43,077 nucleotides of DNA, taken from an uncultured Clostridia bacterium. Its GTDB lineage: Bacteria > Bacillota > Dehalobacteriia > UBA4068. Every line of letters begins with the position of its first letter. Within the stretch, counting starts at the first letter, position 1. Below are positions 1 to 43,077 of the stretch, piece after piece. Made by a program: the position numbers and the translations under genes. The notes under the pieces were generated by a model. That model worked only from the letters and a program-made list of their open reading frames with translations. It was not told the DNA's origin and ran no database searches. The stretch is from assembly GCA_944393575.1 (NCBI GenBank), contig CALYAP010000026.1, positions 1-43,077 of the forward strand, in the 5' to 3' direction.

Positions 1-2454
1 AGCAGTATTGGTATTATTAGGACCGTTCGAGCCAGTCTTCTCACGCATAAAGTCAGTCAAATAACCTAACCGCGGCTGGCCTTCTTTAATATACCATTGG
101 CCAGTAATTGGATCGCGATCTAACGACTCTGGCCGCAAGGACAAGCCAGGACGCTCAACAATAGCAGTCGTCGGCACAGCAGCCGGGTATACGCCTTCTG
201 CATTCTGGGTATAGTAGCTGATAGCAAAATAATATGTATCTGTGCTGTCAAACTCACTAGCATTCGCAGGCTGGGTAAGCTTATCATCTAAATAGAGGTA
301 GGTGTTTTCATTGACATAATAGAACGGGTTATTGGTCGCCGGAGTATAGGTAACGTAGGCATCGCCAACGGTTTTATCCAGTCCATTGCCGTCTTTCATA
401 GTCTGGGCAGTATAAAGCCCTTCGTAGAAATACACTCCGCCATCCGCTCCGGTATGAGTATTGATATAGTCCTCAGATATTACCTCCATATTCACTGCGC
501 CGTTCACCAAAACGCCGCTCTGTGTTCCTACTGAATAAACTAAACGGAAAGGATAGGTGTTGTTATGGGAGTAGCTAATAACATCCCCATCTTCATTTTT
601 AAGAATATTAGTCAGACGTAGCGGAATAAGTGACGCCGGAATATTGACGTTTATCGTCTCAGTAATTTTATTATTTGCATCAGTCTCCCGAACCACCTCA
701 ATGACGATATCGCTGAGCTGATGGGCCCCATAGACTGGATTATTGGCAAGACCGCTGAAAACATAGGTAGTAGTATCACCATCGGTATATTCATCACAGT
801 CAGTATAAATGACATCATTGATAATGAGAGCTTTGACGTCCTTGACTTCCATATATTCACCAATAGGATCAGTATAAGTCAGCCAGCCGCTCTCATGCCC
901 GTTAGAATCATCGGGATCTACCTGCGTCGAACCTTGAGCAGCGCTGGAAGTAATATCCGTAAGTATATCACCGAAAACATCACCAAACTCAAGATCGCTG
1001 CCATTACCGGTAACATCGAAGAACATATCATTGTATTTGAGATCTTCTACACTATCTATCACGTCATCGATATACGTGAATGTTGTCTCATGATCATTTC
1101 TACCCGCGTCCCCAACCGACACCTCACCAGCCAGGTATTCCTCAGCATAGTCAATAAAAGTATCGCTATAGTCATTAGTGCCACTGTTAAGATATGTGGA
1201 TGGAGCGAGAACTATCTCTGCAAGTTCTGGCGAGTTTGCACTGCTGGTTCTGATACCAACAGTGTAAACAAGCGCCGCTCTATCAGAAGACTCAGAACCG
1301 TCAGCGCTCCCAGCAACTTCAGGATAATAATGCTCTGTGACCTGCTGTTTCATATAAGCTGCAGTAAGCAAGGTAGCAAAAGTCTGTGCATGACGGGCGC
1401 CATGATTTGAGCCAAAAGCAGCATCAGAGATGCCATAGTTACGCATAATCTCTACACCGCCTGGTTGGGCGTCACCCATTTCCGATTCATAAGCAAAAGT
1501 TGAATCAAAGTCGCTCCAACCACCCGCTCCTATCAGGCTAGGAGTAGGCTGTGTGATATTTGTACTCGCTATTTTGGGCTCTCCCTCGCTAAGAAGGATC
1601 ATAACCGGCTGACGGGTAACATTATCATCACCAATCATGACGGTAGTATCACTTTTAAGTAAAAGATTCATACCCGTGTAAATGCCCATCTGCGTGTATT
1701 TATTCACACCGCTGTCATTATTGGCAGCGATCGTAAAACTTTCACTGCCGCTTATATCGTCAGTATTAGTGAAAGAACAAGTAACTGTTGCGCCTAATCT
1801 GACATTATTGGGGTCGTTTTGAGCATATGTAAGAGTCACACTCTTATAATTATCTAATGGGAGGAGCGTAACCGCCTGGTTTGAGAATCCAACAATAGAA
1901 ATACGGTTTCGGGAGTTGGCCTCTAGCATAGCTTCTATAGCCTGATCCACGGCATTGAGCATTGCCTCGGTCTTGCCGACCTCTGAGTTGATCTGGGGAG
2001 AGAGGTCTAAGACTAAAACAAGATCCATTGGTGCATTAGTCTGACTAATAATGCTTGACGTGCTAGCCAGTGCAGAATAGGAAACTAGAAAGTCTTCGTC
2101 ACTAGCCTTCCTTATTGTAACAGAGCCTGTCCCTTCTTTATCTGGATAATGGACCTTACCCGTATAAGTTATGTCTTTGGTCATGACAGTTTTGTCTGTC
2201 CAGATACGTCCATCATAACGGGTATGATTAAGATCAAAGATATATCGGTAATTATATCTGGTGTCCGCATCTGATACAGGTTCGGAGACAGTAGTTGGAG
2301 TAACATCCAACAACTGCACATCTTCTTCATCAGAGACAGTTGTAGGTGTACCCTCAGGCAACTGTGTGTCTTCTTCGTCCGCTAAAGCAGTAAGCGGGGC
2401 CACGCTCATCAGCATCAGTAATGAAAGCATGGCAGCTAGCAATTTCTTTTTCAT
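1..2454 (-). CDS. Secreted VWA-domain surface protein, C-terminus beyond window
   Basis: The frame is open from the ATG at 2454 to the window edge (818 codons seen), so the C-terminus, where an anchor such as LPXTG might lie, is missing. The start at 2454 is preferred to an ATG two codons upstream because GGGTGG lies about 7 nt before it. Residues 1-25 form a signal peptide ending TALA. Two tandem 16-residue acidic repeats follow (26-41 and 42-57, DEED..QL...TPTTVS). A VWA fold starts near residue 145 with MDLVLVLDLSP. Its metal-site (MIDAS) motif is degenerate: D150 and S152 remain but the next position is Q154, and the usual TDGEP strand reads SEGEP. The later part (about 560-818) is beta-rich with many Y, T, D and N, as in Gram-positive adhesins and pilus-tip proteins. 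Cell-surface adhesion is inferred; the ligand is unknown. Confidence 0.8.
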   Translation of the reverse strand, partial: MKKKLLAAMLSLLMLMSVAPLTALADEEDTQLPEGTPTTVSDEEDVQLLDVTPTTVSEPVSDADTRYNYRYIFDLNHTRYDGRIWTDKTVMTKDITYTGKVHYPDKEGTGSVTIRKASDEDFLVSYSALASTSSIISQTNAPMDLVLVLDLSPQINSEVGKTEAMLNAVDQAIEAMLEANSRNRISIVGFSNQAVTLLPLDNYKSVTLTYAQNDPNNVRLGATVTCSFTNTDDISGSESFTIAANNDSGVNKYTQMGIYTGMNLLLKSDTTVMIGDDNVTRQPVMILLSEGEPKIASTNITQPTPSLIGAGGWSDFDSTFAYESEMGDAQPGGVEIMRNYGISDAAFGSNHGARHAQTFATLLTAAYMKQQVTEHYYPEVAGSADGSESSDRAALVYTVGIRTSSANSPELAEIVLAPSTYLNSGTNDYSDTFIDYAEEYLAGEVSVGDAGRNDHETTFTYIDDVIDSVEDLKYNDMFFDVTGNGSDLEFGDVFGDILTDITSSAAQGSTQVDPDDSNGHESGWLTYTDPIGEYMEVKDVKALIINDVIYTDCDEYTDGDTTTYVFSGLANNPVYGAHQLSDIVIEVVRETDANNKITETINVNIPASLIPLRLTNILKNEDGDVISYSHNNTYPFRLVYSVGTQSGVLVNGAVNMEVISEDYINTHTGADGGVYFYEGLYTAQTMKDGNGLDKTVGDAYVTYTPATNNPFYYVNENTYLYLDDKLTQPANASEFDSTDTYYFAISYYTQNAEGVYPAAVPTTAIVERPGLSLRPESLDRDPITGQWYIKEGQPRLGYLTDFMREKTGSNGPNNTNTA

Positions 2455-2477
2455 ATGCATACCACCCTTTTACTGAA

Positions 2478-2514
2478 TTTGGCCCGGTTGATCCCACAAA
2501 TCAACCCGGCCAAA
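2478..2514 (-). promoter_or_regulatory. Hairpin in the 5' leader of the VWA gene
   Basis: Two 15-nt arms (2478-2492 and 2500-2514) pair with one G-G mismatch around a 7-nt loop. On the minus strand the stem ends about 10 nt upstream of the GGGTGG Shine-Dalgarno. No T-tract follows it there, so it is more likely an mRNA-stabilising or translation-modulating leader hairpin than a terminator. Confidence 0.55.
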
Positions 2515-2523
2515 ATTTATTAT

Positions 2524-2569
2524 TTAAAATAGTTTAACATATCCCGTATATTAAAATAGCTTAACATAT
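2524..2569. repeat. 19-bp direct repeat pair upstream of the VWA gene
   Basis: TTAAAATAGTTTAACATAT at 2524-2542 recurs at 2551-2569 with one substitution, 27 bp apart (about 2.5 helical turns). The pair is upstream of the leader hairpin of the VWA gene, where a regulator could bind. No convincing -35/-10 pair was identified here. The surrounding DNA (2515-2697) is very AT-rich and holds no gene. Confidence 0.5.
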
Positions 2570-2697
2570 TTAGTAGATATTTTCAAGTTTTAAAATACGA
2601 CACAAATGTTATTTCAGATTATCTGGTTTATAATTATCGATAACAGTTATTATTATCATATATAAACATATTGATATATGTGTTGATTTCTTTTTAT

Positions 2698-2958
2698 TTA
2701 TTCTCGCTTCCCTTGATACCGAACTATACCTGGATTAATATCATACTGTTTTATCCAATCTGCACTATTATCCAACAAAAAGTTTAACACTGATGAAATA
2801 TCCTTGTTTATGCATACAGATTGCCTATCAATATCCTTGGGACAAGCGGCTTCGCCATCATTGACACAAGCATAAATAGCCCGAGGATTTTTGGCTGTCA
2901 TTTGCCAAAAAGTGTTAACTGATAGTCTACATTCTATGGAAGAAGACGGTATTGTCAC
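2698..2958 (-). pseudogene. Unrecognised open frame, possible 3' gene remnant
   Basis: An 86-codon frame whose first third is simply antisense to the HxlR relic on the other strand. Only the part below about 2890 could be real coding sequence. That part encodes a hydrophilic tail with CVNDGEAACPKDI and ends DINPGIVRYQGKRE. I do not recognise the family. No Shine-Dalgarno precedes any usable start, so it may be the tail of a deleted gene fused back-to-back with the regulator fragment. It may equally be non-coding. Confidence 0.2.
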
Positions 2959-3079
2959 TCGTACTGTCTACCCTGAAGTACCGCCAAAAGTAGAATATGC
3001 TCTTAGTGATCTTGGCGAATCCATGCGGCCAATTATCAAAGCCATGGAACAATGGGGTTTAGATTACAAGAATTCATAA
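2876..3079 (+). pseudogene. HxlR-family regulator, N-terminally truncated relic
   Basis: The frame is open from 2876 to a stop at 3077-3079 and encodes about the last 60 residues of an HxlR winged-helix regulator. It shows QKVLTDSLHSMEEDGIVTR (recognition helix into wing), then YPEVPPKVEYALSDLGES and the final helix ending KAMEQWGL, a family hallmark. HxlR proteins are about 100-120 residues; the N-terminal 40-50 residues, including the Cys-containing start, are absent. An in-frame TAA at 2873 and the lack of an ATG or Shine-Dalgarno support a decayed gene. HxlR proteins often respond to electrophile or redox stress. A terminator follows at 3157. Confidence 0.7.
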
Positions 3080-3156
3080 ATGCAACAACCAAATTATTTA
3101 ATCAATAGTATTTATGTTTTGATTTGCTGCAAATATTTATTATTTATATAAAAATG

Positions 3157-3194
3157 AAATAGCTAACAGCCCTTTAAAGGTTGTTAGCTATTTT
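3157..3194. terminator. Bidirectional terminator between HxlR relic and guaA
   Basis: A hairpin with arms AAATAGCTAACAGCC and GGTTGTTAGCTATTT (one G-T pair), with T-rich DNA on both sides. It lies about 80 bp past the guaA stop and about 80 bp past the HxlR relic, so it can serve both converging units. Confidence 0.8.
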
Positions 3195-3275
3195 GTATAA
3201 ATAAATTAAAATGCTATAAACTTGCTTTTAAGAAAATATCTTCAAAAAACTAAGTATTTAACGCTGTTGCAGATG

Positions 3276-4817
3276 CTATTCCCACTCGATGCTAGCCGGA
3301 GGCTTAGAAGTAATATCATAAACCACCCTATTGACGTGGCGCACCTCATTAACTATGCGGCGGGAAATTTTATCTAAAATATCATAAGGGATCTTTAGCC
3401 AATCAGCTGTCATGAAGTCATCAGTATTGACCGCACGGATAGCTATTGTATAATCATAGCTCCGTTCATCTCCCATAACGCCAACAGAACGCAGCCCTGT
3501 TAGTACAGTAAAATACTGGCTCGCTTCTCTACCCAGGCCAGATGCTACTATTTCTTCTCGTAAAATAGCATCGCTTTCTCTGACAATAAGTAGCTTATCT
3601 GCGGTAATATCACCGATTATCCTGATGGCAAGGCCTGGACCAGGAAAAGGAGGACGCCATACCATATGCTCTGGCAGTCCAAGTTCAGTGCCTAGCTCGC
3701 GGACTTCGTCTTTAAACAATAAGCGCAATGGCTCCACAATGCCGCAGAAAGGCAGGTCTTTAGGCAAACCACCAACATTATGATGACTCTTGATTACCGT
3801 GCCGGTAGCGGAACTGCTTTCAACCACATCGGGATAGATGGTTCCCTGCGCTAAGAAATCCAGCCGTCCTAAAGAGCGAGCAGTCTCCGCAAAGACTTCA
3901 ATAAATTCGCTGCCAATAATTTTACGCTTGGTTTCCGGATCAGTAACCCCTGCCAATTTAGCTAAAAAGCGCTCTGAGGCATCAACCATGATCAGTTTTT
4001 CTCCTAATAATGGCCGGAAGACTGCTTCTATCTCCTCTGGCTCATTTTTACGCATCAAGCCATGATTGACAAAAACTGCCGTTAACTGATCGCCAACAGC
4101 CTTATGAAGCAGTGTCGCCACTACAGAGCTATCAACTCCCCCGGAAAGTCCTAGCAATACTTGTTTATCGCCAACCTGTTGCCGGATAGCAGCGATAGCC
4201 TCATCCGCATAAGATTTCATTTGCCAATCACCGCTGCAGCCGCAAATATTAAAGAGAAAGTTTTTAAAGATCTCTTTGCCACGGGGAGTATGTGTTACCT
4301 CAGGATGAAATTGCAGCCCATAAAAGCGACGTTCTCTGTTCTCAAAAGCAGCACAATCACAATGGGCAGTTGTCGCCAAAATATTAAAGCCTTGCGGGGG
4401 AACAGATACCTGCAGAGTATGGCTCATCCAGGTCTTAATTCTGCCTTTTAATCCCTGAAGCAGCTGCCCCTCATCCTTGACTTCAACCTCCACTTGACCA
4501 TATTCACGTTCATCGGGTATCTCAACCTTACCATGCAACATATGCGCCATCAACTGCATGCCATAACAAATACCCAAAATTGGCACACCCAAATCAAAAA
4601 TAGCCTCATCACATCTTGGTGAACCAACATCCAGCACTGAGGCAGGGCCACCGGAAAAAATAATTCCTTTTGGTGACATGGCAGCTATTTTAGCAGCCGG
4701 AGTATTATAAGGGACAATTTCGCAATATACTTGTTCCGCACGAACGCGTCTAGCTATTAATTGCGAATATTGTGCACCAAAATCTAAAAGGACAATTAAA
4801 TCACGCTTTGATTTCAC
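3276..4817 (-). CDS. guaA: GMP synthase (glutamine-hydrolysing)
   Basis: Cytoplasmic enzyme of purine synthesis converting XMP, ATP and glutamine to GMP. The class I glutamine amidotransferase domain comes first ([24 protein letters not shown], nucleophile elbow GICYGMQLM, catalytic FHPEVTHT). The ATP pyrophosphatase domain follows (P-loop [16 protein letters not shown]). The C-terminal dimerisation domain ends in the conserved [10 protein letters not shown] longer frame starts at TTG 4832, but GGGGAGG within it sits 6 nt before GTG 4817, so GTG is the likely start and gives 513 residues, the usual family length. A sigma-A promoter lies 55 bp upstream. The gene appears monocistronic. Confidence 0.97.
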
Positions 4818-4871
4818 AGTCTTCCTCCCCAAATAAAGATAATGTGGCCAAATTCAAATATGCACTATCTT

Positions 4872-4900
4872 ATTATAGCTATTAAATAAAGAGAATTCAA
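4872..4900 (-). promoter_or_regulatory. guaA promoter
   Basis: On the minus strand TTGAAT (4900-4895) and TATAAT (4877-4872) are separated by exactly 17 bp. The expected start near 4865 gives a leader of roughly 48 nt, too short for a purine riboswitch; none was recognised. Confidence 0.75.
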
Positions 4901-4913
4901 CATAAGAGCAGAT

Positions 4914-4960
4914 AAAAGAACAAAAAATAGCAGTTTCTTCACTGCTATTTTTGTTCTTTT
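4914..4960 (-). terminator. Terminator of the cyclase operon
   Basis: A 20-bp near-perfect stem (AAAAGAACAAAAA-TAGCAGT and its complement) with a 6-nt loop lies just after the cyclase stop at 4982. Its A/T-rich base supplies the U-tract. It separates this unit from the guaA promoter. Confidence 0.85.
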
Positions 4961-4981
4961 AAATTGAGATATCATCAAAAC

Positions 4982-5647
4982 TTAGCAGGGGCAAAAAATA
5001 CCTGGCGGCGGCTGAAAAGCAACTGCACGTACAGGAGAGCCATCAGCATGAGAATATTTTAGCGGCAATACCGAAATCATGGCCATATTACCCCAAATAC
5101 CGTCAAGATTGGTCAAATTTTCGATCAATATTTTCCCGGTAGATAAAAGAGTCTTATGTATCGGAAAATCATTACTATCTATTTTATCAAAAGATATAGC
5201 ATCAATGCCCACGCCAGTGAGCTGCTCTTGTCCAGCCAAATATTCTGCCGCCTCTGCAGTAAGCAATGGGTAGCCATCAAAATATTGCTCTTTACCCCAA
5301 TAACGGTCATAGCCAGTTTTTAGCAAAACAAACTGACAAAGGCGCATCTTCCCTCCATATGGTTCAATAACGGAAAGGGGTATCTCACCGCCATGGCAAG
5401 ATGTCGCATCAATGATAACCCCCATGCCACAAAATTGTTCGATCGACAGTTGGTCTAAGGTAGCCCCCTGCTCAAACATATGCCCTGGGGCATCAAGATG
5501 AGTCCCTGTGTGTGAAACCATTTGCAAAAAGGTCTCCAGAAAACCATCTTTAGCAAAAGTAGAGGATGGGGAGAATATCGGCTGTTCTGTGCCAGGATAA
5601 ACTGGCATTTTCTCAGATATTGTCTGGGTCAAATCTATTATCTTCAT
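4982..5647 (-). CDS. Cyclase-family (kynurenine formamidase-like) metal hydrolase
   Basis: A 221-residue protein of the cyclase/kynurenine formamidase superfamily. The metal-binding signature H46-TGT-H50-L-D52-AP-G-H56 is intact. The N-terminal DLTQTISEKMPVYPG motif and the later FDKIDSNDFPIHKTLL segment are also typical. Members hydrolyse amides or cyclic amides using zinc or manganese; the substrate cannot be told from sequence. AAGGA precedes the ATG. It follows the QueG-like gene by 35 bp with a shared terminator, so the two are probably one operon. Kynurenine formamidase proper is unlikely because no tryptophan-degradation gene is nearby. The C-terminus ends in CPC. Confidence 0.85.
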   Translation of the reverse strand: MKIIDLTQTISEKMPVYPGTEQPIFSPSSTFAKDGFLETFLQMVSHTGTHLDAPGHMFEQGATLDQLSIEQFCGMGVIIDATSCHGGEIPLSVIEPYGGKMRLCQFVLLKTGYDRYWGKEQYFDGYPLLTAEAAEYLAGQEQLTGVGIDAISFDKIDSNDFPIHKTLLSTGKILIENLTNLDGIWGNMAMISVLPLKYSHADGSPVRAVAFQPPPGIFCPC

Positions 5648-5682
5648 AATTTTTTCCTTATAAAAATATGGTTATATAAATA

Positions 5683-6528
5683 TTAACCTTCCGCCATTTT
5701 AGCACCTTTAGGGATACCATTCTCACAAGGCACATTAACCTGACATTTACCACAACCAAAATATTTTTTGTGGTTGGGCTGATTGGGTTTCAATCCATTA
5801 GTGGTATAAACAAATTTATCGCATGGTTCATGCTTTTTAGCAATATTAATATCACAAGAACTATCAATAGCACCAACAGGACAGTTTTTAGCGCATTTAC
5901 CACAACGGGTACAATAATCATATAAACCGCTATACGACCGTTTGGTTATTGGCAATTCTGCTGTGGTAATAACACTACAAAAACGTCCGGCAATTCCTTT
6001 GGCAGTGATCAAGCCTTTAGACATGCCAAAAGTTCCTAAACCACAAATATAGGCAGTATGACGTTCAGACCAGTTAGATTTATATGGTTCCAGCATCTTA
6101 AAGCGGGGATCAGTACTTGGCAATACAGTATCATAGCCTGCTTCGATTAGTTTATCGCGCAAATAAGTTCCGAAAGCCGAAACCATCTCCTGTCCTTCAA
6201 TACGCCCATGCAGCCACTCATCAGCAGGAGCAGACATATCCATGGCATTAGCTTTTTTAATCTGAGAGGTAAAAGGTAAAAAACAAGAGATGACACTTTT
6301 CGCTTCAGCCAACCACTGATGCGGTAGCCAATAATCAGGATGCACTGCCTCTGGATTGAGCAATCCTGCAAACAAGGGATCATCCGCACTGGCAACACCA
6401 AAAAGCGGCTCATCAAAGATCTGCATGCCTATCAAATCATCGCGCAGAGCATCCTGCACAGCAATATAATTATGGGCGCTATCATGCAGAAAACCAACAG
6501 CTTCTTCTTTAAATTGAGCGAAATCCAT
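5683..6528 (-). CDS. QueG-like 4Fe-4S protein (epoxyqueuosine reductase-related)
   Basis: A 281-residue cytoplasmic iron-sulfur protein related to epoxyqueuosine reductase. It has the GLGTFGMSKGLIT motif around residue 160 and a ferredoxin site CTRCGKCAKNCPVGAI near 210. The C-terminal region carries C...HEPCDKF...CGKCQVNVPCENGIP, which differs from the classic second cluster motif and has more spacing. True QueG is a longer, cobalamin-dependent enzyme; anaerobes often carry shorter QueG-like proteins of unknown role, and this fits that group better. The Shine-Dalgarno GAAGGTG lies upstream of ATG 6528. It probably leads the operon with the cyclase gene. Confidence 0.75.
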   Translation of the reverse strand: MDFAQFKEEAVGFLHDSAHNYIAVQDALRDDLIGMQIFDEPLFGVASADDPLFAGLLNPEAVHPDYWLPHQWLAEAKSVISCFLPFTSQIKKANAMDMSAPADEWLHGRIEGQEMVSAFGTYLRDKLIEAGYDTVLPSTDPRFKMLEPYKSNWSERHTAYICGLGTFGMSKGLITAKGIAGRFCSVITTAELPITKRSYSGLYDYCTRCGKCAKNCPVGAIDSSCDINIAKKHEPCDKFVYTTNGLKPNQPNHKKYFGCGKCQVNVPCENGIPKGAKMAEG

Positions 6529-6575
6529 TTCTTTAACACCTTCTTTAAATTGATAGCTTGTCTTAGGCTGCTAAC

Positions 6576-6606
6576 AATTACCACTGCCATAAATAGCAGT
6601 GGTAAT
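6576..6606. terminator. Hairpin between the QueG-like gene and the small gene at 6688
   Basis: A perfect 12-bp stem (AATTACCACTGC and complement) with a 7-nt loop. It lies about 80 bp past the stop of the minus-strand gene at 6688 and upstream of the QueG-like gene. There is no strong T-tract, so termination is plausible but not certain. Confidence 0.5.
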
Positions 6607-6687
6607 TAATAAGCAGTATTTCGCTATCAGGACAATAAATCCTTTTATTGATTGACAACAAACAATATCTTGCTATATTTAAGAGTA

Positions 6688-6912
6688 TCAATGAGAGATA
6701 TCTGGTGTTTCTAAAAGAAAAAGCCCGGTATCACTATCATCTCCATCTGGATTAAGTACCCAATCCAAGGCCTCCAGCTTATCGATAAGCGACAGTATCA
6801 GTATATCAAGAGAGGGATCCACTACTAAAGAAGTAGTCTTTTCCTCAACAGCTAACACTAATTGTTTTTTATATAAATCGCAGCGGGCGATAATCTGCTC
6901 CTCGTTTCTCAC
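6688..6912 (-). CDS. Small unknown protein, faintly Spo0E-like
   Basis: A 74-residue acidic protein. A longer frame begins at TTG 6936, but its first codons (GGTGGAGGTGGAGG) are a Shine-Dalgarno placed 7 nt before GTG 6912, which I take as the start. The protein is mostly helical: one helix RNEEQIIARCDLYKKQLVLAV, then VVDPSLDILILSLIDKLEALD. The segment after VDPS is faintly like the ...LSQELDELI core of Spo0E-type phosphatases, but the SQELD hallmark is not conserved, so this is only a suggestion. It lies divergent from rpmB with no evident partner. Confidence 0.55.
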   Translation of the reverse strand: MRNEEQIIARCDLYKKQLVLAVEEKTTSLVVDPSLDILILSLIDKLEALDWVLNPDGDDSDTGLFLLETPDISH

Positions 6913-7004
6913 GATTCGGCCTCCACCTCCACCCAAATACTACTCATATCTACAACTATCATATTAGCTTTAACAATAATTGTGAAAAAATTATCAAAAA
7001 AGCC

Positions 7005-7033
7005 TTGCCAAGCACCGTCTTTTCTGATAAAAT
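7005..7033 (+). promoter_or_regulatory. rpmB promoter
   Basis: TTGCCA (7005-7010) and TAAAAT (7028-7033) with a 17-bp spacer, ending 55 bp before the rpmB start. Confidence 0.7.
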
Positions 7034-7088
7034 GTTTGAGTGCGTTAAGTAGTGCACTCTTATGACTGGCCAAAGGAGGTGCCCTGAA

Positions 7089-7277
7089 ATGGCTAAATGT
7101 GAAATTTGTGGCAAGACTGTTCATTCCGGGATGAGCGTCAGCCATTCCCATATCCGTACTAAGCGTCAATGGAAACCAAATCTACAGACGGTACACGCTG
7201 TGGTAGACGGAACCCCAAAGAAGGTTACGGCCTGCACTCGTTGCCTACGCTCCGGTAAAGTGCAAAGAGCGAACTAG
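7089..7277 (+). CDS. rpmB: 50S ribosomal protein L28, zinc-ribbon type
   Basis: A 62-residue large-subunit protein. The ATG at 7089 is chosen because AAAGGAGGT lies 8 nt before it; an upstream in-frame start has no such site. It begins MAKCEICGK and ends TACTRCLRSGKVQRAN. The two CxxC pairs make this the cysteine-bearing (C+) form that binds zinc. The VSHSHIRTKRQWKPNLQ segment is the L28 signature. It has its own promoter and a rho-independent terminator, so it is a single-gene unit upstream of leuS. Confidence 0.97.
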   Translation: MAKCEICGKTVHSGMSVSHSHIRTKRQWKPNLQTVHAVVDGTPKKVTACTRCLRSGKVQRAN

Positions 7278-7309
7278 CCGGCAGCAACCAATTTCAGACT
7301 CAAGGTCAT

Positions 7310-7338
7310 TAAAGGGGCTCCGCTGGAGTCCTTTTTTG
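7310..7338 (+). terminator. rpmB terminator
   Basis: A stem AAGGGGCTCC...GGAGTCCTT with a 3-nt loop followed by a run of T, 33 bp past the rpmB stop. Confidence 0.85.
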
Positions 7339-7406
7339 TTAGCTTGCAAACAAAATTTTCAAGCAAATTCTTGTAGATCACCGCAGTAAAAAGAGGAGGC
7401 TATACC

Positions 7407-9872
7407 ATGGAGCGAAAATATGATTTTTCCGCTATCGAAAGCAAATGGCAAAAATACTGGGATGACAACAAAATATATTCAGTTGATACTGATGATAGCA
7501 AGGAAAAGATGTACCTGCTAGAAATGTTCCCCTACCCTTCCGGCAAGCTGCATATGGGACATGTCCGCAATTATTCCATTGGCGATGTCATGGCCAGGTA
7601 CTGGACAATGAAAGGGAAAAATGTTCTTCACCCCATGGGCTGGGATGCCTTCGGCCTACCTGCGGAAAATGCTGCCATCCAGCATGGTGTGCATCCAGCA
7701 ACCTGGACCAAGGATAATATCGATAATATGCGTTCTCAGCTCAAAACTTTGGGATTGAGCTATGACTGGGACAGAGAAGTATGCACTTGTCTTCCCGAAT
7801 ATTATAAGTGGACGCAATGGATTTTCACGCAATTCTTTGAACGTGGACTAGCTTACAAGAAAAAGGCAGCGGTCAACTGGTGTCCTTCCTGTCAAACAGT
7901 ATTGGCCAATGAACAGGTTGTCGATGGCCATTGTGAACGCTGTGATGCCATAGTTGAAAAAAGAGACTTGGAACAATGGTTCTTTAAGATTACTGATTAT
8001 GCCCAAAGACTGCTGGATGATCTTGAAAAATTGCCTGGTTGGCCCAACAAAGTCAAAACCATGCAGAACAACTGGATCGGCCGTTCTGAAGGCGTTAAAA
8101 TCAATTTCAAAACTACCACTGGCGAAGATGTACCAGTCTTCACCACCAGAGATGATACCGTCTTTGGCGTTACCTATATGGTTTTGGCGCCAGAGCATCC
8201 CATGGTTCAGAAATTGGTCGCTGGTACTGAATATGAAAAACCGGTTCAGGAATTCATCAGCAGGGTATCTAAATTGAGTACAATCGACCGCACCAGCTCT
8301 GATTTGGAAAAAGAGGGGATGTTTATCGGAGCCTATGCCATCAACCCTATGACCAACGAAGAGGTACCGATCTGGATCACCAATTATGTTCTCTATGAAT
8401 ATGGTACCGGTGCCGTAATGGGTGTTCCCGCTCATGACCAGCGCGACTTTGACTTCGCCAAAAAATATGGCCATAAGATCATTCGCGTAGTGGCGCCCAA
8501 AGATTGGGACGGCTCGGACCTGAGCGAGGCTTTTGAAAGCTATGATGGGATACTGGTCAACAGCGGACAATTTGACGGACTCACTGTTACTGAGGCTAAG
8601 ACTAAGATTGCTGAATATATGGAAGAGCACGGCATTGGGGAAAGGGTGGTCAATTACCGCCTCCGTGATTGGCTTATCTCCCGCCAGCGTTACTGGGGAG
8701 CACCGATCCCGATCGTCTATTGTGAAAAATGCGGCGCGCAGGCTGTTCCTAAAGACCAATTGCCAGTCCTACTGCCTACTGATGTCGAATTCAAACCCAC
8801 CGGTGAATCACCATTGAAAACCAGCCCTACCTTCCGCGATACCGTATGTCCCAAATGTGGCGGACCAGCAGTAAGAGAAATGGATACCATGGATACGTTC
8901 GTTTGTTCAAGCTGGTACTTTATGCGTTACTGCGACGCCCACAATAAAAATGAAGCTTTTAATAAAGATTTGGTGGATTTCTGGATGCCGGTAGACCAAT
9001 ATATCGGCGGTGTTGAACATGCTATCCTCCATCTGATGTATGCCCGCTTCTTTACCAAGGTTTTCCATGATATGGGCCTATGCTCAGTTGATGAACCATT
9101 CACTAATTTGCTTACTCAGGGCATGGTGCTCAAAGATGGTTCTAAAATGAGTAAATCAAAAGGAAATGTGGTCAGCCCGGAAGATATCATCAATAAATAT
9201 GGTGCAGATACTGCCAGACTATTTATCCTTTTTGCAGCGCCACCGGAACGTGATTTGGAGTGGAATGATACCGCAGTAGAAGGCTGCTCCCGTTTTCTCA
9301 GCAGACTCTGGAGAACCTTTGTCAGTGTCAGCGAAAAAGAAGGCATTCATGATCCTATTCCGGCTGATTTAACAGAAGCAGATAAAAAACTCCGCCGCGC
9401 TATTCATAGCTCGGTCAAGAAAGTTACTGAAGATATCTCTACCCGCTTCCAATTCAATACTGCTATTTCCGCTATCATGGAAGCTGTCAATGCTCTTAAC
9501 GAATATTTGGAACTGCCAGAAAGCAAAGGATCTGTAGCCGGAGAGGCGGCAGAATTATTGATGCTTCTGATCGCTCCCTTTGCTCCGCATATAGCTGAAG
9601 AAGTATGGCATGATTTTGGACATCAGGACAGCATTCATCAGCAGCAATGGCCACAATATGATGAAAAGGCTTTAGCTCTTGATACCGTTCAAATAGTGAT
9701 CCAGGTCAATGGCAAGATTAAAGCGCGCTTAGATATTGATGCCAACATGAGCAAAGATGAAATGGCAGCCATGGCTCAAAATCATGAAAAAATCGCAGAA
9801 TGGACTGCTGGCAAACAAATCGTCAAAGTTATTGCTATCCCCAGAAATCTGGTCAATATCGTAGTGAAATAA
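7407..9872 (+). CDS. leuS: Leucyl-tRNA synthetase
   Basis: Class Ia aminoacyl-tRNA synthetase charging tRNA-Leu in the cytoplasm; 821 residues, the normal bacterial length. The HIGH motif reads HMGH (residues 49-52, in [14 protein letters not shown]). The KMSKS loop is intact at 580-584. A zinc-domain-like CPSCQ...CERC lies near residue 155. The CP1 editing domain (about 220-420) contains the threonine-rich TRDDT and [15 protein letters not shown] motifs needed to hydrolyse mischarged tRNA. GAGGAGG precedes the ATG. I saw no T-box in the 66-bp gap after the rpmB terminator, so leucine-responsive control is not evident. Confidence 0.98.
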
Positions 9873-9895
9873 AGTTTATATTATAATGAATAAGT

Positions 9896-9928
9896 AAAAA
9901 GAGACAGCTTAAGCTGTCTCTTTTTTTG
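9896..9928 (+). terminator. leuS terminator
   Basis: A perfect palindromic stem AAAAAGAGACAGCTT-AAGCTGTCTCTTTTT with an extended T-run, 24 bp past leuS. Confidence 0.92.
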
Positions 9929-9940
9929 TAACAAAAATGG

Positions 9941-9969
9941 TTGCATCTGGTAATACTATCTGCTACAAT
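9941..9969 (+). promoter_or_regulatory. Promoter of the ABC importer operon
   Basis: TTGCAT (9941-9946) and TACAAT (9964-9969) with a 17-bp spacer. The expected start falls inside the inverted repeat that follows at once. Confidence 0.7.
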
Positions 9970-9972
9970 TTT

Positions 9973-10006
9973 ATTAGACTATATCTAGTAATGGATATAA
10001 TCTAAT
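9973..10006 (+). promoter_or_regulatory. Inverted repeat at the importer transcription start (operator candidate)
   Basis: Arms ATTAGACTATATC (9973-9985) and GATATAATCTAAT (9994-10006) are complementary except for one base, with an 8-bp centre. It begins 3 bp after the -10 box and ends 5 bp before the GAGGGAG Shine-Dalgarno. It can act as a repressor operator, with the PadR-like protein at 12895 the obvious candidate, or as an RNA hairpin near the ribosome site. Confidence 0.6.
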
Positions 10007-10026
10007 AAATGAGGGAGCAAAATCAA

Positions 10027-11142
10027 ATGAAAAAATGGGTAACGAAATCGTCAATTTGGGTATTACTTGTAGCTATAATAGTTTTATTTGCTGGCTGCAA
10101 CAATAACGATAACCAGCAAAATGCAGATCCAAATGCTAATCCGACGAACGAAAACAGCACTCCAGTTACTCTCAAAGTTGGCATGGTTGGGACGGATATC
10201 AAAACAGCTTGTATTATCATCGCCGAGGAGCTAGGCTATTATGATGAAGAAGGGATCGATGTGCATTTTGAGAAGATCTCTAATTTGAGTGACGGTATCA
10301 CCGCAGTGGATATGGGCAAACTTGATATCCTCCCCTTTGGCGTTATCCCCTCTGCTACTTTTATCTCCCAAGGATCTGATGTCGTCATCTTCGGCGGAAC
10401 GATCTCAGAAGGCAGTGAGATTATTGTAACCCCGGAGAATGCCAATATGATCCAAACGCTGGAAGATTTCCGTGGTAAAAGGATTGGTTGCTACCGCATG
10501 GAGACTGGACATATGGTAATAAAAGGGCTCTTGTCTGAAGCAGGAATGGATATTAATAATGATATGGAATTTGTGCTCCTCGATTCCCAGCAAAGCATCA
10601 TTGAAGCTGTTCGTAAAGGTGAGGTTGATTTAGGCTTTCTCAATAGCGGTCAAGGCTATATTGCTCAGCAGTCCGGTTTAGTAGTGGCCTGTCAAGTAGG
10701 AGATTTTTCCTCTGATTTCCCCTGCTGCCGGCAGACCACTTCCCGTGATGCCATCAATGAAAAACGGGATGCCTTAGTAAAATTTGAGATCGCTAATCTG
10801 CGTGCCTATGAAATCTTCTTAAACGATCACGAAACAGCCATCAGAGCACTTGCTGATTATAGCGGCCAATCAGCTGAATATGTTGAGGCCGTTATGTATG
10901 GAATAGAAGGAATATATGACAATGCTATGATTCTCTCCTTAGATCCAAATAAAAACAAGGTGATCGACTTCTATGAAACAATGAAATTAAATGGAGATAT
11001 TGACGCTAACACACCATATGATATCGCAGACTATATTGATACCTCTATTTATGAAGATGCCCTAAATGAAATGATAGCCAGAAATCCGGATAATGAGCTC
11101 TTTACTGGATTAATGGATGATTTCATCATTAATAACAGCTAG
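10027..11142 (+). CDS. ABC transporter substrate-binding lipoprotein (SsuA/THI5/NMT1-like)
   Basis: A 371-residue lipoprotein that captures an unknown small solute outside the membrane. The ATG at 10027 follows GAGGGAG by about 10 nt; an earlier in-frame ATG lacks such a site. A signal sequence ends in the lipobox LFAGC, lipidated at Cys24, followed by an Asn-rich linker. The mature part has the SsuA/NMT1-like fold pattern: LKVGMVGTDIKTACIIIAEE, FEKISNLSDGITAVDMGKLD, LEDFRGKRIGCYR. A FPCCRQTTS segment with adjacent cysteines lies near residue 233. The family carries nitrate, sulfonates, taurine or thiamine precursors; nothing here fixes the ligand. First gene of a four-gene run. Confidence 0.88.
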   Translation: MKKWVTKSSIWVLLVAIIVLFAGCNNNDNQQNADPNANPTNENSTPVTLKVGMVGTDIKTACIIIAEELGYYDEEGIDVHFEKISNLSDGITAVDMGKLDILPFGVIPSATFISQGSDVVIFGGTISEGSEIIVTPENANMIQTLEDFRGKRIGCYRMETGHMVIKGLLSEAGMDINNDMEFVLLDSQQSIIEAVRKGEVDLGFLNSGQGYIAQQSGLVVACQVGDFSSDFPCCRQTTSRDAINEKRDALVKFEIANLRAYEIFLNDHETAIRALADYSGQSAEYVEAVMYGIEGIYDNAMILSLDPNKNKVIDFYETMKLNGDIDANTPYDIADYIDTSIYEDALNEMIARNPDNELFTGLMDDFIINNS

Positions 11143-11162
11143 CTGATTTGAGGAGAGTGTGC

Positions 11163-11951
11163 ATGAATGCTATTGAAATACACGGTCTTTCTTATAAGTA
11201 TCCAGGGACATCAACAGCCTCTCCTGCGTTAAATGATATCAATTTAAACATTCGGGAAGGAGAATTTGTCTGTGTGCTTGGCCACTCAGGGTGCGGAAAA
11301 ACAACATTAATTGGTCTCCTAGCCGGACTGATACAACCAACTAGCGGGTCAATTAGCCTTTATGGCCAACCGTTAACAGGACCAGGGACTGATAGAGCCA
11401 TCGTTTTCCAGCATTATTCACTCTTTCCCTGGATGACAGCACTACAGAATGTAAGATTTTGTCTAAAAAAAGCCCAACCGGCACTTAGCAAACAACAGGC
11501 CGCACAAATTGCTGAAAACTACCTGAGACAAGTGGGCATGTGGGATGCCCGCAGCAAATTTCCCTACCAGCTTTCCGGAGGAATGAAACAGCGGGTAGCA
11601 ATTGCCCGGGCTTTGGCTATGGATGCCCGTATACTGCTTCTTGATGAGCCTTTTGGCGCTCTGGACGCCAAAAAACGTTATGAATTGCAACGGCTATTAG
11701 AACAACTATGGCTAAATGACCAGCAGTTGAAAACAGTAGTTTTTGTCACCCATGATATTGAAGAAGCCATTTTGCTGGCAGACCGGATTATCTTTATGAG
11801 CCCTGGGGCAATAGCAGCAGAGCTGGATATCCCCTTTCCCCGCCCGCGTGATCGAGAGCAAATACTTCGCTCCGCCAGCTATGATAGTTTAAAACAAAAA
11901 TTATTATCCCTCTTTTATCTTTATCCGGAGTTTATTGCTGATGAAAAGTAA
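11163..11951 (+). CDS. ABC transporter ATPase (SsuB/TauB-like)
   Basis: A 262-residue ATPase energising the importer at the inner membrane face. Walker A is GHSGCGKTT, the signature is LSGGMKQRVAIARAL, Walker B is ILLLDEPFGALDA and the switch histidine lies in FVTHDIEEA. The Q-loop reads VFQHYSLFPWMT, typical of nitrate/sulfonate/taurine importers. AGGAGA lies 6 nt before ATG 11163. It begins 20 bp after the lipoprotein gene, and its end overlaps the permease start by 11 bp, so the genes are translationally coupled. Confidence 0.95.
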   Translation: MNAIEIHGLSYKYPGTSTASPALNDINLNIREGEFVCVLGHSGCGKTTLIGLLAGLIQPTSGSISLYGQPLTGPGTDRAIVFQHYSLFPWMTALQNVRFCLKKAQPALSKQQAAQIAENYLRQVGMWDARSKFPYQLSGGMKQRVAIARALAMDARILLLDEPFGALDAKKRYELQRLLEQLWLNDQQLKTVVFVTHDIEEAILLADRIIFMSPGAIAAELDIPFPRPRDREQILRSASYDSLKQKLLSLFYLYPEFIADEK

Positions 11952-12843
11952 ATCATTTATCTTAGCGCATTTATTAATGATATGTTTATTGATCACTATT
12001 TTTATCCCTGGCGCCAAAACAGTAGAAACTCCTTGGGCGTTTGTAGCAGCTATTGCCATTATTGAGCTCATTTTTATCATCAATATGCTCCGACATAAGG
12101 GACAGAATAATTACCGTGCTGATCTGATGATTCTGCTTTGGGCGGTATTATTGATCTGGGAGATAGTAGTGACTAAGTTAGATTTATTGCACCCGGTACT
12201 AGTGCCCTCAGCAGAAAATGTCTTCAATGTTTTCGCAACACAGTATGGAGTTTTACTTACTGGCATCCTCTCTTCACTGGAACTACTGCTAATTGGCACC
12301 ATTCTAGGTATCGGATTAGGGGTGTTTCTCGGGCTTATTGTTGGTTGGATCCCTCGACTGCGGCACCTTTTTTACCCTATTGCTCAGGTCTTGACCCCAA
12401 TCCCACCCATTGTTTATGCTCCGTATCTAGTAGCACTGATGCCCAGCTTCCGCAGCGCCTCTGCCCTAATCATTTTTTTAGGGATCTTTTTCCCTACTTT
12501 TCTTAATATGATTATCCGTGTAGGTTCTATTGAAAAAGAGCTCTTAGATTCAGCCAAGGCCATGGCTTTAACTAACTGGCAAATGGTGACGCAGATATTA
12601 TTGCCCTATGTATTTCCCAGCGTAATATCAGGCTTAAAAGTAACTCTGACCACCTCCATCATGCTGCTGATTTTCGCCGAGATGATGGGGGCAACTAGCG
12701 GCATGGGTTACTATATCATCAATTATACGCACTATGCTAATTATACTAATGTGGTGGCAGGGATTATCTTAGTCGGCATCGTAGTAACAATATTAAATGC
12801 TCTCGTAACCAAAATACAAAAACACGCCATTAAATGGCGTTAA
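11941..12843 (+). CDS. ABC transporter permease (SsuC/TauC-like)
   Basis: A 300-residue membrane protein forming the channel of the importer. Two hydrophobic N-terminal segments (about residues 5-25 and 34-52) precede the usual MetI-like core. The EAA loop reads DSAKAMALTNWQMVTQILLP, followed by the conserved PSVISGLKVTL. The ATG at 11941 overlaps the ATPase stop region (ATGAAAAGTAA); a TTG six bases upstream is a less likely start. It is followed after 51 bp by the PadR-like regulator. Confidence 0.93.
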   Translation: MKSKSFILAHLLMICLLITIFIPGAKTVETPWAFVAAIAIIELIFIINMLRHKGQNNYRADLMILLWAVLLIWEIVVTKLDLLHPVLVPSAENVFNVFATQYGVLLTGILSSLELLLIGTILGIGLGVFLGLIVGWIPRLRHLFYPIAQVLTPIPPIVYAPYLVALMPSFRSASALIIFLGIFFPTFLNMIIRVGSIEKELLDSAKAMALTNWQMVTQILLPYVFPSVISGLKVTLTTSIMLLIFAEMMGATSGMGYYIINYTHYANYTNVVAGIILVGIVVTILNALVTKIQKHAIKWR

Positions 12844-12894
12844 CGCTTATATATCAGTAATTAATAATATATATAATGAAGGAAGCAGATCAAC

Positions 12895-13269
12895 ATGCCT
12901 AATCTACCAAGTAAAAAATGTGCCTGTTGCGGTGATAATCTGGACCGTTTTGTGCAACCGGTCATTCTGTCTATTATAGCCAAAGAGCCAAGCAACGGCT
13001 ATACAGTAATTAAAAAAATCCCCGAATATGCAACCTTTACAGAAAGCGGCGCTGACCCAACAGGCGTCTACCGTTATCTTAAAATTATGCAAAACAAGGG
13101 TCTGATCCAAAAGACTACTATTGATAAAAACGATACCAATAGCTCCATTTATTCTATTACTGATGCTGGGATGACCTGTCTCAATAACTGGCGCAAAACC
13201 CTCCAAGAATATGCTCATAAAATAGTCTGCCTGATACAAGAGTTACCTACTGATAAAGAAACAGATTAA
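12895..13269 (+). CDS. PadR-like winged-helix regulator with N-terminal CxCC motif
   Basis: A 124-residue DNA-binding protein. The PadR-type winged helix spans about residues 17-95 (FVQPVILSIIAKEPSNGYTVIKK, DPTGVYRYLKIMQNKGLIQ). Before it sits KKCACCGDNLDRF with Cys9, Cys11 and Cys12, an extension absent from standard PadR. The last helix is short, so dimerisation may differ from classic PadR. Clustered cysteines suggest metal, thiol or redox sensing (inference). The gene ends the importer cluster and probably controls it. An 8-bp dyad TTATATAT/ATATATAA lies upstream at about 12846-12875. Confidence 0.8.
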   Translation: MPNLPSKKCACCGDNLDRFVQPVILSIIAKEPSNGYTVIKKIPEYATFTESGADPTGVYRYLKIMQNKGLIQKTTIDKNDTNSSIYSITDAGMTCLNNWRKTLQEYAHKIVCLIQELPTDKETD

Positions 13270-13343
13270 GCAAATGAGCTTAAATAAATTAGTTGGAAAT
13301 ACTGACTCAATAATCCGAATTTAAATAAAGGAGAAAGGTCGAT

Positions 13344-13370
13344 AATGCTTTTCTTCTTTATTTCTTATTA
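13344..13370 (+). CDS. Eight-codon mini-ORF with good ribosome site
   Basis: AAAGGAG (13327-13333) is followed after 10 nt by ATG and the short frame MLFFFISY before TAA. Its phenylalanine-rich content and position upstream of a terminator resemble a leader peptide. No downstream biosynthetic gene fits that role, so it may be chance. Confidence 0.2.
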
Positions 13371-13383
13371 ACATTTAGCTAAC

Positions 13384-13563
13384 TTGACTAAAAGTGTAAA
13401 AGATGATAGCATATTTTTAGTAATATTGATCAAACCAATATGATATAAGCAATAATAAAGTAAAAATATAATATATAGATTACTTAGGTTTACCAAATAG
13501 GATTCACCTTTTATGGTATCGATAAGGCAGTGTAATATACCATCTACACTGCCTTGTTTTTTA
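13384..13563 (+). ncRNA. Possible small RNA with promoter and strong terminator
   Basis: The 439-bp gap between the PadR and LysR genes holds TTGACT (13384-13389), a 17-bp spacer and TAGCAT (13407-13412). A rho-independent terminator follows (arms 13524-13534 and 13545-13555, AAGGCAGTGTA and complement, then a T-run). This would give an RNA of about 145 nt. The -10 box is weak, and the terminator could instead serve the PadR transcript. Confidence 0.3.
13524..13563 (+). terminator. Terminator upstream of the LysR gene
   Basis: A perfect 11-bp stem with a 10-nt loop followed by G and seven T. It ends the PadR transcript or a small RNA and insulates the LysR gene. Confidence 0.88.
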
Positions 13564-13610
13564 AACTGCTACTAGTTATATTTTGCTACTCTGCATCTTG
13601 ACGTGAACAA

Positions 13611-13649
13611 ATATCAGTATTACAATATTGATAATAGAATATCAATTAT
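13611..13649. promoter_or_regulatory. Three copies of an ATATC-R-ATATT motif before the LysR gene
   Basis: ATATCAGTATT (13611), AATATTGATA (13624-13633, opposite orientation) and ATATCAATTAT (13639) recur at about 14-bp spacing, 60-100 bp before the LysR start. The same motif precedes the alcohol dehydrogenase gene at 15112-15138. Probable autoregulatory LysR sites (inference). Confidence 0.45.
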
Positions 13650-13708
13650 ATTTCTTTAACATACTCATAAATCTTACTGACTTCAAGATAAAATCAGGAG
13701 GATAAAAA

Positions 13709-14659
13709 ATGAATACTCTTCATTTAAAATATGCAGTAGAAGTAGAAAGAACTCGCTCTATTTCCAAGGCAGCGGAAAACTTATTTATGGCACAGCCTAA
13801 TTTAAGTAAAGCCATCAAAGAATTAGAAGACTCCCTAGGTATTACTATCTTTCAAAGAACTTCTAAAGGGGTTGTCCCTACACAACAAGGGGCAGAGTTT
13901 CTCAAATATGCCAAAAACATTTTAACCGAGCTGGAAAAAATGGAATCAATTTATGTTCCTGATGCTCAAAATCGGCAAAGCCTTAAACTTTCGATCCCAA
14001 GAGGCAGCTATATATCAAATGCTTATATTAATTTTATCGCAGATTTAGACATGAACCAAGAAATCAATATCTGCATCCAAGAGACGAACTCCATGCAGAC
14101 TATTACTAATTTAGAAAAAAACAATTTTAATTTAGGTATTGTTCGTTATCAAACTATTTACGAGAAATACTATATGGACTATCTGGCAGAAAAAAATATG
14201 GCCTTTGAGCCAATCTGGAATTTTGAATTTCTCGCCATTATGTCCAGCAAACATGCATATGCTAATAGTAAGAAGATCGTTTACAACAAATTAGCGGCTA
14301 ATTCTATTGAAATAGTGCACGCTGATACTGTTATCCCGTATATCTCTACCCCGGAAGTTAAAAAACCGCACACACAACAAAACGAAGACTATATTCCCAA
14401 AAAAGTTTATGTTTATGAACGGGGCAGTCAATTTGCTATGCTAAACCAGTTACCGACCACATTCATGCTTGTCTCACCTATTCCAGAACATCTTATCAAC
14501 ATATATGACCTAGTTCAACGAAAATGCGAAATGGAAGATAATGATTTCAAAGATATTTTAATTTACCCTAAAGGATATACAATGACCCGCTTTGACAGGG
14601 ATTTTATTAATAAACTTTTTGAAGCTAAAAATGAAGTTGCCTTTAAAGAATATAATTAA
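13709..14659 (+). CDS. LysR-family transcriptional regulator
   Basis: A 316-residue regulator. The N-terminal winged helix-turn-helix is typical (YAVEVERTRSISKAAENL, AQPNLSKAIKELEDSLG, FQRTSKGVVPTQQG), followed by the linker helix and a periplasmic-binding-like effector domain. The effector domain is diverged and rich in Asn, Tyr and Ile, so the inducer cannot be guessed. AGGAGG precedes the ATG. The gene lies 592 bp before the iron alcohol dehydrogenase in the same orientation, and both upstream regions carry the same AT-rich dyads, suggesting this protein controls itself and the dehydrogenase. Confidence 0.9.
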   Translation: MNTLHLKYAVEVERTRSISKAAENLFMAQPNLSKAIKELEDSLGITIFQRTSKGVVPTQQGAEFLKYAKNILTELEKMESIYVPDAQNRQSLKLSIPRGSYISNAYINFIADLDMNQEINICIQETNSMQTITNLEKNNFNLGIVRYQTIYEKYYMDYLAEKNMAFEPIWNFEFLAIMSSKHAYANSKKIVYNKLAANSIEIVHADTVIPYISTPEVKKPHTQQNEDYIPKKVYVYERGSQFAMLNQLPTTFMLVSPIPEHLINIYDLVQRKCEMEDNDFKDILIYPKGYTMTRFDRDFINKLFEAKNEVAFKEYN

Positions 14660-14689
14660 TCAGTAAAAAACAATTCATTTATCGCTCTT

Positions 14690-14724
14690 GGCATATTGAT
14701 ATTTAAATATCGATATGCCTTTTT
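14690..14724 (+). terminator. LysR gene terminator containing the shared dyad
   Basis: GGCATATTGATATTT and AAATATCGATATGCC form a near-perfect 30-bp palindrome followed by five T, 31 bp past the LysR stop. It contains ATATTGATAT and ATATCGATAT, the same words found in the two operator regions, so it may also be a protein-binding site. Confidence 0.7.
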
Positions 14725-15111
14725 CTATATTTGACTACGCAATTCTAAAAATTATTACAACAAGCTTTTGTATGATTTCGTCGCTTTAGAGAAATACTTT
14801 TTATAAGACTCTATCTTTAAATGGTTAGCATGATCACTCAATCATATAGTCTTTTAACTGGTATTTTAATGATTCATTCATGTTCAAATAAGCTATCGAC
14901 GCATTATCCAATTGCGATTCATCTCAATAAGCAATAGCTTTGGCTCCTTGATATGGGAATCATATTAAAAGCAATATGTTTACTTGCAAAAAAGAAAAAA
15001 TAGACAATTAGTATTTTCAATTCGCTACCCTATCATCGCCAAACATCAGAAAAACCCAGGTAAAAATGTTCAAATTATTTTTTTCTCTACTAAAATCAAT
15101 TAGCGCTCAGC
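14725..15111. other. AT-rich intergenic stretch with a possible gene relic
   Basis: No intact gene is visible. On the minus strand, about 14960 down to 14834, one frame reads as plausible protein (DESQLDNASIAYLNMNESLK then YQLKDYMIE and stop) with an in-frame TGA just before it. I do not recognise a family and no start or ribosome site is present, so it is either a decayed gene or chance. The rest is low-complexity AT-rich DNA. Confidence 0.3.
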
Positions 15112-15138
15112 ATATCAATATTGGAATATCGATATTCC
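15112..15138. promoter_or_regulatory. Tandem operator-like dyads before the alcohol dehydrogenase gene
   Basis: ATATCAATATT (15112-15122) is followed directly by the perfect 16-bp palindrome GGAATATCGATATTCC (15123-15138). The two ATATC-R-ATATT words are 14 bp apart. A TACAATATAAT stretch about 35 bp downstream could hold the -10 box, so an activator position is plausible. Confidence 0.55.
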
Positions 15139-15251
15139 ACTTATATATTTCAAATTTATCGAAAAGCGATTTACAATATAATCAACAGAGAGATGGACTC
15201 TCAAAAAGACGAAATAATATTTAATATTTTAATGATCGGAGGTAACTAAAA

Positions 15252-16478
15252 ATGGCAAGATTCACTTTACCGAGAGATTTATACCATGGCAAGGGTTCAC
15301 TCGAGACCCTAAAGACTCTTGAAGGCAAGAAGGCAATGATTTGTCTTGGTGGCGGCTCCATGAAACGCAATGGTTTTCTCGACAAAGCAGTTGCTTATCT
15401 GAAAGAAGCCGGCATGGATGTTGAGATTTTTGATGGCATTGAGGCTGACCCCTCCGTTACCACTGTTATGAGAGGCGCCGAGGCGATGGAAAAATATCAG
15501 CCAGATTGGATCATCGCTATGGGTGGCGGTTCCCCAATCGATGCCGCTAAAGCTATGTGGATCAAGTACGAATATCCAGATATCACTTTCGAAGATATGT
15601 GCAAGGTCTTTGGTATCCCGAAATTGCGTAAAAAAGCTCATTTCTGCGCTATCCCATCCACTTCTGGTACTGCTACCGAAGTTACAGCTTTCTCCATTAT
15701 CACTGATTATGATAAAGGCGTAAAATACCCGATCGCAGACTTTGAAATCACTCCAGACGTTGCTATCGTTGATCCAGAATTGGCAGAAACCATGCCAGTC
15801 AAACTAGTTGCTCATACTGGTATGGATGCTATGACTCACGCTATCGAGGCCTATGTATCTACTGCTCATTGTGACTACACTGATCCATTGGCTCTACACG
15901 CAATCAAGATGATCAACGAGAATCTGGTTAAATCCTACAACGGCGATATGGAAGCGCGTGATGCCATGCACAATGCTCAGTGTCTCGCAGGTATGGCCTT
16001 CTCCAATGCTCTGTTGGGTATCGTCCATTCCATGGCTCATAAGACCGGCGCTGCTTTCTCTCATGGCAACCAAGGCCATATCATTCACGGTGCAGCCAAT
16101 GCCATGTATCTGCCTAAAGTTATCAAATACAACGCCAAAGAGCCTGCTGCTCTTAAACGTTATGGCGAAATCGCTGACTCTCTCCATCTTGGCGGTAACA
16201 CTGATGCAGAAAAAGTTGATCTGCTGATCGCCATGCTGAGAAAGATGAACGATGATCTGAAAATCCCGCATTGCATTAAGAATTACGGTGAAGGCGGCGA
16301 GATTGTTGCTGATGGTCAGTCTGTAGCTAAAGAAGAAGATTTCCTCAAAAAACTGCCACAGATCGCAACCTTGGCTATCGGTGATGCTTGCACTGGTTCT
16401 AATCCACGCGTTCCTACCCAGGAAGAGATGGAAAAACTGCTTAAATGCTGCTACTACGACACTGAAGTTGATTTCTAA
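15252..16478 (+). CDS. Iron-containing alcohol dehydrogenase
   Basis: A 408-residue cytoplasmic type III alcohol dehydrogenase that reduces an aldehyde to an alcohol with NAD(P)H. The dinucleotide site reads MGGGSPIDAAKAMW. The metal site includes HTGMDAMTHAIEAYVS (Asp/His), HSMAHKTGAAFSHG and HIIHGAANAMYLP (the later histidines). The C-terminus has the GDACTGSNPR motif shared with the ADH half of AdhE, to which it is clearly related. Physiological substrate (ethanol, butanol, propanediol and others) is not determinable. GGAGG precedes the ATG. Strongly biased codons (GGT, GCT, CCA) suggest high expression. Confidence 0.93.
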   Translation: MARFTLPRDLYHGKGSLETLKTLEGKKAMICLGGGSMKRNGFLDKAVAYLKEAGMDVEIFDGIEADPSVTTVMRGAEAMEKYQPDWIIAMGGGSPIDAAKAMWIKYEYPDITFEDMCKVFGIPKLRKKAHFCAIPSTSGTATEVTAFSIITDYDKGVKYPIADFEITPDVAIVDPELAETMPVKLVAHTGMDAMTHAIEAYVSTAHCDYTDPLALHAIKMINENLVKSYNGDMEARDAMHNAQCLAGMAFSNALLGIVHSMAHKTGAAFSHGNQGHIIHGAANAMYLPKVIKYNAKEPAALKRYGEIADSLHLGGNTDAEKVDLLIAMLRKMNDDLKIPHCIKNYGEGGEIVADGQSVAKEEDFLKKLPQIATLAIGDACTGSNPRVPTQEEMEKLLKCCYYDTEVDF

Positions 16479-16530
16479 TACTAAATCAATAAATTAAAAT
16501 TCTCGCGTAAGCTTTCTAAGATTTTATCAA

Positions 16531-16664
16531 GTTTGCTTCCGGCCCACCATTTGGCAAATGCACTCCACATGCCTGAGCATCGCCAATGGGAAGATTGTAA
16601 CAGTCTTGTTTCATAATAGAAGGATGGATATCACAGACCAACCAACAATCAGCCGGAAGCAAAC
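16531..16664 (+). ncRNA. Candidate structured RNA or riboswitch in the nudix-rex-adhE leader
   Basis: A perfect 13-bp outer stem joins GTTTGCTTCCGGC (16531-16543) to GCCGGAAGCAAAC (16652-16664), enclosing about 108 nt. Inside are three further helices. CCATTTGGC (16547-16555) pairs with GCCAATGG (16582-16589) with one bulge. Within it ATGC-CTGA-GCAT (16569-16580) forms a hairpin. AAGATT/AGTCTT (16591-16607) forms another. A single-stranded, purine- and CCAACC-containing stretch completes it. This multi-helix layout closed by a long P1 is riboswitch-like. I could not match it to a known class. It lies between the alcohol dehydrogenase and nudix genes, ending about 80 nt before the nudix start. 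Confidence 0.55.
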
Positions 16665-16667
16665 GTC

Positions 16668-16683
16668 CCTCTAGACAAAGAGG
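16668..16683 (+). promoter_or_regulatory. Small hairpin after the structured element
   Basis: CCTCT-AGACAA-AGAGG, 3 nt after the long outer stem and about 60 nt before the nudix start. There is no T-tract. It could be part of the expression platform of the element before it. Confidence 0.4.
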
Positions 16684-16745
16684 CAGCAAGTATTACCTTG
16701 AGTATATTTATTTTGGTTACAAGGACAATAAAGGGGGCTAAGAAG

Positions 16746-17387
16746 ATGGATGAAATAAGAGATAAAAATGGGTTGACCGAAGCTGAATTCTTGGCTAACT
16801 ACAAAGTCAAGGATTATCCACGCCCCTCTTTAACAGCTGATATTCTTATTTTCAATCAGTATAGTGGCGAACTGCAATTGCTATTGATTAAGCGCGGTGG
16901 GCATCCATTTATCAACAAATGGGCATTGCCAGGAGGGTTTGTGCAACCAAATGAGCGTGCTGATCAGGCAGCTGCAAGAGAACTGTTGGAAGAAACTCAT
17001 GTTCAAGGATTGCCGCTCGAACAGCTTGGTCTTTATAGCGATCCGCATCGTGATCCGAGAGCATGGGTAGTATCTGAAGCCTACTGTTCTCTATGCAATA
17101 ATCAGGAGTTAGCCATTCAAGCTGATGATGATGCAGCTGATGCCAAATGGTTTGATATTGAAATAATTCCCGACGACAATGATAAAATAAAAATTTATCT
17201 CCAACATAATGATGATATTCTTAGCATAGAAATCCTGGGACATGATAATCATGACTTAAAACAATTCTGTGATGGAGATACCCGTATCGTCGCTTCTGAC
17301 GGATTAGCGTTTGATCATGACCAAATGATCTGGGATGGGCTAAAGAAATATATCCTTAGAGATAAGATAGTCGTAATAAAGCAATAA
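16746..17387 (+). CDS. Nudix hydrolase
   Basis: A 213-residue pyrophosphohydrolase. The Nudix box lies at about residues 60-82 (GGFVQPNERADQAAARELLE then ETHVQG) and keeps the G-x5-E and RELLEE elements. The ALPGGFV context and EQLGLYSDPHRDPRAWVVS match ADP-ribose or NADH-type Nudix enzymes more than MutT. The C-terminus (SDGLAFDHDQMIWDGLKKY) is shared by Nudix proteins linked to pyridine-nucleotide metabolism. No NrtR-type DNA-binding domain is visible. ATG 16746 is chosen because AAAGGGGG precedes it; the frame extends upstream to TTG 16698 without a ribosome site. It lies 24 bp before rex, which suggests a role in NAD(H) or ADP-ribose homeostasis (inference). Confidence 0.87.
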   Translation: MDEIRDKNGLTEAEFLANYKVKDYPRPSLTADILIFNQYSGELQLLLIKRGGHPFINKWALPGGFVQPNERADQAAARELLEETHVQGLPLEQLGLYSDPHRDPRAWVVSEAYCSLCNNQELAIQADDDAADAKWFDIEIIPDDNDKIKIYLQHNDDILSIEILGHDNHDLKQFCDGDTRIVASDGLAFDHDQMIWDGLKKYILRDKIVVIKQ

Positions 17388-17411
17388 GCCAAATAAAGGA
17401 GTTTGGGTTTC

Positions 17412-18047
17412 ATGAAGGTCAAAAATATCACCACTCAGACCTTGCAACGTTTGCCATTGTACTTAAATTACCTCAAATCGCTTCCAGTGAATGCGCCATC
17501 TAACACTTCGGCTACTATCATCGCTGATGCTTTGGGATTTAATGATGTACAAGTGCGTAAAGATTTAGCCTCAGTTAGCGATGGGGGCAAGCCTAAAATA
17601 GGCTATATTACTGCAGATCTAATCGCTGATATTGAGGACGCGCTAGGATATAATGATACCCATAGTGCTGTCATCGTCGGTGTAGGCAATCTAGGTCATG
17701 CGCTGATGGCTTTTGAGGGATTCAATGAATGTGGGCTGGATATTGTGGCTGGATTTGATATCAATGATGATGTAGTTGGTACTAAGATTAAGGGCAAACC
17801 AATTTTTGCCATGGACAAATTACAAAACTTATGCCAACGACTCAAAGTAAACATAGGGATAATAACAGTACCTGTATATACGGCGCAGGAAGCATGTGAC
17901 CAATTAGTGGCCAGCGGTATCAAAGCCATTTGGAACTTTGCTCCTACTCATCTCAATGTGCCGGATGGAGTACTGGTACAAAATGAAAATATGGCTTCAT
18001 CCTTGGTGATTCTTTCCAAACATTTGACAGAAAATATTTCTGCTTAA
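17412..18047 (+). CDS. rex: Redox-sensing transcriptional repressor Rex
   Basis: A 211-residue repressor that reads the NADH/NAD+ ratio. The N-terminal winged helix (TQTLQRLPLYLNYLKSL, IADALGFNDVQVRKDLASVS) is followed by a Rossmann domain with IVGVGNLGHALMAFEGF and the GFDINDDVVG segment. The C-terminal swapped helix is present. ATG 17412 follows AAAGGAG by 10 nt; a TTG nine bases earlier is too close to the ribosome site. Rex classically represses alcohol dehydrogenase and hydrogenase genes when NADH is low, which fits adhE immediately downstream (31 bp) and the hydrogenase operon beyond it. I saw no canonical Rex operator in the nearby gaps. Confidence 0.95.
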   Translation: MKVKNITTQTLQRLPLYLNYLKSLPVNAPSNTSATIIADALGFNDVQVRKDLASVSDGGKPKIGYITADLIADIEDALGYNDTHSAVIVGVGNLGHALMAFEGFNECGLDIVAGFDINDDVVGTKIKGKPIFAMDKLQNLCQRLKVNIGIITVPVYTAQEACDQLVASGIKAIWNFAPTHLNVPDGVLVQNENMASSLVILSKHLTENISA

Positions 18048-18078
18048 AAGTACACTATAATCATAAAGGAGCATTGAA

Positions 18079-20700
18079 ATGAAAAAAGACAAGTACGAAA
18101 TCGTAGATAACGTTGAGGGCCTCCAAAAGGCTCTGGCAGAGGTAAAAGAAGCCCAGCGTATCTTCTCCACTTATACTCAGGAACAAGTGGACAAAATCTT
18201 TTTGGCTGCTGCCTCTGCTGCCAACAAGATGAGAATTCCTCTGGCCAAAATGGCAGTGGAAGAAACCGGTATGGGCATAGTCGAAGATAAAGTATTCAAA
18301 AACCACTATGCATCCGAATACATTTATAATGCTTATAAAAATGTAAAAACTTGTGGCGTTATCGAAGAAGATAGTGCTTATGGTATGCGTAAAATAGCTG
18401 AACCGGTAGGTGTTATCGCTGCTGTCATTCCGACCACTAATCCAACTTCAACAGCTATTTTCAAATCATTGATCGCATTAAAAACACGTAATGGTATTAT
18501 CATTAGCCCGCATCCACGTGCTAAAAAATCTACCATTGAAGCAGCAAAGATCGTGCTAGAAGCGGCTGTTGCAGCAGGTGCGCCAGAAGGTATCATCAAG
18601 TGGATTGATATTCCTTCCCTAGAATTGACCAATATGGTAATGCAGGAAGCAGATATTATTCTTGCCACTGGCGGTCCAGGCATGGTCAAATCCGCTTATT
18701 CCAGCGGCAAACCGGCACTGGGCGTTGGCGCAGGCAATGTACCTGCTATTATTGATGATAGTGCAGATATTCTTCTTGCAGTCAACTCCATTATCCATTC
18801 GAAAACTTTTGATAACGGTATGATTTGTGCTTCCGAACAATCCGTTATTGTTATTGATAAAGTATACAACGCAGTTAAAAAAGAATTTGCTAGCCGTGGC
18901 TGCTATTTCTTAAGCCCAGAAGAAACGGATAAGGTTCGTAAAATTATCCTTACAGAGGGTGGTACAGTAAATGCTAAAATAGTTGGCCAGTGTGCTCATA
19001 CCATCGCTAAAATGGCTGGGGTTAAAGTTCCAGAAGATACCAAAATCTTGATTGGTGAAGTCACCAGTGTAGACGTCAGCGAGCCTTTTGCTCATGAAAA
19101 GCTCTCCCCTGTCCTGGCTATGTATCATGCTAAAAATATTGAAGACGCTCTAAGCAAAGCAGAACGTCTAATTGAAGATGGCGGTTATGGCCACACAGCT
19201 TCTATCTATCTTAATACTATCACTGAACAAGACAAATTGGCTGCATTTGAAGCCAGAATGAAAACCGGACGCATCCTGGTCAATACTCCATCTTCTCAAG
19301 GCGGTATCGGCGACCTGTACAATTTCAAAATGACCCCCTCTCTGACATTGGGATGCGGCTCCTGGGGCGGCAACTCGGTTTCTGAGAATGTCGGTATTAA
19401 ACATCTACTCAATATCAAAACAGTCGCCGAAAGGAGAGAAAACATGCTGTGGTTCCGTGCGCCTGAGAAGGTCTATTTGAAAAAGGGCTGTCTGCCTGTT
19501 GCCTTAGATGAATTAAAAACAGTAATGGGCAAAAAGAAAGCATTTATCGTTACCGATAGTTTCTTATACAACAATGGTTATACTCAGCCAATCACCAAAA
19601 AGTTAGATGAAATGGGTGTTCAACATACCACCTTCTATAATGTCGCTCCAGATCCATCTTTGGCCTGCGCGAAGGAAGGCGCCGCTCAGATGATAGCCTT
19701 TGAACCAGATACCATTATTGCCATCGGTGGCGGCTCGGCAATGGACGCAGCTAAGATTATGTGGGTCATGTATGAACATCCAGAAGCAGACTTCATGGAT
19801 ATGGCTATGCGCTTCGCAGATATCAGAAAGAGAGTTTACACCTTCCCCAAGATGGGTGAGAAAGCTTATTTCATTGCCATCCCAACCTCTGCCGGTACTG
19901 GTTCAGAAGTAACTCCTTTCGCCGTTATCACCGACGAGCAGTCTGGCATTAAGTATCCATTGGCCGACTATGAGTTGATGCCTGATATGGCTATCGTAGA
20001 TGCAGACATGCATATGACTGCACCTAAAGGACTCACCTCTGCCTCTGGTATCGATGCTGTTACCCATGATTTGGAAGCTTATGCATCGATGATGGCCACT
20101 GATTATACTGATGGTCTGGCTATCCGTAGTCTGCAGATGATCTTCGAATATCTACCACGTGCTTATGATAATGGCCCAAATGATCCTGTTGCCAGAGAAA
20201 AAATGGCTAACGCAGCTACTATGGCTGGTATGGCTTTTGCCAACGCTTTCCTCGGCGTCTGCCATTCCATGGCACACAAACTTGGTGCTTTCCATCATCT
20301 GCCTCATGGTATTGCCAATGCATTAATGATTGATGAAGTACTCCGTTTCAATGCGGCTGAAGTACCTCATAAGATGGGTACATTCCCACAATATGATCAT
20401 CCGCACACTTTAGCCAGATATGCAGAAGTAGCTGATGCTTTAGGTATTAAAGGCAAAAATGATGAAGAGAAATTAGAAAACCTGATTAAGGCCATTGATG
20501 ATTTGAAAGAGCGTGTTGGCATCAAGAAAACCATCAAAGATTATGGCATCGATGAAAAAGACTTTTTGGATCGTCTCGACGATATGGTAGAACAAGCCTT
20601 TGATGATCAATGCACTGGTACTAACCCCCGTTATCCGCTAATGAGCGAAATCAAACAAATGTATCTCAATGCCTATTATGGCACTCATAAAACCGTATAA
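18079..20700 (+). CDS. adhE: Bifunctional acetaldehyde-CoA/alcohol dehydrogenase
   Basis: An 873-residue fermentative enzyme converting acetyl-CoA to acetaldehyde and ethanol with two NADH; it forms spirosome filaments in other bacteria. The N-terminal aldehyde dehydrogenase half (about 1-440) has catalytic Cys250 in GMICASEQS. A linker leads to the iron alcohol dehydrogenase half (about 455-873) with AIGGGSAMDAAKIMW, SGIDAVTHDLEAYAS, CHSMAHKLGAFHHLPHG and the terminal GTNPRYPL. Full length, no frameshift. AAAGGAG precedes the ATG. It follows rex by 31 bp, so Rex control is likely. Codon use suggests high expression. Confidence 0.98.
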   Translation: MKKDKYEIVDNVEGLQKALAEVKEAQRIFSTYTQEQVDKIFLAAASAANKMRIPLAKMAVEETGMGIVEDKVFKNHYASEYIYNAYKNVKTCGVIEEDSAYGMRKIAEPVGVIAAVIPTTNPTSTAIFKSLIALKTRNGIIISPHPRAKKSTIEAAKIVLEAAVAAGAPEGIIKWIDIPSLELTNMVMQEADIILATGGPGMVKSAYSSGKPALGVGAGNVPAIIDDSADILLAVNSIIHSKTFDNGMICASEQSVIVIDKVYNAVKKEFASRGCYFLSPEETDKVRKIILTEGGTVNAKIVGQCAHTIAKMAGVKVPEDTKILIGEVTSVDVSEPFAHEKLSPVLAMYHAKNIEDALSKAERLIEDGGYGHTASIYLNTITEQDKLAAFEARMKTGRILVNTPSSQGGIGDLYNFKMTPSLTLGCGSWGGNSVSENVGIKHLLNIKTVAERRENMLWFRAPEKVYLKKGCLPVALDELKTVMGKKKAFIVTDSFLYNNGYTQPITKKLDEMGVQHTTFYNVAPDPSLACAKEGAAQMIAFEPDTIIAIGGGSAMDAAKIMWVMYEHPEADFMDMAMRFADIRKRVYTFPKMGEKAYFIAIPTSAGTGSEVTPFAVITDEQSGIKYPLADYELMPDMAIVDADMHMTAPKGLTSASGIDAVTHDLEAYASMMATDYTDGLAIRSLQMIFEYLPRAYDNGPNDPVAREKMANAATMAGMAFANAFLGVCHSMAHKLGAFHHLPHGIANALMIDEVLRFNAAEVPHKMGTFPQYDHPHTLARYAEVADALGIKGKNDEEKLENLIKAIDDLKERVGIKKTIKDYGIDEKDFLDRLDDMVEQAFDDQCTGTNPRYPLMSEIKQMYLNAYYGTHKTV

Positions 20701-20717
20701 GCACCTATCGAACAATA

Positions 20718-20795
20718 CCCCCAATATCTGCGGTTTGTAGATGCAACCTGCTGCGGCCAGAACAATTGAGTTCTGGCCACACAGGTAAATGGGGG
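20718..20795 (+). ncRNA. Candidate branched RNA element between adhE and the hydrogenase operon
   Basis: CCCCCA (20718-20723) can pair with TGGGGG (20790-20795) to close a junction. Inside, ACCTG (20746-20750) pairs with CAGGT (20782-20786) around a perfect 9-bp stem GGCCAGAAC/GTTCTGGCC (20755-20763, 20770-20778). A weaker ATCT/AGAT hairpin sits on the left. The inner stem could be an adhE 3' terminator but no T-run follows. Possible three-way-junction regulatory RNA; the family is not recognised. The remainder of the gap to 21035 shows nothing except a weak promoter. Confidence 0.4.
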
Positions 20796-20960
20796 AAAAA
20801 ATGACAAGATAATCCATACAAGTAAATATTTATCTACAAACATAACAAATGGCCAAAAAGCATATATACTTTTTTGAAAATAAATGTCTTTTGGGAGCAG
20901 GATTTGCTACTTGATTTCACGAAACCCGGATTGATTGTCGAAAAAGAATTCAAAAATTAA

Positions 20961-20989
20961 TTACAGTTAAGTATCGTGTTAGATATCTT
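20961..20989 (+). promoter_or_regulatory. Possible promoter of the hydrogenase operon
   Basis: TTACAG (20961-20966), a 17-bp spacer and TATCTT (20984-20989), 46 bp before the first gene. It is a moderate match only. Confidence 0.35.
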
Positions 20990-21035
20990 TTAATTGACAA
21001 ACGATCAAGCAAAAGCTAAGCGGAGGTAAATAAAG

Positions 21036-22718
21036 ATGGCTGAAGAATATTTAAAGCTAAAAAAATCTAATTGCAAAAACTGCTATAAGTGCATTAGACA
21101 TTGTCCGGTCAAGTCGATCCGCTTTTCTGATGACCAGGCGCATATCATTCCGGAAGAATGCATTCTTTGCGGTCACTGCTTTGTTGCCTGCCCACAAAAT
21201 GCTAAAGAGATCCGCAATGATGTAGCGAAAGCAAAGGAACTAATCAAAAGCGGTCAGCCAGTCTATGCCAGTATCGCCCCTTCATTTGTTGCTAACTATG
21301 ATAATGTTACTATTAAATCAATGGAAGAGGCGCTCAAGAAGCTAGGTTTTAGCGGCGTAGAAGAAACAGCGATTGGCGCTACCATAGTCAAAAAACAATA
21401 TGAAAATATGGTGAAAGATGCACAACAAGATGTTATTATTTCCACCTGTTGCCATACTGTTAATCTATTGGTTCAAAAGCATTTCCCTAAAGCCATTCCC
21501 TACTTAGCTAAAGTAGTATCGCCAATGCAAGCGCATTGTCTGGATATTAGAATGCGGCATCCAGAAGCTAAAACTGTTTTCATTGGCCCTTGTATCGCCA
21601 AAAAGGAAGAGGCGGAAAGATATGCAGATATTGTTGACTGCGCTTTGACCTTTGAGGAACTATCTGAGTGGCTCTATGATGAAAAAATTCAGTTAAACTA
21701 CATTGAAGACGATAGCACGGAAGGACGCGCAAGATTCTTCCCCACTTCCGGCGGTATCCTGAAAACTATGGATCTTGACGAACTCAAGGACTATACCTTC
21801 CTAACTGTAGATGGCATAGAAAACTGCATCAATGCTATCGAGGATATTCTTAACGGCAATATTCATAAATGCTTCATTGAAATGTCGGCCTGTGCTGGCA
21901 GCTGCATTGGCGGACCAGCCATGGATAAAAATCACCGCATGCCAATCCGTGATTATGTTGCCATCAGCAAATATGCGGAAAAAGATGATTTCAATGTCGC
22001 AAGCATCTCAGAAAAGATTATTAAAAAGGAATTCGAAACACTGGAAGAACGCAGAATTATGGTATCAGATTCTGCTATTGAAGAAGTGTTGCGCGAAATG
22101 GGCAAAACCAAACCAGAAGATGAACTAAACTGTGGCAGCTGCGGATATAATACCTGTAGAGAAAAAGCAATGGCAGTATTACAAGGCAAAGCAACCATTA
22201 CCATGTGCTTGCCGTACTTAAAAGAAAAGGCAGAGTCCTTCTCTGATAATATCATTCAGAACACACCTAATGCCGTCATTGTTCTCAACGAAAATTTGGA
22301 AGTACAGCAAATCAATCAAGCTGCCTGCCGTTTGATCAACAACGCCTCCCAGCGTGATGTTTTAGGCAACCCAGTAGTACGTATTTTGGATCCTACACCA
22401 TTCATCAATGCTTATCAGCAAGGACAAAATTTCTATGATAAACGAGTATATCTTGCTGAATATCAAAAATATGTAGAACAAAGCGTTATCTATGATAAAG
22501 AATATCATATCATCATCTGCATCATGCGTGATATAACCGATGAGACCAAACAGCGCGAACATAAACAAGAGCTGAGCCGCACTACGGTAGAAATAACCGA
22601 CAAAGTTATTGAAAAACAAATGCGTGCAGTTCAGGAAATAGCTTCTCTGTTAGGAGAATCAACTGCTGAGACCAAAGTGGCATTGACTAAATTAAAGGAG
22701 TCGTTGAGCGATGAATGA
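21036..22718 (+). CDS. HydS-like sensory [FeFe] hydrogenase with PAS domain
   Basis: A 560-residue protein. The N-terminus carries two [4Fe-4S] ferredoxin motifs (CKNCYKCIRHCP, CILCGHCFVACP). An H-cluster domain follows with altered motifs: STCCHTVN (Cys138/139) where catalytic enzymes have TSCCPAW, GPCIAKKEE for MPCxxKxxE, and SACAGSCIGG for MACPGGCxxGGG. An extra iron-sulfur motif NCGSCGYNTCREKA lies near residue 367. A PAS domain spans about 405-505, followed by a helical tail. This matches the putatively sensory (group C, HydS) hydrogenases thought to detect H2 and pass a signal on. Its stop overlaps the SpoIIE-type phosphatase start by 8 bp, a strong hint that they work together. AGCGGAGGT precedes the ATG. 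Confidence 0.9.
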   Translation: MAEEYLKLKKSNCKNCYKCIRHCPVKSIRFSDDQAHIIPEECILCGHCFVACPQNAKEIRNDVAKAKELIKSGQPVYASIAPSFVANYDNVTIKSMEEALKKLGFSGVEETAIGATIVKKQYENMVKDAQQDVIISTCCHTVNLLVQKHFPKAIPYLAKVVSPMQAHCLDIRMRHPEAKTVFIGPCIAKKEEAERYADIVDCALTFEELSEWLYDEKIQLNYIEDDSTEGRARFFPTSGGILKTMDLDELKDYTFLTVDGIENCINAIEDILNGNIHKCFIEMSACAGSCIGGPAMDKNHRMPIRDYVAISKYAEKDDFNVASISEKIIKKEFETLEERRIMVSDSAIEEVLREMGKTKPEDELNCGSCGYNTCREKAMAVLQGKATITMCLPYLKEKAESFSDNIIQNTPNAVIVLNENLEVQQINQAACRLINNASQRDVLGNPVVRILDPTPFINAYQQGQNFYDKRVYLAEYQKYVEQSVIYDKEYHIIICIMRDITDETKQREHKQELSRTTVEITDKVIEKQMRAVQEIASLLGESTAETKVALTKLKESLSDE

Positions 22719-23886
22719 TCTATGTACAGATATCGGCCACATCAGCTTGATAAAACATGGTGAGCAGCTTTGCGGTGATCATGTTGAAGTGATCAACCCT
22801 AGTGATAACTCAACCGTTGTAGTCCTTGCAGATGGTCTGGGCAGCGGAGTTAAAGCTAATATTCTAGCAACACTAACTTCCAAAATCATCTCTACTATGA
22901 TGGCTAATGATCTACCGGTAGAGGACTGTGTTGCAACGATAGCGGCTACCTTGCCCATATGTAAGGTGCGTAATGTCGCCTACTCTACCTTTACCATTAT
23001 CCGAATCATTGATAATGAGGAAGCAGAGATCATCCAGTATGATAATCCACATGTGATCATGCTGCGCGATGGGAAAAACTATGATTACCCCACGATCTCT
23101 GAAACCATCGATAATAAGGTGATCTATAAATCAAAGATTCCGCTCAAGGAAGACGATACTTTCGTTGCTATCAGTGATGGAGCGATCCATGCTGGTGTTG
23201 GCATGAGCCTCAATTTTGGTTGGCAGCGAGAAGATATCATCGAGTTTCTAGAAACCATGTATTGCAGTGACTTTACTGCCAAAACTATCAGCTCAATGCT
23301 GATCAACGAATGTAATTCCCTCTATGGCGGAGAACCAGGTGATGATACTACTGTTTGCACAGTAAAAGTGCGCAAGCGCAAACCGGTTAATATGATGTTT
23401 GGTCCGCCATCTGACCCCAAAGATGATTCGCTGATGATGTCGTTATTCTTCTCCAAAGAAGGCAAGCATATCATTTGCGGAGGCACTACATCATCCTTGG
23501 CAGCTAAATTTCTTGGCAAAGAACTTGATGTTAGCATGCCGGTCTATGTGGATCCAGAAATACCGCCTATCGCCAAGATTGAGGGAGTCGATCTGGTAAC
23601 AGAGGGTGTAGTTACTATCAGTAAAGTTTTGGAATATGCCAAGGACTATATCAAAGATAACGAGCTTTATACTCAATGGAGCTATAAAAAAGACGCCGCT
23701 TCTTTGATTGCCAGAATGCTATTTGAAGAGGCTACTGATATTAATTTTTATGTAGGGCGTGCTGTCAACCCCGCTCATCAAAACCCCAAACTACCGATTG
23801 GCTTTAATATTAAAATGCGGTTAGTTGAAGAATTATCCGAATGCCTTAAGCAAATGGGTAAAAGAATCAAAGTCAGTTATTTCTAA
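22711..23886 (+). CDS. SpoIIE-family protein phosphatase linked to HydS
   Basis: A 391-residue protein with an N-terminal PP2C/SpoIIE phosphatase domain (about 1-205). Metal-ligand motifs are VLADGLGSGVKAN, VAISDGAIHAGVG and EPGDDTTVC. The remaining 185 residues form a second domain with KHIICGGTTSSLAAKFLG, VYVDPEIPPIAKIEGVDLV and GRAVNPAHQNPKLP, which I cannot assign a function. Translation is coupled to the HydS-like gene by an 8-bp overlap. Such phosphatases usually act on phosphorylated anti-sigma-antagonist or other Ser/Thr-phosphoproteins, so H2 sensing by HydS may end in dephosphorylation of a partner (inference). No kinase or anti-sigma gene is adjacent. Confidence 0.88.
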   Translation: MNDLCTDIGHISLIKHGEQLCGDHVEVINPSDNSTVVVLADGLGSGVKANILATLTSKIISTMMANDLPVEDCVATIAATLPICKVRNVAYSTFTIIRIIDNEEAEIIQYDNPHVIMLRDGKNYDYPTISETIDNKVIYKSKIPLKEDDTFVAISDGAIHAGVGMSLNFGWQREDIIEFLETMYCSDFTAKTISSMLINECNSLYGGEPGDDTTVCTVKVRKRKPVNMMFGPPSDPKDDSLMMSLFFSKEGKHIICGGTTSSLAAKFLGKELDVSMPVYVDPEIPPIAKIEGVDLVTEGVVTISKVLEYAKDYIKDNELYTQWSYKKDAASLIARMLFEEATDINFYVGRAVNPAHQNPKLPIGFNIKMRLVEELSECLKQMGKRIKVSYF

Positions 23887-23898
23887 GGGAGGGTCAAC

Positions 23899-24375
23899 AT
23901 GAAACAAGCTTTCGATTTCACTGCTGTTGACAAAATTATTGACGAAATTGGAGCTCAACCCAGCTCAATTATTGCTATTCTCCAAGGTATCCAAGAAAAA
24001 TACCGTTACCTGCCTCAGGAAGTTTTTCCGTATATGGCTGAGCGGTTAGGGGTAAGCGAAGCTAGAATATATAGCGTAGCGACTTTTTATGAAAACTTTT
24101 CTCTGGAACCTAAAGGAAAATTTGTAATTAAAGTCTGTGATGGCACTGCCTGCCATGTAAGAAAAAGCATCCCTATTCTGGAAAGACTAAGATCTGATCT
24201 CGGTCTATCAGAGGACAAGGCTACGACTGATGATCTAGGCTTTACTGTAGAAACAGTCTCCTGCTTAGGAGCCTGTGGATTAGCACCGGTACTTACGGTC
24301 AACGATAAAGTATATCCGGCTATGACTCCAGATAAAGCATCTGAATTACTCGAGCAGCTCAAGGAGGAACTATAA
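23899..24375 (+). CDS. hydC: Electron-bifurcating hydrogenase subunit HydC (NuoE-like)
   Basis: A 158-residue thioredoxin-fold [2Fe-2S] protein. The N-terminal helical bundle (IAILQGIQEKYRYLPQEV, YSVATFYENFSL) and cluster ligands CDGTACHVR and CLGACGLAP match NuoE. With HydB and HydA it forms the cytoplasmic complex that makes H2 using NADH and reduced ferredoxin together. GGGAGG precedes the ATG. Its stop overlaps the hydB start by one base (TAATG). Confidence 0.94.
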   Translation: MKQAFDFTAVDKIIDEIGAQPSSIIAILQGIQEKYRYLPQEVFPYMAERLGVSEARIYSVATFYENFSLEPKGKFVIKVCDGTACHVRKSIPILERLRSDLGLSEDKATTDDLGFTVETVSCLGACGLAPVLTVNDKVYPAMTPDKASELLEQLKEEL

Positions 24376-26249
24376 TGCTACATAATAGAGAAGAACTCCA
24401 AAAAGCCCGCCAAGTTTATGCAGAGGCTTTAAATGCTGAGGAGAAAAAGATTCTTGTTTGTGCTGGTACAGGCTGTGTTTCCAGCGGTTCTTTAGAAATT
24501 TTTGATAAACTAACCCAATTAATGCAGGAAAAAGGTATCTCCTGCTCTGTTGAATTGGAACAAGAACCTCATCATGATGTCGTCGGTATGAAAAAAAGCG
24601 GCTGTCATGGATTTTGCGAAATGGGTCCATTAATCCGTATTGAACCTCAGGGCTGGCTCTACGTCAAAGTGAAGCCAGAAGACTGCGAAGAAATAGTTGA
24701 GAAAACTATTAGCAATGGTGAACATATTGAGCGGTTGGCCTATCAAAAAGGAAAGACCATATGCCAAAAACAAGATGATATCCCCTTTTATAAAAAACAA
24801 ACCCGTTTGGTTTTGAACCATTGCGGACATATCGATGCCAACTCAATAAAGGAATATCTGGCAGTAGGTGGCTATTCTGCCTTTGAAAAGGCTCTTTTTG
24901 ATATGACTGCTGATGAAATCATAACTGAGATCAGTGAGTCTAATCTTCGCGGCCGTGGCGGCGGTGGTTTTCCTGCCGGCCGTAAATGGGCTCAAGTGAA
25001 ACGTCAAACCGAACCGCAAAAATATGTCGTTTGCAATGGTGACGAGGGCGATCCGGGCGCCTTTATGGATCGTAGCATCATGGAAGGCGATCCGCATAGC
25101 TTGCTGGAAGGGATGATGATAGCAGCATTATCATGCGGAGCAAATGAGGGCTATATCTATGTCCGCGCTGAGTATCCTATGGCGGTCAACCGCCTTAGAA
25201 CAGCTATTGCTCAAGCCAAGGAAGCAGGATTATTAGGCAATAATATCCTTGGTACAGAGTTTAGCTTTGATATTCACATCAGCCGTGGCGCCGGTGCTTT
25301 TGTCTGCGGTGAAGGCTCGGCCCTAACAGCCTCTATTGAAGGCAAACGCGGTATGCCAAGAGTCAAACCACCCCGCACTGTTGAGCATGGTCTCTTTGAT
25401 AAACCAACCGTACTCAACAATGTTGAAACTTATGCCAATGTACCGTTGATCATCAATAAAGGTGCTGCCTGGTATAAAACTATTGGTCCGGAAAACAGTC
25501 CTGGTACTAAAGCCTTTGCCCTCACTGGTAATATTGTCAATACTGGACTTATTGAAGTGCCAATGGGTACGACACTAAGGGAAATCATTTTTGAAATTGG
25601 CGGCGGTATGCGTGACGGCGGAGAGTTCAAAGCGGTCCAAATCGGAGGACCGTCAGGCGGCTGTCTTACTAAAGATGATCTTGATCTGCCCTTGGACTTC
25701 GATTCCTTAACCAAGGCTGGGGCCATGATCGGTTCTGGCGGACTGGTTGTAATGGATGACAAAACCTGCATGGTTGAAGTTGCCCGTTTCTTCATGAATT
25801 TTACCCAGAATGAATCTTGCGGAAAATGTGTCCCCTGCCGCGAAGGCACTAAGAGGATGCTGGCAATCTTAGAAAGAATCGTCAATGGCGAAGGTGAAGA
25901 TGGCGATATCGAGATGCTGTTAGAATTAGCCGATACTATTTCTGCTACCGCTCTCTGCGGCCTTGGCAAAACAGCAGCCTTCCCGGTAGTAAGCACTATC
26001 AAAAGCTTCCGGGACGAATACGAAGCACACATCTATCAAAAACGGTGCCCTGCCGGCGCCTGTCAAAAACTCAAACAAATCTATATTGTTCCCGAACTAT
26101 GCAAGGGATGCTCTAAATGTTCCCGCATTTGTCCTGTTACCGCTATCAGTGGTAAGGTCAAAGAACCATTCGTTATCGACCAAAGCAAATGTATTAAATG
26201 CGGCGCCTGCATCGAATCTTGCCCGTTCCATGCCATCAAGGAGGCCTAA
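24375..26249 (+). CDS. hydB: Electron-bifurcating hydrogenase subunit HydB (NuoF-like)
   Basis: A 624-residue flavoprotein. A thioredoxin-like [2Fe-2S] domain opens it (CAGTGCVSSGS, KSGCHGFCEMGP). The NuoF core follows with NADH/FMN motifs RGRGGGGFPAGRKW, GDEGDPGAFMDRS and GAFVCGEGSALTASIEG. A [4Fe-4S] site ESCGKCVPCREGTKRM and two C-terminal ferredoxin motifs (CKGCSKCSRICP, CIKCGACIESCP) complete it. This domain order is that of HydB of the trimeric bifurcating hydrogenases. It takes electrons from NADH at FMN. The 1-bp overlap with hydC and 5-bp gap to hydA indicate a fixed stoichiometric operon. Confidence 0.96.
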   Translation: MLHNREELQKARQVYAEALNAEEKKILVCAGTGCVSSGSLEIFDKLTQLMQEKGISCSVELEQEPHHDVVGMKKSGCHGFCEMGPLIRIEPQGWLYVKVKPEDCEEIVEKTISNGEHIERLAYQKGKTICQKQDDIPFYKKQTRLVLNHCGHIDANSIKEYLAVGGYSAFEKALFDMTADEIITEISESNLRGRGGGGFPAGRKWAQVKRQTEPQKYVVCNGDEGDPGAFMDRSIMEGDPHSLLEGMMIAALSCGANEGYIYVRAEYPMAVNRLRTAIAQAKEAGLLGNNILGTEFSFDIHISRGAGAFVCGEGSALTASIEGKRGMPRVKPPRTVEHGLFDKPTVLNNVETYANVPLIINKGAAWYKTIGPENSPGTKAFALTGNIVNTGLIEVPMGTTLREIIFEIGGGMRDGGEFKAVQIGGPSGGCLTKDDLDLPLDFDSLTKAGAMIGSGGLVVMDDKTCMVEVARFFMNFTQNESCGKCVPCREGTKRMLAILERIVNGEGEDGDIEMLLELADTISATALCGLGKTAAFPVVSTIKSFRDEYEAHIYQKRCPAGACQKLKQIYIVPELCKGCSKCSRICPVTAISGKVKEPFVIDQSKCIKCGACIESCPFHAIKEA

Positions 26250-26254
26250 CAACT

Positions 26255-27955
26255 ATGGAAAAGAAAAAAGAATTTATGACTATTGATGGGATGCCAGTCG
26301 AGATCAATGGTGAAAAAAATCTGCTTGAATTGATACGCAAAGCAGGCATCAAAATGCCTACCTTCTGCTACCATTCTGAGCTTTCTATTTATGGCGCCTG
26401 CAGGATGTGTATGGTCGAAAATAAATGGGGTGGATTGGACGCAGCCTGCTCTACTATTCCTAAAGCAGGCATGGAAATCAGAACCAATACCGAAAGGCTG
26501 CGTAAATATCGCAAAAATATTCTCGAATTACTTTTGGCTAACCATTGCCGTGATTGTACTACCTGCAATAATAATGGAAAATGCAAACTGCAAGACCTGG
26601 CTATGCGTTTCAATATCCAGGGAGTACGTTTTCCCAATACCGCAGCCAAACCGCTGCTGGACGAATCCTCTCCCTGCATCACTAAGGACGCACATAAATG
26701 CATTCTCTGCGGTGACTGCGTGAGAATGTGCAATGAGATCCAAAATGTGGGTGCCATCGATTTTGCCCATCGTGGATCTAAGATGACCATTAGCACGGCA
26801 TTTGGCCGGCCAATAGCAGATTCTCCTTGCGTTGGCTGCGGACAATGCGCTGCGGTATGCCCGACAGGAGCTATCATCGTAAAAAATGATACTCAAAGGG
26901 TATGGTTAGCGCTCGACGATAAAAGTACTAAAGTTACCGCCCAGATTGCCCCTGCTGTCCGTGTAGCACTGGGCAAAGAAATGGGTCTTGCTGCAGGAGA
27001 AAACGCCATGGGGCAGATCGTAGCGGCTTTAAGAAAAATGGGCTTTGACGAAGTGTATGACACCTCAACTGGTGCAGACCTGACTGTTCTAGAGGAAGCT
27101 AATGAACTGATCAAGCGTCTGGAAGACAATAATAATGATATGCCACTTTTCACCTCCTGCTGCCCTGCTTGGGTGCAATTCTGTGAAAAGAAATATCCAG
27201 AGCTGCTGCCGAATGTCTCTACTTGTCGGTCACCAATGCATATGTTTGCATCCCTACTGCATGAAGAAAACCGTAATTCATCACGCAAACATTTTCATGT
27301 TGGCATCATGCCCTGCACTGCTAAAAAATTCGAGGCTACCCGCGAAGAACTCAAATTAGATGGCCAGAGCCCTGTTGATGCAGTTATCACTACTCAAGAA
27401 TTAATCCAGATGATTAAAGAGTCTGGTATTGTCTTCGACGAAATTGAGCCCGAGGCAGTGGATATGCCGTTTGGAACTGCTACTGGTGCTGGCGTTATCT
27501 TCGGTGTAACTGGTGGCGTCACCGAAGCAGTATTGCGCCGAGTTTCCGCTGATAAATCCAGGGCATCTCTGGCGACTATTGCCTATCAGGGTATTCGCGG
27601 TATGGAGGGTGTGAAAGAGGCTACTATAGAATACGGAGATCGAGAGATTAGAGTAGCTGTTGTCAGCGGGCTTAAAAATGCTTCTGATTTGATCGAAAGA
27701 ATTAAAGCTGGCGAACACTATGACTTGGTTGAAGTGATGGCATGTCCGGGCGGATGTGTCAGCGGTGCAGGCCAACCGTTTGCTTCAGCAAGAGCTAAGA
27801 GCAAACGCGGCGAAGGTCTATATGCTGCCGACAAACTGTGTAATATCAAACGTTCTGAAGAAAACCCACTGATGATGCCGCTCTATAATGGGCTTTTGAA
27901 AAACAAAGTGCATAAACTTTTGCATGTCAACTACATCAAAGGGGAGGAAAAATAA
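26255..27955 (+). CDS. hydA: [FeFe] hydrogenase catalytic subunit HydA
   Basis: A 566-residue catalytic subunit. ATG 26255 is chosen because AAGGAGG lies 10 nt before it; an in-frame ATG inside hydB would add 19 residues without a ribosome site. Domains in order: plant-type [2Fe-2S] (FCYHSELSIYGACRMCMV), His-Cys3 [4Fe-4S] (NHCRDCTTCNNNGKC), two ferredoxin clusters (CILCGDCVRMC, CVGCGQCAAVCP), then the H-cluster domain with TSCCPAW (Cys302/303), MPCTAKKFE and MACPGGCVSGAGQP. The small-subunit-like tail ends HKLLHVNY. All catalytic motifs are intact apart from A for G in the usual GGGQP. It needs HydEFG maturases, which are not in this window. Confidence 0.97.
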   Translation: MEKKKEFMTIDGMPVEINGEKNLLELIRKAGIKMPTFCYHSELSIYGACRMCMVENKWGGLDAACSTIPKAGMEIRTNTERLRKYRKNILELLLANHCRDCTTCNNNGKCKLQDLAMRFNIQGVRFPNTAAKPLLDESSPCITKDAHKCILCGDCVRMCNEIQNVGAIDFAHRGSKMTISTAFGRPIADSPCVGCGQCAAVCPTGAIIVKNDTQRVWLALDDKSTKVTAQIAPAVRVALGKEMGLAAGENAMGQIVAALRKMGFDEVYDTSTGADLTVLEEANELIKRLEDNNNDMPLFTSCCPAWVQFCEKKYPELLPNVSTCRSPMHMFASLLHEENRNSSRKHFHVGIMPCTAKKFEATREELKLDGQSPVDAVITTQELIQMIKESGIVFDEIEPEAVDMPFGTATGAGVIFGVTGGVTEAVLRRVSADKSRASLATIAYQGIRGMEGVKEATIEYGDREIRVAVVSGLKNASDLIERIKAGEHYDLVEVMACPGGCVSGAGQPFASARAKSKRGEGLYAADKLCNIKRSEENPLMMPLYNGLLKNKVHKLLHVNYIKGEEK

Positions 27956-27956
27956 G

Positions 27957-28205
27957 ATGATAGAACTTAGCGTTTGTATCGGTAGCTCCTGTCATATCAA
28001 AGGTTCCTATAATGTGATCCAAACCTTCCAGCAGATGATTGAAGAAAATAACTTGCATGGACAGGTGGATTTCAAAGGAACATTCTGCATGAAGCAATGT
28101 GATAAACCAGGTGTAGCTGTAGCGATAGATAATGAGAAATTTAATATCGATCCAGCACAAGCAAGAACATTTTTTAAAGAAAATGTCTTGCCCAAAGTAA
28201 AATAA
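27957..28205 (+). CDS. Small thioredoxin-like [2Fe-2S] ferredoxin protein
   Basis: An 82-residue protein consisting of a single NuoE-type [2Fe-2S] thioredoxin fold, with CIGSSCHIKGS and CMKQCDKPG as cluster ligands. GGGGAGG precedes ATG 27957, which begins one base after the hydA stop. It is the last gene before the terminator, so it belongs to the hydrogenase operon, perhaps as an accessory electron carrier. HydC and HydB already contain such domains, so this is a third copy. Confidence 0.88.
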   Translation: MIELSVCIGSSCHIKGSYNVIQTFQQMIEENNLHGQVDFKGTFCMKQCDKPGVAVAIDNEKFNIDPAQARTFFKENVLPKVK

Positions 28206-28211
28206 ATACAC

Positions 28212-28252
28212 AAAAGCAGCGGCCATTGCTACCAGCAAGAACCGCTGCTTTT
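28212..28252. terminator. Hydrogenase operon terminator
   Basis: A perfect 11-bp stem AAAAGCAGCGG/CCGCTGCTTTT, T-rich on the plus-strand side, 7 bp past the last operon gene. It may also serve the converging csoR-like gene. Confidence 0.88.
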
Positions 28253-28281
28253 ATATTAATTTTTTACGATCGGCTCAGTAT

Positions 28282-28608
28282 TTATAAAAACTGTTCTATC
28301 GCTTTATTAAATTCCTCTATTGCCTGGAAGTCTCCTTCTTCAATAGCATGGACTAAACAATGTTCCATATGCTCTTTCAAAATAACCTTACCTGTATTAT
28401 TGATTGCCGCTTTAACTGCCATCAACTGAATCAGTATCTCGCTACAATCACGGTCTTCCTCCACCATCCTTTTGATCGACTCCAAATGGCCAATAGCACG
28501 GGCTAAGCGATTAGAAACCGCCTTAAGATGCTCTGGTGAATGATGATGGTGGTGTATATTTTGTTGTTGTTCCTGTGTAACGTCAAGATTATTCTTTTTT
28601 TCGTCCAT
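28282..28608 (-). CDS. CsoR-family metal-sensing repressor with His-rich N-terminus
   Basis: A 108-residue all-helical repressor of the CsoR/RcnR (DUF156) family. Cys55, His80 and Cys84 reproduce the spacing (25 and 4) of the C-H-C copper site of CsoR. Persulfide sensors of this family lack the histidine, so a metal, probably Cu(I), is the expected signal. Residues 19-23 are five consecutive histidines followed by SPEH, which may bind nickel, zinc or copper. ATG 28608 is used; an ATG eight codons upstream precedes the AAAGGTGG that would serve 28608. No copper exporter lies nearby. It converges on the hydrogenase operon. Confidence 0.9.
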   Translation of the reverse strand: MDEKKNNLDVTQEQQQNIHHHHHSPEHLKAVSNRLARAIGHLESIKRMVEEDRDCSEILIQLMAVKAAINNTGKVILKEHMEHCLVHAIEEGDFQAIEEFNKAIEQFL

Positions 28609-28614
28609 TTTTTT

Positions 28615-28643
28615 ATTATACCACCTTTTCATAGCCTAGACAA
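28615..28643 (-). promoter_or_regulatory. Promoter of the CsoR-family gene, nearly leaderless
   Basis: On the minus strand TTGTCT (28643-28638) and TATAAT (28620-28615) have a 17-bp spacer. The -10 box ends only 6 bp before ATG 28608, so a transcript from here would start at or beside the start codon. Confidence 0.45.
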
Positions 28644-28666
28644 GCAATAGCTACTGACTGATCTTC

Positions 28667-28695
28667 TTGCCTTGATATAGTCTGGTTGATATAAT
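28667..28695 (+). promoter_or_regulatory. Promoter of the small lipoprotein gene
   Basis: TTGCCT (28667-28672), 17-bp spacer, TATAAT (28690-28695), 52 bp before the start codon. Confidence 0.7.
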
Positions 28696-28747
28696 TAAAT
28701 AAAATAAATCCTGAAAATATCACAATATCTCAAGAGGAGGAATCATA

Positions 28748-29179
28748 ATGAAAAAATCCATCTTTATCCTTATAGCCATGATATTGGCATTAACTCTCAC
28801 CTCCTGCAGCAATGAATCTACAGAACAAACCGTGAGCGATGCTTTTTCAGTGACAGTTGTTTGTGAAAGCGAAGAGATTTATCAAATTTTCTACTCTTGT
28901 TATATCAATGATGAGTATTATGGAATGGGTGGCATGGCAGATTTAGATGGCGGAGAAATTACTCCTGATACTGATTTAACCCTTTCCTTTACCAGCTCTT
29001 TTCTGGGCGAGGATGCTGACATTACAAAATTTTCCATCGATTTCTCTCCCTATGGAAAAGATGATACGTCAGAGATTGCAACTACCAACAGAGTCTATAT
29101 CGCTGCTGAATACGGAGAAAACTATACAATCATTTTCTCAGGCGATAAAGATAATGGATTTACCGCAGAATTACAATAA
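28748..29179 (+). CDS. Small lipoprotein of unknown function
   Basis: A 143-residue protein with a signal peptide and lipobox LTSC, lipidated at Cys20. The mature domain is acidic and beta-rich (FSVTVVCESEEIYQIFYSCY, YGMGGMADLDGGEITPDTDL), with repeated Asp/Glu and no recognised family. GAGGAGG precedes the ATG and it has its own promoter. It sits outside the membrane. Nothing in the context fixes its role; the DJ-1 gene follows after 76 bp and may be co-transcribed. Confidence 0.8.
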   Translation: MKKSIFILIAMILALTLTSCSNESTEQTVSDAFSVTVVCESEEIYQIFYSCYINDEYYGMGGMADLDGGEITPDTDLTLSFTSSFLGEDADITKFSIDFSPYGKDDTSEIATTNRVYIAAEYGENYTIIFSGDKDNGFTAELQ

Positions 29180-29255
29180 TAAATGCTAAATTTATCAATA
29201 AATGGTTAGGTGAAATAAAAACAAAGTCTTAACAAAAGAAACAAGGAAGTCACTG

Positions 29256-29837
29256 ATGAAAAATATTTTGCTCTTGCTGCCAAATGGCTTTGAATTATTG
29301 GAGGCGGCTGCCTTTACCGATATTTTTGGCTGGAATATGGTCGCCGGGAATCGCTCAGCAAAACTATATACGGCCGGTCAAAATAAGGATGTGCCAACGA
29401 GCTTTGGCCATACCATACATACCCATTATACGTTTGCTGAAGTGCACAGCGCTTATTTTGAGGCGCTAGCTTTACCAGGCGGATTTGCCCGCTATGATTA
29501 TTTCTCCACAGCCAATGATGACGAGTTCCTGCGTATTATTAAGGAATTTGCTGCGGAAAATAAGCCAATAGCTGCAGTATGTACCGCATCTATTCTTTTA
29601 GGCAAAACAGGGATACTTAATAATCGGCATGCAACTACCTATCAGGGTGAAAATGGCCGTTGGCTAGACCAATTAGCCACTTTAGGCGCACAAGTAACTA
29701 CCGAACAAATCTGCATCGATGGGCCAATAATAACCGGCAGCGGCCCTTCTTCAGCTATACCGGTAGCACTTAAATTACTGGAAATGACCATTGGCCATAA
29801 GACAGCAGAATCCATCTCTGATATGATGGGCTTTTAA
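29256..29837 (+). CDS. DJ-1/PfpI family protein
   Basis: A 193-residue cytoplasmic protein of the DJ-1/ThiJ/PfpI superfamily. The nucleophile elbow is AVCTASILLGKTG with Cys109. The nearby acidic residue of this family is in NGFELLEAA near the N-terminus, and the ALPGGF strand-turn is present. Members act as protein or glyoxal deglycases, chaperones or unknown hydrolases; sequence alone does not decide. AAGGAAG precedes the ATG. Confidence 0.9.
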   Translation: MKNILLLLPNGFELLEAAAFTDIFGWNMVAGNRSAKLYTAGQNKDVPTSFGHTIHTHYTFAEVHSAYFEALALPGGFARYDYFSTANDDEFLRIIKEFAAENKPIAAVCTASILLGKTGILNNRHATTYQGENGRWLDQLATLGAQVTTEQICIDGPIITGSGPSSAIPVALKLLEMTIGHKTAESISDMMGF

Positions 29838-29857
29838 AAACGTCAATACTAAGAATT

Positions 29858-29895
29858 AAGGCTTCCAATGATAAAATATCAGTGGAAGCCTTTTT
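29858..29895. terminator. Bidirectional terminator between the DJ-1 gene and selD
   Basis: Stem AAGGCTTCCA/TGGAAGCCTT (10 bp) with a 15-nt loop and a T-run on the plus side. It serves both converging genes. Confidence 0.85.
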
Positions 29896-29939
29896 AATTA
29901 TCAATAATACCAATATTAATTACTATATTAACTATATTA

Positions 29940-30974
29940 CTATTTAACTTCTATCCCCTGCCCTGCAACAATCTCCCCAATAATCCTGGCTGCAGGTATT
30001 TCTTTTTGCAAATCAGCCAATAAGGCATCGGCTTCTTTACCAGGAAGAGCGAATAATAATCCTCCCGAGGTCTGCGGATCGCAAAGGATATCAATAATAG
30101 GCAACGGAACAGCATCATTGAAGCGAGCCCGCTCCCCGACATAATTACGATTAGTATAAGCGCCGGCTGGTACCAAGCCCATCTCCGCCATCTCATAAGC
30201 ACCATCAATTAAAGGCAACGAGGAACTATCAATTATCATGCCCTTATCGTTATCGCCAACCATCTCTAAAGCATGTCCCAGCAGACCAAAACCAGTCACA
30301 TCTGTGCAGGCATGCAGCGGATAAGGCGCCGCGATCTCTGCAGCTCGGCGGTTCAAAGTGGCCATCACTTCTATTGTAGGCTTGAGGCTATCTGCGTCAA
30401 TCAGTTCACCCTTAGCGGCAGTTACCATGATACCGCTACCCAATGGCTTAGTGAGAATGATCTTATCGCCGATTTGTGCACCATTATTAGTAAGAATTTT
30501 ATCCGGAGCTATAAAACCTGAAACACATAATCCATATTTGGGTTCAGGATCAGAGATACTATGTCCGCCGGCAATTATCGCCCCCGCCTCAGCAACCTTA
30601 GAATATCCACCCTCGAGAATGCGGCCTACTTCCTCAGGAGAGAGACAATTAGGAAAACAGAGCAAATTCATGGCAATAACCGGCCTAGCCCCCATGGCGT
30701 AGATGTCAGAAAGGGCATTAGCAGCAGCAATTTGCCCAAACAAATAAGGATCATCAACCATAGGAGGGAAAAAATCTACTGTTTGTACTAAAGCTAAATC
30801 ATCGTTAATACGATAGACACAAGCATCATCACTGCTATCGAAACCAACAATCAAGTTTTTATCAGTAAACTTAGGCAAGCTAGCAAGAATTTCCGATAGG
30901 ACTCCCGGTCCTATTTTCGCTGCTCAACCTGCTGATGTAGTCATTTGAGTTAGCCGTCTTTTTTCTTCGCTCAT
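29940..30974 (-). CDS. selD: Selenide, water dikinase SelD, itself a selenoprotein (Sec17)
   Basis: A 344-residue enzyme making selenophosphate from selenide and ATP. Conceptual translation must read through a TGA at 30926-30924: the frame begins MSEEKRRLTQMTTSAG, then U17, then AAKIGPGVLSEIL. This matches the SelD active-site loop, where the position is Cys or Sec, followed by the catalytic Lys20. A SECIS-like hairpin follows at the expected distance. Downstream motifs GFDSSDDACVYRINDD and TVDFFPPMVDDPYLFG (ATP/Mg binding) are normal. AAAGGAG lies before ATG 30974. If the TGA is read as a stop, the gene would wrongly be annotated from TTG 30878. Selenocysteine insertion implies selA, selB and tRNA-Sec elsewhere in the genome. 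Confidence 0.95.
30896..30914 (-). promoter_or_regulatory. SECIS-like hairpin in selD
   Basis: On the mRNA, ATAGGAC and GTCCTAT form a perfect 7-bp stem with loop CGGGA. The loop starts 17 nt after the UGA, within the range of bacterial SECIS elements, and exposes guanines as SelB recognition requires. Confidence 0.75.
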
Positions 30975-31026
30975 TGTCTAAACTCCTTTAATATTTAAAA
31001 AACAGCCAGCTTTCTTAAGTATTATA

Positions 31027-31055
31027 ATTATATCCTAATTAAGACAAAATATCAA
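31027..31055 (-). promoter_or_regulatory. selD promoter
   Basis: On the minus strand TTGATA (31055-31050), 17-bp spacer, TATAAT (31032-31027). Its -35 box is 5 bp from the -35 box of the divergent lysR promoter. Confidence 0.75.
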
Positions 31056-31060
31056 TTATA

Positions 31061-31089
31061 GTGACAAACAATATCTTTTTTGGTATAAT
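31061..31089 (+). promoter_or_regulatory. Promoter of the selenium-linked lysR gene
   Basis: GTGACA (31061-31066), 17-bp spacer, TATAAT (31084-31089), 29 bp before the start codon. It is back-to-back with the selD promoter. Confidence 0.75.
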
Positions 31090-31117
31090 AAAAATAATAA
31101 GATTTTGGAGGCATGAT

Positions 31118-32038
31118 ATGGATTTCCGACAATTAGAGGTATTCATTGCAGTAGTTGAACTTTCCAGCTTCTCTAAGGCTGGCGAACAACTATATTTAAG
31201 CCAACCGACAGTCAGTGCTCATATCAGTGCCTTAGAAAAAGAATTGGCGGTGCCTCTGCTTATCCGTAATACACGTGAGGTATATACTTCAGAAGCAGGA
31301 CAACAACTCTATGACTATGCCTGTCGATTAATCCGGCTTAGAGATGAAGCCATCGAAGCGGTAAGCAATAAGGCAGAACAAGAAAAGGGTATTATCAGTA
31401 TCGCAGCTTCCACCATCCCTACTAAATATATTCTACCTTCATTGATATCTGCCTTCTGCCGCAATCATCCTTCCATTAGTTTTAATATCATTCCCTGTGA
31501 TAGTAGCACCGTATATACCGCTATAGAAAAAGGTGAAGTAAAAATAGGTTTTGGCGGAACAGCGGTTAATATGGATTTATACCGTCATTATCCTATTGCA
31601 ACCGATAAATTAGTTATCATAACTCCTAACAATGAACATTTTCAAAGCATAGCACAACTAAGCAACCCTTTAAATGAACTACTAAAAGAACCATTTATTT
31701 GTAGGGCTAGCGGATCTGGCACCAGACATGAATTTGAACGTTATCTTGCTGAGCATCATTTTAATAGCAAATTGAACGTGGTAGCGGAAATGCATGATAC
31801 AGAAGGGATAAAGAACTCAGTAGTTCAAGGCCTAGGAATTGCTGCTATTTCAGAACGTGCTGCTGAAGATATGGTACGGTTTAAACTATTAAAAGAATTT
31901 ACTCTTCCTAATGGCGGTGAGCGTTTTCTTTATCTCATTCGCCAGAAAAAAGACCGTCTAAATGAACGTGAACGTCTTTTCTGTAATTTTGTTTTAGAAC
32001 ATGCCCCATTGAGCAAAACTTCTAAATATGCCATTTAA
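31118..32038 (+). CDS. Selenium-associated LysR-type regulator
   Basis: A 306-residue LysR regulator starting MDFRQLEVFIAVVELSSFSK. The helix-turn-helix (AGEQLYLSQPTVSAHISALE) is followed by a CysB-like effector domain with PCDSSTVYTAIEKGEVKIGF and ASGSGTRHEFERYL. This resembles the LysR subgroup that travels with selenium genes; here it is divergent from selD, with promoters 5 bp apart. ATG 31118 follows TTTGGAGG by 6 nt; the longer frame from 31061 would overlap its own promoter. It probably regulates itself and selD (inference). Confidence 0.9.
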   Translation: MDFRQLEVFIAVVELSSFSKAGEQLYLSQPTVSAHISALEKELAVPLLIRNTREVYTSEAGQQLYDYACRLIRLRDEAIEAVSNKAEQEKGIISIAASTIPTKYILPSLISAFCRNHPSISFNIIPCDSSTVYTAIEKGEVKIGFGGTAVNMDLYRHYPIATDKLVIITPNNEHFQSIAQLSNPLNELLKEPFICRASGSGTRHEFERYLAEHHFNSKLNVVAEMHDTEGIKNSVVQGLGIAAISERAAEDMVRFKLLKEFTLPNGGERFLYLIRQKKDRLNERERLFCNFVLEHAPLSKTSKYAI

Positions 32039-32042
32039 AGAC

Positions 32043-32069
32043 AACAGCCGGTAAACACCGGCTGTTTTT
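32043..32069. terminator. Bidirectional terminator between lysR and the SAH hydrolase gene
   Basis: Perfect 10-bp stem AACAGCCGGT/ACCGGCTGTT with a 4-nt loop and T-run, directly after the LysR stop. Confidence 0.9.
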
Positions 32070-32084
32070 AGTATGATCAACGAT

Positions 32085-33329
32085 TCAGCAGCTGGAACTA
32101 TGTAAATATTTTTCCTGTTCTGCTGTTAAGGTATCTATTTGTACTCGTAAAGATGCTAATTTTAAACGGGCTATCTCATCATCTATTGTCTTTGGGACTG
32201 GGTAAAGCTTATTAGCAAGCTGCGACTGATATTCTACCAAATAAGCCAAGCTTTTAGCTTGAATAGCAAAACTCATATCCATAATTTCAGCTGGATGACC
32301 CATTCCGGCAGCCAGGTTCACCAAGCGGCCCTCAGCTAAAAGATTGATCATTCTCCCGTCCGTCATCCGATAGCCAGTAATACTTGGCTTCCGCTCTACT
32401 ATTTCACAGGCCAAGTTCTTGAGGTCATGCTTATTCACCTCACAGTCAAAATGGCCAGCATTGGATAGAATAGCACCATCCTTCATTCGCTGCATATGCT
32501 CTGCAGTAATCACATCTTTACAACCAGTTACCGTGATAAAAAGGTCTCCTTCCTCTGCGGCTTGCAGCATCGGCATAACTTCAAACCCGTCCATAACAGC
32601 TTCGATAGCCTTAACAGGATCCACTTCAGTAATAATGACTCTGGCACCCATACCCTTAGCGCGCATAGCCACACCTTTGCCACACCAGCCATAACCTGCT
32701 ACTACCACAGTACGAGAGGCAATACTTAAATTCGTCACCGCCATAATAGCGGTAAGCGCTGATTGTCCAGTACCATAGCGGTTATCAAACAAATGCTTGC
32801 AATCAGCATCATTAACGGCAATCATCGGAAAATTGAGTGTACCTTCAGCCTCCCTGGCCTTTAGACGAATAATCCCGGTAGTCGTTTCCTCACAACCGCC
32901 GATCAGTTGGTCGCAGCAACCGGCACATTCGCCGCTCAAAAGGCTGACAAAATCGCCTCCATCATCCAATATCAGATGAGGATGGCAGCTTAAGGTATCC
33001 TTTAAGTGGCGCTGATAGCAAGACTCATCGGCTCCATGAATAGCATTAACTTCAAATCCACGCTCAACTAAAGCAGCCGCAATATCATCCTGGGTAGAAA
33101 GCGGATTGGAGCCGGTAACAAAAACCTCTGCCCCACCAGCTGCAAGAGTAATCGCCAAATAAGCTGTCTTAGCCTCTAAATGAATGCTCATCGCAATCCG
33201 GCGGCCGGCAAAAGGACGACTATGAATAAAATCCTCTTTGATTTTATTTAGCAAGGGCATATAAGATGCGACCCACTGAATTTTATCTTCGCCATTAGAC
33301 GCTAATTTTTGGTCTCTAATATCGCTCAT
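32085..33329 (-). CDS. ahcY: S-adenosylhomocysteine hydrolase (or S-inosylhomocysteine hydrolase)
   Basis: A 414-residue NAD-dependent enzyme that clears S-adenosylhomocysteine to homocysteine and adenosine. It has IQWVASYMPLL, SIHLEAKTAYLA, GGCEETTTGIIR and the NAD site VVVAGYGWCGKGVAMRAKGMG. The C-terminus is of the shorter type found in anaerobes and archaea. Unusual features are ECAGCCDQLIGGC just before the EETTTG motif, HFDCEV where HFDVEI is usual, and a terminal SSSC. Some short homologues prefer S-inosylhomocysteine, so the substrate is uncertain. It sits inside the selenium island but has its own terminators on both sides, so co-regulation is not shown. Confidence 0.93.
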   Translation of the reverse strand: MSDIRDQKLASNGEDKIQWVASYMPLLNKIKEDFIHSRPFAGRRIAMSIHLEAKTAYLAITLAAGGAEVFVTGSNPLSTQDDIAAALVERGFEVNAIHGADESCYQRHLKDTLSCHPHLILDDGGDFVSLLSGECAGCCDQLIGGCEETTTGIIRLKAREAEGTLNFPMIAVNDADCKHLFDNRYGTGQSALTAIMAVTNLSIASRTVVVAGYGWCGKGVAMRAKGMGARVIITEVDPVKAIEAVMDGFEVMPMLQAAEEGDLFITVTGCKDVITAEHMQRMKDGAILSNAGHFDCEVNKHDLKNLACEIVERKPSITGYRMTDGRMINLLAEGRLVNLAAGMGHPAEIMDMSFAIQAKSLAYLVEYQSQLANKLYPVPKTIDDEIARLKLASLRVQIDTLTAEQEKYLHSSSC

Positions 33330-33431
33330 TTTTTACCTTTCTATATTCTTAACTATTGACTCGTTCTCTTCTGTGTTAAATTCAGCTTCGATCCCCTTTT
33401 TTCCTCCATTAATATCAGATCTAAAAATAAT

Positions 33432-33461
33432 AAAACGAGTGGAAATAACTCCACTCGTTTT
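33432..33461 (-). terminator. Terminator of the yedE-yedF-DUF3343 operon
   Basis: Perfect 12-bp stem AAAACGAGTGGA/TCCACTCGTTTT with a 6-nt loop, 36 bp past the DUF3343 stop on the minus strand, with T-rich sequence after it. Confidence 0.88.
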
Positions 33462-33497
33462 ATTATTAACTACAACTACTACTATTGCTACTACTAA

Positions 33498-33743
33498 TTA
33501 ACGGTTATCAGCGATATTAAGATATTCTCCATCTACTACTTGAACCAGCCTTTCTAGCGGTTTGATAGGAATTGACGCCAGCTGCTCATCTTCACAACTA
33601 AAACTAGCGCATGTGCCGCAGGAAGAACTGAGTTCTCTAGGGACTGGCATCAATTTAGTAGGGATACTCATCCTTCTTTCAAGAATACGCTGAAAAACCA
33701 TAGCATCATAAACAGTATAAAAAGTAGCAATATAATCCTTCAT
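33498..33743 (-). CDS. DUF3343 protein, selenium-linked
   Basis: An 81-residue protein beginning MKDYIATFYTVYDAMVFQRI and containing PTKLMPVPRELSSSCG, the DUF3343 pattern. A cysteine cluster CGTCASFSCED follows. DUF3343 proteins commonly sit beside YedE/YedF and SelD in selenium-using bacteria; the C-terminal part of long YedF-like proteins can resemble it. It may handle selenium or sulfur as persulfide or selenosulfide (inference). It begins 16 bp after the TusA-like gene, in the same operon. The longer frame upstream of 33743 overlaps that gene and is rejected. Confidence 0.85.
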   Translation of the reverse strand: MKDYIATFYTVYDAMVFQRILERRMSIPTKLMPVPRELSSSCGTCASFSCEDEQLASIPIKPLERLVQVVDGEYLNIADNR

Positions 33744-33759
33744 TTTTATCACCAGCTGC

Positions 33760-33966
33760 CTATTTACTAATGTCGATAATCGTATCATTATTTTGTTCGC
33801 TAATGGCAACATTAAATCCTGCTTTTTGTGCATAGCGAGTAACATTAGCTTTAGCAGCCGGAGCATCGACCAAAACGCGGCAACCTTCAGGATGAGCATC
33901 TAGAGCTTGTTTAGTAAGTAATACTGGTTGTGGACAACTAAGTCCTCTAGCATCTACCGTAATCAT
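33760..33966 (-). CDS. TusA-like YedF-type selenium/sulfur carrier protein
   Basis: A 68-residue TusA/SirA-fold protein. The CPxP motif reads LSCPQPVLLTK with Cys11 as the carrier cysteine. AGGAGG lies 6 nt before ATG 33966. Selenium-associated YedF is usually about 200 residues with a second domain; here only the TusA-like domain is present and a separate DUF3343 gene follows, so the function appears split over two genes. It begins 10 bp after the membrane transporter gene, suggesting that imported selenium or sulfur is handed to Cys11 (inference). Confidence 0.9.
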   Translation of the reverse strand: MITVDARGLSCPQPVLLTKQALDAHPEGCRVLVDAPAAKANVTRYAQKAGFNVAISEQNNDTIIDISK

Positions 33967-33976
33967 ATTATTCCTC

Positions 33977-35116
33977 CTATTTAGCAACTTGCATATCAGT
34001 AGGTTCTGGTTTCTCTTCTACTGTTTCTGCAACCACCGGTTCTGGTGCTTTTTTAGTATTGATAACAGCAATAATCACCAAAACTACGATAATAGCTATT
34101 GTCGCTATTTTACCCGCTAAAGTAGGGCCGCCGCTGACCACACCATCTGTAACGGTAGTAGCAGATGAAGCCAGGCCAAAATTGTGTGCAAAGGCGGCGC
34201 CAACAAAATAACCAAAAACAGTGATCACGGAATCCGAATTGCCTTCGCCAGAAAGCACCAGCTGACGCAATGGGCAACCACCCAGCATGACCGAGCCAAG
34301 ACCTACAGCAGCCATGGAGAGGAAGTTCCATACGCCATCAGTATGAGCGATCGGCTGATCCATAAAGCTGACATGGAAGAAACCAAAGCAGACATTAGCA
34401 ATAGCTGCGGCGATCAAAATTCCGACAAAACCGAGCAATAAAGTCCAATCCTTGAAAAGGATCAGATCGCGGATGCCGCCAACCATGCAAAGGCGGCTTC
34501 TCTGTGCCAATACACCGACAATCAAGCCAGCGATCAAAGAGATAATGATTGGTGCATGCATAGAACCAGGGCCAGATTCAGAGAAGAAGATAAAGGCCGG
34601 TGCAGTAATCAAGAGAACTAATAAACCAATCTGAATAACAGGCAAACTAATACCATCAGTTAATGGCATTTTATGAGTGCGTTTAAGACTGTAACCTTTT
34701 TTGAGGAAAAAGACACCGCCAGCAATACCGGCAGCAAAACCAACCAGACCGACAATAGCGTTCAAATCGCCGCCAGCAATACGCAGAACCATACGCAAAG
34801 GACAACCAAGGAAAACAAGTGCAGCTACCATAACCATGAAGCCAAGGACAAAACGGGTTGCCGGAGAGCTGCCGCCTCTGGGCATAAACTCTTTAGCGAT
34901 CAAAGCTGCAATCAGTGATCCTAAAACCAACCCAATGATCTCTGGACGGATATACTGGACAGCAGCAGCTTGATGCACACCTAGAGCACCTGCGGTATCA
35001 CGGATAAAACAGGCTATGCAATAGCCCATATTACCGGGATTTCCAAAAAATACTAATAATACAGAAATAAGTCCGATAGCTAAACCACCTATCAAAATCC
35101 ACTTTTTTCCGTGCAC
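33977..35116 (-). CDS. yedE: YedE-type selenium-metabolism membrane protein
   Basis: A 379-residue membrane protein with about ten hydrophobic segments. It has the duplicated GCPLR motif (LGCPLRMVLR and GGCPLRQLVL) and paired cysteines such as GYCIACFIRD and RSRLCMVGG, the pattern of the YeeE/YedE family. The selenium-linked branch is proposed to import a selenium compound; related YeeE imports thiosulfate. The start is GTG 35116, served by GGAGGTG 8 nt upstream. The C-terminal tail is acidic and Pro/Glu-rich, in the cytoplasm by prediction. It leads a three-gene operon divergent from the desulfurase gene. Confidence 0.93.
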   Translation of the reverse strand: MHGKKWILIGGLAIGLISVLLVFFGNPGNMGYCIACFIRDTAGALGVHQAAAVQYIRPEIIGLVLGSLIAALIAKEFMPRGGSSPATRFVLGFMVMVAALVFLGCPLRMVLRIAGGDLNAIVGLVGFAAGIAGGVFFLKKGYSLKRTHKMPLTDGISLPVIQIGLLVLLITAPAFIFFSESGPGSMHAPIIISLIAGLIVGVLAQRSRLCMVGGIRDLILFKDWTLLLGFVGILIAAAIANVCFGFFHVSFMDQPIAHTDGVWNFLSMAAVGLGSVMLGGCPLRQLVLSGEGNSDSVITVFGYFVGAAFAHNFGLASSATTVTDGVVSGGPTLAGKIATIAIIVVLVIIAVINTKKAPEPVVAETVEEKPEPTDMQVAK

Positions 35117-35156
35117 AATATGACACCTCCATATAATATTATTACTATCTCTATTC

Positions 35157-35178
35157 AGTATAACGACAAAATTCGTTA
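35157..35178 (-). promoter_or_regulatory. yedE -10 box overlapped by a dyad
   Basis: On the minus strand TATACT (35162-35157) is the likely -10 box. Directly overlapping and upstream of it is TAACGA-N6-TCGTTA (35161-35178), a perfect 6-bp inverted repeat suited to a repressor. No clear -35 box was found. Confidence 0.45.
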
Positions 35179-35257
35179 AAGGGAAATAGATAATATATCT
35201 GAATAAATTTTTTTTATAGATAAAACAGATAAATGTATTTTTTTAACCTCTAATGTG

Positions 35258-35271
35258 GTAATATATATTAC
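35258..35271. promoter_or_regulatory. 14-bp palindrome abutting the desulfurase start codon
   Basis: GTAATATATATTAC is a perfect palindrome ending one base before ATG 35272, where a ribosome site is expected. It could be an operator or an RNA hairpin that limits translation; the gene has no good Shine-Dalgarno. Confidence 0.4.
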
Positions 35272-36429
35272 ATGGATAAGAAAACACTTTATTTAGATAA
35301 CGCTGCTACCACCTATCCTAAACCACCCCAGGTAGCAAGGGCTGTAGCAGAATATATTGCAAACATTGGCGTCAATGTCAATCGTGGAGGATATGCCAAG
35401 GCCTACGATGCGGCAGAATCCATTTTGACACTGCGGGAACGTTTATGCTCTTTTTTCCAAGGGCCTGATCCCCGTAATGTTATTTTTACCGCCAATGTCA
35501 CATCATCTCTCAATTTCCTGCTCAAAGGGTGGCTTAAGCCAGGTGACCATATTATCGTCACCTCATTAGAGCATAATGCCGTAATGAGGCCTTTAGTCCA
35601 ACTCCAAGAACAGGGAGTGAGCTTCGATTGCATTCCTCCAGATCAAAACGGTTTGCCAGACATGTCTGCAGTCAAAGGGCTGATCAAAGAAAATACTCGG
35701 GCCATTGCTTCGCTGCATGCATCTAATGTTAGCGGCGGCATAGTCGATATTGCTGCCCTAGGGCAAATTTGTCAGGAAAATAATTTAAAACTAATCGTCG
35801 ATAGTGCTCAGAGCGCCGGTATCCTACCGATTCAGATGAAGGATATGCATATTGACGCTTTGGCCTTTACTGGTCACAAAGGTCTTATGGGGCCGCAAGG
35901 TATTGGCGGTTTTATCATCACTGATGAAATGGCAGCTGAAACTACGCCATTAATTGCCGGGGGGACTGGAAGCTTTTCTCATTTGGAAACTATGCCAAAT
36001 TTATTGCCAGACCGTTTCGAGGCTGGAACAATGAACTTACCCGGCATGGCAGGATTAGCTGCTGCTATGGACTTTTTAGAAGAACAAGGAATCGAAAAAA
36101 TTCATGCTCATGAACAGAAATTAACCCGTGTTTTTATTGATGGGCTTAAGGACCACGAGCAAATCGATATCATTGGTAAAGACTATCCGCAAAGAGTTGC
36201 TGTAATATCACTTAATTTTCTTGGCTGCGATAATGCTAAGATCGCCTGGATGTTAGAAAATGAATACGGCATCATGGTACGTTGCGGACTGCACTGTGCA
36301 CCACGGGCTCATAAAAGTGTAGGGACCTATCCAGAAGGAACCGTGCGTTTCGCCCCAGGTATCTTTACTACAGAAGATGATATGCAATATGCAGTAGAAG
36401 CCATTTTGAAAGTATTGGCAGAACAATAA
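35272..36429 (+). CDS. Cysteine desulfurase / selenocysteine lyase family protein
   Basis: A 385-residue PLP enzyme of aminotransferase class V. It starts [19 protein letters not shown]. The PLP lysine is Lys203 in [12 protein letters not shown]. The catalytic cysteine is Cys342 in [11 protein letters not shown], with Cys338 nearby. This is the SufS/CsdA-like branch often found with selenium genes, where it may release selenium or sulfur from (seleno)cysteine to feed SelD or the YedF carrier (inference). It is divergent from yedE across a 155-bp region with two dyads. The ribosome site is weak. Confidence 0.93.
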
Positions 36430-36455
36430 AGAATCATAATAATTGTATTATAAAT

Positions 36456-36488
36456 AAAAAGGGTCTGGCATCAAGCCAGACCCTTTTT
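36456..36488. terminator. Bidirectional terminator after the desulfurase gene
   Basis: Stem AAAAAGGGTCTGGC/GCCAGACCCTTTTT with a 5-nt loop, A/T tracts on both sides, placed between two converging genes. Confidence 0.95.
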
Positions 36489-36504
36489 GTACTGGAATAA
36501 TCGT

Positions 36505-37011
36505 TTACTCAATCTTAACATACCCATTGATATCCTTTAGCGCCCCGGGTAAAAGCTCACAACATAAAACAAAACGATCCGGAATATCACTCTTATTTTT
36601 AATACCAAACTGCCCTGTTGGGCGAAAGCCAAACCGTTGATAATATTCTGGATCACCAACCAAAAAGGCAGAAGTATAGCCAAGATCCTTGGCAATACTA
36701 AAACCGGTCTTCATCAATTGCGACCCATAGCCTTTATTGCGTTCTGCTAGTTTGACACATAATGGCGCCACCAATAAAGATGGCAAATTCCCTTTGCTAA
36801 CAGGAACAATTAACTTGGTAAACATGATATGTCCGATCAGCTCACCTTCTACTTCCATCACTAATTCTAATTGAGGAATATATCCCGATGAAGCACGTAA
36901 TTTATTGACAAAATCTTGTTCCTTACCATCTTTGACTCGTGCGGTAGCAAAAGCGGTCCTGACTAAATGATAAATATTATCATAATCTTCTCTTGTTGCT
37001 GGTCTTATCAA
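36505..37011 (-). CDS. GNAT-family N-acetyltransferase (YhbS-like)
   Basis: A 168-residue acetyltransferase using acetyl-CoA. It starts MIRPATREDYDNIYHLVRTAF. The acetyl-CoA loop lies in APLCVKLAERNKGYGSQLM, and the LGYTSAFLVGDPEYYQRFGF motif is characteristic of the YhbS group. Substrate unknown. It begins 5 bp after the phosphopantetheinyl transferase gene and ends the minus-strand operon at the terminator. Confidence 0.9.
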   Translation of the reverse strand: MIRPATREDYDNIYHLVRTAFATARVKDGKEQDFVNKLRASSGYIPQLELVMEVEGELIGHIMFTKLIVPVSKGNLPSLLVAPLCVKLAERNKGYGSQLMKTGFSIAKDLGYTSAFLVGDPEYYQRFGFRPTGQFGIKNKSDIPDRFVLCCELLPGALKDINGYVKIE

Positions 37012-37016
37012 AACTA

Positions 37017-37577
37017 TTACACCCTTTCTAAAAAATCCTCTTTAAATATAATTTCATCAATAGTTTCTGCACAAAGGGCCAATGTATAACCATCCCTAAA
37101 GGGTATGATTTGTAGCTTTGTTCTCCCGATCTTTGGTACTATTCCCTGTTTATTGACCAGTGAAAAGGACTTAAAAACAGATATGCCAGCTCCCGTATAC
37201 TTAGCATAACTTTCCTTAGCTGCCCATAAAGAAAAAAAAGGCTTGAAGTCCTGTGATTTCAGCCAGCGATATTCATCCGGATGAAAAAATCTACGGGACA
37301 AAGCCTCTCTGCGGCAATCAACATGCTGTTGCAAATCAATACCTAATTCAGCAACACTACAAGCAGCTAACCAATATTTCCCGCTATGCGATATAGATAA
37401 TTTGATTTTAGGGTTCGTCAGATACGGTTTTCCAGATGGAGTTTTTAATAGCCGGGTAGTTGATGGTAAAAGAATCTGGTGATTCTTGGCATAATCAAAG
37501 GCCACCGCTAAGGCTGCCGAGCCGGAAGATATGACTTGTTCTTTGCTACTAAAATAAATAGTGATATCTTTTGACAT
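37017..37577 (-). CDS. 4'-phosphopantetheinyl transferase (Sfp type)
   Basis: A 186-residue enzyme that transfers phosphopantetheine from CoA to carrier proteins. Signature motifs are KLSISHSG, the Mg-binding ELGIDLQ and WAAKESYAKYTG. ATG 37577 is preferred (AAAGTGGTG before it); a GTG at 37604 directly abuts the ferredoxin stop and lacks a ribosome site. Sfp-type enzymes usually modify NRPS/PKS carriers but can serve fatty-acid ACP; no carrier protein is in the window. It lies between a ferredoxin and a GNAT gene. Confidence 0.92.
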   Translation of the reverse strand: MSKDITIYFSSKEQVISSGSAALAVAFDYAKNHQILLPSTTRLLKTPSGKPYLTNPKIKLSISHSGKYWLAACSVAELGIDLQQHVDCRREALSRRFFHPDEYRWLKSQDFKPFFSLWAAKESYAKYTGAGISVFKSFSLVNKQGIVPKIGRTKLQIIPFRDGYTLALCAETIDEIIFKEDFLERV

Positions 37578-37604
37578 CTGAATCACCACTTTAATACTTA
37601 GCAC

Positions 37605-37865
37605 TTATTTTTCTGGCAAATAGATTGTCACTTCACCTAAAGCATGGGCAAAACAAGCCAAGCGAACTCCAGAAGCGATATCTTCTTGAGATAGCAATGC
37701 GCCTTCTTCCTCGCTAATCTCATCGAAGGGGCCACTTACTTTAACTTTACATTTACCACAATGAAAAATGCCACCACATGGACGTTCAAAATCAATACCT
37801 GCTCTAGCCAACAAATAAGCTAAAAGCTCATTGTCATTTCTAGCTTGTAATTTGATCTCCTGCAT
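37605..37865 (-). CDS. Plant-type [2Fe-2S] ferredoxin
   Basis: An 86-residue ferredoxin with cluster ligands PCGGIFHCGKCKVKV and the fourth cysteine in RLACFA. ATG 37865 is chosen for the GAGGT 6-7 nt upstream. The motif C-x5-C-x2-C matches the ferredoxin-like N-terminal domain of corrinoid reductive activators and similar proteins, but here it stands alone. It follows the ClC gene by 45 bp in one operon; the electron partner is unknown. Confidence 0.88.
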   Translation of the reverse strand: MQEIKLQARNDNELLAYLLARAGIDFERPCGGIFHCGKCKVKVSGPFDEISEEEGALLSQEDIASGVRLACFAHALGEVTIYLPEK

Positions 37866-37910
37866 ATTTTCTACCTCATTACTATTTTGCACAATCCTAG
37901 TAATATAAAA

Positions 37911-39485
37911 TTATTTCGTAGTCAATTCGATCAGCTTCTCATAAATGGCAGTGTTATCTTCATCATAACGGTCAGTGATAAACACCAAATAATCTTCTGC
38001 TATAATCTGTGTATCCCCTTTAGGTATAATTGTCTGATCGCCACGCCTAATGGAGATAAGTAAGCAATTAGGGGGCAACAGCAATTCTTTAACTTGTTTG
38101 CCATCTGCCGGTGAGCCAAAATGCACAATCAGCTCAACGGTTATCTTTTCCGCATTATCAGTAGCTACTACCGGACTTTTGGCATTTTCCCGTTCATAAG
38201 TGATACGGGCTTTTTTATAAACAGCAGTACCGCCCAAAAGATCGGTAACCACATAAGATATCAAACATACTACTGATAAGGATAGCAATAAGGGGAAAGA
38301 CCCCGTCATCTCCATCAACAGCACGATGGCTGTGATTGGCGCCCCAACGATGGAGGTAAAAAAGCCGGCCATTGCTAAAATAATAAAATGGTAATAAAAC
38401 TCTGGAGCAAACCCCCAATAATTAATAGCGATAGTACCGAATATGGAACCAATAATCGCGCCAACAGCTAACAGTGGAAACAAATCGCCCCCCGGAGTAT
38501 TGGAGCCTAAGCATATCATTACAAAGATAAATTTCACTGCCAGCAATACCCAAAGATAGCCTAAATCATTAGGCTGCTCAATGATATTAAAGACAGCATG
38601 ACCAGCACAAAGCACTTCTGGCATGATCAAGGCTAGTCCGCCAGCGCAGATAAAGGGAATCAATGGTCTTCTACTGGGAGTTAAAAAACGCACCCGATTA
38701 TAGGCTGTGCGCACTTTAAGCAACACATAATTATATACAGATCCTGCGATTCCGATAACCAGGCCAAAGACGATCAAGACCCAAAAATCAGCAAGCGGAA
38801 TTGATGTATCTACAGTAAATTCTAAAACCGGCGCTATGCCAAAGATACTACGGCAAACAAACTGTGCCGCCACAGCAGCTGTCAAAGTAGACAGCAAAAT
38901 CAATGGCGAAAAATATCTAAAAATCTCCTCAATAGCAAACATCACACCGGCCAAAGGGGCATTGAGAGCAGCCCCCATACCAGCTCCGGCACCACTGGCG
39001 ATCAAAACCTTTTTTTCGACCGGGAAATGAGAAAACTTATCGCTGATACCCTGGGCTACGCAAGCCCCTAGCTGAATACAGGGGCCCTCACGTCCGAGCG
39101 ACAATCCACCGGCAGTAGCTAACCCACTACCCAGTACTTTAGCGATCAAGACTCTCCACCAACTATATTGGCTACGGCCAGCAATAAGATTTTTGACTTC
39201 AGCTGAACCGCTACCGCTACACATAGGCTGAGCCTTCATAATTCTGCCAACCAATAAAGCAACAAGGATCAAAATGATAAACATCGGGGCGATCCAAACC
39301 GGGTTATCGCGGACATAATCGTAGATGGAGAAAGCGCTCTTTTCTAGGAATTCAAGCAGCATTCGATATAGGGAAACCACCACCCCAACGATAAGTCCTA
39401 TAATCAGGCTCTTACCTAGAACAGGCAGTTGATATGAATCAATATTTAAGGCTTCTATGCCAGCCTTATTACCTTTCAGCTTCAT
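37911..39485 (-). CDS. ClC-family chloride transporter with C-terminal RCK/TrkA_C domain
   Basis: A 524-residue integral membrane protein with about ten to twelve hydrophobic segments. ClC selectivity motifs are visible: GSGSAEVK (usually GSGIPE), GREGPCIQLGA with the gating glutamate, and GSNTPGGDLFPLLAVGA. A soluble C-terminal domain (about 445-520, TVELIVHFGSPADGKQV and QIIAEDYLVFITDRYD) is TrkA_C-like and may bind a nucleotide or ligand. The gating glutamate suggests Cl-/H+ exchange rather than a passive channel (inference). It leads the minus-strand operon; AAAGGA lies before the ATG. Confidence 0.93.
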   Translation of the reverse strand: MKLKGNKAGIEALNIDSYQLPVLGKSLIIGLIVGVVVSLYRMLLEFLEKSAFSIYDYVRDNPVWIAPMFIILILVALLVGRIMKAQPMCSGSGSAEVKNLIAGRSQYSWWRVLIAKVLGSGLATAGGLSLGREGPCIQLGACVAQGISDKFSHFPVEKKVLIASGAGAGMGAALNAPLAGVMFAIEEIFRYFSPLILLSTLTAAVAAQFVCRSIFGIAPVLEFTVDTSIPLADFWVLIVFGLVIGIAGSVYNYVLLKVRTAYNRVRFLTPSRRPLIPFICAGGLALIMPEVLCAGHAVFNIIEQPNDLGYLWVLLAVKFIFVMICLGSNTPGGDLFPLLAVGAIIGSIFGTIAINYWGFAPEFYYHFIILAMAGFFTSIVGAPITAIVLLMEMTGSFPLLLSLSVVCLISYVVTDLLGGTAVYKKARITYERENAKSPVVATDNAEKITVELIVHFGSPADGKQVKELLLPPNCLLISIRRGDQTIIPKGDTQIIAEDYLVFITDRYDEDNTAIYEKLIELTTK

Positions 39486-39723
39486 TAGTTAAGATAAATT
39501 CCTTTCTGAAATACGCATTCTGAATTATATTCTTGATTTATTGACAATATCCTTGCATAAATAATTTTCTTTGCTGGGAAGGCTACTATCACTGCAATTA
39601 ATTCACGAGGACACAGGATATCGCGCGAGAAAAAGGGAATATTGCATTAAAATAGTTTTTCCGCCTCAGCAATGTCTATGCGGATAGGCTATACAATATC
39701 TTCTCAGTAATAGGGGTATCCTA

Positions 39724-40869
39724 ATGCGTTTTTTGCATTTAGCAGATCTTCATATCGGTAAACGGCTCAGAGAATTCAGCTTACTACAAGACCAAGAGGA
39801 TATCTTGACTAAAATCCTTGATCTTGTGGCAATACATCACCCTGATGCAGTTCTTATCTGTGGAGATATCTATGATAAATCAGACCCGTCAGCTGAAGCG
39901 GTTGAGGTCTTTGACCAATTTTTAACTGGTTTAGCCCAATATGGCCAACCAGTTATGCTGATCAGTGGCAATCATGACTCACCAGAACGCATCAATTATG
40001 GCAGTGGAATCATGGAGAAACAGCAGGTGTATCTGGCTGGACTCTTTGAAGGGCAACTACAAACAATAACGCTTGCTGATGAATACGGGGAAGTGGTTTT
40101 CCATCTTTTGCCTTTTGTCAAACCAGCCCAAGTCAGACGCTATTATCCGGAAGCCAATATCATCAGCTATGAAGATGCACTGCAAGTCATCCTCTCTGCA
40201 ACACCTCTAGATCCGGATAAACGCCATGTTTTGCTAGCTCATCAATTTATCACCGCGCAGGGAGTCAACCCGGAACGTTCAGAATCAGAGCAAATCAGTA
40301 TTGGTACATTAGACAATATTGACGCCTCAGTATTTGCCGGCTTTGATTATGTGGCACTGGGACATATCCATAGACCGCAGTCAATCGGCGGAATGCATAT
40401 CCGCTATGCAGGCTCTCCTCTTAAATATTCTTTTTCTGAAGCCCTGCATCATAAATCTGCCACTCTAGTAGAACTCAAAGAAAAGGCTGATATTAAGATC
40501 GATCTCCTGCCACTGACCCCTCTCCATGATCTGCGTGAGATCAGTGGACCGATCGAGAAACTATTATCGCCAGAAGTCTATCTGGCAGCAGACCGCAATG
40601 ATTATCTACATATCACTTTGACTGATGAGGAAGATCTGGTAGATCCGCTGGTTTCGTTGAGAAATATCTACCCTAATATCGTTACCCTGGACTTCAACAA
40701 TTCACGCTATGCAACAGCGGATAGTGAAGCCAATATCGCTAATATCAATAATAAAAGCCCCTTAGAATTGTTTACTGAATTCTATGCCTATCAGCAAAAT
40801 ATCGAGCTTGGGGATAGTAAAAGAGCTATTGTGCAAAAAATCTTTCAGGAGATGGAGGAGAAACATTAA
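39724..40869 (+). CDS. sbcD: Exonuclease subunit SbcD (Mre11-like nuclease)
   Basis: A 381-residue metal-dependent nuclease that, with SbcC, cleaves DNA hairpins and protein-blocked ends. Phosphoesterase motifs are DLHIGKRL, CGDIYDKSDPS, SGNHDSPERI, LLAHQFI and LGHIHRPQ. The protein is full length. It ends by sharing the TAATG with sbcC, so translation is coupled. The 238-bp gap upstream carries no gene and no clear promoter. Confidence 0.95.
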   Translation: MRFLHLADLHIGKRLREFSLLQDQEDILTKILDLVAIHHPDAVLICGDIYDKSDPSAEAVEVFDQFLTGLAQYGQPVMLISGNHDSPERINYGSGIMEKQQVYLAGLFEGQLQTITLADEYGEVVFHLLPFVKPAQVRRYYPEANIISYEDALQVILSATPLDPDKRHVLLAHQFITAQGVNPERSESEQISIGTLDNIDASVFAGFDYVALGHIHRPQSIGGMHIRYAGSPLKYSFSEALHHKSATLVELKEKADIKIDLLPLTPLHDLREISGPIEKLLSPEVYLAADRNDYLHITLTDEEDLVDPLVSLRNIYPNIVTLDFNNSRYATADSEANIANINNKSPLELFTEFYAYQQNIELGDSKRAIVQKIFQEMEEKH

Positions 40870-43077
40870 TGAGGCCGTTGACAATCACCATGAGCGCCTT
40901 TGGCCCTTTTGCCAAAGAAACAGTCATCAATATGGCAGCTTTAGGCGAAAACGGTCTCTTTTTGATCACCGGTGATACCGGCGCGGGCAAAACGACGATT
41001 TTTGATGCCATCACCTTTGCCCTCTATGGAGCATCCAGCGGCGGCATCAGAGAACCAAAAATGCTGCGTAGCGACTTTGCGGCGGCAGAGACGGAAACCT
41101 TTGTCGAGCTTGTTTTTTCTTATCGTGATGAAATTTATACTATCCGCCGCAGTCCGGAATATTTGCGTCCAAGGAAGCGTGGTAATGGCGAGACCAAAAA
41201 AGCAGCAGAGGCTATTTTAACCCTGCCTAATGGTAAAGTGTTGACCTCCATTGCTGCAATTAATAAAAAAATCGAGGAAATATTGGGAATATCTTTAGCA
41301 CAGTTTACCCAGATAGCCATGATAGCCCAAGGAGATTTTCTCAAATTATTGCGCGCAGAAACTAAAGACCGCAGCGATATTTTCCGCCGGATTTTCAATA
41401 CGGATATTTATAAAGATTTCCAAGACCAGCTCAAGCAAAAAGCTTCGGACTTGGAAAACAAATATCAAGATATCCAAAAAAGCCTGCTCCAGTTCGCTCG
41501 TAGTATCAGTTATAATGCTAATTCTCCTACTGCTGAACAACTGCGAGTACAGCTCGCTAATGATAATATTACTGATACTGACCAATTATTAACTCAACTA
41601 GCCGCTATCATCACCGAAGATGAAACTTATCAGCAGCAGCTCAATAAGCAAAAAAGCGATGTGGAACAACAAATCACTGCACTAGAGAAAGTCTTCGCTT
41701 ATCAAGAAGACTTGGCCCGTCAATTCCAGCAATTACAACAAGCGCAAAACCGCCTGCAAGAGCTCTCACAGGAGAATGATCTCTTTTCCTACAAACAAGA
41801 GCAATTAGCCATTGCTGAACAAGCGAACCAGGTAAATATACTAGAAAAGCGTTATCTAGAGCTATGTGAACAACAAAACAATTTAACAGCAACGATTAAT
41901 TCTCTCTGCGCAGAACTAGCTGATACTGAAAATAATTTAGTGATGCTTAAAACAGAGCTGGAGAAAAGTAGTGATAAAGAAACTTATTTAAATGATTTAA
42001 GGACTCAAAGCAGCTTGATCAGCCAACAATTCCCCATCTATGATGAACTGGCAAACAAACAACAAGAGCTAGACCAAGATCAACATAATTTGAGTAAATA
42101 TAAGCAGGCATATCAGCTTCTTATCAACCAACAGCAGTCCTTGCAGGAACAACAAATTACTCTCAAACAACAGACTGCTAGCCTACATAATATTGAAGCC
42201 CAGCTTGTTACGGCTAAAGTGGAATTAAATAAAGCACAAACAGCAGTAGAAGCACAGGAAAAACTCTTGTATCAATTAGAGCAATGGCAGAATTCAAACC
42301 AACAGCTCATATCACTTCAACAGCAATATCTGGAAGCTAAAAGTCATTTTGAGGCCCAAAGCGCTCTTTATACCCAGTTGCAGACCGCGTTTCTCAACTC
42401 CCAGGCGGGCATACTCGCCAGCACTCTGCAGCCAGGGTTGCCTTGTCCTGTCTGTGGGGCAACAGATCATCCCCACCCTGCCCTGCTTCCCCAGGAACAA
42501 TCCAGCAAAGAAATGGTTGATCAGGCTCTGGAAGACATGGAAAAAGCCCGGACGATCAGCGCCGACCTAAGCAGCCAAGCACAGAATGTCCTGACTGAAA
42601 ATAATCTCCGAGCGCAAAATTTATGCACAGAATATAATGCAGATAGTATTCAACAACTGTTAACTGATGCACCGCAACAGTTAACATCAGCACAAGCAAA
42701 GGCCGATATAGCTATGCAAAAAATTGCAGAGCTCACAGAAAAAGAGGCCGATTACCAAACTAAAATGGAACAATTGGCTACTACCGAAACAGAGCTGGCC
42801 AAAACCACGGAACGGCTGCAAAATGGTAATGAGGTTCTAGAAGAACTGAAAATAGAAATAGGACGACTGGATACCCAGATCGCTACCCAGAAAAAAGCAC
42901 TTACCTATCCGGATAAAGAGACAGCGCAAAAGGCCTATTTAGCTTTAAGCGAAAAGATTTCTGCTGAAGAGCAGCAGCTAGCTATGGCAAAAGAAAAATA
43001 TGAAGCTGCTAACAGCAAAAAGGTTGAACAAAACGCCCGGCTCCAGGAGAGGCAAGCAACGTTAAATAAAACTATAC
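40869..43077 (+). CDS. sbcC: Exonuclease subunit SbcC (Rad50-like ATPase), C-terminus beyond window
   Basis: The first 736 residues of SbcC. It starts MRPLTITMSAFGPFAKE with Walker A GDTGAGKTT, then the Q-loop region AQFTQIAMIAQGDFLKLLRA. Long Gln/Glu-rich coiled coils follow, interrupted by the zinc hook CPVCGATDHPHP (Cys526 and Cys529), then the returning coiled coil. The signature and Walker B motifs lie beyond the window. It pairs with SbcD as a DNA-tethering nuclease in repair of palindromes and stalled forks. Confidence 0.95.
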   Translation, partial: MRPLTITMSAFGPFAKETVINMAALGENGLFLITGDTGAGKTTIFDAITFALYGASSGGIREPKMLRSDFAAAETETFVELVFSYRDEIYTIRRSPEYLRPRKRGNGETKKAAEAILTLPNGKVLTSIAAINKKIEEILGISLAQFTQIAMIAQGDFLKLLRAETKDRSDIFRRIFNTDIYKDFQDQLKQKASDLENKYQDIQKSLLQFARSISYNANSPTAEQLRVQLANDNITDTDQLLTQLAAIITEDETYQQQLNKQKSDVEQQITALEKVFAYQEDLARQFQQLQQAQNRLQELSQENDLFSYKQEQLAIAEQANQVNILEKRYLELCEQQNNLTATINSLCAELADTENNLVMLKTELEKSSDKETYLNDLRTQSSLISQQFPIYDELANKQQELDQDQHNLSKYKQAYQLLINQQQSLQEQQITLKQQTASLHNIEAQLVTAKVELNKAQTAVEAQEKLLYQLEQWQNSNQQLISLQQQYLEAKSHFEAQSALYTQLQTAFLNSQAGILASTLQPGLPCPVCGATDHPHPALLPQEQSSKEMVDQALEDMEKARTISADLSSQAQNVLTENNLRAQNLCTEYNADSIQQLLTDAPQQLTSAQAKADIAMQKIAELTEKEADYQTKMEQLATTETELAKTTERLQNGNEVLEELKIEIGRLDTQIATQKKALTYPDKETAQKAYLALSEKISAEEQQLAMAKEKYEAANSKKVEQNARLQERQATLNKTI

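Follow-up and report, generated by a model that had tools for sequence, protein, structure and literature searches.

Reports of Sec-containing SelD, or SPS2 (TIGR00476), cover many bacteria, Clostridia and Pasteurellales among them (PMC1794560, PMC4561486, PMC13188914). SelD is the second most widespread selenoprotein family of prokaryotes (PMC13188914), and a 2015 study found the Sec form in 19% of the SelD genes of its reference set (PMC4561486). Comparative genomics has additionally tied LysR_Se, YedE, SirA/TusA-like and DUF3343 proteins and Sec lyase to selenium use (PMC5322559). Here we analysed a stretch of 43,077 nucleotides from an uncultured Clostridia bacterium (the window). Our data imply that its selD is almost certainly a selenoprotein gene, in which codon 17, a UGA, is read as Sec by means of SelB and a hairpin that begins 9 nt downstream.

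The selD gene, encoding selenophosphate synthetase (selenide, water dikinase), lies on the minus strand at 29940..30974 and, with TGA translated as U, gives a protein of 344 residues with Sec at residue 17. Its frame runs from 30974 to 29940 as MSEEKRRLTQMTTSAG-U-AAKIGPG and onwards to a TAG stop. It holds a single TGA at 30924..30926 (minus strand), identified by reading the sequence and by comparison with homologues, which bears out the in-frame UGA that the original prediction had placed at codon 17. The ATG at 30974 is preceded by a Shine-Dalgarno sequence, AAAGGAG, that is read directly from the same strand (30983..30989) and is rated good to strong. The protein matches TIGR00476 with 390.9 bits (E 4e-117, profile positions 1-309 of 311; the curated equivalog cut-off is 125 bits) and the solved SelD chain PDB 3u0o with E 1.2e-76. 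In this alignment U17-A-A-K20 falls on C17 and K20 of 3u0o, so the UGA does occupy the active-site Cys/Sec position as proposed, and the C/UxxK catalytic motif is present; UxxK is the motif listed for Sec-containing SelD (PMC13188914). The mechanical ORF call starts at TTG 30878 and gives 312 residues, exactly the loss of 32 residues that had been foreseen for a standard gene caller. Ordinary gene calling thus drops the catalytic residue together with its surroundings, and the annotation is corrected here.

The comparison with Cys- and Sec-containing SelD proteins revealed a TGA/Cys exchange at one codon. Of 80 homologous selD loci taken from named genomes, 31 have TGA at codon 17 and 49 have a Cys codon (TGT or TGC); no locus carries any other residue there. 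A search of 61 whole genomes, those of the source organism and its relatives, gave 40 strong SelD matches, 37 of which contain exactly one internal TGA. The TGA is present in the two other genomes of the genus, one of which provides the closest selD locus (84% identical); there, as among the relatives generally, the frame between ATG and TGA is conserved. Judging from these genomes, the Sec form of SelD is the rule in the source lineage.

The apical hairpin of a bacterial SECIS element is found at 30896..30914 of the minus strand as ATAGGAC-CGGGA-GTCCTAT, where 30914-30908 pairs with 30902-30896 and the loop spans 30907-30903. The perfect 7-bp stem and the GGG in the loop are as originally described; the distance of 17 nt given for the hairpin corresponds approximately to the loop, which is separated from the UGA by 16 nt, while the stem itself already starts at 9 nt. 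The published bSECIS model (PMC13188914) allows a loop of 3-9 nt, a stem of 4-16 bp, a G at loop position 1 or 2, a spacing of 16-37 nt and a minimum free energy of at most -7.5 kcal/mol. The hairpin agrees with the model on every count: the loop has 5 nt with a G at position 2, the stem has 7 bp, and the energy is -7.9 to -8.6 kcal/mol. The spacing of 16 nt agrees only just, being the lower limit. Over the window Rfam gave no match at the gathering threshold; around the hairpin its matches did not rise above chance level.

When the isolated hairpin was compared with dinucleotide shuffles its fold was unremarkable (z -0.65 to -1.14), and therefore we used a synonymous-codon null, in which the protein is kept and only synonymous codons are altered. 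By this measure Sec-type selD sequences fold better than expected (n=46, mean z -1.66), whereas Cys-type sequences show no excess folding (n=49, mean z +0.15); the source gene itself has z -2.27 (p 0.015). The core stem of four pairs, counted with a one-base shift allowed, is complete in 36 of 46 Sec-type but only 6 of 49 Cys-type genes, and in 32/41 versus 4/35 after dereplication at 85%. Pairing drops when one arm is slid along the other. Additionally, in Sec-type selD the free wobble base of the Gly22 codon varies together with the base it pairs with, the middle one of codon 25: A goes with T, G with C or T, and T with A. This covariation has MI 0.68, reached in 0 of 5000 permutations, whereas in Cys-type selD it is weak (MI 0.20, p 0.05). 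In genes with Thr (ACC) as codon 25, the stem seems to pair in a register displaced by one base. All these p-values overstate the significance because the selD sequences are related; the difference between Sec-type and Cys-type genes carries more weight. On this sequence comparison, the hairpin is under selection at the RNA level in Sec-type but not in Cys-type selD, which makes the two sets a clean example of RNA-level constraint within a coding sequence.

The original prediction implied a complete Sec machinery, and our search of the rest of the genome (78 contigs, estimated completeness 96.89%) found selA, selB and tRNA-Sec. In profile searches selB scored 373 bits (cut-off 242) and selA, which adjoins it on contig C29 (266-4251), 539.5 bits (cut-off 268). 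The tRNA-Sec with anticodon TCA is found at the end of contig C2 (59-151), with 72.3 bits against a gathering score of 47. As a side remark, the selA-selB pair also stands at a contig end, and it could be that the two loci are neighbours split by the assembly. Further selenoproteins were sought by chosen families. A glycine reductase cluster on contig C56 (25240-28621) encodes GrdA with CFVU (CxxU), its one in-frame TGA being at the known Sec site, and GrdB with an in-frame TGA in STUGTSTRCG, likewise a known Sec site. The cluster also contains what we take to be GrdE-like and thioredoxin-reductase-like proteins. A standard caller would cut both grdA and grdB. Only one SelD is encoded in the genome. 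The notion that it is a selenoprotein is therefore supported by the machinery, the TGA/Cys exchange, the conserved SECIS and two further selenoproteins.

A genome search for molybdopterin oxidoreductase (PF00384) gave no match, so no formate dehydrogenase of the PF00384 family is found, and a search for SelU, which serves selenouridine synthesis, gave none above the cut-off. In a published survey all Sec-decoding organisms without FdhA had a Sec-containing SelD (PMC1794560), and the source genome, with a Sec-type SelD and no FdhA detected, agrees with this pattern. The source organism thereby joins the Sec-decoding, glycine-reducing anaerobes without detectable formate dehydrogenase.

One might suspect, given that the window comes from a fragmented draft assembly, that the TGA in selD arose by an error of sequencing or assembly, or that selD is a decayed pseudogene and the TGA a genuine stop. 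However, the same TGA recurs in the genomes of the genus and in most relatives, that is, in many independent assemblies, and this conservation in homologues refutes such an explanation. Additionally, the remaining frame of selD is intact and highly conserved, the TGA is the sole in-frame TGA in 11,132 codons of window genes, and the only SelD of the genome is needed for GrdA and GrdB. The window holds further ORF extensions across an in-frame TGA, for example at 29202-29256 upstream of a DJ-1 gene or past the ahcY stop, but these exist in the mechanical ORF list only, and we did not regard them as selenoprotein candidates. We consider an error or a pseudogene to be extremely improbable, and equally so a genome-wide reassignment of UGA to one of the standard amino acids (Trp, Gly or Cys) without Sec machinery, for which nothing speaks beyond the in-frame TGA itself. 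The window genes contain 88 TGG codons against that one TGA, and 2 of the 33 genes, ahcY among them, end in TGA. Moreover, prfB (RF2), on contig C67 at about 14601, carries AGGGGGTCTCTTTGAC, the classical programmed +1 frameshift site of RF2, in which UGA is the codon sensed by RF2: CTTTGAC has AGGGGG upstream, and the zero frame reads MLEEIRPLLQEGKKRLEALRGSL up to the stop. UGA is thus a stop codon outside selenoprotein sites, and reassignment is refuted because UGA acts as a terminator; the presence of selA, selB and tRNA-Sec also stands against it.

It could further be proposed that the functional SelD begins past the TGA, at TTG 30878 with 312 residues, and that the upstream part is a leader. 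This is the ORF given by the standard caller, and the solved SelD chain 2zau does lack the N-terminal segment (its match begins at query residue 36). However, the missing segment contains UxxK, the catalytic motif; it is the upstream ATG that has the strong Shine-Dalgarno sequence before it; and the residues upstream of the TGA are conserved in relatives. Thus a downstream start is very unlikely.

Returning to the Sec-decoding explanation, we infer from homology that UGA17 is decoded and that SelD is enzymatically active. SelA would make Sec-tRNA(Sec), and SelB, tethered by the hairpin, would bring it to UGA17. Sec17 would then stand where other SelD proteins have their catalytic Cys (U17 and K20 of UxxK), in the flexible N-terminal loop, and there it probably handles selenide while selenophosphate forms. 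The selenophosphate would in turn feed SelA and thereby supply Sec to GrdA, GrdB and SelD itself. Because the single SelD of the genome is of the Sec type, the production of SelD would depend on its own product.

The neighbourhood of selD is rich in genes associated with selenium. A selenium metabolism-associated LysR-type regulator, LysR_Se, is encoded divergently at 31118..32038 of the plus strand (NF040786, 305.2 bits, cut-off 250); of the mechanical ORF 31061-32038, the profile matches from residue 20 onwards. LysR_Se adjoins selD in the two other genomes of the genus too, and a LysR gene is found beside selD in several more distant Clostridia as well. Regulation of selD by this neighbour is plausible. 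A more elaborate scenario, in which the Sec-type SelD and the divergent LysR_Se form a selenium-sensing feedback switch, is compatible with the sequence, and we regard it as rather unlikely. On the minus strand, ahcY (adenosylhomocysteinase, 32085-33329) lies within the selenium gene group, between selD and the genes around yedE; in the relatives compared, no ahcY was seen close to selD. The putative selenium transporter gene yedE is at 33977..35116 (minus strand; TIGR04112, 503 bits, cut-off 200). A protein similar to cysteine desulfurase and Sec lyase is encoded at 35272..36429 of the plus strand (TIGR01977, 442.3 bits, cut-off 377); against the SclA model it reaches 388.8 bits, below the cut-off of 525.

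Two separate small genes lie nearly adjacent on the minus strand (33498-33966). One, at 33760..33966, encodes a protein like TusA and the YedF N-terminus, MITVDARGLSCPQPVLL, which matches only the N-terminal third of TIGR03527 (E 4.6e-16) and remains below its cut-off. The other, at 33498..33743, encodes a DUF3343 putative Se/S carrier protein (PF11823, E 7e-15) beginning MKDYIATFYTVYD, and its start is likely the ATG at 33743. The mechanical ORF 33498-33899 (ATG 33899) was rejected: its start falls within the TusA-like gene, too far upstream. The DUF3343 gene was also checked for a hidden Sec and none was found. Elsewhere in the window, at 21036-27955 of the plus strand, there is an [FeFe] hydrogenase gene group, typical of an electron-bifurcating hydrogenase, in the order PAS/FeS hydrogenase-like sensor, SpoIIE-type phosphatase, and NuoE-, NuoF- and hydrogenase-like subunits.

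Compared with the selenium gene neighbourhood described before (PMC5322559), the locus has all five gene types within 6 kb of selD. It differs in that the TusA-like and DUF3343 proteins are encoded by separate small genes, with no full-length two-domain YedF in the window, and in that ahcY is inserted between selD and the other genes. With the Cys-containing SelD 3u0o the source protein shares family, length, Lys20 and core motifs, but 3u0o has Cys17 where the source SelD has Sec17, and the Cys-type selD relatives, unlike the source gene, have no conserved hairpin. With Sec-containing SelD/SPS2 it shares the same single Sec position, UxxK, a bSECIS directly downstream, and a genome with selA, selB and tRNA-Sec; it is unlike them only in sequence divergence, and we see no functional difference. 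The finding of a Sec-type selD is thus correct but ordinary, since the form is common and long described. The source selD is a new sequence of a well-known gene form of Clostridia and relatives, and as such it is useful for annotation.
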